Shown here in pieces: positions 1 through 64,000 of a stretch of DNA of 64,000 nt. Position 1 is the first letter of the stretch; every line of letters starts with the position of its first letter. Position numbers and translations under genes: made by a program. The stretch comes from Bifidobacterium aesculapii (GTDB taxonomy: Bacteria; Actinomycetota; Actinomycetes; Actinomycetales; Bifidobacteriaceae): NCBI RefSeq assembly GCF_001417815.1, contig NZ_BCFK01000003.1:124001-188000 (forward strand). The letters are read 5' to 3'. The notes under the pieces were generated by a model that was given only the letters and a program-made list of their open reading frames with translations, did not search any database and was not told the DNA's origin.

Positions 1-894
1 CTGGCCGGCACCGAAGGCAAGGACCACAAGCTCACCGCCCGCATGATCAAGGACCGTCTCGACCGCGAGCTCATCGGCAACGTGTCCATCAAGGTGCTGC
101 CCACCGAGCGTCCGGACGCGTGGGAGGTGCAGGGCCGCGGCGAGCTCGCGCTGGCCGTGCTCGCCGAGCAGATGCGCCGCGAAGGCTACGAGCTGACCGT
201 CGGCCGCCCGCAGGTCGTCACCAAGAAGATCGACGGCGTGGTCAACGAGCCTATGGAGAACACCACCATCGACGTGCCCGAGGAGTACATGGGCACCGTC
301 ACGCAGCTCATGGCCGACCGCAAGGGCCGCATGGACGGCATGACCAACCACGGCTCCGGCTGGGTGCGTCTGCAGTTCACCGTGCCGTCCCGCGGCCTCA
401 TCGGCTTCCGTACCGCGCTGCTGAGCGCCACCCGCGGCACCGGCATCTCCTCGTCCATCTCCGCCGGCTACGCGCCGTGGGCGGGTCAGATCTCCATCCG
501 TCAGAACGGCTCCATGGTCTCCGACCGCAAGGGCGTCGCCACCCCGTACGCCATGCAGCGTCTCCAGGCGCGCGGCAGCTTCTTCGTCGAGCCGCAGTCC
601 CCGGTGTACGAGGGCCAGGTCGTCGGCGTGAACAACAAGCCCGACGAGCTCGACGTGAACATCACCCTCGCCAAGCACATGACCAACATGCGCTCCTCCA
701 CCGCCGACGTGCTCGAGACGCTCACCCCGCCGATCAAGATGAGCCTCGAGGAGTCGCTCGACTTCGCCAACGAGGACGAGTGCGTGGAGGTCACGCCGGA
801 GTCCATCCGCGTGCGCAAGATCATCCTCGGCCGTGAGGACTGGTACAAGTGGCGCGCCAAGCAGCGTCGCCAGAACGCCGCCCAGGGCAAGTGA
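1..894 (+). CDS. typA: Translational GTPase TypA/BipA, C-terminal part (5' end outside the window)
   Basis: The reading frame is open from base 1 and ends in TGA at 892-894, so about 297 C-terminal residues are present and the GTPase domain lies upstream of the window. The visible part covers the EF-G-like domains and the BipA-specific C-terminal domain. Recognisable segments are GRGELALAVLAEQMRREGYE, the SRGLIGFRT block and the C-terminal WYKWRAKQRRQNA tail. TypA is a ribosome-associated GTPase of the EF-G/LepA family linked to ribosome assembly and stress adaptation. The stop codon overlaps the GTG start of the next small membrane gene, suggesting co-translation. Confidence 0.95.
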   Translation: MAGTEGKDHKLTARMIKDRLDRELIGNVSIKVLPTERPDAWEVQGRGELALAVLAEQMRREGYELTVGRPQVVTKKIDGVVNEPMENTTIDVPEEYMGTVTQLMADRKGRMDGMTNHGSGWVRLQFTVPSRGLIGFRTALLSATRGTGISSSISAGYAPWAGQISIRQNGSMVSDRKGVATPYAMQRLQARGSFFVEPQSPVYEGQVVGVNNKPDELDVNITLAKHMTNMRSSTADVLETLTPPIKMSLEESLDFANEDECVEVTPESIRVRKIILGREDWYKWRAKQRRQNAAQGK

Positions 895-1373
895 CGGCGA
901 AGAAGGACGGCAACGGGCGGGCCCGCACGCCGGGCCGTGCATCGGACGCGTCGCTGCTGCCGTGGTCGCACCGGTTCGGCCCACTGGGCCGGACCGTCGT
1001 CACGGTGTTCGCGGCGGCAGGCGTCGCGTTCGTCGGCACGCTCGCGCACCGTATGGGCGCCATGGTGAACATCCCCTATGGATTGGCGATTGCATTCGCC
1101 GTCACGGCGTTGTCCACCTATGCGGCGCGCGCCCGTCAGGGCGTCACCGGTCTCGCCGTGCACCTCATCGTCTCCTCGGCCGTCGCGTGGGCGTTCGCCC
1201 TGTACGGCGGCCCCGGAGGGGATGCGCTGGTCGTTGCCGGGTTCAGCGAGCCGGAACCGTTCTTCAGCGAGCATGCCGGCTACATGTGGCTGTACGGCGT
1301 GATCGTCGTGCAGGTGGCCATGCTGGTTCTGCCCGCATCATGGTTCCGCATCCCCGCACCGAAGACGCGGTGA
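891..1373 (+). CDS. Small integral membrane protein of unknown function
   Basis: The protein has 160 residues. I chose the GTG at 891 because it overlaps the typA stop by 4 bases (GTGA), the usual translational-coupling arrangement; an ATG at 849 lies inside typA and is less likely. After a basic N-terminus of about 35 residues there are four probable membrane spans: VVTVFAAAGVAFVG, IPYGLAIAFAVTAL, VHLIVSSAVAWAF and YGVIVVQVAMLVL. No catalytic motif is visible and I do not recognise a family. The position between typA and pheA suggests a passenger gene of the typA transcript. Confidence 0.75.
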   Translation: MTAKKDGNGRARTPGRASDASLLPWSHRFGPLGRTVVTVFAAAGVAFVGTLAHRMGAMVNIPYGLAIAFAVTALSTYAARARQGVTGLAVHLIVSSAVAWAFALYGGPGGDALVVAGFSEPEPFFSEHAGYMWLYGVIVVQVAMLVLPASWFRIPAPKTR

Positions 1374-1376
1374 CGC

Positions 1377-1391
1377 TACAGTAGTGCCCTA
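1377..1391 (+). promoter_or_regulatory. -10 element placing the pheA transcript start at or next to its ATG
   Basis: TACAGT lies at 1377-1382, followed by 8 nt and the pheA ATG at 1391, with no Shine-Dalgarno sequence in between. This spacing predicts a leaderless or near-leaderless mRNA. No convincing -35 is visible. Confidence 0.5.
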
Positions 1392-2455
1392 TGACACGTG
1401 AAACCCTGTTCTATCTCGGGCCGGAAGGCACGTTCACCCATCAGGCGGCCATGGAGGCCGCCGACCAGCTCACGCGCGCCGGCGTCGCGGACGACGGGTT
1501 CACGCTCCGGGCGCTCGACGATGTGCCCGCCATCATGCGCGCCGTCGAGCACGGGGAAGGCTGGGGCGTCGTCGCGTGGGAGAACAACGTCGAAGGCTAC
1601 GTCGTGCCGAACCTCGACGCGCTGATCGACGCGCGCGACGTCGCCGGTTTCGCGCGTGTGCGCGTCGACGTCGCGTTCGACGCGTTCACACGCCACGGCG
1701 ACGATCCGCTCGCCGCGCGTGCCGACGGCGGCGATGTGGAGGACGCCGCCGCCACAGGCACGACGACCATCCCCGTGTCCGCGCACCCGCACGGTCTTGC
1801 CCAATGCAAACGCTTCATCGCCGCGCACGGGCTCACGCCCACGCCCGCATCCTCGAATGCGGCCGCATGCCGCGACCTCGAACCGGGGGGCGTCGCGCTG
1901 GGCCCGCACATCTGCGGCGAACTCTACGGACTCGACACGCTCGCCGCGCATGTGCAGGACTTCGAAGGCGCGCACACCGACTTCCTCGTGCTCGGCTCAC
2001 GCGACGCTGTGCGTGCGCTCAACGCACATGCGCGCGCCTCGCACGGCGAGTTCGAGACCATCCTCACGCTCATCCCGCTCGTCACCGGTCCGGGTGTGCT
2101 CGCCGATGTGCTCGACGTGCTGCGTGACGCCGGGCTCAACATGACGAGCTTCATCTCGCGCCCCATCAAAGGCACCGACGGCACGTACAGCTTCATCGCG
2201 ACGCTCGACGCGGCCCCATGGGAGCCACGCTTCCGTGCCGTGCTCAAGGAGATCGCCGAACACGGCGACTGGCTCAAGACCCTCGCCGTCTACCCGCGGC
2301 GTGAGCGTCCGAACCCACCGGTCGAGACGTGGCGCCTGCCCGATGGGGGAATGCGGTTCGACGCCTCGCCCGGAGCCGCAAAGGCGGATGACGGCGATGC
2401 GCCCGCCGCGGATTGGGATGAGCGCCATGATGTCAGGAGGGAACTGCTGTGGTAG
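1391..2455 (+). CDS. pheA: Prephenate dehydratase (phenylalanine biosynthesis)
   Basis: This 354-residue protein should convert prephenate to phenylpyruvate. The N-terminal dehydratase domain shows LGPEGTFTHQAAM, the EGYVVPNLDAL block and the AHPHGLAQCKRF block. The C-terminal ACT domain, which senses phenylalanine in this family, starts near residue 220 (GPGVLADVLDVLRDAGLN). There is no chorismate mutase domain, so it is the monofunctional type. Two hallmark motifs are altered: the catalytic Thr-Arg-Phe is Thr-Asp-Phe (GAHTDFLVLG), and the regulatory ESRP is ISRP. The stop overlaps the tyrA GTG start by 7 bases, so the two genes form an aromatic amino-acid operon. Confidence 0.9.
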   Translation: MTRETLFYLGPEGTFTHQAAMEAADQLTRAGVADDGFTLRALDDVPAIMRAVEHGEGWGVVAWENNVEGYVVPNLDALIDARDVAGFARVRVDVAFDAFTRHGDDPLAARADGGDVEDAAATGTTTIPVSAHPHGLAQCKRFIAAHGLTPTPASSNAAACRDLEPGGVALGPHICGELYGLDTLAAHVQDFEGAHTDFLVLGSRDAVRALNAHARASHGEFETILTLIPLVTGPGVLADVLDVLRDAGLNMTSFISRPIKGTDGTYSFIATLDAAPWEPRFRAVLKEIAEHGDWLKTLAVYPRRERPNPPVETWRLPDGGMRFDASPGAAKADDGDAPAADWDERHDVRRELLW

Positions 2456-3567
2456 CCAAGCATGACGGCATATTGGCACAAGACGTCATGACGGGGGGAG
2501 AGGGGCCCCGTCCCGATGGTGCGGCGCCGCGCCTCGTCGGCATCGTCGGTCTCGGACTCATCGGCGGGTCCCTCGCGCGCCGGCTTGTGGGCAGGGGCGT
2601 CGCCGTCATCGCGTGGAACCATCGTCCGCACCCGTACGAGACGGCCGAACGCGACGGCATCCGCTGCGTGGAGACGCTCGCCGATCTGGTCACGGCGGCG
2701 CCGGACGTCATCGTCCTGTGCAATCCGCTCAAGGCGATGCCCGCGATTCTCGGCGAACTCAAGCCGTTGCTCGCTGCGGCGCCCGGCATCACGCTCACCG
2801 ACGTCGGCAGCGTCAAGGGCATGGTGCGCGACCAGGTCGAGGCCGCGGGGCTCGGGGAATGCTACGTGGGCGCGCATCCGATGGCCGGCAACGAACTGTC
2901 CGGCTGGGAGGCCGCCGATCCCCACCTCTACGACGACGCCCTGTGGGCCATCACCGTCACTCCCGGCACCGACTACCGGCGGTTCCTCACCGTCGCCCGT
3001 CTCATCGTCGAGGGCGTCGGCGACCGCGTGATCGTCCTCGACGATGAGACGCATGACAGGGCGGCCGCGCTCATCAGCCACATGCCGCACGTCGTCGCCA
3101 CCGCGATGATCAACACGCTCGTCGCCGATCCGGACCGCAACATCGCCGCCGCGCTGGCGGCCGGCAGCTGGCGCGACATGACGCGCGTCGCCCTCACCGA
3201 TCCGGACCGCACGCGCGCGATGGTCGAGGAGGACGCCGAGAACGTCGAACGGCTGCTGCGCGATATGGCCGCACGTCTGCTCGACGCGGCGGACCTGCTG
3301 CGCGACGGCCGTGCGCGCAGCGAGGCCGTGCGCGGCCATGCGCGTGGCGGCATGCTTGCCTTCTTCACTGAAGGGCAGTCGTTCCGCGACTACAAGGCGC
3401 GTGGCCGTGCGCCGGCGACGCCCGCGCCGGCGCACGACACCCGGGAATTCTCGTACGGCATCGATGACTGGCGTGAGCTTCTGCTGGCATCCGCGCGTCG
3501 CGGCGAACACGTCGTCGCGTTCACCGGCGAGCACGCCGTGCGTGTCGAGATGCGGTCGGCCGTCTGA
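2449..3567 (+). CDS. tyrA: Prephenate dehydrogenase (tyrosine biosynthesis)
   Basis: This 372-residue NAD(P)-dependent enzyme oxidatively decarboxylates prephenate to 4-hydroxyphenylpyruvate. The dinucleotide-binding motif VGLGLIGGSLARRL is at about residues 30-43. The substrate domain has DVGSVKG and the HPMAGNELSGWEAA block. A helical C-terminal half follows. The GTG start at 2449 lies inside the 3' end of pheA and is preceded by AGGAGG at about 2435-2440, supporting coupled translation. The first 22 or so residues (before PRLVGIVG) are not conserved family sequence, so a later start is possible but has no better ribosome site. Confidence 0.93.
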   Translation: MVAKHDGILAQDVMTGGEGPRPDGAAPRLVGIVGLGLIGGSLARRLVGRGVAVIAWNHRPHPYETAERDGIRCVETLADLVTAAPDVIVLCNPLKAMPAILGELKPLLAAAPGITLTDVGSVKGMVRDQVEAAGLGECYVGAHPMAGNELSGWEAADPHLYDDALWAITVTPGTDYRRFLTVARLIVEGVGDRVIVLDDETHDRAAALISHMPHVVATAMINTLVADPDRNIAAALAAGSWRDMTRVALTDPDRTRAMVEEDAENVERLLRDMAARLLDAADLLRDGRARSEAVRGHARGGMLAFFTEGQSFRDYKARGRAPATPAPAHDTREFSYGIDDWRELLLASARRGEHVVAFTGEHAVRVEMRSAV

Positions 3568-3568
3568 C

Positions 3569-3598
3569 GTCGGATGGCCTGACGGTCAGGCGTCCGAC
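3569..3598. terminator. Imperfect hairpin between convergent tyrA and a small minus-strand gene
   Basis: GTCGGA and CCTGAC arms pair with GTCAGG and TCCGAC around a 1-nt loop, with a small internal mismatch. It starts right after the tyrA stop and could end transcription from both sides. There is no T-tract. Confidence 0.4.
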
Positions 3599-3646
3599 AT
3601 GGTCGGACGAGCCAGGCTCAACTCGACGCCGGCCCGCCGTACCCCG

Positions 3647-3898
3647 CTACGGACGCGGCTTCGGCCGTTCCGGCACCGGCTTCAACGTGGCGATCGTGTC
3701 CGCGTCGATGGCCACGAACTGCTGCGGGCGCGAACCGTTCGCGGCCGCGTCGCGCGACAGTTCCAGCGTGCGCCCGTCCCAGCCGAGCACATGGCCCACA
3801 TAATCGCGGAACTTGGTGCGCCCGTCGGCGGGGTCCACCCCTTCGATGACGCGCACGACCACGCGCGCGCCGTTCGGAATCTCCTTCGGCAATGCCAT
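3647..3898 (-). CDS. Small SH3-like conserved actinobacterial protein
   Basis: The 83-residue protein starts at ATG 3898 with AAAGGATGAGAC just upstream as ribosome site. It reads as a single small beta domain: GARVVVRVIEG, then FRDYVGHVLGWDGRTLEL, then FVAIDADTIATLKPVPERP. This order (GxRVVVR...G.V...D...L.V........I....I.A.K.VP.RP) resembles the SH3-like domain that precedes the acetyltransferase domain in some actinobacterial GNAT proteins; here it stands alone. That resemblance is my reading, not a search result. I recall such bifidobacterial proteins being named DUF6725, but am unsure. Function unknown. Confidence 0.75.
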   Translation of the reverse strand: MALPKEIPNGARVVVRVIEGVDPADGRTKFRDYVGHVLGWDGRTLELSRDAAANGSRPQQFVAIDADTIATLKPVPERPKPRP

Positions 3899-3998
3899 GT
3901 CTCATCCTTTCCCATGCACGACTGACCATTCTGAACGTTCGCGCCGGAAACGCTCCCGCAGACGAACGTCGGCCGGGCCCCACTGCCCGGTAGAGACC

Positions 3999-4004
3999 AC
4001 TGTA
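3999..4004 (-). promoter_or_regulatory. Possible -10 for the small SH3-like gene
   Basis: On the minus strand TACAGT occupies 4004-3999, which would give a leader of about 90 nt before the ATG at 3898. No -35 is convincing. The rest of 3899-4104 holds only a 12-bp direct repeat (TCGGCGGAATCG at 4076 and 4091). Confidence 0.25.
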
Positions 4005-4104
4005 CGCGCGTGTGGCGCGGCATGCCGGGCACGAAACCGGGAACTCCCAGTGGAACCATGCCGGAAACACCATGCTCGGCGGAATCGAGTTCGGCGGAAT
4101 CGCG

Positions 4105-6993
4105 TCAGTCCGTGGCGACCGCGTCGAGCACCGGCACCTTGAGCGCGCGGCGCGCCGGCGGCAGCGCCGCCACGACGCCGACGACGATCGAGGCGACGAG
4201 GAACTCGCCCAGCTGGTCCCAAGGTATCGACAGCCGTTCCAATCCGTTCGACGCGTATACGAGACGGATGACCGCTCCGGCTGCCACGCCCGTGACGACG
4301 CCGAGCAGCGTGCCGAGCACGGCGATCAGCGACGCCTCGATGGCAAGCATGCCTCGCACCTGCGCCCGGGACGTGCCGATCGCGCGCAGCAGGCCGATCT
4401 CGCGCGTACGTTCCGACACGCTCAACGCCAGCGTGTTCACGATGCCGAACACCGCGATCACGATGGACAGGGCGAGCAGCGCGTACAGGATCACGAGGAT
4501 CTGGTCGACCATCGTGCCCATCGTGGATTTGAATTCGTCGCGGTCCTGCACGTTGACGACGTAGAACGGTTTGACGGCGTCGACGAGACGACGTTTCAGC
4601 GCCGCCACGTCCGCGCCCTCCTGCGCGTTGACGAACAGCATGATAGTGAACATCGTGTTCTCGTTGTTCACCTTGCCGGCCAGATCGTCGTTCATCAGCA
4701 CCATCGAACGGTAGATGGAGTTCTCGATGATGGCGCCGACCCGCACCTTGACGTGCGTGGTCTCGGTCTTCGTGCGCACCAGGGTGGCCGGGTCCACGTT
4801 CTTCGCGTCCTCGACCGTCTTCTGCGCTTCGGCGGCCTTAGCCTGAGCGCCCGCCACGTCGCCTGAGGCGGCGAGCCGCTGCGCCTCCGACTGCAATGCG
4901 GCCGCCTGCGACTGGACCTGCGCCTGATAGTCGGCCTGCGCCTTGGCCGTCGCCTCCTCGTCGACGACGACACGCTTGCCGTTCACGGTGACCGTGTCAC
5001 CGATCTGCCATCCGTTGTCCTGGGCGACGGTGAGGCCCACGACGAGCTCGCCCGTGCGCAGCGCCTTGTCGGCGTTTCCGGAGTTCGTGACCGGCGCGAA
5101 CACCTTCGTGAACAGCGAAGGCTGTTCGGCGAACGTCATCGCCGAATCCTTGTCGTCGCCGGAGCCGTAGGTAACGCCCATGAGCATGCGGCTCTTCGAG
5201 ACCGATCCGACGCCGCGGACGTCTTCGATGGCCTTGATCGCATCGTCGGGGATGCGCCCGGACGACGCGGACATCACCGAGAAATCGGATTTGAGACCGC
5301 TGTCGACGATGCCGGCGACGGACGCCTTCGCGGAGGAGGCCACCACGCCCAGACAGCTGACGATCGCCACTCCGACGAACAGCGCCGCCGCCGTGTTCGC
5401 GGTGCGCCGCTTCTGCCGCGCCAGATTGCGCGTGGCGAGACGCCCGGTGACGGTGAACACGTGCGCGGGAATCCAGCCGAGCACCGCGCCGGCCGGACCC
5501 ACCAGCGCGGGGGCGAGCACGATCACGCCGATGACGATGAGGCCCGCGCCCACGCCGAGCGGCCAGCCGACGCCCCAGCGTGAGGCCAGATCGTTGAGGA
5601 ACGGCAGCGGGGTGGGGGGCTCGCCGTCGCCAGCGTTCGCGATGGCGACGCAGAACGTCCAGCTCGCCGCGCCGAGCGCGATCATGACGATGCCCGCCAC
5701 GCCGCGCGGCCACACCGGACGCTCCGGGTTGACGGTCTCGTTCATCGCCTGGATGGGCGGCGCGGTGGCGGCCCTGCGAGCCGGCAATGCGGCGCCGATG
5801 AGTGTGACGACGATGCCGACGAGCAGGCCGGCGGCCATGTCGGCCGGGCCCGGGTCGGCGGCGCCCGTCATCGGCGTGCCCATCCGCGCCATGCCGGCGA
5901 CGATGAGCCTGACCATGCCCCAGCCGAGCGCGATGCCCGCGCCCGAGCCGACCAGGCCGAGCAGCAGCGCCTGCACGATGACCGTCGAGAAGACCTGGAA
6001 GGGGGAGGCGCCCACCGAGCGCAGCAGCGCGTAGCCGCGCATCGATTCACGCACGATCATCGAGAACGTGTTCGCGATGATGAACGAGCCGACGAACAGC
6101 GCGATCACCGCGAAGATGAGAATCAGCGGTTGGATGAACCCGAGTTGGTCCTTGAGGGACTGCGAATATTCGTCGCGCAGCTGGTCGCCGGTGATCGCAT
6201 GGGCCTTCGAGCCGCTTGGCAGCGCGCGTTCCACCCGATCGGCGAGTTCGCGCTGCTGCTCGGCCGATAGCGGAGCGCCGCCGTTCGCCGAGCCATAGAC
6301 GCCGATGTACCGGGTGACGCCGATCTCTCCGCTCTGCTCCTCCTCGAGCTCCTTCGCGACGTTCGGCGCCAGTCCGATGATGATGGCGCCCGCCTGGGAG
6401 ACGTCCGTGTCGAATACGCCGACGACCTTCACGTCCTCCGGCCCGCTCGGGTAGACGAGTTTCGTGGTGTCTCCGACCTTGAGACCGGCGGTCTCGGCGG
6501 CGAAGGCGTGCAGGGCCACTTCGTGGCGGTCCCGCGCCCATCGCCCCTCGGTCAGGTGCGCGGAACGCCAGGTGCCGTTCTCCAATCCGATGCCCATCGT
6601 CGGCGATCCTATCGTGGAGACCGCGTTGCCGTCCTTGGCGACGAGCACGAGCGCGCCGCTGACCGAATACGTGACCTCGGCGGTCTTCACGCCCCTCACC
6701 TTGGCGATCGTCGTGGCGAGTGAGACGTCGATGTCGTTGTACGTCTTCATCGAGGAGGAGCCGTCGGAGCCGGAGGACGCGGCCGCATCCGCGTCGTCCT
6801 CGCGTTCCGTGGAACCGCGCACGTATACGTCGTGGTCGGTGTTCGAGCCGAGCATCTGGTCGACCTGGTCGTTCATCATCGCGCGGAAGCAGAACGAGCC
6901 GACCACGAACGACACGCCGAGCGCGATGGCGATGATCGACATGATGAAGCGGGGGAAGTGCGCGCGGGCGTCGCGCAGGCCGATGCGGATCAT
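4105..6993 (-). CDS. FtsX/MacB-type ABC transporter permease, two FtsX domains
   Basis: This 962-residue membrane subunit belongs to the lipoprotein-export/MacB superfamily. An N-terminal span (FIMSIIAIALGVSFVVGSF) is followed by a MacB-like extracytoplasmic domain to about residue 270, three spans of a first FtsX domain (about 290-400), two further spans, a second extracytoplasmic domain, and a final FtsX domain (about 850-950). The second extracytoplasmic domain contains a charged, alanine/glutamine-rich coiled-coil insert at about residues 670-735. Its start codon overlaps the ATPase gene stop by 4 bases, so the two form one exporter. Substrate unknown: candidates in this superfamily include peptides, drugs and lipoproteins. 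Confidence 0.9.
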   Translation of the reverse strand: MIRIGLRDARAHFPRFIMSIIAIALGVSFVVGSFCFRAMMNDQVDQMLGSNTDHDVYVRGSTEREDDADAAASSGSDGSSSMKTYNDIDVSLATTIAKVRGVKTAEVTYSVSGALVLVAKDGNAVSTIGSPTMGIGLENGTWRSAHLTEGRWARDRHEVALHAFAAETAGLKVGDTTKLVYPSGPEDVKVVGVFDTDVSQAGAIIIGLAPNVAKELEEEQSGEIGVTRYIGVYGSANGGAPLSAEQQRELADRVERALPSGSKAHAITGDQLRDEYSQSLKDQLGFIQPLILIFAVIALFVGSFIIANTFSMIVRESMRGYALLRSVGASPFQVFSTVIVQALLLGLVGSGAGIALGWGMVRLIVAGMARMGTPMTGAADPGPADMAAGLLVGIVVTLIGAALPARRAATAPPIQAMNETVNPERPVWPRGVAGIVMIALGAASWTFCVAIANAGDGEPPTPLPFLNDLASRWGVGWPLGVGAGLIVIGVIVLAPALVGPAGAVLGWIPAHVFTVTGRLATRNLARQKRRTANTAAALFVGVAIVSCLGVVASSAKASVAGIVDSGLKSDFSVMSASSGRIPDDAIKAIEDVRGVGSVSKSRMLMGVTYGSGDDKDSAMTFAEQPSLFTKVFAPVTNSGNADKALRTGELVVGLTVAQDNGWQIGDTVTVNGKRVVVDEEATAKAQADYQAQVQSQAAALQSEAQRLAASGDVAGAQAKAAEAQKTVEDAKNVDPATLVRTKTETTHVKVRVGAIIENSIYRSMVLMNDDLAGKVNNENTMFTIMLFVNAQEGADVAALKRRLVDAVKPFYVVNVQDRDEFKSTMGTMVDQILVILYALLALSIVIAVFGIVNTLALSVSERTREIGLLRAIGTSRAQVRGMLAIEASLIAVLGTLLGVVTGVAAGAVIRLVYASNGLERLSIPWDQLGEFLVASIVVGVVAALPPARRALKVPVLDAVATD

Positions 6994-7874
6994 GCGTCGG
7001 CCCGCGCCTTCGTGCCCGCGGCGTCCCCCGCGTCGCCCTCGGTGGCGAATTCGGCGAGGATCCGATCATAGGTGGGGTGCTTCAGGTCGCGGATGATGCG
7101 CCCGTCGGCGAGCACGAGCACGCGGTCCGCATACGAGGCGGCGCGTGGGTCGTGCGTGACCATGACGATGGTCTGGCCGTAGTCATGCACCGAATCCTTG
7201 AGGAACCCGAGCACCTCGCGGCTGGAGCGCGAGTCGAGGTTGCCGGTCGGCTCGTCAGCGAAGATCACCGAGGGCCGCGCCATGATGGCGCGCGCGCAGG
7301 CGACGCGCTGCTGCTGCCCGCCGGACAGCTGGCTCGGACGGTGCTTCAGGCGCGGCCGCAGCCCCACCACGTCGACGACCTTGTCGAACCACGCGCGGTC
7401 GATGGGGCGTTTCGCGATCTGCAGCGGCAGGAGGATGTTCTCCTCCGCGGTGAGCGTGGGCACCAGATTGAACGACTGGAAGATGAAGCCGATCTGGTCG
7501 CGGCGCAGCTTCGTCAGCTGGCGCTGGCTCATCGAGGAGACCTCCAGCCCCTCGACGACGACCCGGCCGGAGGTGGGGGCGTCGAGTCCGGCCATGCAGT
7601 GCATGAGCGTCGACTTGCCGGAGCCGGAGGGTCCCATGATCGCGGTCATCTCGCCACGGGCGAAATCGACGTCGACATGGTCGAGCGCCGTCACCCGCGC
7701 GTCGGCGTCGCCGTACGTCTTCGTCAGATCGATCGCACGCGCCACGACCGCGTCGCCCGCCGTCCCCGGGTCGGTGCCCGCGCGCCCCGCCATCGTTCCC
7801 CCAGTGTTTCCGAAGCGTTCCATCCGTGCGACCGATTTGGCGGAATGCCGTGCCATGATGCCCCCGTCCGACAT
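6990..7874 (-). CDS. ABC transporter ATP-binding protein (LolD/MacB type)
   Basis: This is the ATPase partner of the downstream FtsX permease. It shows Walker [10 protein letters not shown], a Q-loop in [15 protein letters not shown], the signature LSGGQQQR and Walker [17 protein letters not shown], all typical of the MacB/LolD subfamily. The longest frame has 294 residues, but the first 27 or more are not conserved. An internal ATG at 7793 has GGGGGAACG directly upstream and gives a more typical 267-residue protein; an ATG at 7856 is another option. The gene is divergent from xerC and their promoters appear to overlap around 7887-7897. Confidence 0.92.
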
Positions 7875-7888
7875 GAAGTGAAAACGGT

Positions 7889-7894
7889 TATAGT
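7889..7894 (+). promoter_or_regulatory. xerC -10 element, overlapping a divergent -10
   Basis: TATAGT at 7889-7894 reads toward xerC. On the other strand TAGACT (7897-7892) or TATAAC reads toward the ABC exporter. The two would compete for RNA polymerase. No -35 is clear on either strand. Confidence 0.35.
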
Positions 7895-7927
7895 CTATCC
7901 GAAGACGGTGCTGGCGAAAGGAACGGT

Positions 7928-8962
7928 ATGCGCTTCGATGACCAATTGCGGGCGTTCCTCGGGTATCTCAAGGCGAACCGGGGACTGGGCGCGAACACGC
8001 TCAGGGCGTACGGCGCGGACGTCGCCGGATGCCTGCGCACGTTGGAGGCCATGGGGGTGGAAGACCTGCGCGAGACGACGGTCGACGACCTGCGCGCATG
8101 GATGGCCGCCGAATCCCGTTCCCACGCGCGCTCCAGCATGGCGCGCATGACCGTCGCCGTGCGGGGGTTCTTCGCGTGGGCGCAGGAGCACGGCGTGACG
8201 GCCGTCGACCCCGCGGCCGCGCTGATGACGCCGAAGATTCCGGACACCCTGCCCGCCGTGCTCACCGAGGCGCAGGCGGAACGGCTCATGGACACGGTCG
8301 ACCGGCGGGCGTCATCCGGCGGATCGGCGGTCGGCGGGGAAGGAGCCGGAGCGGGCATGCCGCGCCGCGGCGAAGACCGGACCGCGCAGGCGGTGCGTCT
8401 GCGCGACGCCGCGATATTGGAGCTGCTGTACGCCACCGGCATCCGCGTCGCGGAACTCGTGGGGCTCGACGTGCGCGACGTGGATTTCTCCAACCGCACC
8501 GTGAGGGTCACCGGCAAGGGGAACAAACAACGTGTCGTGCCGTTCGGGCTTCCGGCGGCGCGTGCGCTGGAATCATGGATCGGGCGGGGCCGCCCCGTGC
8601 TGGCCGCGGCGCGCGGCGCCCGCGCTGTTCGCGATGGGCGTAACGGGCGCGGCGGGGGCGCGGCGGCGTCCGCGCATGGCGACGCGGCGGGAGCGCTGTT
8701 CCTCGGCTTGCGCGGCGGCAGGCTCGACCAGCGCGTCGCAAGGAAGACCGTGCACGAGGCGGCCGCGGCCGCCGGCGTGCCGGACATCTCGCCGCACGCG
8801 CTGCGCCACTCCGCAGCGACGCACCTGCTCGACGGGGGAGCGGACCTGCGTGAGGTGCAGGAGATGCTCGGCCATTCCTCGCTCAGGACCACGCAGCGCT
8901 ACACGCACGTCTCCATCGAACAGCTCAAGGCCCGGTACGCGCAGGCGTTCCCGCGCGCCTGA
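7928..8962 (+). CDS. xerC: Site-specific tyrosine recombinase XerC
   Basis: This 344-residue recombinase should resolve chromosome dimers at dif together with XerD. The N-terminal SAM-like core-binding domain spans about residues 1-90. Catalytic residues are visible: R173 (ATGIRVAELVG), a Lys in VTGKGNKQR near 197, H290 and R293 (HALRH), H316 (GHSS) and nucleophile Y325 (QRYTHVS). The ribosome site is GAAAGGAACGGT. It is 40-50 residues longer than usual because of two low-complexity Gly/Ala/Arg-rich inserts, at about 120-150 (before the Arg I region) and 222-255 (before the C-terminal catalytic block). I call XerC over XerD from the C-terminal LKARYAQAFPRA; the distinction is inference. Confidence 0.88.
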   Translation: MRFDDQLRAFLGYLKANRGLGANTLRAYGADVAGCLRTLEAMGVEDLRETTVDDLRAWMAAESRSHARSSMARMTVAVRGFFAWAQEHGVTAVDPAAALMTPKIPDTLPAVLTEAQAERLMDTVDRRASSGGSAVGGEGAGAGMPRRGEDRTAQAVRLRDAAILELLYATGIRVAELVGLDVRDVDFSNRTVRVTGKGNKQRVVPFGLPAARALESWIGRGRPVLAAARGARAVRDGRNGRGGGAAASAHGDAAGALFLGLRGGRLDQRVARKTVHEAAAAAGVPDISPHALRHSAATHLLDGGADLREVQEMLGHSSLRTTQRYTHVSIEQLKARYAQAFPRA

Positions 8963-9240
8963 GGCGGTGCGCTCCGGCGCAGGCGGCCGGCGGTGCCCCG
9001 TATACGTCCGTACTGTGAGACGGGCGGGAGGAACATGCGACGTGCGCCGAAAGCGGTGGAATTCCCACGGCTTTCCCGCAGCGGTGTTCACGGAACATTT
9101 GCAATTCGGTAACACGTCGTCTTGAATCTGCGGCACAATGGGTCGAGTTCAGCAAGGGGGTCGGCTGGCCACAGGCCGTCGGCCCCCTTCGCTAGGCAGG
9201 ATGCGGAACCCCCGCGTCCGGATGAAACAGGAGAAACCAT

Positions 9241-10878
9241 ATGAAGAAGAAAGCCTTCGCGATCGCCGCGGCCGTGTGCGCCGCCGCGACCATGCTGGCG
9301 GGCTGCGGTTCGAGCAGCAACGACAGCTCTGCGGCCACTTCCGGCAGCAACATCATCACCGCATACAACTCCGAGCCGCAGAACCCGCTCATTCCGGGCA
9401 ACACCAACGAGACCGGCGGCGGCAAGCCGGGCGACCTGCTGTTCGCCCGCCTCGTCTCCTTCGACGCCAAGGGCAACGCCTCCAACGAGGTCGCCGAGTC
9501 CATCGAGCCGAACGACGACGCCACCCAGTACACCATCAAGCTCAAGGACGGCTGGAAGTTCACCGACGGCACCCCGGTGACCGCCGAATCCTTCACCAAG
9601 GCCTGGAGCTACACCGCCAACGCCAAGAACGCACAGAAGGGCACCTCCTTCTTCTCCACCATCAAGGGCTACGACGACCTGCAGAACGCCGACTCCCTGA
9701 AGGGCACCGAGCAGCTCTCCGGCCTCAAGGTCGTGGACGACCACACCTTCACCGTGGCCATGTCCCAGCCGGACGCCACCTTCCCGATCAAGGTCGGCTA
9801 CCTCGCGTTCGCCCCGCTGCCCGAATCCTTCTACAAGGACCCGAAGGCCTTCGGCGAGGCCCCGGTCGGCAACGGCCCGTACAAGTTCAAGTCCTGGGAC
9901 CACAACAAGGAGATCCAGCTCGTCAAGAACCCCGACTACAAGGGCAATGACGTGGCGAAGAACGACGGCGTGACCTTCAAGGTCTACACCGACGACAAGG
10001 CCGCCTACGCCGACATCCAGGCCGGCAACCTCGACGTGATGGAGTCCGTCCCGGCCTCCGCCACCAAGACCTTCCAGAAGGATCCGAAGGTCCAGGCCTA
10101 CAACAAGGCCGGCTCCGTCTCCCAGACCTTCACCATCCCGTCCAACCTCGAGCACTTCCAGACCAACACCGAGGAAGGCCAGCTGCGCCGCCAGGCCATC
10201 TCCATGGCCATCAACCGCGAGCAGCTGACGGACAAGGTCCTCGGCGGCATCGCCACCCCGGCCACCGAGTTCACCTCCCCGCTCACCCCGGGCTACTCCG
10301 ACTCCATCAAGGGCTCCGACAACCTCAAGTTCAACGCCTCCAAGGCCAAGGAGCTGTGGGCCAAGGCCGACGCCATCTCCAAGTACGACGGCCAGCTCAC
10401 CTTCGCCTACAACGCCGACGGCGGCGCCAAGCCGATCTACGACGCCATCGTCAACCAGCTGAAGAACAACCTGGGCATCGACGTCGCCACCAACCCGATG
10501 CCGACCTTCCAGGAGTTCCGTGACGCGGTCACCAACCGTCAGATCAAGGGCGCCTTCCGCACCGGCTGGCAGCCGGACTACCCGTCCCCGGAGAACTACC
10601 TGTTCCAGCTGTACGCCTCCGCCGCCGCAGACGGCAACGGCTCCAACGACGGCGACTACAAGAACGCCGAGTTCGACAAGCTGATGGACGAGGCCTACGC
10701 CGCCACCTCCACGGATGCCGCCAACAAGATCTACCAGCAGTCCCAGGAGATCCTGCTCAACGATCTGCCGGCCATCCCGCTGTACTACTCCAACGCCGAC
10801 GGCGTCGCGAGCACCAACGTCAAGGGCTTCGAGATGAACTGGCAGAACCTGCCGGTCTACGAGGAGCTGACCAAGTGA
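9241..10878 (+). CDS. Oligopeptide/dipeptide ABC transporter substrate-binding lipoprotein
   Basis: This 545-residue extracytoplasmic binding protein belongs to the OppA/DppA family (SBP family 5). The signal peptide ends in the lipobox LAGC with the lipidated Cys at position 22, followed by a Ser/Asn-rich linker. Family features include NPLIPGN, GDLLFARLVSFD, VGNGPYKFKSW and FRTGWQPDYPSPENYL. An AGGAGAAACCAT ribosome site precedes the ATG. Codon choice is extremely biased to C-ending codons, indicating high expression. It heads an importer locus with two permeases and a fused ATPase downstream. The 278 bp upstream presumably holds the promoter, but I see no convincing hexamer pair. Confidence 0.95.
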   Translation: MKKKAFAIAAAVCAAATMLAGCGSSSNDSSAATSGSNIITAYNSEPQNPLIPGNTNETGGGKPGDLLFARLVSFDAKGNASNEVAESIEPNDDATQYTIKLKDGWKFTDGTPVTAESFTKAWSYTANAKNAQKGTSFFSTIKGYDDLQNADSLKGTEQLSGLKVVDDHTFTVAMSQPDATFPIKVGYLAFAPLPESFYKDPKAFGEAPVGNGPYKFKSWDHNKEIQLVKNPDYKGNDVAKNDGVTFKVYTDDKAAYADIQAGNLDVMESVPASATKTFQKDPKVQAYNKAGSVSQTFTIPSNLEHFQTNTEEGQLRRQAISMAINREQLTDKVLGGIATPATEFTSPLTPGYSDSIKGSDNLKFNASKAKELWAKADAISKYDGQLTFAYNADGGAKPIYDAIVNQLKNNLGIDVATNPMPTFQEFRDAVTNRQIKGAFRTGWQPDYPSPENYLFQLYASAAADGNGSNDGDYKNAEFDKLMDEAYAATSTDAANKIYQQSQEILLNDLPAIPLYYSNADGVASTNVKGFEMNWQNLPVYEELTK

Positions 10879-10921
10879 GCGTAACGCCCGCCTGAATCGC
10901 CCTCCCGGCGAAACCCGGCAA

Positions 10922-10957
10922 AAGGGGGATGGAATCCGTTCGGATTCCATCCCCCTT
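10922..10957 (+). terminator. 17-bp perfect hairpin between the binding protein and the permeases
   Basis: AAGGGGGATGGAATCCG pairs perfectly with CGGATTCCATCCCCCTT around TT. It starts 44 nt after the binding-protein stop and has no T-tract. It probably lowers read-through into the permease genes, giving more binding protein than membrane subunits, or stabilises the upstream mRNA. Confidence 0.75.
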
Positions 10958-11167
10958 GCCGTATTCACGCAACGGAATCGGCCTTCGGAGGAGGGTGATG
11001 CCGTGTCGTTGCGGACGGTTCCCAGCCGGGATTCACTGCTGTGAAACAATCGTGTCTGTACGTGGGGTAAACTAACGGGGTACTCAACGACCGGCCGAGA
11101 CGGCTATCCGCACCCGCAGGGGGCGTCCGAGCCGACGCAGGCAGGTCCGTGACACAAGGAGAAACCG

Positions 11168-12094
11168 ATGGGCAAATATCTTCTGCGACGTATCCTGCAG
11201 ATGATTCCCGTGGTTCTCGGTGCGACGCTGCTGGTCTATGCTCTCGTCTTCGCGCTGCCGGGCGATCCGGTCAAGGCGATGTTCGGTGACAAGCCGGTCA
11301 ATGAAGCGGTCGCCGCCCAGATCCGCGCCGAATACAACCTCGACAAGCCGTTCATCATCCAGTACCTGCTGTTCCTCAGGAACGCGTTCACCCTGGACTT
11401 CGGCAACACGTTCGCGGGCCAGCCGGTCATCGACGAGATCGGCCGCGCGTTCCCCGTCACCATCAAGCTGGCGGTCATGGCGTTCTGCTTCGAGGCGATC
11501 TTCGGCGTGGTGTTCGGCATCATCTCCGGCCTCAAGAAGGGCAAGTGGTACGACTCGGTGATCCTCATCGTCTCCCTGCTGCTCATCTCCGTGCCGACGT
11601 TCGTCACCGGCTTCGCCGGCCAGTACTTCCTCGGCGTGCAGTGGAGCCTCATCCCGGTGACGGCCAGCGCGAACCCGACCTTCACCGAGCTGCTGTTCCC
11701 CGCGATGGTGCTGGGCTCGGTCTCCATGGCGTACATCATCCGACTGACCCGTTCCGAAGTGTCCTCCAACATCGCCGAGGACTACGTGCGCACCGCGCGC
11801 GCCAAGGGCATGTCCAACGGATCGGTCATGGTGCGCCACGTGCTGCGCAACTCGCTGATCCCCGTCGTCACGTACCTCGGCCAGGATCTCGGCGCCCTCA
11901 TGGGCGGCGCCATGATCACCGAGCAGATCTTCAACATCCACGGCGTCGGCTTCCTCACCTACCAGAGCATCCTCAAGGGCGAAGGCAACCTCGTGGTCTC
12001 CATCGTCACGTTGCTGCTGCTCGTGTTCGTGATCTGCAACCTCATCGTCGACATGCTGTACGCGGCGCTCGACCCGCGCATCCGCTACGAGTGA
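11168..12094 (+). CDS. Oligopeptide ABC transporter permease (OppB/DppB type)
   Basis: This 308-residue inner-membrane subunit starts MGKYLLRRILQMIPVVLGA, the typical OppB/DppB N-terminus, and carries the BPD_transp_1 domain with the EAA-loop region around YVRTARAKGMSNGSVMVRH (about residues 206-224). About six spans are visible. The ribosome site is AAGGAGAAACCG. It is followed after 19 nt by the second permease. A separate promoter in the 10958-11167 gap is likely; TAAACT at 11068-11073 is a possible -10 without a clear -35. Confidence 0.94.
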   Translation: MGKYLLRRILQMIPVVLGATLLVYALVFALPGDPVKAMFGDKPVNEAVAAQIRAEYNLDKPFIIQYLLFLRNAFTLDFGNTFAGQPVIDEIGRAFPVTIKLAVMAFCFEAIFGVVFGIISGLKKGKWYDSVILIVSLLLISVPTFVTGFAGQYFLGVQWSLIPVTASANPTFTELLFPAMVLGSVSMAYIIRLTRSEVSSNIAEDYVRTARAKGMSNGSVMVRHVLRNSLIPVVTYLGQDLGALMGGAMITEQIFNIHGVGFLTYQSILKGEGNLVVSIVTLLLLVFVICNLIVDMLYAALDPRIRYE

Positions 12095-12113
12095 GCCAAG
12101 GAGGAACGAGATT

Positions 12114-13085
12114 ATGACCGACGAAACCAAGACCTCCGCCGCATACGAGACGTTGCCCGGCCAGGAGCGCTACGTCGCCCCCATCGAGGAGACCCCGCTG
12201 CAGGACGTCGACAAGGTGGACGAGTCCGCGCCCGCCGCCAGCATGTGGTCCGACGCGTGGCGCACGCTGCGCAAGAACCCGCTGTTCATCGTCTCCGGAC
12301 TGCTCATCGTGTTCATCGTCTTCGTGGCGCTGTTCCCGGGCGTGTTCACCAAGGTGGACCCGAACTACTGCAACCTCGACAACTCGCTCGAGCCTTCCGA
12401 GGCGGGCCACCCGTTCGGCTACGACTTCCAGGGCTGCGACGTGTTCGCCCGCACCGTCTACGGCACGAGGACCTCGCTGTCCGTGGGCCTGCTGACCACG
12501 ATCATCGTCGTCATCATCGGCACGCTGATCGGCGCCGTCGCCGGCTTCTGCGGCGGTTGGGTCGACGCGCTGCTCAGCCGCATCATCGACATCTTCTACT
12601 CGATCCCGTTCCTGCTGGGCGCCATCGTCGTCCTGCAGATGTTCCGCACCTCCGGCTCCATCTGGAAGGTCGTGCTCGTGCTCGCCCTGTTCGGCTGGGT
12701 GTCCACCGCCCGCATCGCGCGAGGCTCGGTGCTGGAGGCCAAGAACCTCGAGTTCAACACCGCCTCCACCGCGCTCGGCTCCACGCCGATGCGCAACCTG
12801 TTCAGCCACATCATCCCGAACGCCCTGGCGCCGATCATCGTCATCGGCACCACGTCACTCGGTTCGTTCATCGTCTCCGAGGCGACGCTGAGCTTCCTCG
12901 GCGTCGGCCTGCCGACCACGACGGTGAGCTGGGGCGGCGACATCTCCCAGGCGCAGGTCAACCTGATGACCAACCCGATGGTGCTGTTCTACCCGTCCAT
13001 GGCGCTGGCCATCACCGTGCTGAGCTTCATCATGATGGGCGACGCCGTCAAGGACGCCCTCGATCCGAAGAGCCGCACGGCCTGA
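12114..13085 (+). CDS. Oligopeptide ABC transporter permease (OppC/DppC type)
   Basis: This 323-residue permease has the OppC-type N-terminal tail (about 55 cytoplasmic residues, then LRKNPLFIVSGLLIVFIVFV). The extracytoplasmic loop contains HPFGYDFQGCDVFARTVYG, the OppC signature region, followed by the transport domain with the EAA region TARIARGSVLEAKNLEF. AAGGAGG lies just upstream of the ATG. It pairs with the preceding permease as the transmembrane heterodimer. Confidence 0.94.
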   Translation: MTDETKTSAAYETLPGQERYVAPIEETPLQDVDKVDESAPAASMWSDAWRTLRKNPLFIVSGLLIVFIVFVALFPGVFTKVDPNYCNLDNSLEPSEAGHPFGYDFQGCDVFARTVYGTRTSLSVGLLTTIIVVIIGTLIGAVAGFCGGWVDALLSRIIDIFYSIPFLLGAIVVLQMFRTSGSIWKVVLVLALFGWVSTARIARGSVLEAKNLEFNTASTALGSTPMRNLFSHIIPNALAPIIVIGTTSLGSFIVSEATLSFLGVGLPTTTVSWGGDISQAQVNLMTNPMVLFYPSMALAITVLSFIMMGDAVKDALDPKSRTA

Positions 13086-13104
13086 GAGTGAGGTAGGAAG
13101 ACTT

Positions 13105-15120
13105 ATGGAAAACACCAACGACGCCAAGATCGTGCAGATGCAGAAGGACCACGGCCCGCTGCTCGAGGTCAAGAATCTCGCCATCGACTTCACCACCGAC
13201 GACAAGCGCGCCGTGCATGCGGTGCGCAACGCCTCCTTCTCCGTCTACCCCGGCCAGTGGGTGGCGATCGTGGGCGAATCCGGCTCCGGCAAGTCCACGT
13301 CCGCCATGGCCGTGCTCGGCCTGCTTCCCGGCACCGGCCACGTGGTCGGCGGCTCCATCAAGCTCGAAGGCCAGGAGCTCACGGGCCTCAAGCCGAAGGA
13401 CTTCGACAAGCTCCGCGGCGACAAGATGGGTCTCGTGCCGCAGGACCCGATGAGCAACCTGAACCCCGTGTACCGCATCGGCACGCAGGTCAAGGAGGCG
13501 CTCACCGCCAACAACATGGACGTGGCGCACGAGAAGCGCTCCGCCCTCGCGCGCGCCCTGGCCGACGAGGAGGCCGACGTCGAGCTCAAGGGCAACGACG
13601 ACGAGACCTTCATCGGCTCCGCCGAACTGCCCGCGCTGCTCGACGCCGCCAAGGCCGCGCTGGCCGAGGCCGGCGTGGGCGACGAACAGGCGGCCAAGTC
13701 GATGGAGTACTTCAAGGACGAGTGGGTGCCAGGCTCCGAGACCCGCTGGCGTGTCGCCGACGACCTCATCAAGGCCGGCGTGGGCGACGACAAGGCGTGG
13801 GCCATCGCCAAGAAGCACGTCACCGGCTCCACGATGGAGGACCGCATCGCCGGCCTGCTTTCCGAGGCCGGTCTGCCCGACGCCGCCACGCGCGCCCGCC
13901 AGTACCCGCACGAGTTCTCCGGCGGCATGCGCCAGCGCGCGCTCATCGCCATCGGTCTGGCGTGCCGTCCCGATCTGCTCATCGCCGACGAGCCGACCTC
14001 CGCGCTCGACGTGACCGTGCAGAAGAAGATCCTCGACCACCTGCATCAGCTCACCGACTCGCTCGGCACCGCCGTGCTGTTCATCACCCACGATCTGGGG
14101 CTCGCCGCCGAGCGCGCCCAGCACATCGTCGTGATGTACAAGGGCCAGGTCGTCGAATCCGGCCCGTCGCTCGAAGTGCTCCAGCACCCGCAGCATCCGT
14201 ACACGAAGCGTCTGGTCGCGGCGGCCCCGTCGCTCGCCTCGCAGCGCATCATCTCCGCACGCAAGCGCGGCGAGGACACGGACGCCCTGCTCGAGCACCA
14301 CGTCGTCGGCGAGGACAAGCTCGCCAAGAGCGAGAACGTCATCGTCGTCGACCACCTGACCAAGGAGTTCAAGCTCCCGCGCAAGAAGGAGATGTTCAAG
14401 GCCGTCGACGACGTGTCCTTCTCCGTCAAGCGCGGCTCCACGCTGGCCATCGTCGGCGAATCCGGCTCCGGCAAGTCCACCGTGGCGAACATGGTGCTGA
14501 AGCTGCTCGAACCGACCTCCGGCAAGGCGTTCTACGAGGGCGAGGACATCGCCTCCTTCAAGGGCGCGAAGCTGCTTGAGTTCCGCCGCCACGTGCAGCC
14601 GGTCTTCCAGAACCCGTACGGCTCGCTCGACCCGATGTACTCGATCTACCGGTCCATCGAGGAGCCGCTGCGCATCCACGGCATCGGCGACAAGGTGAGC
14701 CGCGCCAAGCGCGTGCGCGAGCTGCTCGACATGGTCGAACTGCCCGAATCCGTGATGACCCGCTACCCGAACGAGCTGTCCGGCGGTCAGCGCCAGCGCA
14801 TCGCCATCGCGCGCGCCATGGCCCTCAACCCCGACGTCATCGTGTGCGACGAGGCGGTCTCCGCCCTCGACGTGCTCGTGCAGGACCAGGTGCTGCGCCT
14901 GCTCAACGACCTGCAGGCCGAAAAGGGCCTGAGCTACCTGTTCATCACCCACGATCTGGCCGTCGTGCGTCAGATCGCCGACGAGGTCGTGGTGATGCAG
15001 CACGGCAGGCTCGTCGAGCACGCCACCACCGACGAGGTGTTCAACCACCCGAAGATGCAGTACACCCGCGACCTGCTCGACGCGATTCCGGGCGGCAAGC
15101 TCAAGCTCGGACTGGACTGA
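13105..15120 (+). CDS. Fused double ATPase of the oligopeptide importer (OppD-OppF fusion)
   Basis: This 671-residue protein carries two complete nucleotide-binding domains. The first has Walker A GESGSGKST (about residue 56), Q-loop VPQDPMSNLNP (about 112), signature FSGGMRQR (about 272) and LLIADEPTSALD (about 291). The second has Walker A GESGSGKST (about 451), signature LSGGQRQR (about 558) and VIVCDEAVSALD (about 578). Each half keeps the OppD/F C-terminal extension (HPQHPYTKRL; HPKMQYTRDLL). In the first half, Q-loop and signature are about 160 residues apart instead of the usual 70, owing to an acidic alanine-rich helical insert at about 136-230. It ends the importer operon. Confidence 0.95.
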   Translation: MENTNDAKIVQMQKDHGPLLEVKNLAIDFTTDDKRAVHAVRNASFSVYPGQWVAIVGESGSGKSTSAMAVLGLLPGTGHVVGGSIKLEGQELTGLKPKDFDKLRGDKMGLVPQDPMSNLNPVYRIGTQVKEALTANNMDVAHEKRSALARALADEEADVELKGNDDETFIGSAELPALLDAAKAALAEAGVGDEQAAKSMEYFKDEWVPGSETRWRVADDLIKAGVGDDKAWAIAKKHVTGSTMEDRIAGLLSEAGLPDAATRARQYPHEFSGGMRQRALIAIGLACRPDLLIADEPTSALDVTVQKKILDHLHQLTDSLGTAVLFITHDLGLAAERAQHIVVMYKGQVVESGPSLEVLQHPQHPYTKRLVAAAPSLASQRIISARKRGEDTDALLEHHVVGEDKLAKSENVIVVDHLTKEFKLPRKKEMFKAVDDVSFSVKRGSTLAIVGESGSGKSTVANMVLKLLEPTSGKAFYEGEDIASFKGAKLLEFRRHVQPVFQNPYGSLDPMYSIYRSIEEPLRIHGIGDKVSRAKRVRELLDMVELPESVMTRYPNELSGGQRQRIAIARAMALNPDVIVCDEAVSALDVLVQDQVLRLLNDLQAEKGLSYLFITHDLAVVRQIADEVVVMQHGRLVEHATTDEVFNHPKMQYTRDLLDAIPGGKLKLGLD

Positions 15121-15161
15121 CGCACGGCTCGGCGCATGCGCGCCGTCCATTCCGCGTCATC

Positions 15162-15195
15162 GAGGCCCCTTCCGTGTCCGCACGGAAGGGGCCTC
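15162..15195. terminator. Hairpin terminator after the oligopeptide importer operon
   Basis: GAGGCCCCTTCCGTG pairs perfectly with CACGGAAGGGGCCTC around TCCG (15-bp stem). It begins 41 nt after the ATPase stop. Confidence 0.8.
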
Positions 15196-15251
15196 TTCCG
15201 TATCGACCGCCTCGTCCGTATCGGGCGGCATCCGTCGCGCATCCGGTGGCG

Positions 15252-15265
15252 TATAGTGAACCGCA
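15252..15265 (+). promoter_or_regulatory. -10 element for leaderless xthA
   Basis: TATAGT at 15252-15257 is followed by 7 nt and the ATG at 15265. No Shine-Dalgarno is present, so the mRNA should start at or next to the initiation codon. Confidence 0.55.
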
Positions 15266-16122
15266 TGATCTCCATCACGACATCGAATATGAACGGCATC
15301 CGCGCGGCCATGCGCAAAGGCGTCGACGCGTGGGCCCGTGCGAACACGCCCGACGTGTGGTGCATGCAGGAGGTGCGCGCCCCGCAGCCGGACGTCGACG
15401 CCATCTTCGACGGGTTCGCCGCCGACTACGCCGAAGCGGGCCGCGTCGAGGCGCCGGCCTCGCTCACGCGCGTCAACGAGGTGTGCCGCGTCAAGGGGCG
15501 CGCCGGCGTGGGTCTGCTCACGGATCTTGAAACCACGGACGTGCGCCACGGTCTGCCGGGGCTCGACGAGGACGTCGACTCCGGCCGTTGGATCGAGACT
15601 GATGTGAGGACCCCGCAGGGCTACACGCTCACCGTCGTGTGCGTGTACGTGCATGCCGGCAACGCGGACGACGAGACGAAGATGGCGCAGAAGTACCGGT
15701 TCCTCGACGCGATGCTCACGCGCATGGGCGAGCTGCGTGACGAGGCCGCGCACGGCGGGCGTCAGGCGGTGCTGTGCGGCGACTTCAACATCGCGCACAC
15801 GCCGCTCGACATCAAGAACGCGAAGGGCAACGTCAAGCATGCCGGATTCCTGCCCGAAGAGCGCGCCTACGTGGACCGCTGGCTGGGGGAGTACGAGTTC
15901 GTCGACGTGATGCGCGACCTCGCCGGCGACATCCAGGGACCGTACACGTGGTGGAGCCAGCGCGGCCGCGCCTTCGACAACAACGTCGGCTGGCGCATCG
16001 ACTACCAGTTCGCCACGCCGGAGCTCGCCGAGACGGCGCGCGGCTTCGTCATCGACAAGGCGCCGACCTACGAGGCGCGATGGTCCGACCACGCGCCGCT
16101 GACCATCCGCTACGACGTGTGA
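15265..16122 (+). CDS. xthA: Exodeoxyribonuclease III / AP endonuclease (XthA type)
   Basis: This 285-residue enzyme of the EEP nuclease fold acts in base-excision repair, cutting at abasic sites and digesting 3' ends. Family motifs are SNMNGIRAAMRKG near the N-terminus, the metal-binding Glu in WCMQEVRA, GDFNIAHTPLDIKN, GWRIDYQFAT and the C-terminal WSDHAPL catalytic His. I set the start at ATG 15265 because the protein begins MISITTSNMNG there, matching the family, and because a -10 element sits 7 nt upstream; the longer frame from 15136 would run through the previous terminator. Confidence 0.92.
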   Translation: MISITTSNMNGIRAAMRKGVDAWARANTPDVWCMQEVRAPQPDVDAIFDGFAADYAEAGRVEAPASLTRVNEVCRVKGRAGVGLLTDLETTDVRHGLPGLDEDVDSGRWIETDVRTPQGYTLTVVCVYVHAGNADDETKMAQKYRFLDAMLTRMGELRDEAAHGGRQAVLCGDFNIAHTPLDIKNAKGNVKHAGFLPEERAYVDRWLGEYEFVDVMRDLAGDIQGPYTWWSQRGRAFDNNVGWRIDYQFATPELAETARGFVIDKAPTYEARWSDHAPLTIRYDV

Positions 16123-16201
16123 GCGGTCGGCGGCCTTCCGGTCGCGGGATTAGGTGTTAGTCTTGACAGGGTTGCAACCGTAGCATCAGAAATGAGGAAC
16201 C

Positions 16202-17065
16202 ATGGGATTGTTCGGATTCGGCAGGAAGAAGGATCAGGCGGATGCCAAGCCCGTCGAGGACGAGGACGTGAAGGCCGCCAAGGCCGCCAACGCCGCCGCC
16301 AAGGCGGACAGCGAGTCCGCCGAGAAGACCGCCGCGGCGGCCCTGCCCGAGGCGAGCGATGCATACGAGGGGCGCGGCGAGGAGCGCGGCCCGTGGGATG
16401 TGAACGACGAGGACGTGCCCGACTACGACGACTACCTCGATCTGGGCGCCTACTACCTGCCGTTCATGCAGCACATCGAGCTGCGCATCAAGGCGAACCG
16501 CGCCACGCGCGCCATCCTCGGTTCCACGATCACGTACAAGAACTCCAGCCTGGAGATCGAGGCGTACGCCGCGCCGAAGACGCTCGGCCTGTGGGAGGAC
16601 TGGCGTGAGGACTTCCTCGCCGCCAACAAGAAGGCCACCGCCGTCGACGGCGTGTTCGGCACCGAGATCAAGCTGCCCGTCGAGATCAAGGGCGGCAAGA
16701 CCGTCACCACGCGCATCATCGGCGTGGACGGCCCGCGTTGGATGCTGCGCGGCATCTTCTCCGGCGTGGCCGCCGTCGACCCGGACGCCGAGGAGACCAA
16801 GGCGCTCAACGGCTTCTTCGCCGGCATCGTCGTCGAACGCGGCGACGAACCGCTGGCGCCTCGCGACCTCATCCCCATGCACCCGCCGGTCGGTCCGGCC
16901 GAGCGCAAGGCCGCGAAGGCCGCCGCCGAAGGCGAGGAGCAGCCGGAAGGCAAGGAGCATCTCAAGGACGTGCCGACCCGCCCGGAAGGCCCGCTGAGCC
17001 AGGACCAGCAGACCGAAGTCAAGACCACGCTCTCGCGCGGCCCCATGTTCTCCGAAGTCCGCTGA
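16202..17065 (+). CDS. DUF3710 family protein
   Basis: This 287-residue protein has a Lys/Ala/Glu-rich N-terminal tail (about 75 residues) and a conserved core with GPWDVNDEDVPDYDDYLDLG, the LEIEAYAAPKTLGLWEDWR block, and GVDGPRWMLRGIFSG. This pattern matches the actinobacterial family I know as DUF3710, which commonly sits beside a DUF3159 membrane protein as it does here. GAGGAACC precedes the ATG, and TTGACA at 16163-16168 is a possible -35. No catalytic residues are apparent. Function unknown. Confidence 0.85.
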   Translation: MGLFGFGRKKDQADAKPVEDEDVKAAKAANAAAKADSESAEKTAAAALPEASDAYEGRGEERGPWDVNDEDVPDYDDYLDLGAYYLPFMQHIELRIKANRATRAILGSTITYKNSSLEIEAYAAPKTLGLWEDWREDFLAANKKATAVDGVFGTEIKLPVEIKGGKTVTTRIIGVDGPRWMLRGIFSGVAAVDPDAEETKALNGFFAGIVVERGDEPLAPRDLIPMHPPVGPAERKAAKAAAEGEEQPEGKEHLKDVPTRPEGPLSQDQQTEVKTTLSRGPMFSEVR

Positions 17066-17066
17066 A

Positions 17067-17819
17067 TTGGCCGATCAACGCAACGAGAGGAAACGCACCG
17101 GCCTCGGCGCGCTCGCCCAGGCCGGCGGCGACGATGCGGACTTCTCCGTCATCGAGGCGATCGGCGGCCCGAGGGGCGTCGTCGAGTCGATGCTGCCCGG
17201 CGTGGTGTTCGTCGTGCTGTTCATCGCGACGAGCGACTTGAACCTCACCATCGCCGTATCGGCGGCGCTGGCCGTCGTCCAGGTTCTCGCGCGCCTCGTG
17301 CAGCGGCAGTCCGTCATGGGCGCGCTGAGCGGCCTGATCGCCGTGGGCATCTGCCTGGTGTGGGCGTGGAAGAGCCATGAGGCGCGCAACTACTACATGA
17401 TGGGCTTCATCACGAACGCCGTGTACGCGGTGCTGCTCGCCATCTCGCTCGCGGTGCGCGTGCCCGGCCTCGGACTCGTCATCGAGTTCATCCGCCAGAT
17501 GCCCACCGAGCGTTTCAAGACCTGGTTCCACGGTTGGATGGACGACAAGCCGTTGAAGCGCGCCTATACGATCATCACCGGCCTGTGGCTCGGGCTGTTC
17601 GCGTTGCGTCTCGTCGTGCAGGTGCCGCTGTACCTGACCGACCATGTGGCCGCGCTCGGCGTGACGCGTCTGCTCATGGGCATCCCGTTCTGGGCGTTGG
17701 CCATCTGGGTGAGCTATCTCGTCATCGCCACGCCTCTGCACCGGCACAAGGCAGCCGCGGCGGCGAAGGCAGCGACGGACGACTCGCCGGACGCAGCCGC
17801 ATCGGACGGCCGCTCCTGA
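17067..17819 (+). CDS. DUF3159 family integral membrane protein
   Basis: The 250-residue protein starts at TTG 17067, one base after the DUF3710 stop. A 35-residue polar N-terminus leads into about six spans, among them VVFVVLFIATSDLNLTIAV, YAVLLAISLAVRVPGLGLVI and FWALAIWVSYLVIATPL. The conserved first block (GGPRGVVESMLPGVVF) fits the actinobacterial DUF3159 family. The direct coupling to the DUF3710 gene suggests the two act together. No transport motif is visible. Confidence 0.85.
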   Translation: MADQRNERKRTGLGALAQAGGDDADFSVIEAIGGPRGVVESMLPGVVFVVLFIATSDLNLTIAVSAALAVVQVLARLVQRQSVMGALSGLIAVGICLVWAWKSHEARNYYMMGFITNAVYAVLLAISLAVRVPGLGLVIEFIRQMPTERFKTWFHGWMDDKPLKRAYTIITGLWLGLFALRLVVQVPLYLTDHVAALGVTRLLMGIPFWALAIWVSYLVIATPLHRHKAAAAAKAATDDSPDAAASDGRS

Positions 17820-17883
17820 CATCCGCCGTGCACCGCACGACGACCACCGTCCCCATCCGTCCCATCGAACCGAAAAGGAATCC

Positions 17884-19152
17884 ATGGAAGCCGAAGTCCG
17901 CATTGAACGCTACGCCGACCAGGGCCGCTGCGTCGCCCATATCGACGGGCGCGTCGTCTTCGTCCGCTTCGCCCTGCCCGGCGAACTCGCGCGCGTCACG
18001 CTCGACGAGCCGCATGACCGCGACGACCGGTTCTGGACCGGCGAGGTCACCGAGGTCATCGAGGCGAGCGCCGATCGCGTCGACCCCGCGTGGCCGCTCG
18101 CGGGCCCGCTTGCCATGGGCGGCGGCGTCGGCGGCGCCGACCTCGTGCACGTCTCCCTGCCCGGCCAGCTACGGTGGAAGGCCGAGTCCGTGGCCGAACA
18201 GATGCGCCGTCTCGGGCACGTCGACGTGGAGGTCCCCGTCGAACGCGCCGAAGGCGACGAGGCGTTGGGAGGTCTGCACTGGCGCACCCGCATCGAGATG
18301 ATCGCCGACGAGGAGGGGCGCCCGTCGATGCGCCGCCGCGGCACCCATGTGCGTGTGCCCCTCGACACGATGCCGCTCGCCACGAAGGCGCTCCTCGCCG
18401 TCGCCGACGAACAGCGCCTGTGGGACGGCGGCTTCACGCCGGGCGCGCAGATCCGCCTGTCCGTCCCGGAGCCGCGCGGCGTCGCCATCCGCGGCAACCA
18501 TGCGGTTCTCGTCGACGGCAAGCTCACCGCCGGCGTGCGCACGCTCAACGAGCAGGTCACCGTCGCCGGACGCGACTTCACCTATGAGGTGGACGCGAAC
18601 GGCTTCTGGCAGGTGCACCGCGAAGCGCCGGTCGCCTTGGCGAACCACGTCATCGAACTGGCACGCCGCGAGCTCGACGGCCGTTCCAACACCGTCGCTT
18701 GGGACCTCTACTCCGGTTCCGGCCTGTTCACGCTGCCGTTGGCGACGCTGCTCGCGCAGCGCACGCGCATGTTCAGCGTCGAAGGCGGCCGTGACGCGGT
18801 CAAAAGCCAGCAGCGCAACCTGCGTCGCATGGGATTGTCCGAAGTGGACGTGCGCTGCGGCGACGTCGCGCGCACGCTCGCCAACGTGCCGGCCGACCTC
18901 GCGCGTCCCGACCTTATCGTCCTCGACCCGCCGCGCGCCGGCGCCCGTGCGAAGGTCTGCCGTCAGATGGCCGAATCCGGCGCACGCTCCGTCATCTACA
19001 TCGCGTGCGATCCCGCGTCGCTCGCGCGCGACACGGGCACATTGCGCGGCCTCGGCTACGAGCTGGCCGACGTGCGCGCCTACGACATCTACCCGATGAC
19101 CCATCACGTCGAGACGGTCGCCCTGTTCCGCCGCACCGCGGAGGCGGCGTGA
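17884..19152 (+). CDS. TrmA/RlmD-type 5-methyluridine RNA methyltransferase lacking the Fe-S cysteines
   Basis: This 422-residue SAM-dependent methyltransferase should modify a uridine in rRNA or tRNA. A TRAM-like beta domain (about 1-60) precedes the catalytic half. SAM motif I is DLYSGSGLFTLPLA (about 277-290), motif IV DPPRAGAR (about 351), and the nucleophile Cys lies in YIACDPASLARD (about 376); the late HHVETVALF Glu is also present. In cluster-bearing relatives a CGGCD-like segment binds a [4Fe-4S] cluster before the HxSxxxQL region; here it reads VGGADLVHVSLPGQL with no Cys. The target base cannot be inferred. It overlaps the next gene by 4 bases. Confidence 0.88.
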   Translation: MEAEVRIERYADQGRCVAHIDGRVVFVRFALPGELARVTLDEPHDRDDRFWTGEVTEVIEASADRVDPAWPLAGPLAMGGGVGGADLVHVSLPGQLRWKAESVAEQMRRLGHVDVEVPVERAEGDEALGGLHWRTRIEMIADEEGRPSMRRRGTHVRVPLDTMPLATKALLAVADEQRLWDGGFTPGAQIRLSVPEPRGVAIRGNHAVLVDGKLTAGVRTLNEQVTVAGRDFTYEVDANGFWQVHREAPVALANHVIELARRELDGRSNTVAWDLYSGSGLFTLPLATLLAQRTRMFSVEGGRDAVKSQQRNLRRMGLSEVDVRCGDVARTLANVPADLARPDLIVLDPPRAGARAKVCRQMAESGARSVIYIACDPASLARDTGTLRGLGYELADVRAYDIYPMTHHVETVALFRRTAEAA

Positions 19153-19754
19153 ACGTGACGGGCCGCATGCGACGGCTCGTCACGTTCACGCGCGCCGGCG
19201 CCGCCACCGTCTGCGCCGTCATGCTGGCCGCTTCGGCCGCATGCGCGCCGCGCGGCACGGCCGTCGGCGACACGCAGGGGCGTGAGCCGTCGCCGGTCGA
19301 GCACGTCGGCACGGTGCGCGACGACGCGCTGATCGGTCTCGTCGGTTCCGTGCAGGCGACCGCGGACTCCGCGGTGCTCGACGCGCTCGCCGACGCCAGC
19401 ATCGAGACCGTGTACCGTTCCGTGAAGGACGGCGGCGAGGCGGGTGCCGCCGCGCGCGGCCAGCAGGGCGTGCGTGACATGGTCTCGCGCGTCGTGAGTC
19501 TCGTCGTCATCAGCGACCTCGACGTCTCCACGGACGTGCAGGGCTGGGACGATGCGCTGCGCGACGCCCGTGAGGCGGGGATTCCGGTCGCGCTGCTCGA
19601 TCCGGTGCATGCGCCCGACGACGAGACCCTGTACGCCGCGACGCTTGTGCTCAACGACCGCGACGCCGAAGCGACGCCCATCGACGACGCTGCCATGACC
19701 GTCCTCAACGACCTGCCCCACGATCGCGAGATCACCGTCACCACCGTCCGATAA
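19149..19754 (+). CDS. Small secreted, possibly lipid-anchored protein with half of a sugar-binding-protein-like fold
   Basis: The 201-residue protein starts at GTG 19149, overlapping the methyltransferase stop (GTGA). A basic start and hydrophobic stretch (AATVCAVMLAASAAC) form a signal peptide; Cys32 could be lipidated, though SAAC is a weak lipobox. The mature part contains VVISDLDVSTDVQGWDDAL and REAGIPVALLDPV, the pattern seen in the N-lobe of ribose-type periplasmic binding proteins (a site for the bound sugar, then a GIPV strand). Only about 170 mature residues exist, so it is a truncated or single-lobe relative. No transporter genes adjoin. Confidence 0.65.
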   Translation: MNVTGRMRRLVTFTRAGAATVCAVMLAASAACAPRGTAVGDTQGREPSPVEHVGTVRDDALIGLVGSVQATADSAVLDALADASIETVYRSVKDGGEAGAAARGQQGVRDMVSRVVSLVVISDLDVSTDVQGWDDALRDAREAGIPVALLDPVHAPDDETLYAATLVLNDRDAEATPIDDAAMTVLNDLPHDREITVTTVR

Positions 19755-19840
19755 GACCCGGCGCGCCGCGTAGCGCTTCGTTGTCGTGCAGGGCTTGGCG
19801 TGACGCAGACGTTTGCGGCATGAGGGGTGAAGCGACGCGG

Positions 19841-19853
19841 TAGGGTAGTGGCA
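19841..19853 (+). promoter_or_regulatory. -10 element for leaderless P-type ATPase gene
   Basis: TAGGGT at 19841-19846 lies 6 nt before the ATG at 19853, with no Shine-Dalgarno. Confidence 0.45.
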
Positions 19854-22474
19854 TGAGCGCAACCGCAGACACGACCTCATCCGCAGCCGGACAGCCGGTG
19901 GATTCTCCCGTCTCCCGGAGCGGCCCGGCCTCCGAGTCCGGCACCCCCGTCCCGCACATGCCGGCGGTATCGCAGGCCGGTCTCACCGCGGAAGAAGTGC
20001 GGGCCCGCGTGGAGGCCGGAGCCTCCAACAAGGTGAGGACCTCCACGTCCCGGTCGGTGAAGGACATCGTGCGCGCGAACGTGTTCACCCTGTTCAACGG
20101 CATCATCCTCGCGGCCATGCTGCTCGTGCTCGCCACCGGGTCATGGCGTGACGCGGTCTTCGGTTTCGTCATCATCATCAACACGGGCATCGGCATCGTC
20201 ACCGAGCTCAAGGCGAAACGCACGCTCGACCGTCTGTCCATCCTCGTCGCCGCCGACTATCTCGTGCATCGCGACGGCCATGACGTGACCGTGCCGCACG
20301 ACGGCATCGTCATGGACGACCTGCTGTGGGTGCGTGCCGGCGAACAGGTGCCCGCCGACGCCGAAATCGTCGCATCATGGGGCTTGGAGACCGACGAGTC
20401 GATGCTTACCGGCGAATCGCGCACCGTACGCAAGCAGCCGGGCGACGACGTGTACTCCGGTTCCACCGCCGTCTCGGGGCTCGCGCTGGCGCGCGTCACC
20501 GCGGTCGGCGCGCACTCCTATGCGGCGTCGCTCACCGCGAAGGCGAAGGTGTACACGAAGACCGTGTCCGACCTGAGCCGGGGCATCAACACGATCCTCA
20601 AGTTCATGACGTTCCTCGTCGTGCCCCTCTGCGTGCTGCTCATCCTCTCCCAGATCCGCACGGTCGGCGGCTGGGATGCGGCGCTCGCCACCGGCGCGTG
20701 GCGACAGGCCGTCGTCTCCGCCGTCGCCGGCGTCGTCGGCATGATTCCGGAAGGACTCGTGCTGCTCACGTCGCTCAACTTCGCCGTCGCCGCGATGCGA
20801 CTCGCACGCCACGAGACCCTCGTCCAGGAGCTCGAATCGGTGGAGACGCTCGCACGCGTCGACTGTCTCAACCTCGACAAGACCGGCACGATCACCGACG
20901 GCGGCATCGCGTTCGACCGCGTCGTCATCGTCGACGACGCGGCGGACGGTGATCCGCACACCGCCGACGCGGGCATGCGGCGTCGTGTGGAACAGGCGTT
21001 GTACGATCTCGCGGACGAGGAGCAGCCGAACGGCACGGGCCGGGCCGTGCTCGCCGGTCTCGGCGCGCACGGCTACGGCCCCGGCGCCGTCGAGGAACGC
21101 ACGCCGTTCTCCTCCGCGCGCAAGTGGAGCGCCATCACGTACGGCGGCGCAACCGGCGCCGGCGAGAGGCGCGCCAACGGCGAAACCTGGTATCTCGGCG
21201 CGCCCGAGGTACTCCTGTCCGCGATCGAAGGCGATCACACGGCGTTGCTGGACCAAGTCGGCGAGTACGCCGGCGACGGCGCGCGCGTGCTCCTCATCGC
21301 GCGTGCGCCGCGCGGCGACGGCGAAACGGAGCTCGCGCCCGACCCGTCCGCGCGTCCCGTCGCGCTCGTCCTGTGCTCCGAGAACATTCGTTCCGACGCG
21401 GCCTCGACGCTCGCATGGTTCCGTGAGCAGGGCGTGCGATGCCGCGTCATCTCCGGCGACAATCCCACCACCGTCGGCGCGATCGCGCGCAAAGTCCGGC
21501 TCGCCGGCGACCGCGAACTGAACTGCGTCGACGCTCGCGACCTGCCCGACGACGTGAACGCGCTCGGACGCATGCTCGAGGACGTGGACGTCGTCGGCCG
21601 CGTCCTGCCCGACCAGAAGAAGCTCATCGTCGACGCGCTGCACGCACGCGGCTACACGGTCGCGATGACCGGCGACGGCGTCAACGACGCGCTCGCATTG
21701 AAGGAGGCCGACCTCGGCATCGCGATGGGCAACGCGGCGCCCGCCACCAAAGCCGTCGCGCAGGTCGTGCTCGTCGACTCGAAGTTCTCCCATCTGCCCG
21801 ACGTGGTGGCGCGCGGCCGGCAGGTCATGGCCAACATGGAACGCGTCGCCGGTCTGTTCCTCGTCAAGACCGTGTATTCGGCGCTCATCTCCCTCGGCGT
21901 CGTGCTCACGGGCATGCCCTACCCGTACCTGCCGCGCCACATCACGTACATCGGCGCGCTCACCATCGGCATGCCCGCGTTCATCCTCGCGCTCGCGCCC
22001 AACACGCGCCGCTACGTCCCCGGCTTCCTCACACGCGTCGTCCGCTTCGCGTTGCCCGGCGGCGTGGCCACCGCGCTGTCCGTGCTCGCATGCGCATGGT
22101 GCCTGCCCGGCATCATGGGCTGGGACATCACCGGATCGGCCGCGGACCTCGCCGCCCTGCGCGCCACCGAGGCGATCATCCTGTTCGTCATGGGCGTGTT
22201 CGTGCTCGCCCGCGTCGCCCGGCCGCTCAACGGCTGGCGCGGCGCGCTCGTCGCCGTCTTCGCATCCGCCGGCGTCATCGGCATGTTCATCCCGTTCGTG
22301 GCGCGCTTCTTCGCGCTCATCGTGCCCACCGGCGCGATGGTCGCGCCCACGCTCGTCGCGCTCGCCGGCGCGTCGGCGATCTTCGCCGTATGCCTGTTCC
22401 TCGTGCCGTGGGTCACGCGCACATTCGTCGAACGGCATCTGCGGCGCCGACCGGAGCGGCCGGCGCGGCATTGA
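19853..22474 (+). CDS. Cation-translocating P-type ATPase, CtpE-like
   Basis: This 873-residue pump has a GLTAEEVRARVEAG N-terminal domain, actuator motif LTGESRTV (about 183), phosphorylated Asp in DKTGTITDGG (about 342) and hinge TGDGVNDALALKEADLGIAMG. There are no heavy-metal-associated CxxC domains and no CPx in the membrane, so it is not a copper/zinc exporter. The MIPEGLVLLTS helix resembles mycobacterial CtpE, reported as a calcium transporter, so a divalent cation is the best guess. The C-terminus holds about six spans. It is monocistronic by appearance. Confidence 0.9.
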   Translation: MSATADTTSSAAGQPVDSPVSRSGPASESGTPVPHMPAVSQAGLTAEEVRARVEAGASNKVRTSTSRSVKDIVRANVFTLFNGIILAAMLLVLATGSWRDAVFGFVIIINTGIGIVTELKAKRTLDRLSILVAADYLVHRDGHDVTVPHDGIVMDDLLWVRAGEQVPADAEIVASWGLETDESMLTGESRTVRKQPGDDVYSGSTAVSGLALARVTAVGAHSYAASLTAKAKVYTKTVSDLSRGINTILKFMTFLVVPLCVLLILSQIRTVGGWDAALATGAWRQAVVSAVAGVVGMIPEGLVLLTSLNFAVAAMRLARHETLVQELESVETLARVDCLNLDKTGTITDGGIAFDRVVIVDDAADGDPHTADAGMRRRVEQALYDLADEEQPNGTGRAVLAGLGAHGYGPGAVEERTPFSSARKWSAITYGGATGAGERRANGETWYLGAPEVLLSAIEGDHTALLDQVGEYAGDGARVLLIARAPRGDGETELAPDPSARPVALVLCSENIRSDAASTLAWFREQGVRCRVISGDNPTTVGAIARKVRLAGDRELNCVDARDLPDDVNALGRMLEDVDVVGRVLPDQKKLIVDALHARGYTVAMTGDGVNDALALKEADLGIAMGNAAPATKAVAQVVLVDSKFSHLPDVVARGRQVMANMERVAGLFLVKTVYSALISLGVVLTGMPYPYLPRHITYIGALTIGMPAFILALAPNTRRYVPGFLTRVVRFALPGGVATALSVLACAWCLPGIMGWDITGSAADLAALRATEAIILFVMGVFVLARVARPLNGWRGALVAVFASAGVIGMFIPFVARFFALIVPTGAMVAPTLVALAGASAIFAVCLFLVPWVTRTFVERHLRRRPERPARH

Positions 22475-22479
22475 GCGCA

Positions 22480-22498
22480 GCGTCGCGACGGGCGACGC
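22480..22498 (+). terminator. Short hairpin after the P-type ATPase
   Basis: GCGTCGC pairs with GCGACGC around GACGG, 6 nt after the ATPase stop; no T-tract. It is weaker than the other hairpins in the window. Confidence 0.35.
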
Positions 22499-22604
22499 AT
22501 TGTCTCACGTTTCAAGCCGACACGCCAGAGAAAAAGTTACGTTCCCGTACCATTCCGAGTGGATAATCGGCGGCAACAAGCCGGTCCAATGATTCGGAGG
22601 AAGC

Positions 22605-25307
<2,703 letters not shown>

Positions 25308-25373
25308 TCCGCACGGCGTCGTCGCGTCGTGCGCAACGCGCGGCACGACGACGCACGGTCCATGGCCGTATAT

Positions 25374-25413
25374 TGTGATGCCCGTCCTTCCTGATGGAGG
25401 GACGGGCATCACA
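25374..25413. terminator. Bidirectional hairpin between acnA and the DUF262 gene
   Basis: TGTGATGCCCGTCCTTCC pairs with GGAGGGACGGGCATCACA around TGAT (18 pairs, one G-T). It lies between two convergent genes and can serve both. Confidence 0.8.
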
Positions 25414-25459
25414 CATATATGAAAGGATCGTCGCAGTCCCGCAGGGTGACGGCGCATGC

Positions 25460-27571
25460 TTACTGCGCCTTGAGGCGGTACTCCTTCCAGATCTCCGACA
25501 GGCGGCGCCCGTCCGAGGTGCGCTTCCACACGTCGAGGCCGCCGCTGGCCTTGCCGCCCGCCGCGGCCTTCGCCGCCGCGGTGGGCGAGGAGTGCTCCGA
25601 ACCGTCGTCGAGACGGAAGCGCCCATCCTCGGTGACGGTCGCGAACCAGCGTTCGCCCTTGCGCGGACGCTCCCATACGAGCTTCTCTCCGGGGATGAGC
25701 AGCCCGGCCTGGACGACCTGCCTGATGGTCACGCGGCGCGAGCCGTGCGCCGGTTTGGCCGCCGCCGCGGTTTCCGCCAGGCCTTCGCCGCCCTGGGCCG
25801 TCAGGTCCGTGTGGTTCTCGTCGTAGCGGATCCGCCAATAGTCGGCGATCAGTTGAATCGTCTCCTCCTGACGGTGCCTGAGCATGGCGGGCGTGCACTC
25901 GTTGAAGTCCTTGAGCCCGTCGGTCAGCGGGAACCGACGCGAATCGGCGCGCATGAGCATCCGCTCGCGGCGAGGCGCGTACTCGTTCATCTTGTCGAGC
26001 TGGTCTGCTGTGCCCTGCGCGAGCGCCATGTCGCCGAGACGGTACATCCAATAGTCGTGGTCGTCCTGCGACCAGTGCGCGAACGAGGCGGACCGTCCGA
26101 TGTCCAACGGCATGATGGTCAGCACGCTGAGCTTGCGTGGCCGTGCCAGCCGCATACCGGCCTTCTGCTCGTTCGCGCGGATGAGCAGAAGACGCACCAG
26201 ATCGTCGTCGCCCTGCATCTCGCCGTGCAGACGCACCAGGGCGCTCAGACGGTCGTTTGCCCGGACGGTCAGTCCGCGCACCAGATTCGTCGGGTAGCCC
26301 TTGTCGAGGTCGCGGATCGCGGCCGTGGCGTGCCCGCGGCGTGTGAACGCGTCCACACGGTTGAGCGTGTCCAGGCCGGTGACGCGCTCCAGCGCCGTCA
26401 GCACCTCGATGAGGCGCTGCTCGTCATGCCCGCCCAACTCCCTGACCGTCGTCTTCGTACGCGCGGCGCGGCCGGCGCGCGACGCGAACGGCGAGACGTC
26501 CGGCGAGCCGAGCTTGCGGTACGAGTGGACGAGCACCCACATGGCGACCGCCTTCCACTCGTGGTGGCGGTAGTCGTTCAGGGCCTCGAGCCGCTCCTTC
26601 ACCTCGTTGGGCAGGACGGTCTCCGGCGCATGGGCGATGATCTGCCATGCGGCCGCATAGGGGGCGAGCGTGCCGTCGATGAACGCGGGCACCGTGCCCG
26701 CCTCGATGTGCGGCTGCAGTACGTCGGCGAGGAACTCCTCGATGAGCTTGCCGGTGGAATGCTGGTGCGTGACGATCATGTGCAGCGTCTCGAAGAACTC
26801 CTCGGTGGACTGCGGGTCGTCGCCGAGCGGCTCCATGATGTCGTCCCAGCGTGCGGCATAGGCGTCGATCTCGGCCGGAGGCAGCGCGGCGGTGGCGCGC
26901 GCCTTGAACACGTCGGACGCGGTCAGCGGCAGTCCGCGCATGTTCATCACGTCGAAGATGCGGTGCGCGCCGTCGAGGTCGTCGGTGGTGACGATGACCA
27001 GGGTGACCATCTTCACCATGTACGAGGCGAAGGCGCGCCGCTCCTCCTCGCCCAGATCCGCCAGCGCATCGTAGACGCGTCGCGTGTTGCGCGTGATGTT
27101 GCGCTGCGCCGCAGTGGTCCAATCCTCGTCGCTCAGATCGAACAGCGCCTCCAGATTGCCTTCCTGCACGTACTCGCGGAAGAACGCGGCGTCCTTCTCG
27201 CGCAGCGTGAGCCTTGGCTCGTTGGCGATGCCGCGCAGTTTGTCGCCCGGGTCGACGATGAGCTTGTCCAGCAGCCCCATCCACTCCGGATCGTGTTCGA
27301 GGTCGCGCAGGGCGGCGATGACGATCGACAGGGACACGAGACGCTGCTGGCCGTCGATCACCTCATAGCGGGTCCCGCCTTCTCGCACGAGGATGAGCGA
27401 GCCGAGGAAATACGGCGTTCCCGGTGTCTTGCACGCTTCGAGCAGGTCGTCGACCAGCTGCATGATGTTCTCCGGCTGCCAGATGTAGGCGCGCTGGAAC
27501 GAGGGAATGGACAGCCGGTAGTTCGGCGTGAACACGTCGCCCAACGGCAGTTCCTTGGCGCTGATTCCCAT
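25460..27571 (-). CDS. DUF262/GmrS-like protein with a degenerate DUF1524 (HNH) domain and a C-terminal RAMA domain
   Basis: This 703-residue protein begins at ATG 27571, preceded by GAAGGGAGCCCAC; an upstream ATG at 27625 abuts the regulator stop but lacks a ribosome site. The N-terminal half is a DUF262 (ParB/GmrS-like) domain: PSFQRAYIWQPENI, the hallmark DGQQR (about 73-77) and FDVMNMRGLPLTASDVFKA. The segment at about 480-600 (LSVLTIMPL, YRLGDMALA, W at the end of a helix) matches the DUF1524 HNH layout, but the catalytic EHI...P and GN positions read LTI and GD. Residues about 610-695 match a RAMA domain, associated with restriction and modification proteins. GmrSD/SspE-type relatives are NTP-dependent nucleases against modified phage DNA; this copy looks nuclease-dead. 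It follows a histidine kinase and regulator in one apparent operon. Confidence 0.82.
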   Translation of the reverse strand: MGISAKELPLGDVFTPNYRLSIPSFQRAYIWQPENIMQLVDDLLEACKTPGTPYFLGSLILVREGGTRYEVIDGQQRLVSLSIVIAALRDLEHDPEWMGLLDKLIVDPGDKLRGIANEPRLTLREKDAAFFREYVQEGNLEALFDLSDEDWTTAAQRNITRNTRRVYDALADLGEEERRAFASYMVKMVTLVIVTTDDLDGAHRIFDVMNMRGLPLTASDVFKARATAALPPAEIDAYAARWDDIMEPLGDDPQSTEEFFETLHMIVTHQHSTGKLIEEFLADVLQPHIEAGTVPAFIDGTLAPYAAAWQIIAHAPETVLPNEVKERLEALNDYRHHEWKAVAMWVLVHSYRKLGSPDVSPFASRAGRAARTKTTVRELGGHDEQRLIEVLTALERVTGLDTLNRVDAFTRRGHATAAIRDLDKGYPTNLVRGLTVRANDRLSALVRLHGEMQGDDDLVRLLLIRANEQKAGMRLARPRKLSVLTIMPLDIGRSASFAHWSQDDHDYWMYRLGDMALAQGTADQLDKMNEYAPRRERMLMRADSRRFPLTDGLKDFNECTPAMLRHRQEETIQLIADYWRIRYDENHTDLTAQGGEGLAETAAAAKPAHGSRRVTIRQVVQAGLLIPGEKLVWERPRKGERWFATVTEDGRFRLDDGSEHSSPTAAAKAAAGGKASGGLDVWKRTSDGRRLSEIWKEYRLKAQ

Positions 27572-27625
27572 GTGGGCTCCCTTCGATGGTGCGGCGCCGC
27601 CGGCGCGGCGGCGCTTCGCTACCAT

Positions 27626-28336
27626 TCAGCCTAGCAGCGGCGGCACGTCCGCGCGCTCGACCAGTCGCGCCATCTGCACGCGCCCCATGGCGAGCTTGTC
27701 CGAGGCGGAGGAGAGGTGAGCCTTCGCCGTACGCTCCGAGATGAACATCCGCGAGGCGATCTGCGCGTTCGTGAGCCCCTCGGCGGCGAGCAGCACCGCC
27801 TCGCGCTCGCGATCGGGCAGCGCGTCGAGCAGTGCGCGCGCCTCGTCGCGGCGGGAACGGGGGCGCGATCCGTTCAGGTCGGCGATGAGCTGCCGCTGGC
27901 TGGCGGTGTTGAACTGGGGTGCGCCTTCGCATACGCCGACGATACGGCGGATGATGTCGTCGGGGGCGTCGGTCTTCGATACGAAGCCTTCGGCGCCTGC
28001 CTCGACGGCGCGTTCCACGGTGCCGGACGGGCTCAGCGAGGTGAGGATCAGCACGTGTGGGGCGGGGGAGAGGGCGCGCAGCCGTCGTGTGGCCTCGATG
28101 CCGTCCACGCCGGGCATGGCGATGTCCATAAGCACCACGTCGGGATGCTCGTCGGCGGCATTGAGCACGCATGACTCGCCGTCGGTGGAGGTGGAGACGA
28201 CCTCGATGCGGCCATGCGAATAGTCGCGGAGTATCAGCCGCATCGCCTGGCAGATCATCGGATCGTCGTCAATGACGCTGACCCGGATCGGGCGGTCGCA
28301 CCCGTCGTCGTTCCTCTGCTCGTCCACGCCGTTCAT
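27626..28336 (-). CDS. NarL/FixJ-type response regulator
   Basis: This 236-residue protein has a receiver domain with the acidic pocket VIDDD (about 21-25), phospho-acceptor D71 in VVLMDIAMPG, and the conserved TSLSPSG and SKTDAPDDI switch regions. A LuxR-type helix-turn-helix follows (LTNAQIASRMFISERTAKAHL). I set the start at ATG 28336, one base after the kinase stop (TAAGATG), giving the usual short lead-in to the receiver; the longer frame lies inside the kinase gene. It should bind DNA when phosphorylated by the adjacent kinase. Likely targets are its own operon and the divergent MmpS-like gene (inference). Confidence 0.92.
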   Translation of the reverse strand: MNGVDEQRNDDGCDRPIRVSVIDDDPMICQAMRLILRDYSHGRIEVVSTSTDGESCVLNAADEHPDVVLMDIAMPGVDGIEATRRLRALSPAPHVLILTSLSPSGTVERAVEAGAEGFVSKTDAPDDIIRRIVGVCEGAPQFNTASQRQLIADLNGSRPRSRRDEARALLDALPDREREAVLLAAEGLTNAQIASRMFISERTAKAHLSSASDKLAMGRVQMARLVERADVPPLLG

Positions 28337-28337
28337 C

Positions 28338-29732
28338 TTAGCCGCGCCACGGCAGCCACACGTCGACATGGAACAGCCGCCGGTCATCCACCCCGTACCA
28401 GCACCGGCCGCCGACGGCGTCCACGCGCGCGGCGAGCCCGGGCAGCCCGGCCCCGTGCGTGGCCTGCGCTCCCGGTTCCCGTCCGCCGTGCTCCGGCATC
28501 GGATTGCTCAGATGGATGTGCACGCCGGTCTGCGGCGCCGCCGACGCCTCCAGCGACGCCGGCGCGCCAGGAGCGTGCCGGCGCGCGTTCGTCAGCCCCT
28601 CCTGTATGGCGCGGTACGCCACTTTGCCGATTGCCTCGTCGAGACCGCTCAGCTGCCGGATGTCGATCCACGTGTTGAGCGTCGTGCCGGAGCCGCGCAC
28701 GTCGGCGATCAGCGCGTCCAACGATTCGCGGGTCAACGACGTATCGTCCGAAGGAGCGAGCTGCTCCCACGCCTGTACTGGGTCGCGCAGCATGTCGATG
28801 ATCGCGTGCGCCTCGTCGAGCGCCCCGGCCGATTGACGGCGGATGTCCTCGGCCTTGGCGGCCAGCGAACGTGCCTCGGGGGAGTCTCCGAGCCGTTCCG
28901 CCTCCGCTTTGAGCGCGGCGGCGTTCAACGCCATCAGGGAGAGCGAATGGGCGAGCGTGTCATGCGCCTCGGCGGCGATCGCGTCCGCGAGCTGCTGGTT
29001 GTTCAGGTCGCTGGCCAACGTCGCGGCCTTGCTCTTGGCCGCGTCGGCCAATGCGTTCGCCGTGCGCAATCGGGCGCGCGAACGGATATGGAGCCCTATG
29101 AGCGTCGCGCCGGCGACGAACACCAGCGAGGCGATCGCCGCGGTGACGACCACGGTGGGTTCCTCCACCATCATGACCGGGGGACGGCCCGAGTCGCCGC
29201 CGGTGTGCGGTTTTGCGAAGACCGTATGCCACAGGGAGGCGTCGGCGGGCTGCAATGCGTCGCGGATCTGCGAGACCAGCGTCGCGATGGTCGCCGCGGC
29301 GACGGCACGTATGGTCAGGGTGCGGTCGGCGCGGCGGGCCAGCAGCGACGTCAGCGCCATCAGCGCGATCAGGGAATCGAACGGGAAGACGACCACCATC
29401 GCGCAGGCGATCCAGAACGTCAGCTCCGGATGGTTCCTGCGTGCCGACAGGAGCAGTCCGGACGGCAGGGCGACCAGCGTGCACAGCACCATCAGCATGA
29501 AGCCGGCCGAATCCTTGTCGAACTGCTGCGCGAAGAACGAGGTCTGCGCCAGACACATGAAACTCGCCGAAGGCACCATCACCAACGTGCACCATGTGCG
29601 TGTGGCCACCGGCACGTCGTCCGCGTTCTGGGTGTTCGCGGAAGGAACCGGCGATGGGCCCGCGGCGGCGGCGCCCCGCCGCGGGTCGGTGGGGCCGCCG
29701 TCGGGCGCGCCGTGCTGAGTGGTCATGGTCAT
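28338..29732 (-). CDS. NarL-family sensor histidine kinase
   Basis: This 464-residue membrane kinase has an N-terminal Pro/Ala-rich tail and about five to six hydrophobic segments in residues 45-220 with no sizeable extracytoplasmic sensor domain, like intramembrane-sensing kinases. A coiled linker leads to the HisKA_3 box AEAHDTLAHSLSLMALNAA with the phospho-acceptor His near 258. The HATPase domain has the N-box-like QEGLTNARRHAPG and the glycine loop GAGLPGLAARVDAVGG. The gene is translationally linked to the response regulator. TAAAGT lies 6 nt before the ATG, predicting a leaderless transcript. The signal is unknown. Confidence 0.9.
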   Translation of the reverse strand: MTMTTQHGAPDGGPTDPRRGAAAAGPSPVPSANTQNADDVPVATRTWCTLVMVPSASFMCLAQTSFFAQQFDKDSAGFMLMVLCTLVALPSGLLLSARRNHPELTFWIACAMVVVFPFDSLIALMALTSLLARRADRTLTIRAVAAATIATLVSQIRDALQPADASLWHTVFAKPHTGGDSGRPPVMMVEEPTVVVTAAIASLVFVAGATLIGLHIRSRARLRTANALADAAKSKAATLASDLNNQQLADAIAAEAHDTLAHSLSLMALNAAALKAEAERLGDSPEARSLAAKAEDIRRQSAGALDEAHAIIDMLRDPVQAWEQLAPSDDTSLTRESLDALIADVRGSGTTLNTWIDIRQLSGLDEAIGKVAYRAIQEGLTNARRHAPGAPASLEASAAPQTGVHIHLSNPMPEHGGREPGAQATHGAGLPGLAARVDAVGGRCWYGVDDRRLFHVDVWLPWRG

Positions 29733-29738
29733 GCCTTC

Positions 29739-29744
29739 ACTTTA
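29739..29744 (-). promoter_or_regulatory. -10 of the two-component/DUF262 operon
   Basis: On the minus strand TAAAGT occupies 29744-29739, 6 nt before the kinase ATG at 29732. The gap to the divergent MmpS-like gene (29733-29920) also has an imperfect inverted repeat built on GGACATGC and GCATGCCGTCC near 29774-29803, a possible regulator site. Confidence 0.35.
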
Positions 29745-29920
29745 TGGGCGTGCGCCGCGTTCCGCCATTGGACATGCGGGCATGGACGCATGCCGTCCTA
29801 CCGCCCGATGGGGCAGTGCGAAAGGGCCGTTCGTACACTGACGTCCGCGTTCCGGTTCCGATAGCGTGTCTGGTAGCAGGACGATTCCAGTCCGCGGACG
29901 AACGAGGAAGGAGAAGGATC

Positions 29921-30487
29921 ATGAGCGATCCGAACACATCCATGCAGCCGGGCGCGCAACCGTTGGCGCCGCAGCAGGCGCCGTCGGGCGCGGGACAGCG
30001 GCCCGGCCGCACCGCGAAGCCGAAGAAGCCGCTGCTGAAACGATGGTGGTTCTGGGTGATCGTGGTGGTCGTCGTGCTCGCCATCGGCGGCGCGCTCGGA
30101 GGCGGGGCGTCGGATGGCGCCGATTCCGGGGCGACGGCGACTTCCAGCCAGCAGTCGTCGGGCGGCGACGCCGCGAAACAGGGCGATGACGCCTCTGCGG
30201 CGAAGACGGAGAAGACGGTCGAGTTCCAGGCCACGGCCACCGGCAACGGCACCGTGATCTGGACCCGCAGCGGCTCGAGCAACACCGAACAGTTCAACGG
30301 CAGCTGGTCGAAGACGTTCACCGGCGATGAGGCCAAGGACCTCACCGGTGTGAGCGTCACCGGCGACATCATGGGAGGCAACGACCAGACGGTCAGCTGC
30401 AAGGTCATCGTCAACGGCGAGGAGAAGGACGCGAAGGAGGGCAGCGGCTCCGCGGGCAGCGCGTTCTGCACGGTGCCCCTGTTCTGA
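29921..30487 (+). CDS. MmpS-like membrane-anchored extracytoplasmic protein
   Basis: The 188-residue protein starts at ATG 29921 behind GGAAGGAGAAGGATC. A Pro/Gln/Lys-rich cytoplasmic tail (1-40) is followed by one span (WWFWVIVVVVVLAIGGAL), a Ser/Ala linker, and a beta-rich domain of about 90 residues with WTRSGSSNTEQFNGSWSKTF, a CKVIVNGEEKDAK strand and a final Cys. This matches the layout of mycobacterial MmpS proteins (span, then a domain with two Cys and a CxITVDG strand). It diverges from the kinase operon. An MMPL transporter occurs 19 kb away, not adjacent. The MmpS relationship is by eye only. Confidence 0.65.
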   Translation: MSDPNTSMQPGAQPLAPQQAPSGAGQRPGRTAKPKKPLLKRWWFWVIVVVVVLAIGGALGGGASDGADSGATATSSQQSSGGDAAKQGDDASAAKTEKTVEFQATATGNGTVIWTRSGSSNTEQFNGSWSKTFTGDEAKDLTGVSVTGDIMGGNDQTVSCKVIVNGEEKDAKEGSGSAGSAFCTVPLF

Positions 30488-30641
30488 CGATGCCGCAGGC
30501 GTGCGGTTCCCGGCGAATGCGACGGGAACCGCACGCCCGTCGTATGCCATGCGGGGCGCAAGTCGCCCGGAGCTGAAATTCCCAGCCAACACCAATCTTC
30601 ACGGGTACGATGGGGTACGACATCAACGAGAAGGAGCGATC

Positions 30642-31568
30642 ATGACATTCGGTCAGCAGCCCCAGCCCAACCCCAACTATGAGCCGCAGGGCGGCCATAC
30701 CCTGAACGCCGGCTACGGCACGCAGCCCCAGCCCGGCTACGAGTACGCGAACGCCGGCCAGTCCCAGTACGGCCAGGCCAACACCCAGTACACCCAGTAC
30801 GTGGGCGGGCAGGTGCCCCCGCAGTACGGCCAGCCCCAGTACGTCTACGCGGGCGCGGGCGCCGCGACCGTCAACGGTCAGGTCGCCTACTCCTACGAGC
30901 AGGCCGAACGCGTCTCCGTCGCCAAGGCGTACGGCGAGATGACCCTCGGTCTGATCGTCACCGCACTGGTCGCCGTCGCCGCGCAGGTCACCGGCGCCTA
31001 CTACTACTTCCTCGCCGCCACCGGCGTCATCGGTCTCATCGGCCTGTGCGTCGTGCAGGTCGGCATGGCCATCGTGCTCGGCATGCGCATCCAGAAGATG
31101 AGCGTCGGCGGGGCGCGCGCCATGTTCTACATCTACGCCGCGCTCATGGGCTTCACCCTGAGCTCCATCTTCTGGGTGTACGACCTCGGCCAGATCGGCA
31201 TCGCACTGGGCGTCACCGCCGCGTTCTTCTTCGCGCTCACCATGTTCAGCCTCACCACGAAGATCGACATGCTCAAGTTCGGGCCGATCCTCATGGTTGC
31301 GCTCATCGTGCTCATCATCACGCAGCTGGTGCTCGCGTTCATCCCCGGAGTCAGCAGCATGACGCGCATCGTGTGCGCCATCGGCCTCGTCATCTTCGCC
31401 GGCATGACCATGTACGACGCCCAGTCCACGCGCGCGCTCTTCCAGGCCTATGAGAGCCAGGGTCCGGAGATGATCAGGAAGATCTCCATCCTGTGCGCCC
31501 TCAACCTGTACCTCGATTTCGTGAACATGTTCCTGTACATCCTGCAGCTGTTCGGCAACAGGGACTGA
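30642..31568 (+). CDS. Bax inhibitor-1/YccA family membrane protein
   Basis: This 308-residue protein starts at ATG 30642 behind GAAGGAGCGATC. Its first 95 residues form a Gln/Tyr/Asn/Gly/Pro-rich low-complexity tail (QQPQPNPNYEPQGG, GQANTQYTQYVGG). The rest holds seven spans of the BI-1/YccA fold, with the characteristic SSIFWVYDLG region, the MTMYDAQ motif near the sixth span and NLYLDFVNMFLYILQLFG at the end. Family members act in membrane stress and ion leak; YccA modulates FtsH in Escherichia coli. The specific role here is unknown. Confidence 0.9.
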   Translation: MTFGQQPQPNPNYEPQGGHTLNAGYGTQPQPGYEYANAGQSQYGQANTQYTQYVGGQVPPQYGQPQYVYAGAGAATVNGQVAYSYEQAERVSVAKAYGEMTLGLIVTALVAVAAQVTGAYYYFLAATGVIGLIGLCVVQVGMAIVLGMRIQKMSVGGARAMFYIYAALMGFTLSSIFWVYDLGQIGIALGVTAAFFFALTMFSLTTKIDMLKFGPILMVALIVLIITQLVLAFIPGVSSMTRIVCAIGLVIFAGMTMYDAQSTRALFQAYESQGPEMIRKISILCALNLYLDFVNMFLYILQLFGNRD

Positions 31569-31623
31569 TGCCACGGAGCCGACGACGCGTCGGCGACAAG
31601 GGGTGTGCGGCACGGCCCGGTGC

Positions 31624-31680
31624 GCCCCGCATATGGGAGGACCCGACCACATGGTGGTCGGGTCCTCCCATATGCGGGGC
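31624..31680 (+). terminator. 27-bp perfect stem between the YccA-like and EamA genes
   Basis: Bases 31624-31650 are the exact reverse complement of 31654-31680, with ATG as the only loop. The element lies 56 nt after the BI-1/YccA stop and ends 6 bases before the -10 of the next gene. It has no T-tract. Termination or mRNA 3'-end protection is likely. Confidence 0.75.
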
Positions 31681-31686
31681 CTCACG

Positions 31687-31701
31687 TAGGTTGGCACTCT
31701 A
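31687..31701 (+). promoter_or_regulatory. -10 element for leaderless EamA gene
   Basis: TAGGTT at 31687-31692 lies 8 nt before the ATG at 31701; there is no Shine-Dalgarno. The -35 would fall inside the right arm of the preceding 27-bp hairpin. Confidence 0.45.
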
Positions 31702-32651
31702 TGGGAAGACAGCAGATCGCGGGCGTGGTGTGCCTGACCGTATGCGCATTGATATGGGGGTTCGCGTTCGTCGCGCAGGTACAGGGTATGGACGCGGTCA
31801 CGCCGCTGTTCTTCAACGCCTCGCGGTTCACGCTCGGCGCGGTCTCGCTCATCCCCATCCTTCTCGCGCGCAGGGCTCGGCGGGAACCCGCACCCGTCGC
31901 GTCGCCGCGCCCCGTGCTCGCCAACCCGATCGTCGTGGGCGTCATCTGCGGCGTCGTGCTGTTCACCGCGAGCACGCTCCAGCAGTACGGCATCCTGTAC
32001 GGCAAGTCGGCGGGGCGTGCCGGGTTCCTCACCGCCCTCTACATCGTCATCGTGCCGCTGCTCGCCTTCGTGTTCCTGCGCCGTCGCATCGGCGTGCTCG
32101 TCGGCGTGGCCGTAGCGTTCTCCGTCGCCGGATTCTACCTGCTGTGCGTCACCGACGGATTCGGGTCGATAGGCCTGGCCGACCTGCTGCTCCTGTTCAC
32201 CGCCGTGCTGTTCGCGACGCACATCCTCGTCATCGACGAGCTTGGCTCGCATGTGGACGCGATCGCATTGTCGTTCATCCAGTTCTGCACCACCGCCGTG
32301 CTCAGCTGGATCGGCTCTGCCATCGAAGGGTCCATCGACTGGCAGGGCGCCTTCGCCGCCTGGGAGCCGATTCTCTACGCCGGCATCGGCTCCGTGGGCA
32401 TCGCCTACACATTGCAGGCGGTCGGCCAGCAGTGGGTGCCGCCGACGCAGGCCAGCCTGCTCATGAGTCTCGAATCGTTCTTCTCCGCGGTGGGCGGGGC
32501 GTTGTTCCTCGGCGAGATGATGACCCCGCGCGGTTATCTGGGGTGCGCGCTCATCTTCCTCGGCACGATGCTCGCCCAGATGCCGGCGCGGCTCCCCGCA
32601 TGGCTCAGTCGCTCGTCTTCGGCGTCTGATCGACCACGGGGGCGCCGTTGA
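31701..32651 (+). CDS. EamA/DMT-family transporter
   Basis: This 316-residue membrane protein has ten hydrophobic segments in two EamA repeats. The first begins VCLTVCALIWGFAFVAQVQG, the standard EamA opening; the second begins GLADLLLLFTAVLFATHILV and ends with QASLLMSLESFFSAVGGALFLGEMM, the typical terminal EamA motif with the conserved E. Members export amino acids, metabolites or drugs; substrate is unknown. I set the start at ATG 31701. Its last 47 bases overlap the 3' end of the convergent alarmone synthetase gene. Confidence 0.9.
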   Translation: MGRQQIAGVVCLTVCALIWGFAFVAQVQGMDAVTPLFFNASRFTLGAVSLIPILLARRARREPAPVASPRPVLANPIVVGVICGVVLFTASTLQQYGILYGKSAGRAGFLTALYIVIVPLLAFVFLRRRIGVLVGVAVAFSVAGFYLLCVTDGFGSIGLADLLLLFTAVLFATHILVIDELGSHVDAIALSFIQFCTTAVLSWIGSAIEGSIDWQGAFAAWEPILYAGIGSVGIAYTLQAVGQQWVPPTQASLLMSLESFFSAVGGALFLGEMMTPRGYLGCALIFLGTMLAQMPARLPAWLSRSSSASDRPRGRR

Positions 32652-33336
32652 TGTCGCGGTGGATGTTCTGCATCTGCACTTCGATGTTCTGCAGTGAGCG
32701 CGCGCAGTCGAGCAGGGTCTGCGAATGCTCGTTGAGCTTCGCGTCCGGCAGGTCGGTCTTGTAGCGCAGCGCGTGCTCGAGACTCGCCCAATAGTCCATG
32801 GCGATGGTGCGGAACTGCACCTCCACCGGCGTGTAATGCGCGCCGGAGGAGAGGAACACCGGCACCGCGTAGATCACGTGCAGCGACCGGTAGCCGTTCT
32901 GCTTCGGCTTCTTGATGTAGTCCTTGACGCGCAGCACCTGGATGTCCGACTGGGCGGACAGGTAGTTCGACACCGAGTACACGTCGTCGCGGTAGTTGCA
33001 GATCACGCGGATGCCCGCCACGTCGAACAGATTGTCTCGGATGGAATCGACGGCGATCGGCAGTCCCTTGCGTTCCAGCTTGCCGATGATGGAGTTCACC
33101 GACTTGAGACGCCGTTCCATGTGATGGACGGGGTCGTGCGAGAACCGCACCTGGAACTCGTTGTCGAGGATCTCCAGCTTCGTCGAGATCTCGTACATCG
33201 CGCCCTCGTACACCTGCATGAGGTCCACGAACTCGGCGATCTGGTCCGCGTCGAAGATGCTGTCCGAAATGTTCAGGCCCTTCAGGCGGGCCTTGAGATC
33301 GGCGCTGCTCAATCGGGAATGTCGGTCAAGTATCAC
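32605..33336 (-). CDS. Small alarmone synthetase ((p)ppGpp synthetase, RelQ-like)
   Basis: This 243-residue protein holds only a RelA/SpoT synthetase domain. Motifs include RLKSVNSIIGKLERKG, DVAGIRVICNYRDDVYSV, the G-loop DYIKKPKQNGYRSLH and FRTIAMDYWASLEHALRYK. There is no HD hydrolase and no TGS or ACT domain, so it should make but not degrade (p)ppGpp. I place the start at GTG 33336 because a perfect TATAAT ends 7 nt upstream; the ATG at 33354 would lie upstream of the transcript start. The helical N-terminal and C-terminal parts fit tetramer-forming small synthetases. Confidence 0.88.
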   Translation of the reverse strand: MILDRHSRLSSADLKARLKGLNISDSIFDADQIAEFVDLMQVYEGAMYEISTKLEILDNEFQVRFSHDPVHHMERRLKSVNSIIGKLERKGLPIAVDSIRDNLFDVAGIRVICNYRDDVYSVSNYLSAQSDIQVLRVKDYIKKPKQNGYRSLHVIYAVPVFLSSGAHYTPVEVQFRTIAMDYWASLEHALRYKTDLPDAKLNEHSQTLLDCARSLQNIEVQMQNIHRDINGAPVVDQTPKTSD

Positions 33337-33343
33337 GGCAATG

Positions 33344-33349
33344 ATTATA
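33344..33349 (-). promoter_or_regulatory. Consensus -10 (TATAAT) of the leaderless alarmone synthetase gene
   Basis: On the minus strand TATAAT occupies 33349-33344, 7 nt before GTG 33336. The often-annotated ATG at 33354 precedes the -10, so it cannot be in this transcript. Confidence 0.6.
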
Positions 33350-33494
33350 GCCATCGGGCGCGTGTGTGCCGGTGGTCTGCAGGAAATCTCCCCACAACGC
33401 CGAAAGGCGCCGTCATCCCTCCCGCATGATGCGACATCCGTTGCCGCGTTGCCCCATTATCATGTGCGGGACATGCCGTGACCCGCCCGTCCCA

Positions 33495-33509
33495 TAGAAT
33501 GGAACGCTG
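33495..33509 (+). promoter_or_regulatory. -10 element for leaderless miaB
   Basis: TAGAAT at 33495-33500 is followed by 8 nt and the GTG start at 33509. No Shine-Dalgarno is present. Confidence 0.5.
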
Positions 33510-34969
33510 TGAACGAAGACATGATGACCGAGGCGGAGCGCGCCTCAATCGACGTCGAGACCGCCGACGCGGCCGCAATCGCCGGCCGGCGAGGCAAGGG
33601 CGTGTTCCATATCGACACGCTCGGATGCCAAATGAACGTGCACGATTCGGAGCGCATCGCGGGCGTGCTGGAGGCGGACGGCTACGTGCCCGCCACCGAG
33701 GAGCAGGTCGCCTCGCGCGACCTCGACCTGATCGTGCTCAACACGTGCGCGGTGCGCGAGAACGCCACGGAGAAGATGTACGGCACCGTGGGCCGCTACA
33801 ACCGCGTCAAACTGCACCGCCCGAACCTGCAGATCGCGGTCGGCGGGTGCATGGCGCAGATCGACCGGAGAAAGATCGCCGACAAGGCGCCGTGGGTGTC
33901 GGCCGTGTTCGGCACGAAGAACCTCGAATCCCTGCCGCGCCTGCTCGACCAGAACCGCATGACCGGCAGGCCGCAGGTCGAGGTGACGGACGCGCTCGAA
34001 CACATGCCCAGCGACCTGCCCGCCGCCCGCGCCTCCCGTGTGAGCTCGTGGGTGGCGATCTCCGTCGGGTGCAACAACACGTGCACGTTCTGCATCGTGC
34101 CGACCACGCGCGGCAAGGAGCGCGACCGTCGTCCCGGCGACATCCTCGACGAGATCCGCCGCTGCGTGGCGAACGGCGCGAAGGAGGTCACGCTGCTCGG
34201 TCAGAACGTGAACTCGTTCGGCTACGGCATGGGCGACCGGTACGCGTTCAGCAAGCTGCTGCGCGCGTGCGGCACGATCGAGGGATTGGAGCGCGTGCGC
34301 TTCACCTCGCCGCATCCGGCCGCGTTCACGGACGACGTGATCGCCGCGATGGCCGAGACGCCGAACGTCATGCACCAGCTGCACTTCCCGCTGCAGTCCG
34401 GATCCGACCGCATCCTCAAGGCGATGCGCCGCTCCTACCGTTCCGCGAAGTTCCTCGACATCCTCGGCCGCATCCGAGCCGCCATGCCCGACGCGCAGAT
34501 CTCCACCGACGTGATCGTCGGGTTCCCCGGCGAGACCGAGGAGGACTTCCAGGCCACACTGGACGTGATGCGCGAGGCGCGCTTCTCCACCGCGTTCATG
34601 TTCATCTATTCGCCGCGCCCCGGCACGCCCGCCGCGGCGATGGAGCAGCTGCCTCATGACGTCGTGCAGGAGCGTTTCGAACGCCTTGTGGCGTTGCAGG
34701 AGCGGATCACCGAGGAGAATCTCGCCACGTTCGAGGGCCGAGACGTCGAGGTGATGGTCACCGGCCACAACGGCAAGAAGGACTCCGACACGCACCGCGT
34801 CACCGGACGTGAGAAGACCGGCGTGCTCGTCCACATCGGCGTTCCCGAAGGCGAGCCGGAGCCCGCCATCGGCGATTTCGTCACCGCGACCGTCACGCAT
34901 GCGGGCCGCCACAACCTCATCGCGGACCCGGATCCGAGGAAGGGGCAGACGTATCATGTCCGCCACTGA
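33509..34969 (+). CDS. miaB: tRNA-2-methylthio-N6-isopentenyladenosine synthase (MiaB)
   Basis: This 486-residue radical SAM methylthiotransferase adds the 2-methylthio group to i6A37 in tRNAs reading UNN codons. The N-terminal UPF0004 domain binds one [4Fe-4S] cluster with Cys in LGCQMN (about 40), NTCAVRE (about 80) and GGCMAQ (about 114). The radical SAM motif CNNTCTFC (about 188-195) binds the second. [10 protein letters not shown] and a C-terminal TRAM domain (about 385-460) follow. The start is GTG 33509 directly after a -10 element. miaA overlaps its end by 14 bases, so both steps of ms2i6A synthesis are made together. Confidence 0.96.
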
Positions 34970-36002
34970 ACCGACCGCGGCCGGCACGTCGGCCGTCCCT
35001 GACGCGCAGTGCGAGGACGGCCCCCGCGTCGTCTCCATCGTCGGGCCGACCGCGTCCGGCAAGACCGGTCTCGGCATCGCCATCGCGCGACGTCTCGCCG
35101 CGGACGGGCAGCGAGCCGAGATCGTCAACGCGGACGCCTACCAGATGTACCGCGGCATGGACGTCGGCACCGCGAAACCGACGAAGGAGGAGCAGGAGGC
35201 CGTCCCGCACCACCTCATCGACATCATCGACCCGGACGAGACGATGACCGTCGCGCGCTTCCAGCAGCTCGCGCGCGAGACCATCGCAGAACTCCGGTCG
35301 CGCGGCGTGCGTCCGATCCTCGTCGGCGGCTCCGGCCTGTACGCGCGCGCCGCCATCGACGACATCACGTTCCCCGGCACCGATCCCGCGGTGCGCTCGC
35401 GGTTGGAGGAGCGCGAGAGGACGGAGGGCGCGACGGCCCTGTTCGAGGAGCTTGAAGAGAAGGATCCCGAAGCCGCCGCGCGCATGGACCCGCGCAACCC
35501 GCGGCGCACGATCCGCGCGCTCGAGGTCATCGAGATCACCGGCAGACCGTATTCGGCGAGCCTGCCGCGCTACCGGTACGTGATCCCGTCCGTGCAGATC
35601 GGACTCGACCTGGACCGTCGCGAGCTCGACCGTCGCATCGGCATCCGCACGGCGCGTATGCGCGAGGACGGATTCCTCGACGAGGTGCGCCGTCTGCGCC
35701 CGCATCTCGGCTTCACCGCGGTGCGCGCGCTCGGCTACCAGCAGATGATCGACCTGCTCGACGGCATGTGGGACGAGGAGGAGGACGCCTGGGCTGACAT
35801 CGCGCAGAAGACCCGCCGTCTCGCCCGCAAGCAGATGGGATGGTTCGGTCGCGACCCGCGCATCCACTGGCTCGAGGCGCTGAACCCGCGCCTCGTCGAC
35901 AACGCGATGGCCGTCATCGCGCATGCCGACGCCGGCGACTACGACGCGATCGACGCGCGGGCCGACGAGTACGTGCAGCATCATCTGGGCGACATCGCCT
36001 GA
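34956..36002 (+). CDS. miaA: tRNA dimethylallyltransferase (MiaA)
   Basis: This 348-residue enzyme transfers an isopentenyl group from DMAPP to A37 of tRNA, making the substrate for MiaB. The P-loop GPTASGKT is at about residues 30-37. [28 protein letters not shown] and [10 protein letters not shown] are all family signatures, and [14 protein letters not shown] lies in the insert domain. I set the start at ATG 34956 inside the miaB 3' end, with GAGGAAGG upstream. The first 25 residues are unconserved. Confidence 0.95.
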
Positions 36003-36010
36003 ACCGTGCC

Positions 36011-36049
36011 GCCTCGGCGGCGTCGGCATGGTCCGGGCGACGCCGAGGC
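36011..36049. terminator. Hairpin between convergent miaA and fic
   Basis: GCCTCGGCG (36011-36019) pairs with CGCCGAGGC (36041-36049) around a 21-nt loop, starting 9 nt after the miaA stop. Confidence 0.45.
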
Positions 36050-36080
36050 ATACCGCCATGCCTGGGCTCGGGGCTCGGGC

Positions 36081-36872
36081 TCAGTGCGCGGGCCCCTGCT
36101 CGAACCCCGCGATGAGGAACACGCGCGTCGGGTTCGCTGGGCCGATCAGCGCCACGAACATGCGCTCGAAGCCCGACGTGTCGCCGCGGAAGGCGGCGCG
36201 CTTGGCCTCCTTGTACGATTCGCGCGTCACCGGTCCCCAGTCGATGTCCCATCCAGCGTCGTGCGCGAGACGCGAGGCGAACATGCGCAGCGTCATCCCG
36301 TTGCCGCCGCGGAACGGGTGCAGGTACCCGAGCTCGTCGTAGACATGGGCGAGCCGGTGCGCGAACACGCCCCGGTCGAGCGACTGGAGGTTGCGCGCCT
36401 CCGCGAGCTCGGTGGCGATGTTGAGCGCGCCGGTCTCGATGAGCGCGGCGGGGAAGAACGCCTCGGGGTTACGCGCCAGAGCCGTGTCGTCCGTCACCCC
36501 GCGCGTCGTATCCGACGTGCGCAGACGCCCGGCATCGTCGAACACGCCGGAGAACAGTCCCTTGTGGATCGCGGTCAGCTCGTCGAGGTCGCCCGTCGCG
36601 CGCCACGGACGTTCGACCAGCAGCACGGTCCTCGCGAACACCGATGCGGCGCGGTCGCGCGCATGGTCGTCGAGCGAGCCGTCGGCCAGTCTTCCGCCGC
36701 CGACCGTCTGCGCGGTCTCGCCGTCCGCCACGTCGATGAGACCGGCCACGTCGATGCGCCCCGCCTCATAGTCCGCCGCGGCGCGCATCGTCGCGGCGCC
36801 CGGCACCATCGCTTCCAACGCGCAGTTCTTCAGTGCAAATGCGACTGCGCTCGCACGTTCCGCTGGAGTCAT
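36081..36872 (-). CDS. Fic-domain protein with a degenerate catalytic motif
   Basis: This 263-residue protein has the Fic fold order: a helix pair with LTAIHKGLFSGVFDDAGRLR, the HRLAHVYDELGYL helix, then the active-site loop. Canonical Fic proteins read HPFx[D/E]GNGRxxR; here it is HPFRGGNGMTLR near residue 182. The catalytic His and phosphate-binding Gly remain, but the metal-binding acidic residue is Gly and the Arg that holds the ATP gamma-phosphate is Met, so AMP transfer is doubtful. No inhibitory [S/T]xxxE[G/N] helix is obvious, nor an antitoxin gene. I set the start at ATG 36872, 7 nt after TATCAT; ATG 36881 overlaps that element. Confidence 0.85.
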   Translation of the reverse strand: MTPAERASAVAFALKNCALEAMVPGAATMRAAADYEAGRIDVAGLIDVADGETAQTVGGGRLADGSLDDHARDRAASVFARTVLLVERPWRATGDLDELTAIHKGLFSGVFDDAGRLRTSDTTRGVTDDTALARNPEAFFPAALIETGALNIATELAEARNLQSLDRGVFAHRLAHVYDELGYLHPFRGGNGMTLRMFASRLAHDAGWDIDWGPVTRESYKEAKRAAFRGDTSGFERMFVALIGPANPTRVFLIAGFEQGPAH

Positions 36873-36879
36873 GCAACCC

Positions 36880-36885
36880 ATGATA
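36880..36885 (-). promoter_or_regulatory. -10 element for leaderless fic gene
   Basis: On the minus strand TATCAT occupies 36885-36880, 7 nt before ATG 36872. No Shine-Dalgarno. Confidence 0.4.
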
Positions 36886-36968
36886 AACCACGGCGGTATG
36901 GGGGAATGACGATGATTCGGCGGCGGCGGGCGTGACGGTACGAGCGGTTCGCTACATTGGAGTGCGTT

Positions 36969-39956
36969 ATGGCTAAGACACGAAGCAGCAGGGGCGCCTC
37001 GTCGGGCGCGAATGACGGGCGGACCCGTCGCATGGATCCCGTGGGCGCGGGCGGCGGCATGGACGACGAACCGTGGTGGCGCAAGGCGTTGCTCGCCGTG
37101 CCGCGCGGACTCGGCTCCGCCGTCCGTTCCGTCTCGGGCGTGGGGGAGTTCGATCCCGCGTACCGGCGTGACGGACTGTGCTTCGTACTGCTGGTGTTCG
37201 GCGTGCTGTTCTGCGCGTCCGAATGGTTCCGCGTGCAGGGACCGTTCGGACGTCTGCTGCACGCGCTCGCCTCGGGCGTGTTCGGCCTGATGAGCGTCAT
37301 GCTCCCCGTGCTGCTGTTCCTCGTCGCGTTCCGTCTCATGCGCAACTCCGGTCATGGTTCGGGCAATCCGCGTGTGATGACCGGGTGGATGCTGCTGCTG
37401 TGGACGGTGTGCTCCATCATCGACGTGGTGCTCGCCGCCGGAACCCCCGGCTTCGACTGGACGGCGATTCAGAATGCCGGAGGCCTCATCGGCTATGCGC
37501 TCGGCTCGCCTCTGGCATGGGGATTGTCGCGCGCGTTCGCCATCGTCGTGTTCGTCATCGTCGGCCTGTTCTCGCTGCTGCTCATCGCCGGCCTGCACGT
37601 CACCGACCTGCCCGGCCTGTTCCGCCGAATCGTCGCACGGGTACAGGGCAAGACGCCTGCCGCGCCGGACGCCGACGGGAACGGTGACGACGAGTTCCCG
37701 AACGAGGTGCGCGTCGGCGGCGACGTCATCGCCTTCGCCGACGGCGTGCCCGCGCACGACGGCACCGACGAGACCGAAGACGATGGCGCGTCGTCGGGCG
37801 GGGCGTCGTCGGGCGGGGCGTTCGGCTGGCTGTCGCGCCTGTTCTCCCGCCGTCGCGACCGCGCCGCCGACCCGTCGCTCGACCGCTACGACGCCGACGA
37901 TCCGTTCCTCAGAGCAGCCAGACATCACGGCGACGCCGCCGAGACCACGGTGATCGACCCCGATTCGCTCGACCTGCCGGCCGTCGGCACGCCATATGCC
38001 GACGAGGCCGGTGCTGCCGCGGGCCGCGTGGTCAGCTCCGCGGCCGGCACGATGGGCACCACGGTGATGGGCACGTCCCCGATGGGCGCCGCGGCGGGCG
38101 CCGCCGCGCTTGGCGGGGCCGCGGCGCGCGCCGCCGGAGCGTTGGCGGACGCGGCCGATGGCGTTCCGGGCGCCACGCCCATCCGCGACCCGTGGGCGTC
38201 GATCGCCTCCGAAGGAACCCGTGAGGGGCAGCCGGCGACGGTGGCGCTGGGCGCCGGATCGGGCGCCTACGGGTCGGACACCGACGAGCAGGACGTCACA
38301 CCGTCCGCTGCGGCGGTCCCGTTCGATCCGCATGTCGACCCGGAATCCGGCGAGGTGGTCGACGGCGCGCCGGTCGCGCCCGTCTCCGGCGCATCCGCAT
38401 CCGCCGATTCGTCCGCGGCCCCGGCGGACGGCGCCGCTCCGGAGCCGCCGTACCGCCTGCCCGACCTGAACCTGCTGGTCAAAGGCAAGCCGCACGCGGC
38501 CCGCACCCCCGCCAACGACCGCGTCATCCGCGCGCTGACCTCCACCTTCCAGCAGTTCAAGGTGGACGCGAAGGTCGTCGGATTCCTGCGCGGCCCGTCC
38601 GTCACCCAGTACGAGGTCGAGCTCGCCCCCGGCGTCAAGGTGGAGAAGGTCACCAACCTCCAGCGCAACATCGCCTATGCGGTCGCCAGTTCCGACGTGC
38701 GCATCCTCTCGCCGATCCCCGGCAAATCCGCCATCGGCATCGAAATCCCGAACGAGGACCGCGAGATCGTCCACCTCGGCGACGTGTTGCGCTCGCAGGG
38801 AGCGCTCGCCGACCCGAACCCGATGCTCACCGGCATCGGCAAGGACGTGGAGGGCAAGTTCGTCACCGCGGACCTGACCAAGATGCCGCACCTGCTCGTC
38901 GCCGGCGCCACCGGCTCCGGCAAGTCCAGCTTCATCAACTCGATGCTCACCTCGATCATCATGCGCGCCACGCCCGAACAGGTGCGGCTCATCATGGTGG
39001 ACCCCAAGCGCGTGGAGCTGTCGGCGTACGCCGGCATCCCGCACCTGCTCACGCCGATCATCACCGATCCCAAGAAGGCCGCGCAGGCGCTCGAATGGGT
39101 CGTCAAGGAGATGGACGCGCGCTACTCCGACCTCGAATACTTCGGCTTCCGCCACGTCAAGGACTTCAACAAGGCCGTGCGCGCCGGGCAGGTGCATGCG
39201 CCCGCCGGTTCGAACCGCAAGGTCGCCCCGTACCCGTACATCCTCGTGGTCGTCGACGAGATGGCCGACCTCATGATGGTCGCCAAGAACGATGTGGAAA
39301 GCTCCATCCAGCGCATCACGCAGCTGGCGCGCGCCGCCGGCGTGCACCTCGTGCTCGCCACGCAGCGTCCCTCCGTGGACGTGGTCACCGGCCTCATCAA
39401 GGCGAACATCCCCTCGCGTCTGGCGTTCGCGACCTCCTCCGCCACCGATTCGCGCGTCATCCTCGACACCACCGGCGCCGAGACCCTCATCGGCCAGGGC
39501 GACGCCCTGTTCCTGCCGATGGGCGAGGCGAAGCCGAGGCGCGTGCAGGGCTCGTGGGTGTCAGAATCGGAGATCCGCAAGGCCGTGGAGGCCGTGCGCA
39601 CCCAGCGCAAGCCGAAGTACCGCGAGGACATCGAGCAGATGGCGAAGGAGTCCGAGAAGAAGGGCGCCGAGGTGGACGAGGAGATCGGCGATGACATGGA
39701 CGTGCTGCTGCAGGCGGCGGAGCTCGTCATCACCACGCAGTTCGGCTCCACCTCGATGCTCCAGCGCAAGCTCAGGGTGGGCTTCGCGAAGGCGGGGCGC
39801 CTCATGGACCTGCTCGAATCACGCGGCGTGGTCGGTCCCTCCGAAGGTTCGAAGGCACGTCAGGTGCTGGTCCAGCCGCAGGACCTGCAGGCCGTGCTCG
39901 CGTTCATCCGGGGTGACGGTCCGGCGCCGCAGTCGGCGGGCACGGGCGGCGCGTGA
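36969..39956 (+). CDS. ftsK: DNA translocase FtsK/SpoIIIE
   Basis: This 995-residue septal DNA pump clears chromosomes from the division site and activates XerCD. An N-terminal membrane domain with four to five spans (about 55-215) is followed by a long Ala/Gly/Asp-rich disordered linker (about 225-490), the alpha domain, the RecA-like motor with Walker [10 protein letters not shown] (about 650) and Walker [13 protein letters not shown], and a C-terminal gamma winged-helix domain ([20 protein letters not shown]) that reads KOPS-type sequences. I start at ATG 36969, since the upstream TTG at 36957 overlaps a TACATT -10 element; GGAG lies 6 nt before the ATG. Confidence 0.95.
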
Positions 39957-40034
39957 CGGTCCGGCGGCGGCGCCCCTCATACGATGCACAGGGTCTTCAC
40001 AGATGACGCGCACCCTTAGGTAGACCAGTAAGGG

Positions 40035-40048
40035 TAACGTGTCATGCA
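40035..40048 (+). promoter_or_regulatory. Possible -10 for pgsA
   Basis: TAACGT at 40035-40040 lies 7 nt before ATG 40048. The in-frame GTG at 40039 overlaps this element and is a poor start. Confidence 0.3.
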
Positions 40049-40692
40049 TGACTGACGAACAGATCGTAGACAACAAGAAGCCCTCGCTGCTGGACGGATG
40101 GAACGCCGCCCCTAACCTGGTCACCTACTCGCGCATCGTGCTCGTCGTGGTGTTTCTGGTGCTGTACGTGATGGCGGGAGCATGGGGCGAGACGAACCCG
40201 ACCATGCGCTGGGTGGCGGCGGTCATCTTCATCGTCGCCGCGTCGACCGACAAGCTCGACGGCTGGATGGCGCGCAAATACAACCAAGTGACCGAGCTGG
40301 GCAAGCTCATGGATCCGATCGCGGACAAGCTGCTCACCTGCGGCGCGCTCATCGTCGCCTCCGTGTTCGCCGAATTCCCCTGGTGGGCGACGGCCCTGTT
40401 CCTCATCCGCGAGATCGGCATCACCGTGATGCGCTTCTTCGTGATGGAGCGTCCCGGCGGCAAGGTGATCGCCGCCGCTTGGCCGGGCAAGCTCAAGACG
40501 CTCTTCCAGTGCATCGGCCTGTCGATGCTGCTGCTGCCCCTGTGGGTGTTCGACGAGGGGCAGGCCACTCCGACGTGGCTGAGCGCCTACTACTTCCTCA
40601 CCTACGCGCTGCTGTACGTGGCGCTCGTCCTGTGCCTGTACTCCGGCGTCGTGTATCTGGTGAACACGTTCGCCGGGTCGAAGAAGCGCTGA
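40048..40692 (+). CDS. pgsA: CDP-diacylglycerol-glycerol-3-phosphate 3-phosphatidyltransferase
   Basis: This 214-residue membrane enzyme makes phosphatidylglycerol phosphate, the committed step to phosphatidylglycerol and cardiolipin. The CDP-alcohol phosphotransferase signature DGx2ARx8Gx3Dx3D is fully present (from DGWMARKYNQ at about residue 71 to GKLMDPIADK). About six spans follow the family pattern. Start at ATG 40048 gives MTDEQIVDNKK. It is six bases from the cinA/pncC gene, the usual actinobacterial order pgsA-cinA-clgR-recA. Confidence 0.93.
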   Translation: MTDEQIVDNKKPSLLDGWNAAPNLVTYSRIVLVVVFLVLYVMAGAWGETNPTMRWVAAVIFIVAASTDKLDGWMARKYNQVTELGKLMDPIADKLLTCGALIVASVFAEFPWWATALFLIREIGITVMRFFVMERPGGKVIAAAWPGKLKTLFQCIGLSMLLLPLWVFDEGQATPTWLSAYYFLTYALLYVALVLCLYSGVVYLVNTFAGSKKR

Positions 40693-40698
40693 ACCGCC

Positions 40699-41295
40699 GT
40701 GCATGGGGAGACCATCGCGGCCGCGGTCCTGACGACCTGCGAGACGCGCGGATGGCGGATCGCCTGCGCCGAATCGCTCACGGGCGGGCTGCTCGCGGAC
40801 GCCTTCGTGCGCATCCCCGGGGCGTCCCGCGTCTTTCTCGGCTCGGCCGTCACCTATGACATCCGCGCCAAGGCATCGATCCTCGGCGTCGACCGTGCGC
40901 TGCTGGCGCGGGAGGGCGCCGTCCACCCCGAGGTCGCCGCGCAGATGGCCGGACGGACCGCCGCGCTCTATGCCCAGCCCGAAGACGGCGACACGGTGAT
41001 CGGCCTCGCCACCACCGGCGTCGCCGGTCCCGGCCCCGACGGCGACAAACCGGCCGGGCTGGTATACGCGGGCATTTCGCTGCCTCCCTCGGCCGCGAAG
41101 ACCGCCCCCGAGGAAACGCTCGCCCCGATCGGCGCCGAGATGCCGACGGGCACCGTGCGCATCGACCGCACCGACGCGGCGGGCCGCCGCGTCATCGCGC
41201 TGGAGCTGCGTCTCGACGGCACGCGTCAGCAGATTCGTGAGCGCACGGTCCTGCGCGTGCTGCAGAACGTGAGCCACTTCACATCAACATTCTGA
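40699..41295 (+). CDS. CinA C-terminal domain protein (PncC-type nicotinamide-nucleotide amidase)
   Basis: This 198-residue protein is the stand-alone CinA C-terminal domain: CAESLTGGLLADAFVRIPG, GSAVTYDIRAKASILGV, EGAVHPEVAAQMA and TTGVAGPGPDG are all typical. Family members deamidate nicotinamide mononucleotide in NAD recycling; the gene name in competence operons is historical. There is an insert of about 30 residues rich in Ala/Pro/Glu after the VYAGISLP strand. The start is GTG 40699, close behind pgsA. Confidence 0.9.
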   Translation: MHGETIAAAVLTTCETRGWRIACAESLTGGLLADAFVRIPGASRVFLGSAVTYDIRAKASILGVDRALLAREGAVHPEVAAQMAGRTAALYAQPEDGDTVIGLATTGVAGPGPDGDKPAGLVYAGISLPPSAAKTAPEETLAPIGAEMPTGTVRIDRTDAAGRRVIALELRLDGTRQQIRERTVLRVLQNVSHFTSTF

Positions 41296-41303
41296 TTCGC
41301 TCT

Positions 41304-41321
41304 GGGAATAGTTCCGTTCCC
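41304..41321. promoter_or_regulatory. Inverted repeat upstream of clgR
   Basis: GGGAA (41304-41308) and TTCCC (41317-41321) form an 18-bp interrupted palindrome that contains a smaller GGAA-TAG-TTCC. It lies about 60 nt before the clgR start and could be an operator. It does not fit the published ClgR consensus as I remember it. Confidence 0.25.
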
Positions 41322-41382
41322 GTCGCTGTTGGAAAGGTTATCGAGTGACGAGGGATTCCGGCGACCAAGGAAAGGATGAGCC

Positions 41383-41901
41383 ATGGAGATGATGACGCGT
41401 ATCGAGGAGACCGCCACGACCAAGCCGGCGACGATGGTGAAGCCGGGCACCGCGCGCATGCGCGAGCTCACGCCCGCCCAGCGCCGCGCGGTCATGTTCG
41501 CGCAGCAGCAGATGATTCAGGCGCGTGCCGCCCGCAAGGCGAAGGACGAGGCGGAGCAGGCCCGGCGCCGCATGTGGCAGGAGGCGGACGGCGACGAGAG
41601 CCCCGTCCGCGCCGAGCGCGCATCCTCCGCCGTCCGTGAGCAGCAGGGGCGCGAACCCGTCGAGCTCACGCTGCGCGAGGCCATCGGCCGTGTGCTTCGC
41701 GACCTGCGCACGCGCGATCACAAGACGTTGCGCGAGGTCAGCGAGAAGGCCGGCGTCTCCCTCGGGTACCTTTCCGAAGTCGAGCGCGGCCAGAAGGAGG
41801 CCAGCTCCGAACTGCTCAGCTCCATCGCCGAGGCGCTTGGTGTGAGCACCGCGCAGCTGCTGCGCATGGTCGCCGACCGGCTCGACATGGTCGAGAACTG
41901 A
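41383..41901 (+). CDS. clgR: XRE-family transcriptional regulator, ClgR-like
   Basis: This 172-residue protein has a Lys/Arg/Gln-rich helical N-terminal half and a C-terminal Cro/CI helix-turn-helix (about 95-160): [60 protein letters not shown]. These are hallmark ClgR residues. ClgR activates clp protease and chaperone genes in actinobacteria, and in Bifidobacterium breve it has been reported to need RecA as a co-activator. Its place just upstream of recA fits. The N-terminal extension of about 90 residues is longer than in streptomycete ClgR. GGAAAGGATGAGCC precedes the ATG. Confidence 0.88.
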
Positions 41902-41920
41902 ACGGCGGCGGTGCTGCGGC

Positions 41921-42154
41921 GTGAGGGAGAGGGAGTTCTGGCAGCTGCTGGAGGAGGTGTTCGGCCGTAGCTACGGCCGGGCGCTTTCGCGTGACCAGCA
42001 GATGCCGAAGTTGGCGAACATGACCGTCGTGGAGGCGTTGGACGCGGGGGAGGAGCCACGCGTGGTGTGGAACGTGCTGTGCGATCAGATGGGCGTTCCC
42101 GATGCCGAACGGTGGGGGCGCGACCACAATGCGCCCCCGTTGCCTGCGCGGTGA
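41921..42154 (+). CDS. DUF3046 family protein
   Basis: This 77-residue protein matches the small actinobacterial family DUF3046: REREFWQLLEEVFGRSYGRA, SRDQQMPKLANMTVVEAL, and RVVWNVLCDQMGVPDAERWG. It typically lies between clgR and recA as here. The GTG start at 41921 is 19 nt after the clgR stop. No function is established. Confidence 0.88.
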   Translation: MREREFWQLLEEVFGRSYGRALSRDQQMPKLANMTVVEALDAGEEPRVVWNVLCDQMGVPDAERWGRDHNAPPLPAR

Positions 42155-42179
42155 GTCGCCTGTATGGTACCGGATCGGC

Positions 42180-42237
42180 GGATGCGTGGGGTGTCATGGC
42201 GGTGCGGCCGTGACACCTCCGATAGCGCCCCGCATCC
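42180..42237 (+). terminator. Two-tier hairpin after DUF3046
   Basis: GGATGCG (42180-42186) pairs with CGCATCC (42231-42237), and inside it GGTGTCA (42190-42196) pairs with TGACACC (42211-42217). It ends 23 nt before the recA SOS box, separating recA from upstream transcription. Confidence 0.5.
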
Positions 42238-42259
42238 GATTGTGATGATTTTGTAAAGT

Positions 42260-42273
42260 CGAACATTTGTTCG
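42260..42273. promoter_or_regulatory. LexA/SOS box of recA
   Basis: CGAACATTTGTTCG is a perfect 14-bp palindrome matching the actinobacterial LexA consensus GAAC-N4-GTTC. It lies just upstream of a TATAGT -10 (42285-42290), covering the -35 region, so LexA binding should block recA. It is the only such box I found in the window. Confidence 0.88.
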
Positions 42274-42284
42274 TGTTTCTGCGT

Positions 42285-42503
42285 TATAGTTATCCACAGC
42301 AGACAACCCATCGAGCCAGGCGTGGTGATACCGCGCCCGGCGTGAAACCGTTGCGACCCAAAGGGTTTCGCCATGTTCCGCCTGCGGCGGGGCATAAGGG
42401 GCCGAGGGGCTCCGACCACAATGGCCGCCGGCCCTTGCCCTCGGGTGGACGCGCCCCGTACCGTGGAACGCGACAGGTCGTCGCAAGCGTGAAGGAGAAC
42501 AGC
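42285..42503 (+). promoter_or_regulatory. recA -10 and long GC-rich leader
   Basis: TATAGT at 42285-42290 should start transcription near 42297, leaving an untranslated leader of about 200 nt, unusual among the many leaderless genes here. It contains several possible hairpins, for example GAAACC (42342-42347 region) with GGGTTTC, and a GCCTGCGGCGGGGC stem. I recognise no riboswitch class. GAAGGAG precedes the ATG. Confidence 0.4.
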
Positions 42504-43724
42504 ATGGCACAGAAGACGAGCGCCGCATCCGGCAAGGGGCAGCCGGCGTCCGGCAGGAACGGGCAGGATCTCGAGGCGAGCCGCAAGGCCGCTCTGGACA
42601 CCGCCCTCGCGCAGGTGGAGAAGAGTTTCGGCAAGGGGTCGGCGATGAGGCTGGGCGACCGTCCGGAGCAGAACGTCGAGGTCATCCCCACCGGGTCCCT
42701 CGCCCTGGACATGGCGCTCGGCATTGGAGGCCTGCCCAAGGGGCGCATCATCGAGATCTACGGCCCGGAATCCTCCGGCAAGACCACGCTGGCCCTGCAT
42801 GTGGTCGCCAACGCACAGAAGAAGGGCGGCGTGGCCGCGTTCATCGACGCCGAACACGCGCTCGATCCGGTCTACGCCCGCAAACTCGGCGTCGATACCG
42901 ACTCCCTCATCGTCTCCCAGCCGGACAACGGCGAGCAGGCGTTGGAGATCGCCGACATGCTCATCCGGTCCGGCGCCCTCGACGTGATCGTCGTCGATTC
43001 GGTCGCGGCGCTGGTGCCCAAGGCCGAGATCGAAGGCGAGATGGGCGACAGCCACGTCGGCCTGCAGGCCAGGCTCATGAGCCAGGCGCTGCGCAAGATG
43101 ACCGGCGCCCTCGCCCAGGCGGGCACCACCGCCATCTTCATCAACCAGCTGCGCGAGAAGATCGGCGTGTTCTTCGGCAGCCCCGAGACCACCACCGGCG
43201 GCAAGGCGCTGAAGTTCTACTCCTCCGTGCGCCTCGACATCCGCCGCATACAGACCATCAAGAACGGAGAGGAGGCCATCGGCAACCGCACGCGCGTCAA
43301 GGTCGTCAAGAACAAGATGGCGCCGCCGTTCAAGTCCGCGGAATTCGACATGCTCTACGGCGAGGGCATCTCCCGCGAGGGATCGGCGCTGGACATGGCC
43401 ATCCAGGTGGGCGTGGTCAAGAAGTCCGGCTCCTGGTTCACCTACGACGGCGACCAGCTCGGGCAGGGCCGCGAGAAGGTGCGTCAGTTCCTCAAGGACA
43501 ACCCCGACATCACCGAGGAGATCGAGAACAAGGTGAAGGCCGAGTTCGGCCTGATCAGCCCGACGGACCAGTTCGCCGAGGACGACGCCACCAAGGAGGC
43601 CTCCGAGGCGGACGCGAACACCGAATCGGTCGCCGCCACGGAGTCCAATGCACCCGCCGCCGCATCCGGCAAGGGCGAGTCGAAGACCGCGGCCTCCGAC
43701 GGCAAGACGGGGGCGAAGGCCTGA
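42504..43724 (+). CDS. recA: Recombinase RecA
   Basis: This 406-residue recombinase drives strand exchange and LexA self-cleavage. The core has [20 protein letters not shown], Walker [10 protein letters not shown] (about 87-95), Walker [13 protein letters not shown] and the loop [20 protein letters not shown]. The C-terminal tail after residue 350 is long, Ala/Ser/Glu/Lys-rich and acidic. ATG 42504 follows GAAGGAGAACAGC; the upstream open frame from 42267 is leader sequence. Controlled by an SOS box and followed immediately by recX. Confidence 0.97.
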
Positions 43725-43725
43725 C

Positions 43726-44313
43726 ATGATCGACGCGGAGGCGTTTCTGCGGTCCCATGACGCCGTCGCACCGTCGGCGCCGCCGCGTCGTGAGGGGACG
43801 CGCCGCATGCGTCCCCTTCAAGGAGACGGCGTCGCCGTGCGGAAGGGCATGGCTCAAGACGGCGGCTTCGACGACTGCCGCGAGGCGGCGTTGCGTCTGC
43901 TCGATGCGGCGCCGCGCTCGTCCGGCGCGCTGCGTGACCGTCTGCTCGGCAAGGGCTATGACGAATCGGTCGTGGACGGGGTCATCGAACGGCTGGCGGC
44001 GGTCGATCTGCTCGACGACGACGCCTACGCCGAATCCGCCGTGCGCTGGTGCGCCGGCCGCCTGATGGGGCGCCGGGGCACGGTGATGGAGCTGATGCGC
44101 AAGGGCGTGGGTCGTGCACTGGCCGAACAGGTGGCGTGCCGTGCGGAAGAGGACGGCGTGTTCGAGGATGCGGCATGGGAATTGGGCCGCAAAGTGGCCC
44201 GCAGAACGCAGGGGCTCGATCGTCGCGTGCGCGTGCGCCGCTTCTGGTCGGCGGGTGGCCGCAAGGGCCATGATCCGGAGACTCTGGGACGAGTCGCCGC
44301 CGAACTGTTCTGA
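43726..44313 (+). CDS. recX: Regulatory protein RecX
   Basis: This 195-residue modulator of RecA filaments starts at ATG 43726, one base after the recA stop. After a 45-residue variable N-terminus it shows the RecX three-helix repeats: DCREAALRLLDAAPRSSGAL, RLLGKGYDESVVDGVIERL, and LLDDDAYAESAVRWCAGRLM, then a second and third repeat to ETLGRVAAELF. Coupling to recA ensures that inhibitor and recombinase are made together. Confidence 0.9.
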   Translation: MIDAEAFLRSHDAVAPSAPPRREGTRRMRPLQGDGVAVRKGMAQDGGFDDCREAALRLLDAAPRSSGALRDRLLGKGYDESVVDGVIERLAAVDLLDDDAYAESAVRWCAGRLMGRRGTVMELMRKGVGRALAEQVACRAEEDGVFEDAAWELGRKVARRTQGLDRRVRVRRFWSAGGRKGHDPETLGRVAAELF

Positions 44314-44348
44314 CGGCTCTTGGAGAGCCTTGGAGAAGAATGAGGGAA

Positions 44349-44719
44349 CGAGACCCCTTATACCCCGGGTTCTGTCATGCCGTGCGCGAACGCGCGGCAC
44401 GGATGGCCATCCATCTCGACCTGACGTCGCCGCCAGGCTCCAGCAGCCTACCCGATGGCACGGGCGAGCAGCCCTTACCGCCATCTGCTTGGCCTTGCTC
44501 CCGATGAGGCTTGCCATGCGGCCCGCTGTTACCAGAGGCCCGGTGGTCTCTTACACCGCCGTTTCACCCTTACCCGTCGAGGACGGGCGGTCTGTTCTCT
44601 GCTGCGCTATCTCTCAGGTCACCCTGGGCGGACGTTATCCGCCATCGTGCTCTATGGAGCCCGGAAGTTCCTCAGTCACTCCCAATGAAGATCGTGACCG
44701 CGGCCATCAAGGGGTCTCG
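44349..44719 (-). ncRNA. rnpB: RNase P RNA (bacterial type A)
   Basis: Read on the minus strand, the sequence carries conserved RNase P elements in order: GAGGAACTTCCGGGCTCC near the 5' end, CAGAGAACAGACCGCC, GGTAAGGGTGAAACGGCG with TGTAAGAGACCACCG, GGCAAGC, a TAGGCTGCTGGAGCC region, and GACAGAACCCGG close to the 3' end. The termini pair as helix P1: CGAGACCCCTT at 44719-44709 with AAGGGGTCTCG at 44359-44349. This sets the limits, giving about 371 nt. TATAGT on the minus strand at 44733-44728 is well placed as the -10. The RNA is the catalytic core of tRNA 5' processing. Confidence 0.93.
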
Positions 44720-44727
44720 ACCGCACC

Positions 44728-44733
44728 ACTATA
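44728..44733 (-). promoter_or_regulatory. rnpB -10 element
   Basis: TATAGT on the minus strand (44733-44728) ends 8 nt before the P1 helix of RNase P RNA. The remaining gap to hpf (44734-44987) shows only TACAAT at 44907-44912 as a possible hpf -10. Confidence 0.55.
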
Positions 44734-44987
44734 CACGATGTGGTGACGAGTCGGCTTGCGGCGGGCTGGGAGACACGCTCGGGAGTGTCACGCATGAACC
44801 CGTCCCGGCCATGGAATCATGCGGATATTACGGGTACGCATGGTGCAGATGACGACAAGTCGATAATCTTTCCGCGAGTTCTCCCACCGTTAACGTGCGC
44901 GTCGTCTACAATGGGGCGTACCCGGACGGTGAAGACGCCGTACGGAACGCAAATAGCGGGAGACCGCTTGAGTCAAGGGAGGTCCAC

Positions 44988-45650
44988 ATGGAAATCGTCG
45001 TTACCGGACGTCACACGCAGGTCAAGCCCAGGTTCCGTGATGTCGTAGAGAACAAGATGAATCGTGTGACCGCTATCGCGCCCGATGCGCAGCGCGCCCA
45101 GGTGGTGCTCTCGCACGAGGGCAACCCGCGTCAGGCGGACACCGCCAAGCGCGTGGAGATCACCATCATCGCAGGCCGCACCGTGGTGCGCGCCGAGGCC
45201 TCGAGCGCCGACGAGTACAGCGCGCTCGATCTGGCCATGGACAAGCTGACGCTGCGTCTGCGCCGCACGCGTGACCGTCGCAAGGACCATCGCCGCGGCT
45301 ACACGAACCCGGTCCCGGTGGACATGGGCGTCGTTGAGCCGCCCGTCGTCGAGGAGGAGAGCGCGGAGGAGGAGCCGAACAACAGCCCGGCCGCCGCGGT
45401 AGCATCCGATCTCGGCCCCGGCGAATCCGTCGAGGTGCAGGTCGGCGACACCCCGATCGTCATCCGCCGCAAGCTGCACATCGCCGAGCCGATGAGCATC
45501 GACGAGGCGCTGTACGAGATGGAGCTCATCGGACACGACTTCTTCCTGTTCGTCAACAAGGAGACCGGGCGTCCGTCCGTCGTCTACCACCGCCACGGCT
45601 GGAGCTACGGCGTGTTCGAGATCGACACCCCGGAGAACGTCGCCAAGTGA
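44988..45650 (+). CDS. hpf: Long-form ribosome hibernation promoting factor
   Basis: This 220-residue protein has an N-terminal RaiA/HPF domain (1-105: MEIVVTGRHTQVKPRFRDVV, then the alternating helices) and a C-terminal dimerisation domain (about 160-220: PMSIDEALYEMELIGHDFFL, FVNKETGRPSVVYHRHGWSY). The acidic linker is rich in Glu/Pro/Ser. Long HPF dimerises 70S ribosomes into 100S particles in resting cells. AAGGGAGG lies 5 nt before ATG 44988. Confidence 0.95.
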   Translation: MEIVVTGRHTQVKPRFRDVVENKMNRVTAIAPDAQRAQVVLSHEGNPRQADTAKRVEITIIAGRTVVRAEASSADEYSALDLAMDKLTLRLRRTRDRRKDHRRGYTNPVPVDMGVVEPPVVEEESAEEEPNNSPAAAVASDLGPGESVEVQVGDTPIVIRRKLHIAEPMSIDEALYEMELIGHDFFLFVNKETGRPSVVYHRHGWSYGVFEIDTPENVAK

Positions 45651-45688
45651 CGCACCGGTGACGTGGACGTCCTCACGGCGTTTATGAC

Positions 45689-45720
45689 GTCATCCGACAC
45701 GAGAGTCATCCGACACGAGA
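45689..45720 (+). repeat. Perfect 16-bp tandem duplication
   Basis: GTCATCCGACACGAGA occurs twice head to tail at 45689-45704 and 45705-45720, just before the terminator hairpin that follows hpf. No function is evident; a slippage or repair duplication is likely. Confidence 0.8.
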
Positions 45721-45723
45721 TAT

Positions 45724-45765
45724 GAGTGGGGGCCGCTTCCTGATGACCGGAAGCGGCCCCCACTC
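45724..45765 (+). terminator. 17-bp hairpin after hpf
   Basis: GAGTGGGGGCCGCTTCC pairs perfectly with GGAAGCGGCCCCCACTC around TGATGACC. It stands between hpf and secA; no T-tract. The remaining sequence to secA (45766-45967) holds three GATAAT/ATTATC motifs described in the findings. Confidence 0.75.
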
Positions 45766-45967
45766 GTATCTCCGGCGATGGTCCGTCACGCCGTGCGCCA
45801 TGGTTTGCGAGACGAAATACGCGATAATGTGGAGAATCGCACGGCCTTATCGGCATTATCGCGTAAGATAATCGGCAGTGTGTCCGCACAGACGCGTCAC
45901 GGGGCAGGCAAGTGGGCCAGAACCGCGACGGATGGGCGGATGCTTGGGAACGACACAGGAGCGAACA

Positions 45968-48889
<2,922 letters not shown>

Positions 48890-48907
48890 TCTGACCGCTT
48901 CCGCGTG

Positions 48908-48955
48908 ATGGGAGGGCCCCGACGGTTCATCATGAACCCGTCGGGGCCCTCCCAT
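48908..48955. terminator. 18-bp hairpin between convergent secA and the TetR gene
   Basis: ATGGGAGGGCCCCGACGG pairs with CCGTCGGGGCCCTCCCAT; the stem extends inward by TTCAT/ATGAA past a one-base bulge. It starts 19 nt after secA and can serve both directions. Confidence 0.8.
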
Positions 48956-48964
48956 ATCCGCTCG

Positions 48965-49711
48965 TCAGCGTGTTCCCGCTGCTCCCGTCGTCGACTCGAG
49001 CAGTTTCAGGTTCTCCCGGTAGACTTCAAAGCCCGAGTGGGCGACGAGGTTCGCGGTCATGCCGACCATCAGCTCGATCGGCTCCTGCCTGCCCCGGCGG
49101 AACCAGTCCTTGAGCATGTTCACGACTCCTCCGGCGATGTAGCCGAATTGGTAGTCGCTCAGCGTCTTCGCCATCGTCGGATCCGCAATCGTGGGGTCCG
49201 TGGTTGCCGGATTCATGCCGGAAGCATCGCCCGAGGCCGCCTCCGCATGAATCGCAGTGGTTCCGGTTCCGTTGTCTCCGCCCGTCTCCGGGAAGATCTG
49301 TGGTGCGACCGTCTCGCTGCACACCTTGAAGATCGCGTCGATGATGTCCGCGTACAACCCTTCGCCGGACGGCGTCGCCAGCAGAGGGAGCAGCTGTTCC
49401 CTGCCGTCCAACGACTCGTAGACCTCGCGGATGAACGGGCGGTAGTCGCCGTCGCGCATCTCCTGTGCATGCCGGTACGTCATGTCCGTGTACATGCCGA
49501 TCAGGTCGAGCCGCAGCTGGTCGAACATGTCGTATACGTCGTGGTAGTGCGCGTAGAACGTGACGCGATTGACGTCGGCCAGTTCCGTCAGTCCGGTGAC
49601 GGTGATCCTGTTCAGCGGCTTGTCTGCCAGCAGGCGCAGCAGCGCCTCCTGCAGGAGACGTCGGGTGCGTCGTGTTCTCCGATCCGTTTTGGCATCATTT
49701 TCTACTGTCAT
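48965..49711 (-). CDS. TetR-family transcriptional regulator
   Basis: This 248-residue regulator has an N-terminal helix-turn-helix: RTRRLLQEALLRLLADKPLN, ITVTGLTELADVNRVTFYAH, YHDVYDMFDQL. The C-terminal ligand/dimer domain contains a 45-residue low-complexity insert (about 140-185, Thr/Ala/Gly/Pro-rich) before DYQFGYIAGGVVNMLKDWFR, which resembles the TetR_C_7/DhaS-type tail. It diverges from the MMPL gene with 161 bp between them, the classic layout for a local repressor of an efflux operon. Confidence 0.9.
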   Translation of the reverse strand: MTVENDAKTDRRTRRTRRLLQEALLRLLADKPLNRITVTGLTELADVNRVTFYAHYHDVYDMFDQLRLDLIGMYTDMTYRHAQEMRDGDYRPFIREVYESLDGREQLLPLLATPSGEGLYADIIDAIFKVCSETVAPQIFPETGGDNGTGTTAIHAEAASGDASGMNPATTDPTIADPTMAKTLSDYQFGYIAGGVVNMLKDWFRRGRQEPIELMVGMTANLVAHSGFEVYRENLKLLESTTGAAGTR

Positions 49712-49732
49712 TGTCGTTTTTCTTACAAGTGT

Positions 49733-49754
49733 CGTATATGTTGTGGTGTATACG
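49733..49754. promoter_or_regulatory. Candidate TetR operator between the regulator and the MMPL operon
   Basis: CGTATA (49733-49738) and TATACG (49749-49754) are inverted arms 10 bp apart in an AT-rich part of the divergent gap. A second pair, GATACCCC (49807-49814) and GGGGTATC (49863-49870), brackets the MMPL promoter region; the latter ends 2 nt before the GTG start. Confidence 0.4.
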
Positions 49755-49872
49755 TCGAAAGTCGCCCGGCATGATGGTTGCAGGGCACCCCGGCAACTCC
49801 AATAATGATACCCCGTAAAACAACAGATGTAGTGAAAAACACGGCTGTAAGGAAACTGTCAGGGGGTATCGG

Positions 49873-52065
49873 GTGCAACGCATCGTCAACGGCTTTCTCA
49901 GACATCGCGTCATCGTGGTGATCGCATTCGCGATACTAACGATTCTCGGGGCCATCGCCTACCCGCAGGTCAAGGTCAACTATTCGTTCGCCGACTACCT
50001 GCCGAAGGATGCCCCGTCCGTCATCGCCCTCGACGACATGAAGGAGTCGTTCGATGCTGGCGTGCCGAACGCGCGCCTGTACGCCGAAGGCATCACCGAA
50101 GTGCAGGCGGACCGGCTTGCCGACGATCTGGCCGGCATCGACGGGATCGATGAGGTCATGTGGCTCGGCTCTGTCGTCGACACCAAGACGCCGGCGGAGA
50201 TCCAGGACGCGGACACCGTCTCCTCGTGGAAGACGGACAAGGGGTACCTGTACCAGTTGACCATCGACTCGTCCAAGCTGGTCGACGCGGTACCCGAGGC
50301 CAGAACCGTGGCCGAACAGGCGCATGCGACGCGCGTGACGATGTCCGGCGACGGCGTCACCACGGCCGAGGCGCAGGGATCCGCCGGACCGGAGATCATG
50401 CTGATCATGGCCATCGGCGTGGCGATCATCATCGGCATTCTGCTCATCACCTCGCATTCGTGGTTCGAGCCGGTGATCTTCCTCATCATCATCGGCGTGG
50501 CGATCGTGATGAACATGGGGTCGAACATCATGCTCGGGGAGATCAGCTTCGTCAGTCAGATCTGCGGAGCCATCCTCCAGCTCGCCGTCTCGATGGACTA
50601 CGCGATCGTGCTGCTGCACACCTTCCGCAGGGTCGAGAAGGAAATGCCCGGAGCCACGCCGGTAGAGGCGATGGCCGAAACCATGATCCGCAGCTTCACG
50701 GTGATTCTGAGCTCGGCGGCCGTCACCTTCTTCGGCTTCCTCTCGCTGACGGTCATGCGCTTCGGCATCGGCGTGAACATGGGCGTCGTGCTCTCCAAGG
50801 GCATCGTGTTCAGCTTCCTGTCGATCATGCTGCTCATGCCCTGTCTGATTCTCATGTGCCTCAAACCGTTGAACGCATTGGAGCACCGGTATCTCATGCC
50901 ATCGTTCTCCCGGTTCGCGAAGGTTTCGATGCGCATCGCCCTGCCGGCGGCGCTGGTCGTCCTGATCGCGGCCGTTCCCGCCTACGTGGCGCAGGAGCGC
51001 AACGACTTCATCTACGGTTCGGCCGATTTCATGCAGCCGGGCAGCAGGCTCAAAACCGACGCCGACCACATCAACGACGCCTTCGGCCGATCCGAGACCT
51101 GGGTCATCATGGTTCCCGAAGGGCGATGGGCCGACGAGCAGGCCGTCGTCGACGACGTCGAACAGCTGCCTCATGTCACCGACGTCACCTCGTACGTCAC
51201 CATGGCCGGCAGGGCGATGCCGACGGCCATCGTCCCCGACAGCCAGCTGGACCAGCTCATCTCGCACGGATGGTCGCGTCTCGTCGTGTCGATGGACGTG
51301 CAGACCGAATCGAAGGACGCCTACGCGCTCGTGCCAGAGGTGCGCGACACCGTCGCCCGCCATTACGGCGACGACTACCGGCTGGTCGGCACGACGGTGA
51401 GCACCTACGACCTGAGGGACGTGGTGCGCGCCGACAGCGGCAAGGTACGGCTGTTCTCCATCGGCAGCATCGCACTCGTGCTGCTCATCGTGTTCCGGTC
51501 AATTGCAATCCCGGTCGTGGTGCTGCTCGCCATCGAAATCTCGATCTGGCTCAACCTCGCCGTACCGTATGTGACCGGCGACACCCTCAACTACATCGGA
51601 TACCTCGTCATCGAGGCCGTGCAGCTGGGAGCGGCCGTCGACTACGGCATCATCTACACGCGCGAATACCTGGACCAACGGCGACGGCACGGGCCACGCG
51701 AGGCGACGCGCCTGTCCATCCAGCATTCCGCGATCACGATCCTCACCTCGGCCACGATCCTCATCAGCGCCGGATTCGCCGTGCTGCGCATCGCATCCAA
51801 CGGCGTGATCAGCGAGATCGGCCTGCTCATCTCCCGTGGCGCCCTCATCTCCATGCTGCTCATGTTCCTGTTGCTGCCGTGGCTGTTCCGTGTATCGGAC
51901 GGCTTGATACGACGCACTTCGATCGGATTGGGTTTCCGCGACGACTGGCGATCCGAAGCGCAGCCCAATCGCCGCGATAGCCGCGACCGCCGATACGCCT
52001 ACTCATCAGCCATCCAATCCGCGGCCAGTACCGCCACCCACACCACGAAGGAGATCACACGATGA
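49873..52065 (+). CDS. MMPL/RND-superfamily transporter
   Basis: This 730-residue protein has the RND/MMPL duplication: span 1, an extracytoplasmic loop (about 35-175), five spans, a second large loop (about 375-515) and five more spans. The charged MMPL motif occurs in both halves: SMDYAIVLLHTFRRVEKE (about 240) and AVDYGIIYTREYLDQRRR (about 595), with the Asp-Tyr pairs used in proton coupling. Relatives export lipids, peptides or drugs. The start is GTG 49873. Its end overlaps the next secreted protein by 4 bases (ATGA), so they probably work as a unit. Confidence 0.92.
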   Translation: MQRIVNGFLRHRVIVVIAFAILTILGAIAYPQVKVNYSFADYLPKDAPSVIALDDMKESFDAGVPNARLYAEGITEVQADRLADDLAGIDGIDEVMWLGSVVDTKTPAEIQDADTVSSWKTDKGYLYQLTIDSSKLVDAVPEARTVAEQAHATRVTMSGDGVTTAEAQGSAGPEIMLIMAIGVAIIIGILLITSHSWFEPVIFLIIIGVAIVMNMGSNIMLGEISFVSQICGAILQLAVSMDYAIVLLHTFRRVEKEMPGATPVEAMAETMIRSFTVILSSAAVTFFGFLSLTVMRFGIGVNMGVVLSKGIVFSFLSIMLLMPCLILMCLKPLNALEHRYLMPSFSRFAKVSMRIALPAALVVLIAAVPAYVAQERNDFIYGSADFMQPGSRLKTDADHINDAFGRSETWVIMVPEGRWADEQAVVDDVEQLPHVTDVTSYVTMAGRAMPTAIVPDSQLDQLISHGWSRLVVSMDVQTESKDAYALVPEVRDTVARHYGDDYRLVGTTVSTYDLRDVVRADSGKVRLFSIGSIALVLLIVFRSIAIPVVVLLAIEISIWLNLAVPYVTGDTLNYIGYLVIEAVQLGAAVDYGIIYTREYLDQRRRHGPREATRLSIQHSAITILTSATILISAGFAVLRIASNGVISEIGLLISRGALISMLLMFLLLPWLFRVSDGLIRRTSIGLGFRDDWRSEAQPNRRDSRDRRYAYSSAIQSAASTATHTTKEITR

Positions 52066-54026
52066 CCATGACCAACACGCATCACGACAACGCAAACGCT
52101 GACACGCCGAGCGCCGTCGCCGACCGCCGACGCACGACGGCAAGAACGATCCTCGCACCCACCATCGCCGCATTCCTCACGGCCGTGCTCCTCGCGGTTC
52201 CGGCACTGGCCCCCGCGAATGCCGCGGACTCATCCCAGGCATCCGCGCGCGTCACGGCGGCGACCCCGGCGGGCAATGGAGACGAGGGCGCCGCGGGGAA
52301 CGGCAAGGACGAGACCGTCTACATCAAGACCAAGGCGAACGGTTCCGTCTCCGGAATCTACGTGGTCAACACCTTCGACTCCGGAGACACGCGCACCGTC
52401 CAGGACCCAGGCTCGTACACCAAGGTCACGAACCTCACCACCGACGCGAAACTCGAAGAGAAGAACGGCGCGGTGGACGTCACCACCCTTGACGACAAGC
52501 CCTTCTACTATCAGGGCGACCTCAAGGCGAACACCGCACTGCCCTGGAACGTCAGCGTCGACTACACGCTGGACGGCAGGACCGTCGACGCCAAGGAACT
52601 GGATGGGGCGGACGGCGAACTCGCCGTGACCCTGCGCATCACGCCCAACGAATCCGCCGACGAGAAGACCCGCGAATTCGCCGACGCCTACGTGATCCAG
52701 GCGCAGGGCACGTTCCCGCAGGAGTCGTTCGACATCACCGACGCCGGCGACGCCACCCTCGCACAATCCGGCGGCAACACCGTCGTCTCCGGCATGGTCC
52801 TGCCCGGGGAAACCGGAACGTTCACCATCCGCGGGCAGGCCAAGAACTTCACCAGCTCCGGATGGCAGATCACAGCGATGAGTCTCGACATGGCGCTGGA
52901 CGTGCGCGATCAGGACACCTCCCAACTCACCGAACAGACCGGCAAACTCGGCGACGCCACCGCGCAACTGGCGGCCGGCACGACATCCCTCGCCCAAGGC
53001 AACCGGGAACTGAGCCAGGGCCTCGGCTCACTCGCCGACGGAACCGCCGAACTCAACCGCGGCGCGCAATCCCTCGCCGGTGGAACGGCGACGCTCGCAC
53101 AAGGTGCGGACTCGCTCGCACAGGGCAACCGGCAACTCGCCGACGGACTGACGCAACTGAACGACGCCAGCGGGCGCATGAGCGAAGGCGTCAAGGGACT
53201 GCCCGAACAGATGACGGCGCTTTCCCAAGGCGTCACCACGCTCAAGCAGGGATCGGATGCGCTGAAACAGGGAGACGAACAATACCGGCAGGCGCTCGCC
53301 AGTGGCCGGCAGACGATTCTTTCACAGGTAGGCGGCGACATCGATGCGGCCGAAACGGCGTCCCGGCAGGCGTACGCTCAGGCGTTGGCCGTCGTGCAGC
53401 AGAACCCCGGCGACGCCCAGGCCATCGCGGCGCTCGACAAGGCGGTGACCGCCATGGCGCAGGTGCAGAACGCCAAGGGGCAGTATCAGGCGCTTGGGCA
53501 GGCGCTTGACGGCTACGCAGGCATCTCCTCCGGAGTCGGGCAGCTGAGCGGGGGAGTGGATCAGCTCGACACGAAGGTGAACGGTGCGGATCCGTCCGCA
53601 CAGGCATCCTCCGCACAGCTGACGCAGCTGGTCGACGGATTGGAAGCGATGCACACCGCCATCGGCCAGCTCAATACGGGAGCGCAATCCGCCGCTGATG
53701 GGGCCGATCAGCTGGCGCAGGGTCTGTCGACCGCGCATGCAGGTGCCAACAGTCTCGCCACCGGAACGGCTGCGGCAGACTCGGGCGCCCGCACGCTCGC
53801 CTCGGGCGCGGCCTCGGCCGCACAAGGCGCCGGCCAGCTCGATGACGGCGCCCGGGAACTTGCCGACTCCGTCAAGGGCATGGACGACAAGGTGCTCGAC
53901 GAACTGCAGAAGACCATCGACGAGAAACTCGGCAGGAACTTCACAGTGCATTCGTTCGTCGCCCCCGCCAACACCGCCGTCGACCGCGTCCAGTTCACCT
54001 ACGTCCTGCCCGGCATCGGGCAGTGA
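52062..54026 (+). CDS. Secreted YhgE/Pip-like coiled-coil repeat protein partnered with MMPL
   Basis: This 654-residue protein has a signal peptide (APTIAAFLTAVLLAVPALAP, cut after about residue 54), an N-terminal beta-rich region (about 80-285) and a long array of 7-residue repeats of the form L-A-x-G-x-x-x in two blocks (about 300-390 and 525-605), separated by a Gln/Ala-rich helical stretch. Such repeats are typical of YhgE/Pip proteins (infection protein family), but the C-terminal multi-span ABC-2-like domain of those proteins is missing; it ends in a short beta segment. It starts within the MMPL stop codon. It may form an elongated extracellular rod working with the transporter (inference). 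Confidence 0.8.
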   Translation: MTMTNTHHDNANADTPSAVADRRRTTARTILAPTIAAFLTAVLLAVPALAPANAADSSQASARVTAATPAGNGDEGAAGNGKDETVYIKTKANGSVSGIYVVNTFDSGDTRTVQDPGSYTKVTNLTTDAKLEEKNGAVDVTTLDDKPFYYQGDLKANTALPWNVSVDYTLDGRTVDAKELDGADGELAVTLRITPNESADEKTREFADAYVIQAQGTFPQESFDITDAGDATLAQSGGNTVVSGMVLPGETGTFTIRGQAKNFTSSGWQITAMSLDMALDVRDQDTSQLTEQTGKLGDATAQLAAGTTSLAQGNRELSQGLGSLADGTAELNRGAQSLAGGTATLAQGADSLAQGNRQLADGLTQLNDASGRMSEGVKGLPEQMTALSQGVTTLKQGSDALKQGDEQYRQALASGRQTILSQVGGDIDAAETASRQAYAQALAVVQQNPGDAQAIAALDKAVTAMAQVQNAKGQYQALGQALDGYAGISSGVGQLSGGVDQLDTKVNGADPSAQASSAQLTQLVDGLEAMHTAIGQLNTGAQSAADGADQLAQGLSTAHAGANSLATGTAAADSGARTLASGAASAAQGAGQLDDGARELADSVKGMDDKVLDELQKTIDEKLGRNFTVHSFVAPANTAVDRVQFTYVLPGIGQ

Positions 54027-54144
54027 GCAGAGGCGCGGCAGCCGCCTTCTGCAATATGGAAGCGGCCGGAGCGGTAAACGCGGAATCACTAGAATGAGGC
54101 GTGTCATCTGGTATGAAGGCGTGCAATCGCGCCAAGGAGGAACA

Positions 54145-55191
54145 ATGGCAGAGATCACGTGGAAGTCGATTCTCACCAAGCTGGTCGGGGGAGACCATCT
54201 GAGCGCGGAGGAGTCCGAGTGGTTCGTCGATGATCTGATGAAGGGCAACGCGAATCCGGCGGCCGTGGGCGCGGCCCTCGCCATGCAGCAGCAGCTTGGC
54301 CTGACTGCGGAAGAGGTGTCCGGCGCGGCCAAGGCCATGGTCTCGCATGCGGTGCCGCTCAACGTGTCCGGCGAGACCACCGACATCGTCGGCACCGGTG
54401 GCGACGGTTTCTCCACCGTGAACCTGTCCACCATGGGCTCTGTGGCCGCGGCGGCCGCCGGCGTGAAGATCGTCAAGCACGGCAACCGCGCCGCCTCCTC
54501 GAAGTGCGGTGCCGCCGACGTGCTCGAGGCGCTCGGCCTGCCGTTGGACCTGAAGCCCGAGGCGGTCGGCGAGGTCGGCGACGAGGTGGGCATCACCTTT
54601 GCGTTCGCCCGCACCTTCCACCCGGCCATGCGTTTCGTCGGTCCGATCCGCGCGGCGCTCGGCATCCCGTGCGTGTTCAACGTGCTCGGCCCCCTGACCA
54701 ACCCGGCCAAGCCCGCCCATGTGGCCATCGGCTGCGCGAAGCGTGAGGTCAGCCCGATCATGGCCGCCGTGTACGCGGCCAACGGCCAGTCCGGCATGGT
54801 CTACACGTCGCACGAGGGGCTCGACGAGCTCGCGCCCACCGGTCCGGTCTCCGTGTGGGAGATCCGCGACGGCAAGGTCACCGAAACCGAATTCGACCCG
54901 ACCGTCGAGCTTGGTTTGGAGAAGATCGACGTGGCGCAGCTCAAGGGCGGCGAGCCCGAGGTCAACGCCGCCGCGTTCCGCGATTTCCTTGCTGGCAAGG
55001 ACATTCCGGCCCGCACCACCGCGCTGCTCAACACCGCCTCCGCGATCGTCGCCGATGGGCATTTGATTGGCGACGGCACGCTGGCCGAACGGTTCCGCGA
55101 GGCATACAAGATCGCCGAAGAGACCGTCGACTCCGGCAAGGCCCAGGCCCTGCTCGACAAGTGGATCGAGACCGCCAAGTCCAAGGCGTGA
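54145..55191 (+). CDS. trpD: Anthranilate phosphoribosyltransferase
   Basis: This 348-residue enzyme joins anthranilate and PRPP, the second step of tryptophan synthesis. The PRPP/anthranilate motifs are all present: DIVGTGGDGFSTVNLST (about 78-94), KHGNRAASSKCGAADVLEAL, FARTFHPAMR, and NVLGPLTNPA. ATG 54145 lies behind AAGGAGGAACA; the in-frame ATG at 54094 overlaps a TAGAAT element and is unlikely. It stands alone, away from other trp genes. The preceding 118 bp have no convincing attenuator. Confidence 0.95.
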   Translation: MAEITWKSILTKLVGGDHLSAEESEWFVDDLMKGNANPAAVGAALAMQQQLGLTAEEVSGAAKAMVSHAVPLNVSGETTDIVGTGGDGFSTVNLSTMGSVAAAAAGVKIVKHGNRAASSKCGAADVLEALGLPLDLKPEAVGEVGDEVGITFAFARTFHPAMRFVGPIRAALGIPCVFNVLGPLTNPAKPAHVAIGCAKREVSPIMAAVYAANGQSGMVYTSHEGLDELAPTGPVSVWEIRDGKVTETEFDPTVELGLEKIDVAQLKGGEPEVNAAAFRDFLAGKDIPARTTALLNTASAIVADGHLIGDGTLAERFREAYKIAEETVDSGKAQALLDKWIETAKSKA

Positions 55192-55196
55192 TCATC

Positions 55197-55256
55197 TTCT
55201 CGGCGCGATTTTGGTGCGCAAAACCGCGGTTTTGCGCACCAAAATCGCGCCGAGAA
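55197..55256. terminator. 60-nt perfect palindrome between trpD and a convergent gene
   Basis: Bases 55197-55226 are the exact reverse complement of 55227-55256, with no loop (centre CCGCGG). It begins 6 nt after the trpD stop and ends 25 nt from the end of the convergent gene. As RNA it folds to a hairpin of up to 28 bp and could terminate both genes; as DNA it could extrude a cruciform. Its AAAA/TTTT tracts differ in base use from the surrounding genes, suggesting a mobile or repeated palindromic element. Confidence 0.7.
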
Positions 55257-55280
55257 ACGGAGACAGACGGGTGCCTGCCT

Positions 55281-55940
55281 CTACACGCGGGCGCCGTCGT
55301 CGAAGTAGCCGCCGCGGTCGCCGGGGCGGTCCTTGCGGTTGAGGATCTTGCCGACGAGCCCTGCGAGGCCGACGATCGTGCACAGGCCGAACACGAGGTT
55401 CAAGATGGTGCTGAGCACCGGAATCCCGTAGAGCGCGGGCACGAGGATCATGGCGAGCATGCCCGCCAGTCCGATAATCATCAGCGCCGCGAGCATCACG
55501 GTCGAGGTACGCAAATCGCCCAGATCGGGGTTCGGGGGAGTGAAGTCGCCGTCATCATGGGCGTCCATCACGTCGTCCGTGTCGAGCCAGCTGGAACCGG
55601 TGAAGTCGCGGGGGCCATGGCTCGCGCCCGTGCTGGAGAACGCGTCCGGCCTGAGGTCGTCGACGCTGAGCAGCCGCTCCTTCTCCTTGCGTTCCGCGTG
55701 CCGTTCGAAGCGTTTCGCGTTGCGGGAGGACGCCACATCGTTGAGGTCGTCCCTGTGCTCCGCCTGGAACGCGGCCCACGCTGCGTCGAGATTGCCGAGA
55801 TCCGGCTTGCCCGTATTCCCCTCCGGCGCATCGGCGTGGCCGGCGTCCTCGCCATGCCCTTGCGCCGGGCGGGACGCACCGTCATCCGATGCGGGGTTTG
55901 TACGCTCGTCGTCCGCGTTGGTATTGTTGAGTTCAGTCAT
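55281..55940 (-). CDS. Uncharacterised membrane protein with an acidic cytoplasmic N-terminus
   Basis: The 219-residue protein has a polar, Asp/Glu/Gly/Ala-rich N-terminal region (about 1-140) with RNAKRFERHAERKEKERLL in its middle, then two adjacent hydrophobic segments (STVMLAALMIIGLAGMLAMI and STILNLVFGLCTIVGLAGLV) and a short basic/acidic tail. I do not recognise the family. I set the start at ATG 55940, 7 nt after TAGAGT on the minus strand; the longer frame overlaps plsC. It is divergent from plsC with 51 bp between starts, which may hint at a shared envelope role. Confidence 0.8.
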   Translation of the reverse strand: MTELNNTNADDERTNPASDDGASRPAQGHGEDAGHADAPEGNTGKPDLGNLDAAWAAFQAEHRDDLNDVASSRNAKRFERHAERKEKERLLSVDDLRPDAFSSTGASHGPRDFTGSSWLDTDDVMDAHDDGDFTPPNPDLGDLRTSTVMLAALMIIGLAGMLAMILVPALYGIPVLSTILNLVFGLCTIVGLAGLVGKILNRKDRPGDRGGYFDDGARV

Positions 55941-55947
55941 ACCCACC

Positions 55948-55953
55948 ACTCTA
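55948..55953 (-). promoter_or_regulatory. -10 element for the leaderless membrane protein gene
   Basis: On the minus strand TAGAGT occupies 55953-55948, 7 nt before ATG 55940. Confidence 0.4.
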
Positions 55954-55991
55954 ATGCGCGGCCATGGCTTGCGCGGGGAGGGAAACGCCAA

Positions 55992-56702
55992 GTGCTCTAC
56001 TGGTTCTTCGTCAAAGTGTTCGGTCCCATCGCACGCCGCCGCCTCGGCCCGACGGCCAAGGGATTGGAGAACATCCCGCGCAAGGGCGGCGCCATCATCG
56101 CCGCCAACCATCTCGCCGTCATCGACGACGCGCTCATCCCGATCACCTGCCCGCGCATGGTGCATTTCATGGGCAAGGCCGAATACTTCGAAGGCAAGGG
56201 CGTCAAGGGCAAGTTCAAGAAGTGGTGGTTCACTTCCGTGGGCGTGTTCCCGGTGGACCGCTCCGGCGGCAACAAGTCGCTGGGCGCGCTCGAGCACGCG
56301 CGCGAGATCATCGAGGACGGCCACCTGTTCGGCATCCACATCGAGGGCACACGCAGCCCGGACGGCCGCCTGTACAAGGGTCACACCGGCGTGGCGCGCC
56401 TTGCGCTCGAGACCGGATGCCCGATCGTGCCGACCGCCCTCATCGGCTCCGACAAACTCCAGCCGATCGGCACGACGATTCCGAAGAAGGGCCGGACGCA
56501 GGTGATCTACGGCAAGCCCATCCACGTGGAGAAGAAGGCCGCCGATGAGATCACCCACGACGATCTGCGCGCCCTCACCGACCATCTCACCGCGGAGATC
56601 CAGAAGCTCAGCGGCCAGGAGTATGTGCCGGAATACGCGCAGAAGGTCAAGGCCGAGCTCAAGGCGAAGCGTGAGGCCGAACAGGCCGAACAGGCCGCGT
56701 AA
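55992..56702 (+). CDS. plsC: 1-acyl-sn-glycerol-3-phosphate acyltransferase (PlsC family)
   Basis: This 236-residue membrane-associated acyltransferase makes phosphatidic acid from lysophosphatidic acid. The catalytic NHx4D motif is NHLAVIDD (about 39-46), and the glycerol-phosphate-binding motif is EGTRSPDG (about 118-125), followed by ETGCPIVPTALIG. The C-terminus is a charged Lys/Glu/Ala helix. The GTG start at 55992 is preceded by GGGGAGGG. Longer in-frame extension back to 54855 is non-coding shadow of trpD and the neighbouring gene. Confidence 0.92.
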   Translation: MLYWFFVKVFGPIARRRLGPTAKGLENIPRKGGAIIAANHLAVIDDALIPITCPRMVHFMGKAEYFEGKGVKGKFKKWWFTSVGVFPVDRSGGNKSLGALEHAREIIEDGHLFGIHIEGTRSPDGRLYKGHTGVARLALETGCPIVPTALIGSDKLQPIGTTIPKKGRTQVIYGKPIHVEKKAADEITHDDLRALTDHLTAEIQKLSGQEYVPEYAQKVKAELKAKREAEQAEQAA

Positions 56703-56807
56703 GCGGAACGCGGCATCCGCCGAATGACCTGAATGAGACGCGGATAATCGAACAACACGAACCACACGGATGACGTCGATGCACATGACGTCCCGTGACA
56801 TCCCGAG

Positions 56808-56854
56808 TGAAAGGAAGGGCGGCTCCCCGCAATGGGGAGCCGCCCTTCCTTTCA
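56808..56854. terminator. 21-bp hairpin between convergent plsC and pknB
   Basis: TGAAAGGAAGGGCGGCTCCCC pairs perfectly with its complement at 56834-56854 around GCAAT. It lies about 105 nt after plsC and 29 nt from the pknB stop and should work in both directions. Confidence 0.82.
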
Positions 56855-56883
56855 GCTCACGCTCATGTCGCCCGTATCACATA

Positions 56884-59412
56884 TCACACCACGGTGAGCG
56901 TGACGACGGTCTTGTTGCCCTTCTCGTCACGCACGCGCACCTGTTCGCCCGGGTCGGGGCTCTGCAGGCGCACCGTATGCGTCACGTCGCCGAGCGGCGC
57001 GGACTTCTTGACCGACAATCCCAGCGCCTCCAACGTCTTGGCGGCCTCGTCGTAGGTCTTGCCGCGCACGTCCGGGATGGTCACCATCTCCGGCCCCTTG
57101 GAGACGACCACGTCCACCGAGTCGCCCCAATGCAGCTGCGTGTCCTTCGCGACGGAGGAGGAAAGCACCTTGCCGGCCTCGACGGTGTCGCTGTACGCCT
57201 CGCTCCAGTTCGCCTTGAGCTTGAGGTCGTTGAGCGCGGTCGTGGCCTCGTCCTTCGTGCGGCCCACGATGTCGGGCATCGTCACCGGCATCGGTCCCTT
57301 GGACAGCGCCACGGTGATCTCCGCATTGTGCTTCAACGTGGTGCCGGGGTCGGGCGACACGCTCAGCGCCACGCCTTCGGGCAGTGTCTCGGAGTACACG
57401 TCCTGGGATTCGTCGTGCTTGACGTTGTCGAATCCGGCCTCCTTGAGGGCGTCGAGCGGCGCCTTGCCGTGGGCCGAGTTCGGGTCGAGGATGTCGTCGG
57501 GGATGGTCGCCATCCGCACGCCCTTCGACACGACCACTTCGAGGGTGGGGGTGTGGCGCTTGCTCACGTGCATGTCGACCTGGGCGTCCCCGCCGTTGAG
57601 CTTCGCGGAGACGATGGTGCCCTCGTCCGCCGTGTCGCTGTATTCGCGGGTGATCTTGTACGGGATGCCCGCCACCTTCAGCGTGCCCTCGTAGGCGCTC
57701 CACGTGGCGCCTTCGAGCGTGCAGGCGCGATTGGCCTCGCAGGTCACGTCGTCCGGCTTCGGCAGCTCCCAGTAGCTGCCCGGCCCCCTGTAGTACCACC
57801 ATGCGAAGCCACCGCCGCCGGCCAGTGCGAGGCAGAGGATCACGGCGATGGCGATGATGATGGCCTTGCCGTGCCCTTTGCGTTTGGCCGGCTGCCCGGC
57901 GGGGGCCGCCATGGGGCCCGTGCCATCGGCGTGCGGTGTGGGCATCGGAGCCCCGGCCGCCGACGCGGGAGCCGGTGGGGCGGGCGGTACGGCGGCGGAG
58001 GCCACGCCGGTCGGCGGAATCTGGCCGGCGACCGGGCGCAGCGTCATGGTCCGCGCGTCGTCCGGCACCGCCGCCGGACCCGCCGCGGCCGCGACGGACG
58101 ACGCCGTGCGGGCGGCGGGCTGCGCCGCAGCGGTTCCGGCTCCTTCGTCGTCGTCCGCGAAATCGTACAGATCCAGCGGTTGCGTCTCCTGCGGTTCGGC
58201 AAGCGGTGCGAGCACCTGCGTCTCGCCCACCGCCATCGCCGTCGTCGGGGGAATCTGCGTCGTCGCGCCCGCCGTCCGTGCCGCGCCCGTCGCCGATGTC
58301 GTCTCCGCTGGCTGCGCCGCGCGTTCGGCGTCCGACGTGTCCGACGCATCCGACGGCGCGGGGGAGGGCGGTGCGGGGATGAGTGCGTGCGTTTCGGCCG
58401 CGTCGGCGGGACTCGCGCCCGCCGCTGCCGAAACGGCGAGACTTGCGGCAGGCAACGCGCCTGCCGCGCCTGCGGCGCCCGCCACGACCGACGCGCCCGC
58501 ATCCACATGCTCGCCCACACCCTGCCCGTCTTCCGTGCGCCGGTACTGCCACGCCTCCACCGTCAGGGAGCGCATCACGTCGCGCAGCTCCGCGGCCGCC
58601 GCCGTGGCGTCCGCGGAGCGCGCGGCGATGTCGCGTTCGGTCAGATGCGCGATGAACCGGGCGACGGACGGGTCGATGCCCGGGCACGGCACGGCCACCG
58701 ACGGCACGTCCTCGTGCACGTGCTTGAAGACGAGCGTGACGGGATTGTCGGAGATGAACGGCACTTCGCCGGCGAGCATCTCCCACGCCATGATGCCCAC
58801 CGCGTACAGGTCGCCCTGCGGCGTCGCCTCGTTGCGTTCGATGGTCTCCGGCGGCAGGTATGCGGCGGTGCCGAGCAGCATGCCGGTGGAGGAGAGCGTC
58901 GCCTGCGAGGTCGCCTTCGCCAATCCGAAATCGGTGATCTGGACATGCCCGCGGTCGTTGAGCATGATGTTCTCCGGTTTGATGTCGCGGTGCACCACGT
59001 TCACCTGATGCGCGGAGGAGAGCCCGTCGAGCGTTTCGGCGACGATGCGCAGCGTCTGGCGCACGCTGAATGTGCCCTGCGCGTTCATCTCGTGACGCAG
59101 GTTCACGCCATGCACGTATTCCATCACCAGATAGGCGAGCCCATGGTATTCGCCCGCGTCATACACCTGAACGATGTGCGGGTTGGCGATGCGCGCGGCG
59201 GAGCGGGCCTCGCGGCGGAACCGTTCGATGAACTGGTCGCGGTGCGGGCCCTGCGCGAGCTGCGTGTGCATCACCTTGACGGCCACCGGGCGCGCGAGGC
59301 GTTCGTCCTGCGCCTCGTACACCGTCGCCATGCCGCCCTGCGCGATCTGGCGCACGATGCGGTACCGACCCTCGATCAACTGTCCTTCTGGGGCGTTTGC
59401 GGCTTCAGTCAT
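56884..59412 (-). CDS. pknB: Serine/threonine protein kinase with PASTA repeats (PknB type)
   Basis: This 842-residue transmembrane kinase has an N-terminal Hanks-type domain (about 15-285): glycine loop QIAQGGMATVYEAQ, VAVKVMH lysine, catalytic HRDIKPENIM and DFGLAKA. A long Ala/Pro/Thr-rich linker (about 290-510) leads to one span (AIIIAIAVILCLALAGGGGF) and four extracytoplasmic PASTA modules, the first divergent. PASTA domains bind muropeptides or lipid II, linking wall growth to phosphorylation. I start at ATG 59412 (MTEAANAPEGQLIEGRYRIV); the longer frame overlaps the polyprenyl synthase gene. No other cell-wall gene of the classic pknB operon is adjacent. Confidence 0.93.
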   Translation of the reverse strand: MTEAANAPEGQLIEGRYRIVRQIAQGGMATVYEAQDERLARPVAVKVMHTQLAQGPHRDQFIERFRREARSAARIANPHIVQVYDAGEYHGLAYLVMEYVHGVNLRHEMNAQGTFSVRQTLRIVAETLDGLSSAHQVNVVHRDIKPENIMLNDRGHVQITDFGLAKATSQATLSSTGMLLGTAAYLPPETIERNEATPQGDLYAVGIMAWEMLAGEVPFISDNPVTLVFKHVHEDVPSVAVPCPGIDPSVARFIAHLTERDIAARSADATAAAAELRDVMRSLTVEAWQYRRTEDGQGVGEHVDAGASVVAGAAGAAGALPAASLAVSAAAGASPADAAETHALIPAPPSPAPSDASDTSDAERAAQPAETTSATGAARTAGATTQIPPTTAMAVGETQVLAPLAEPQETQPLDLYDFADDDEGAGTAAAQPAARTASSVAAAAGPAAVPDDARTMTLRPVAGQIPPTGVASAAVPPAPPAPASAAGAPMPTPHADGTGPMAAPAGQPAKRKGHGKAIIIAIAVILCLALAGGGGFAWWYYRGPGSYWELPKPDDVTCEANRACTLEGATWSAYEGTLKVAGIPYKITREYSDTADEGTIVSAKLNGGDAQVDMHVSKRHTPTLEVVVSKGVRMATIPDDILDPNSAHGKAPLDALKEAGFDNVKHDESQDVYSETLPEGVALSVSPDPGTTLKHNAEITVALSKGPMPVTMPDIVGRTKDEATTALNDLKLKANWSEAYSDTVEAGKVLSSSVAKDTQLHWGDSVDVVVSKGPEMVTIPDVRGKTYDEAAKTLEALGLSVKKSAPLGDVTHTVRLQSPDPGEQVRVRDEKGNKTVVTLTVV

Positions 59413-59506
59413 AACGGTTTCGTCCGTGTCCTTACCATCGTTCGGAATACGTCGTTCGCCGTGCGCCGCCATGCCGTGGCGCGACGACGCGCGAACCGTC
59501 TCCACT

Positions 59507-60604
59507 CTAGCGTTCGGCCACGTCCGGGACGAAACGCGCGCACGCGTGCACAAGACGTTCGTGAGGCCGCGCGTCGAGCCCCAGCCCGTCGATCGCGTCG
59601 AGCGTGCGCCGCCATAGGCGCGCGATGCGATCGTGCGATTGTGCCACGGCGCCGGTCGAGGAGAACAGTCCGATCGCGCGGCGCACGTCCGCCTCGTCGC
59701 GGGCGGGCGCGCGGAACATCGCGGCGAGCTCGTCCGCCTCGTCGCGGGACGCCATGTCGAGCGCGTCGGCGAGCAGCACGGTGCGCTTGCCTTCGCGGAT
59801 GTCGCCGCCCACGGGCTTGCCGCTCGTACGGCTTGACCCGACGACGTCGATGAGGTCGTCCTCCAGCTGGAACGCCAATCCGAGCGGCTCTCCCACGGCC
59901 AGCGCACGGGCGCGGGCGTCGTCCGGGTCGACGCCCGCGGCGAGCAGCGCCAGCTCCAGCGGGGCGATCGTCGTGTAGCTCGCCGTCTTCCACCGGAACA
60001 CGCCCAGCGACGCCTCGACGAGCGCCTGCGGGTAGTCCAGAGACGCCTGTTCGACGGCGAGGTCGAGCACCTGGCCGATCTCGACCTCGCGCTGCATGGT
60101 GAGGAACGCGGACACCAGCGCCGAGGAATGCGCCAGTCCGCCCGCCGCGCTGTTGGCGATGTCGACGCAGGCGGTCGCCAGCAGGTCGCCGAGCATCAGC
60201 CCCAACCCGCGGCCGATCGCCGGCGCGCCCGACCATGTCTCCAACGCGCGGTGGGCGCTCGGACGCCCACGGCGCAGGTCCGAATCGTCGATGATGTCGT
60301 CGTGGACGAGCGCCGCGGTCTGGAACACCTCGATCGCGCACGCCATGTCGACCATCGCGGGCCGGCTCGCCGGGCCGCCGCCGAACACGTCGTACGCGGT
60401 CAACGCGAGCAGGGCGCGCAGACGCTTGCCGCCCTCGCTGGAGGTCATGCCTTGCGCGACGACGGCGTCGAGCATCGCGCGGCAGGCGGAGGGTATGGCG
60501 GGCCCGCCCAAGGCGCCCGACGCGTCGGGCACGCCCGCGCGTTCGGCCACCAGTTCGGCGATCCGCGGTTCGATCAGGGAACGGTCAGCGTCAGTCGTAC
60601 ACAT
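59507..60604 (-). CDS. Polyprenyl diphosphate synthase (trans-isoprenyl type)
   Basis: This 365-residue enzyme condenses isopentenyl diphosphate with allylic diphosphates. The first aspartate-rich motif is DDIIDDSDLRRG (about 101-112, DDxxD) and the second is QLEDDLIDVVGS (about 246). GGKRLRALLALTAYD and the FQTAALVHDDI region are standard. Residues just before the first motif (IEVFQTAALV) hint at a medium-chain product such as geranylgeranyl diphosphate, but chain length cannot be read reliably. I start at ATG 60604, which lies 7 nt after TAACTT with a TTGTAT -35 at 17-bp spacing; the GTG upstream at 60679 precedes that promoter. Confidence 0.9.
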   Translation of the reverse strand: MCTTDADRSLIEPRIAELVAERAGVPDASGALGGPAIPSACRAMLDAVVAQGMTSSEGGKRLRALLALTAYDVFGGGPASRPAMVDMACAIEVFQTAALVHDDIIDDSDLRRGRPSAHRALETWSGAPAIGRGLGLMLGDLLATACVDIANSAAGGLAHSSALVSAFLTMQREVEIGQVLDLAVEQASLDYPQALVEASLGVFRWKTASYTTIAPLELALLAAGVDPDDARARALAVGEPLGLAFQLEDDLIDVVGSSRTSGKPVGGDIREGKRTVLLADALDMASRDEADELAAMFRAPARDEADVRRAIGLFSSTGAVAQSHDRIARLWRRTLDAIDGLGLDARPHERLVHACARFVPDVAER

Positions 60605-60611
60605 GCCTTCT

Positions 60612-60640
60612 AAGTTATCCACAATGTCGGGCGAATACAA
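60612..60640 (-). promoter_or_regulatory. Promoter of the polyprenyl synthase gene
   Basis: On the minus strand TTGTAT (-35, 60640-60635), a 17-bp spacer, and TAACTT (-10, 60617-60612) are followed by 7 nt and ATG 60604. This is one of the best-formed promoters in the window and predicts a leaderless mRNA. Confidence 0.6.
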
Positions 60641-60797
60641 GAACCCAGCATTTCCAACGGGTTTCGGGGTATTGACCACATTGGCCGCGCAGCGTGCGCC
60701 GAGAGGGCGCGGCCCGTCATACTGGCATCACGGCCGCTCGATCCCGCGGCCGCGAATCCGGCGGGGCACGCCCGCCGACGTCATCAAGGAGGACGAC

Positions 60798-61487
60798 ATG
60801 ACACGACATGGACGCGCTGGACCGTCCGGAGGCCGCACCGGCCCCCACGGGGTGAGGGCCGACGACCCGGAACGCTGCAAGGAGTACCTGTCCGGCATCG
60901 GCGAGCTCGGCACGGACGTCATCGACGATCTGGTCGCCAGGCTGCGCGAGGACAGGCGTGCGCACGGGCCGGAGGAAGGCGTCGCCGATTGGATGGACGG
61001 GCCGCTCGACGAATGGCTCGACCACATCGACCACGGGTACGTCGATCTCGACGAGGAGACGATGGCGGCGATCGCCGTCGGCATGCACGAGGTGCTGTCG
61101 ATGCGCGACGCGATCATCCTGTCGATGATCGCCGACCGCGACGTCTGCGACAGGGACGCGCTCATGGCCATCCTGACCCGTCCGCGCACCGCACCGGTGT
61201 CCGCCAAGGTGCGTGACCTGCTCACGGATGCCTTCGAGAACCGTCGCGGACCGGACCTGACGCGATGCCAGGCGGGCGTCACCATGCTGACGGGCATGAC
61301 GCGGCTCATGCCGTTCGCGATGTGCGCCCAGCAGTTCGCCTCCATCGCCTACATACTGTGGTGGCTGGGCGACTGCCGGGCCGCGGCGTACGCGCTGCGA
61401 TCGCTCGCCGCGGACGAGCGGTGCACGCTCGCGGCCATCATCCTGTCCGCGGCGCAGCGCGGCCTCGGGCCGGCGTGCGCCGGATGA
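60798..61487 (+). CDS. DUF4192-like protein
   Basis: This 229-residue protein starts at ATG 60798 with AAGGAGG 6 nt upstream. The C-terminal part (SIAYILWWLGDCRAAAYALR, SLAADERCTLAAIILSAAQR, GLGPACAG) matches the end of the actinobacterial DUF4192 family (a helical block of the form ...W..GD...A..AL..AL..DP...LA.LL..AL..G..P). The middle holds MRDAIILSMIADRD. The N-terminal strand region of DUF4192 seems shortened. Function unknown. It lies just before the principal sigma factor gene. Confidence 0.7.
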   Translation: MTRHGRAGPSGGRTGPHGVRADDPERCKEYLSGIGELGTDVIDDLVARLREDRRAHGPEEGVADWMDGPLDEWLDHIDHGYVDLDEETMAAIAVGMHEVLSMRDAIILSMIADRDVCDRDALMAILTRPRTAPVSAKVRDLLTDAFENRRGPDLTRCQAGVTMLTGMTRLMPFAMCAQQFASIAYILWWLGDCRAAAYALRSLAADERCTLAAIILSAAQRGLGPACAG

Positions 61488-61620
61488 CGCGGACGTCTTC
61501 GCCGGGAGCGCACGTGCGTGCGGCGCGCGCCCTGCGGACGATGCGGCGCGCGGCGGATGTTCCGCGCCGGGAATAATCGTCCCTATGGGGTGGTTTACTC
61601 ACATAGTTGACGATTTGCCC

Positions 61621-61649
61621 TTGCCAGAAGTGTGCCCATGTGGTATACG
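61621..61649 (+). promoter_or_regulatory. Promoter of the principal sigma factor gene
   Basis: TTGCCA (61621-61626), a 17-bp spacer and TATACG (61644-61649) lie 33 nt before the TTG start. TTGACG at 61608-61613 has no matching -10. Confidence 0.5.
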
Positions 61650-61681
61650 GGGCGGGGCGAGGAACCGCGAGGAGGATCAGT

Positions 61682-63124
61682 TTGGCTACCAAGAGCACGA
61701 CGGCCGGCGACAAGACCGAGGACACCCAGGAGACGAAGCCCGCCGCCGCCAAGAAAGCCAGCACCGCGCGCAAGCCCGCCGCAAGGAGGACGGCCGCGAA
61801 GACGGCCTCGAAGACCACGGGAGGCAAGCCGGCCGCGAAGCGTACGCGCCGGAAGAAGGACGAGCCGGCCAAGCAGGTGGACGCCGATGAGGTGGACGAG
61901 CTCGACGACGAGAAGGAGGATCTCGACGTCGACGACCTCGACGAGCTTGACGAGGAATTGGACGGCGACGACGTCGACGAGTCCGAGGACGACGGGTCCG
62001 ACGAGGATCTCGACGACGAGGACGAGGATGACGACGTCGACGAGGAGGACGAGGACGACGCCGAGGAGGGCAAGCCCGCCGAGGCGGAGGAGCCCAAGCA
62101 GAAGGGCGCCTTCGTCGTGCGCGATGACGATGACGACGACTACGAGCCGCGTCCGCGCCGCCGCGGCGGCAAGGTCGGCAACCCGAAGCGCCGTGTGATC
62201 ACCGCGGGCGCCACCGCCGACCCGGTCAAGGACTATCTGAAGCAGATCGGCCGCGTCAACCTGCTGAACGCCGAACAGGAGGTCGACCTGTCCGAGCGCA
62301 TCGAGGCCGGCCTGTACGCCCAGCACCTGCTCGACACCGAAGGCGACACGCTGGACTTCAAGCGCAAGCGCGAGCTCAAGTGGGCGGCGAACGACGGCAA
62401 GAAGGCCAAGGACCACCTGCTGGAGGCGAACCTGCGTCTCGTCGTCTCGCTCGCCAAGCGCTACACCGGCCGCGGCATGCTGTTCCTCGACCTCATTCAG
62501 GAAGGCAACCTCGGTCTGATCCGCGCGGTCGAGAAGTTCGACTGGAAGAAGGGCTTCAAGTTCTCCACGTACGCCACGTGGTGGATCCGCCAGGCCATCA
62601 CCCGCGCCATGGCCGATCAGGCGCGCACCATCCGCGTGCCCGTGCACATGGTCGAGGTCATCAACAAGCTGTCGCGCGTGCAGCGCCAGATGCTGCAGGA
62701 TCTCGGCCGCGAACCCACGCCGGACGAGCTCGCCCGCGAGCTCGACATGCCGGTCGAGAAGGTGCAGGAGGTGCAGAAGTACGGCCGCGAGCCGATCTCC
62801 CTGCACACCCCGCTCGGCGAGGACGGCGATTCCGAGTTCGGCGACCTCATCGAGGACACCGACGCCATCGCCCCCTCCGACGCGGTCGCGTTCTCGCTGC
62901 TGCAGGAGCAGTTCAAGAGCGTGCTGGAGACGCTGTCGCCGCGTGAGTCCGGCGTCATCAAGATGCGTTATGGCCTCGAGGACGGCCAGCCGAAGACCCT
63001 CGACGACATCGGCCGCGTGTACGGCGTGACGCGCGAGCGCATCCGCCAGATCGAATCGAAGACCATGTCGAAGCTGCGCCACCCGTCCCGTTCGCAGACG
63101 CTGCGCGACTTCCTGGACCAGTGA
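61682..63124 (+). CDS. rpoD: Principal RNA polymerase sigma factor (RpoD/SigA/HrdB)
   Basis: This 480-residue sigma-70 factor directs housekeeping transcription. The N-terminus is unusual: a Lys/Ala/Thr-rich stretch (about 1-60) and then a strongly Asp/Glu-rich stretch (about 60-135). Region 1.2 begins [20 protein letters not shown]; region 2 has [32 protein letters not shown] and the promoter-melting [17 protein letters not shown]; region 4 ends with [27 protein letters not shown] is 6 nt before the TTG start at 61682; the upstream GTG-type extension lies within the promoter. It precedes a GyrB/ParE gene, as often in actinobacteria. Confidence 0.95.
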
Positions 63125-63155
63125 CCGCGCCGCGCGGCGGCGGCCGCGCGAGGAG

Positions 63156-63180
63156 TGGAACGGCCCGGCGGGCCGTTCCA
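63156..63180 (+). terminator. 11-bp hairpin after the sigma factor gene
   Basis: TGGAACGGCCC pairs with GGGCCGTTCCA around GGC, 32 nt after the rpoD stop; no T-tract. Confidence 0.65.
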
Positions 63181-63233
63181 TGACGGAGCCGTCTTCGGCT
63201 CCCGTTCAACCATCACCCGACTGATAGAGGAAT

Positions 63234-64000
63234 ATGGCCACAGAGGAATACGGCGCTAAGGATCTTGCCGTTCTTGAAGGGCTCGACGCGGTGCGCAAGC
63301 GCCCGGGCATGTACATCGGCACCACCGACTCGCAGGGTCTCATGCACTGCCTGTGGGAGATCATCGACAATTCCGTCGACGAGGCGCTGGCCGGGTTCTG
63401 CGACAGGATCGTCGTGACCCTGCACACCGACGGTTCCATCGAGGTCGAGGACAACGGCCGCGGCATCCCCGTCGACAAGGAGCCGAAGACCAAGCTGTCC
63501 GGCGTGGAGGTCGTCATGACCAAGCTGCACGCCGGCGCGAAGTTCGGCAACTCGTCGTACAACGCGGTCGGCGGCCTGCACGGCGTCGGCTCGTCGGTCG
63601 TCAACGCGTTGAGCTCCCGTCTCGACGTGTGGGTGGACCGTGACGGGCTCACGCACCACATGGCGTTCCATCAGGGCCATCCGGGCGTGTATGCGGACGC
63701 CGACCCGGCGAACCCTTCGCCGGATTCGCCGTTCAAGCGCACGCGCAAGAACCGTCCCACCGAGCTTGAGATCACCGGCGAGGTGCCCGCGAAACGGACC
63801 GGCACGCGCATTCGCTACTGGGCGGACGCCGAGATCTTCAACAGCACCGCGGAATTCTCGTACGAGCAGCTCATCGATCGTGTGCGGCAGACCAGCTTCC
63901 TCGTGCCGGGGCTCAGGATCGTCGTCGTCGACGAGAGCATTCCCGCCACCGGCGACGCGTCGGTCGACGAGATGCGCGAAGTGGACGCGTCCGACGCCGA
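63234..64000 (+). CDS. Type IIA topoisomerase subunit B (ParE/GyrB), 5' part
   Basis: The frame starts at ATG 63234 behind GATAGAGG and is still open at the window edge; 255 residues are visible. It is the GHKL ATPase end: KDLAVLEGLDAVRKRPGMYI, EIIDNSVDEALAG (ATP-binding Asn/Glu), VEDNGRGIPV and the YNAVGGLHGVGSSVVNALS loop. The QTK transducer and TOPRIM domains lie outside. Its place next to rpoD, away from dnaA/recF, favours the ParE-like second copy over gyrB (inference). An unusual Pro/Ser/Asp-rich loop is seen at about 154-170. Confidence 0.9.
   Translation, partial: MATEEYGAKDLAVLEGLDAVRKRPGMYIGTTDSQGLMHCLWEIIDNSVDEALAGFCDRIVVTLHTDGSIEVEDNGRGIPVDKEPKTKLSGVEVVMTKLHAGAKFGNSSYNAVGGLHGVGSSVVNALSSRLDVWVDRDGLTHHMAFHQGHPGVYADADPANPSPDSPFKRTRKNRPTELEITGEVPAKRTGTRIRYWADAEIFNSTAEFSYEQLIDRVRQTSFLVPGLRIVVVDESIPATGDASVDEMREVDASDA

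What the first reader, a model, noticed from the sequence alone, without database searches (positions are those of the whole stretch)
25460..29732. Two-component system in an apparent operon with a DUF262-DUF1524-RAMA protein that looks nuclease-dead
Seen: kinase, regulator and a 703-residue DUF262 protein lie on one strand with gaps of 1 nt and 54 nt. The large protein keeps the DGQQR NTP-binding hallmark, but where DUF1524 nucleases read an EHI..P motif and a GN pair it reads LTI.P and GD. A RAMA domain follows. Known: GmrSD, SspE and related DUF262/DUF1524 proteins restrict modified phage DNA. Inference: an NTP-hydrolysing DNA sensor without cutting activity, controlled by an envelope-stress kinase, could be a signalling or defence module rather than a restriction enzyme.
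Basis: partly seen in the sequence, partly recalled or inferred. Interest (0 to 1): 0.72.

Follow-up and report, generated by a model that had tools for sequence, protein, structure and literature searches.

The report
Nuclease-dead GmrSD-RAMA protein in Bifidobacterium
A relative of DNA-cutting phage-defence enzymes appears to have lost its cutting site but kept its energy-using and DNA-binding parts in dozens of Bifidobacterium species, which suggests it was turned to another job; the sensor genes beside it look like neighbours rather than partners.

Summary
Observation confirmed: kinase, regulator and a 703-residue DUF262-DUF1524-like-RAMA protein lie on one strand with gaps of 1 and 54 nt. 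"Nuclease-dead" is supported and family-wide: in 60 Bifidobacterium orthologues the acidic partner of the catalytic His is kept in 0, the His in 3, the NxxF Asn in 0, while DGQQR is kept in 60. BrxU mutants of that D or H lose cutting but keep NTPase (PMC8565348, passages). The two-component-operon reading is not supported as a conserved unit. With the window, the gene is beside the regulator in 36 of 60 genomes, flipped in 6 of these. 30 of the 31 genomes of its clade carry an extended -10-like element before the gene, also where it is flipped or stands alone; in the window it overlaps the regulator's last codons. Distances follow aconitase (Mantel r 0.875) and the dead domain is under purifying selection. 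Best reading: a vertically kept, non-cutting, NTP-driven DNA-binding protein, probably domesticated. Its role is inferred. New variant of a known kind.

The parts
25460..27571 (-). DUF262 (GmrSD_N) - degenerate DUF1524 (GmrSD_C-like) - RAMA protein, 703 aa
   Evidence: AlphaFold model mean pLDDT 83.8
26897..27541 (-). GmrSD_N/DUF262 NTPase-type domain, residues 11-225
   Evidence: Pfam PF03235 8.2e-36
27341..27355 (-). DGQQR NTPase motif, residues 73-77, present in 60 of 60 orthologue rows
25802..26146 (-). HNH-like (DUF1524) domain without catalytic residues, about residues 476-590; under purifying selection
26108..26122 (-). LTIMP (484-488) in place of (E/D)HxxP
25469..25765 (-). RAMA domain, residues 603-701
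   Evidence: Pfam PF18755 2.4e-23; VIA Z 12.6 rmsd 1.7 over 85 residues to MPND-DNA, Z 12.2 rmsd 2.1 over 87 to CcrM
27628..27636 (-). TGCTAGGCT, extended -10-like element conserved upstream of the DUF262-RAMA gene; here it overlaps the regulator's last codons
27626..28336 (-). NarL-type response regulator (neighbour)
28338..29732 (-). HisKA_3 sensor kinase (neighbour)
22605..25307 (+). aconitase, a recurrent neighbour and the ancestry yardstick

Best explanation
The large protein belongs to a Bifidobacterium orthologous family related to GmrSD-type (DUF262-DUF1524) restriction enzymes. It lacks the HNH active site, carries a RAMA domain, and is kept largely by vertical descent, often near aconitase. 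Shown here by sequence: loss of catalytic residues across the family, invariant NTPase motif, predicted DUF262-DUF1524 and RAMA folds, purifying selection, a conserved promoter-like element of its own in the window's clade, variable linkage to the kinase-regulator pair. Inferred: it binds DNA through RAMA and the Arg-rich pseudo-nuclease domain, cycles between states by NTP hydrolysis as BrxU, SspE and DndI do, and acts by occupying or marking DNA instead of cutting it, more likely as a chromosomal or epigenetic-reader factor than as an inducible restriction enzyme. The two-component genes are neighbours at a shared locus, not its dedicated regulator.
For: Catalytic positions over 60 orthologue rows: acidic residue 0, His 3, Asn of NxxF 0; DGQQR 60. 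Intact EH in seven class relatives and in a second DUF262-DUF1524-RAMA paralogue of the same genus. BrxU D474A and H475A abolish cutting and phage resistance but keep wild-type Pi release; Q101A and R102A reduce it (PMC8565348, passages). DndI needs R87 and the HNH Asn N541 for phage defence (PMC11662687, passages). HNH-like domain dN/dS 0.03-0.34 in 13 chosen pairs. DUF262 distances follow aconitase distances, Mantel r 0.875, n 35, against 0.604 with the kinase and 0.387 with the regulator, n 38 each. Full-length copies: 60 of 112 genus genomes and 8 genomes of a second genus of the family; none among the other 393 of 394 class genomes, with only 2 candidates scored per genome. All 5 phage matches are N-terminal, and the 8 plasmid rows listed of 695 stop before RAMA. 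Promoter-like element in 30 of 31 clade members. Fold: DndI Z 22.5, SspE 21.1, BrxU 12.8, MPND-DNA 12.6, CcrM 12.2.
Against: Three orthologues (G013, G101, G044) still have the His, though without the acidic residue or the NxxF Asn. The gene-kinase association is significant if ancestry is ignored. In an 11-member clade 7 have the pair, intact or as a remnant, on the same strand and the extended -10 pattern was not found there, so co-transcription may be real in some species. In the closest pairs the HNH-like and helical parts evolve under weaker constraint than the N-terminal and RAMA parts. DUF262 itself may have nuclease activity (suggested in PMC4619093, passages). No activity, DNA binding or transcript was measured.
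Confidence: 0.55

Rival explanations
1. A non-cutting phage-defence protein: it senses modified phage DNA and acts by binding, NTP use, or recruiting another nuclease in trans.
For: The solved relatives found, BrxU, SspE and DndI, are defence proteins. PMC10952713 (passages) names DUF262 defence systems without DUF1524: Menshen, Dazbog, PD-T4-2. PADLOC best matches are Orf5, HEC-06 and SspE, mostly over the N-terminal part, and PDC-S14 over RAMA.
Against: Neighbours are metabolic or housekeeping types, descent is near-vertical, no recurrent partner gene was found beside it, and aconitase is seen near the gene in 39 of 59 fetched loci, a lower bound.
Confidence: 0.25
2. The reader's module: the two-component system switches the DUF262-RAMA protein on, as one operon with one function.
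For: Same strand in 30 of 36 adjacent cases counting the window; 54-nt gap here; association of presence, p 2e-5, ancestry ignored.
Against: 6 of 36 flipped, at least two changes on the gene tree; 24 of 60 without an adjacent regulator match; 17 of 60 without a strong kinase match anywhere, and 16 genomes with the kinase but no gene; remnants in G072, G005, G037; own promoter-like element.
Confidence: 0.1
3. A DNA-shielding decoy or competitor of active GmrSD or RAMA enzymes, protecting host or plasmid DNA.
For: A DUF262-DUF1524-RAMA paralogue with intact EH motif occurs sporadically in the genus; the window genome has a further GmrSD with intact EHILP (L002).
Against: The dead protein is far more widespread (60 genomes) than the active RAMA paralogue (6 genomes seen); co-occurrence itself was not tested.
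Confidence: 0.1

Closest known systems
GmrSD/BrxU type IV restriction enzymes (DUF262-DUF1524)
   Same: Domain order, DGQQR, predicted fold (BrxU Z 12.8, rmsd 15.8, 412 aligned)
   Different: No (E/D)H pair, no NxxF Asn, added RAMA, vertical descent at a housekeeping locus
SspE and DndI (phosphorothioate-sensing)
   Same: Best structural matches (DndI Z 22.5, rmsd 8.0, 515 aligned; SspE Z 21.1, rmsd 18.5, 546 aligned); NTPase motif
   Different: Those nick DNA (passages) and work with modification genes; here the active site is missing and no recurrent modification gene was noticed beside it (by eye)
RAMA domains of MPND and CcrM
   Same: Fold of about residues 610-702 (Z 12.6 and 12.2); both contact dsDNA (PMC9963953, passages)
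   Different: 6mA did not raise MPND binding in PMC9963953, so methyl-reading by this RAMA is unproven
DUF262-DUF1524-RAMA paralogue of Bifidobacterium (L232-L237)
   Same: Same architecture; RAMA in the same frame in 4 of 6
   Different: Intact EHIMPQ, LGNLTL and FxxKK motifs, sporadic; RAMA in a separate frame in 2 of 6

Membership tests
GmrSD type IV restriction enzyme | DUF262 domain with DGQQR | tested here: met
GmrSD type IV restriction enzyme | (I/L/V)(E/D)H(I/L/V)xPQ in DUF1524 | tested here: not met
   acidic residue 0 of 60, His 3 of 60; motif definition from PMC4619093 passages
GmrSD type IV restriction enzyme | Asn of NxxFxxKK (predicted metal site) | tested here: not met
   0 of 60; role predicted in PMC4619093 (passages)
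GmrSD type IV restriction enzyme | L(G/A)N of the second motif | tested here: met
   GN in 59 of 60 rows; the window itself has GD
GmrSD type IV restriction enzyme | cuts modified DNA | not testable with these tools
   needs purified protein
SspE/DndI | linked phosphorothioation genes | tested here: inconclusive
   none noticed among the recurrent neighbours, judged by eye; no dnd or ssp profile search was run
RAMA domain | Pfam PF18755 above cut-off and RAMA fold | tested here: met
RAMA domain | reads N6-methyladenine | not testable with these tools
   contested for MPND (PMC9963953 and PMC11037411, passages)
Operon with its two-component system | conserved order and orientation | tested here: not met
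   30 same strand, 6 flipped, 24 not adjacent, of 60 (plus the window)
Operon with its two-component system | no promoter of its own | tested here: inconclusive
   conserved extended -10-like element in 30 of 31 clade members, a pattern match only; the strict sigma-70 scan found none

The most novel reading that the evidence does not exclude
A restriction enzyme domesticated across a genus: an HNH-dead, NTP-driven, RAMA-bearing protein that works on the cell's own DNA as a clamp or epigenetic reader, comparable in logic to ParB-type CTPases (the ParB matches of the N-terminal domain are weak, Z about 4).
Probability: 0.3. Interest if true: 0.7.

Novelty: new variant of a known kind. Interest (0 to 1): 0.45.

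Why it matters
It points to a GmrSD-type enzyme that lost its scissors yet is kept under selection across a gut genus, with a paralogue of the same architecture and an intact motif in the same genus as a natural control. It gives a clean test of whether DUF262 NTPase plus DNA binding does something useful without cutting, and it warns against reading a defence function or a two-component operon from one compact locus.

Tried and rejected
Operon with the kinase-regulator pair: rejected as a conserved unit. Simple decay: rejected, since the 60 frames are open and dN/dS of the HNH-like domain is low. Substitute catalytic His: none conserved at 90% or more in residues 476-590; the model's coordinates could not be inspected residue by residue. 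A recurrent partner gene within 4.5 kb, the known flanking genes masked: no cluster recurred in more than 15 genomes of the 60 loci given, which were 59 orthologue loci and the G098 homologue; many clusters look like spurious GC-rich frames, so a small partner could have been missed. A cognate CcrM-type methylase: PF01555 is not found in the window genome and shows no link (20 of 60 genomes with the gene, 15 of 52 without, at E 0.001, counted by hand); other methylase families were not searched. Strict TTGACA/TATAAT scan of 25250-30000: 0 promoters, 2 terminator-like sites against 1.4 in shuffles. Literature: DUF262 with Bifidobacterium, bifidobacter with GmrSD or type IV restriction (10 of 64 papers listed), and DUF262 with catalytically inactive and HNH listed no paper that I could recognise as describing this family; only open-licence full texts are held and I read none of those hits in full.

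Rows dropped and limits: G098 (567-aa frame, intact motifs, no RAMA) was left out of the 60-row counts and used as the active reference. The structure alignment used 40 of the 54 loci plus the window. One search has 59 rows; the window was added by hand. The kinase list was copied by hand (full or partial matches of about 250 bits or more; four of them, G015, G059, G045 and G100, are split or cut pieces). The 13 dN/dS pairs were picked by me. In one search only 2 candidates per genome were scored. In one search four reference frames (L201, L203, L204, L206) were read on the wrong strand; one search corrects this. The 60 upstream regions are related sequences, so its counts are not independent, and one of the 31 pattern matches (G006, -118) is probably chance.

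Full report
What is there. The large protein has GmrSD_N (8e-36) and RAMA (2e-23) above Pfam cut-offs and GmrSD_C below its cut-off (0.035). An AlphaFold model from 41 sequences has mean pLDDT 83.8 and pTM 0.58. VIA-align ranks DndI (Z 22.5, rmsd 8.0, 515 aligned), SspE (21.1, rmsd 18.5, 546) and BrxU (12.8, rmsd 15.8, 412) for the body, and MPND-DNA (12.6, rmsd 1.7, 85) and CcrM (12.2, rmsd 2.1, 87) for the RAMA part. The high rmsd values of the body mean that domain arrangement differs or is not well predicted.

Who has it. A genus search found a full-length orthologue in 60 of 112 genomes; a profile search of 189 family genomes added 8 genomes of a second genus. Of 394 class genomes (2 candidates scored in each) only the window's own gave a full-length match; 8 others matched, mainly over N-terminal parts. 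Named examples include B. platyrrhinorum, B. stellenboschense, B. pseudolongum and B. merycicum. DUF262 distances follow aconitase distances, Mantel r 0.875, n 35, against 0.604 with the kinase and 0.387 with the regulator, n 38 each; all have p 0.001. Phage records gave 5 N-terminal matches. Of 695 plasmid records 12 are covered to 80% or more; the eight rows listed end at residues 567-584, before RAMA.

Nuclease-dead. Against intact relatives the family lacks the acidic residue (0 of 60), nearly always the His (3 of 60) and the NxxF Asn (0 of 60). GN is kept in 59 of 60, so the window's GD is private; DGQQR is 60 of 60. Six of the eight proteins of the second genus were aligned and also lack both E/D and His. 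All seven class relatives aligned (L199-L204, L206), the own-genome GmrSD L002 and the six RAMA-type paralogues of the same genus keep EH. In BrxU either D474A or H475A stops cutting and phage resistance but leaves NTP hydrolysis at wild-type level (PMC8565348, passages). The domain is not freely decaying: dN/dS 0.03-0.34 over 13 pairs. In the closest pairs this is weaker constraint than for the N-terminal and RAMA parts and similar to the helical part. Its invariant residues include arginines 477, 479, 511, 534 and 567, and R535 is kept in 60 of 60, which would fit retained DNA contact (inference).

The two-component link. With the window counted, a regulator match is adjacent in 36 of 60: 30 on the same strand, 6 convergent; 24 have none beside the gene. 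Flipping needs at least two changes on the gene tree. In G072, G005 and G037 the pair is a remnant beside an intact gene. 17 of 60 have no strong kinase match, and 16 genomes have the kinase without the gene. In five of these 16 (G084, G087, G092, G093, G024) regulator and kinase lie directly beside aconitase, with no gene between. Presence is nevertheless associated (43/17/16/36, Fisher p 2e-5), which shared ancestry may explain; this was not tested with a phylogenetic model.

An own promoter-like element. TG[G/C]TAGGCT stands within 130 nt upstream of the gene in 24 of 60, and any TGNTANNNT in 31 of 60, against means of 0.01 and 2.1 and maxima of 1 and 8 in 200 Markov-shuffled sets. It is present in 30 of the 31 members of the window's clade, G066 being the exception. 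These 30 include five flipped genes, two without the pair, and five in which the regulator is about 750-1,600 nt away. In the window it lies at 27628-27636, inside the regulator's last codons (PPLLG, stop), while the other regulators listed end in different residues. The regulator-to-gene gap is 54 nt here against 181, 250 and 185 nt in the three relatives of highest identity, G058, G097 and G071. A short gap also occurs in G060 (50 nt) and in G072 (about 49 nt, read from the print; its pair is a remnant). The compact look of the window is therefore local. As a pattern match this shows conservation, not transcription. In the 11-member clade in which 7 have the pair on the same strand the pattern was not seen, so co-transcription there stays open.

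Function. Shown: the sequence facts above. From literature passages: DUF262 NTPase cycles drive conformational or oligomeric change in BrxU, SspE and DndI; RAMA contacts dsDNA in MPND and CcrM, with 6mA reading contested. Inferred: a non-cutting NTP-driven DNA binder. Neighbours of metabolic type, near-vertical descent and selection favour a host role over mobile defence, but a defence role without cutting is not excluded.

Noticed in passing
L185 and L197 (B. saimiriisciurei NZ_WHZU01000001.1, 72321-94486 reversed and 237322-259487): 22,166 identical bases including this gene occur twice in opposite orientation in one contig: a very recent duplication or an assembly artefact.
   Followed up: partly
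L232:4287-6764, L233, L234, L235, L236, L237: A sporadic second DUF262-DUF1524-RAMA paralogue with intact EHIMPQ; in G019 and G059 the RAMA part lies in a separate frame.
   Followed up: partly
L002 (G000:C68) and L003 (G000:C80): The window genome has two further DUF262 proteins: one with an intact EHILP site, and one near a contig end with a stop inside the match.
   Followed up: no
window 29870-30484 +: A small protein with one apparent membrane anchor (read by eye) and no Pfam match lies divergent from the kinase; relatives of it lie beside the kinase in several genomes, also where the DUF262 gene is absent from the locus (G070, G063, G065). It may be a likelier partner of the kinase.
   Followed up: no
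L173 (B. simiarum): The DUF262-RAMA gene sits on the far side of the kinase, between the small-protein gene and the EamA gene: a third arrangement.
   Followed up: no
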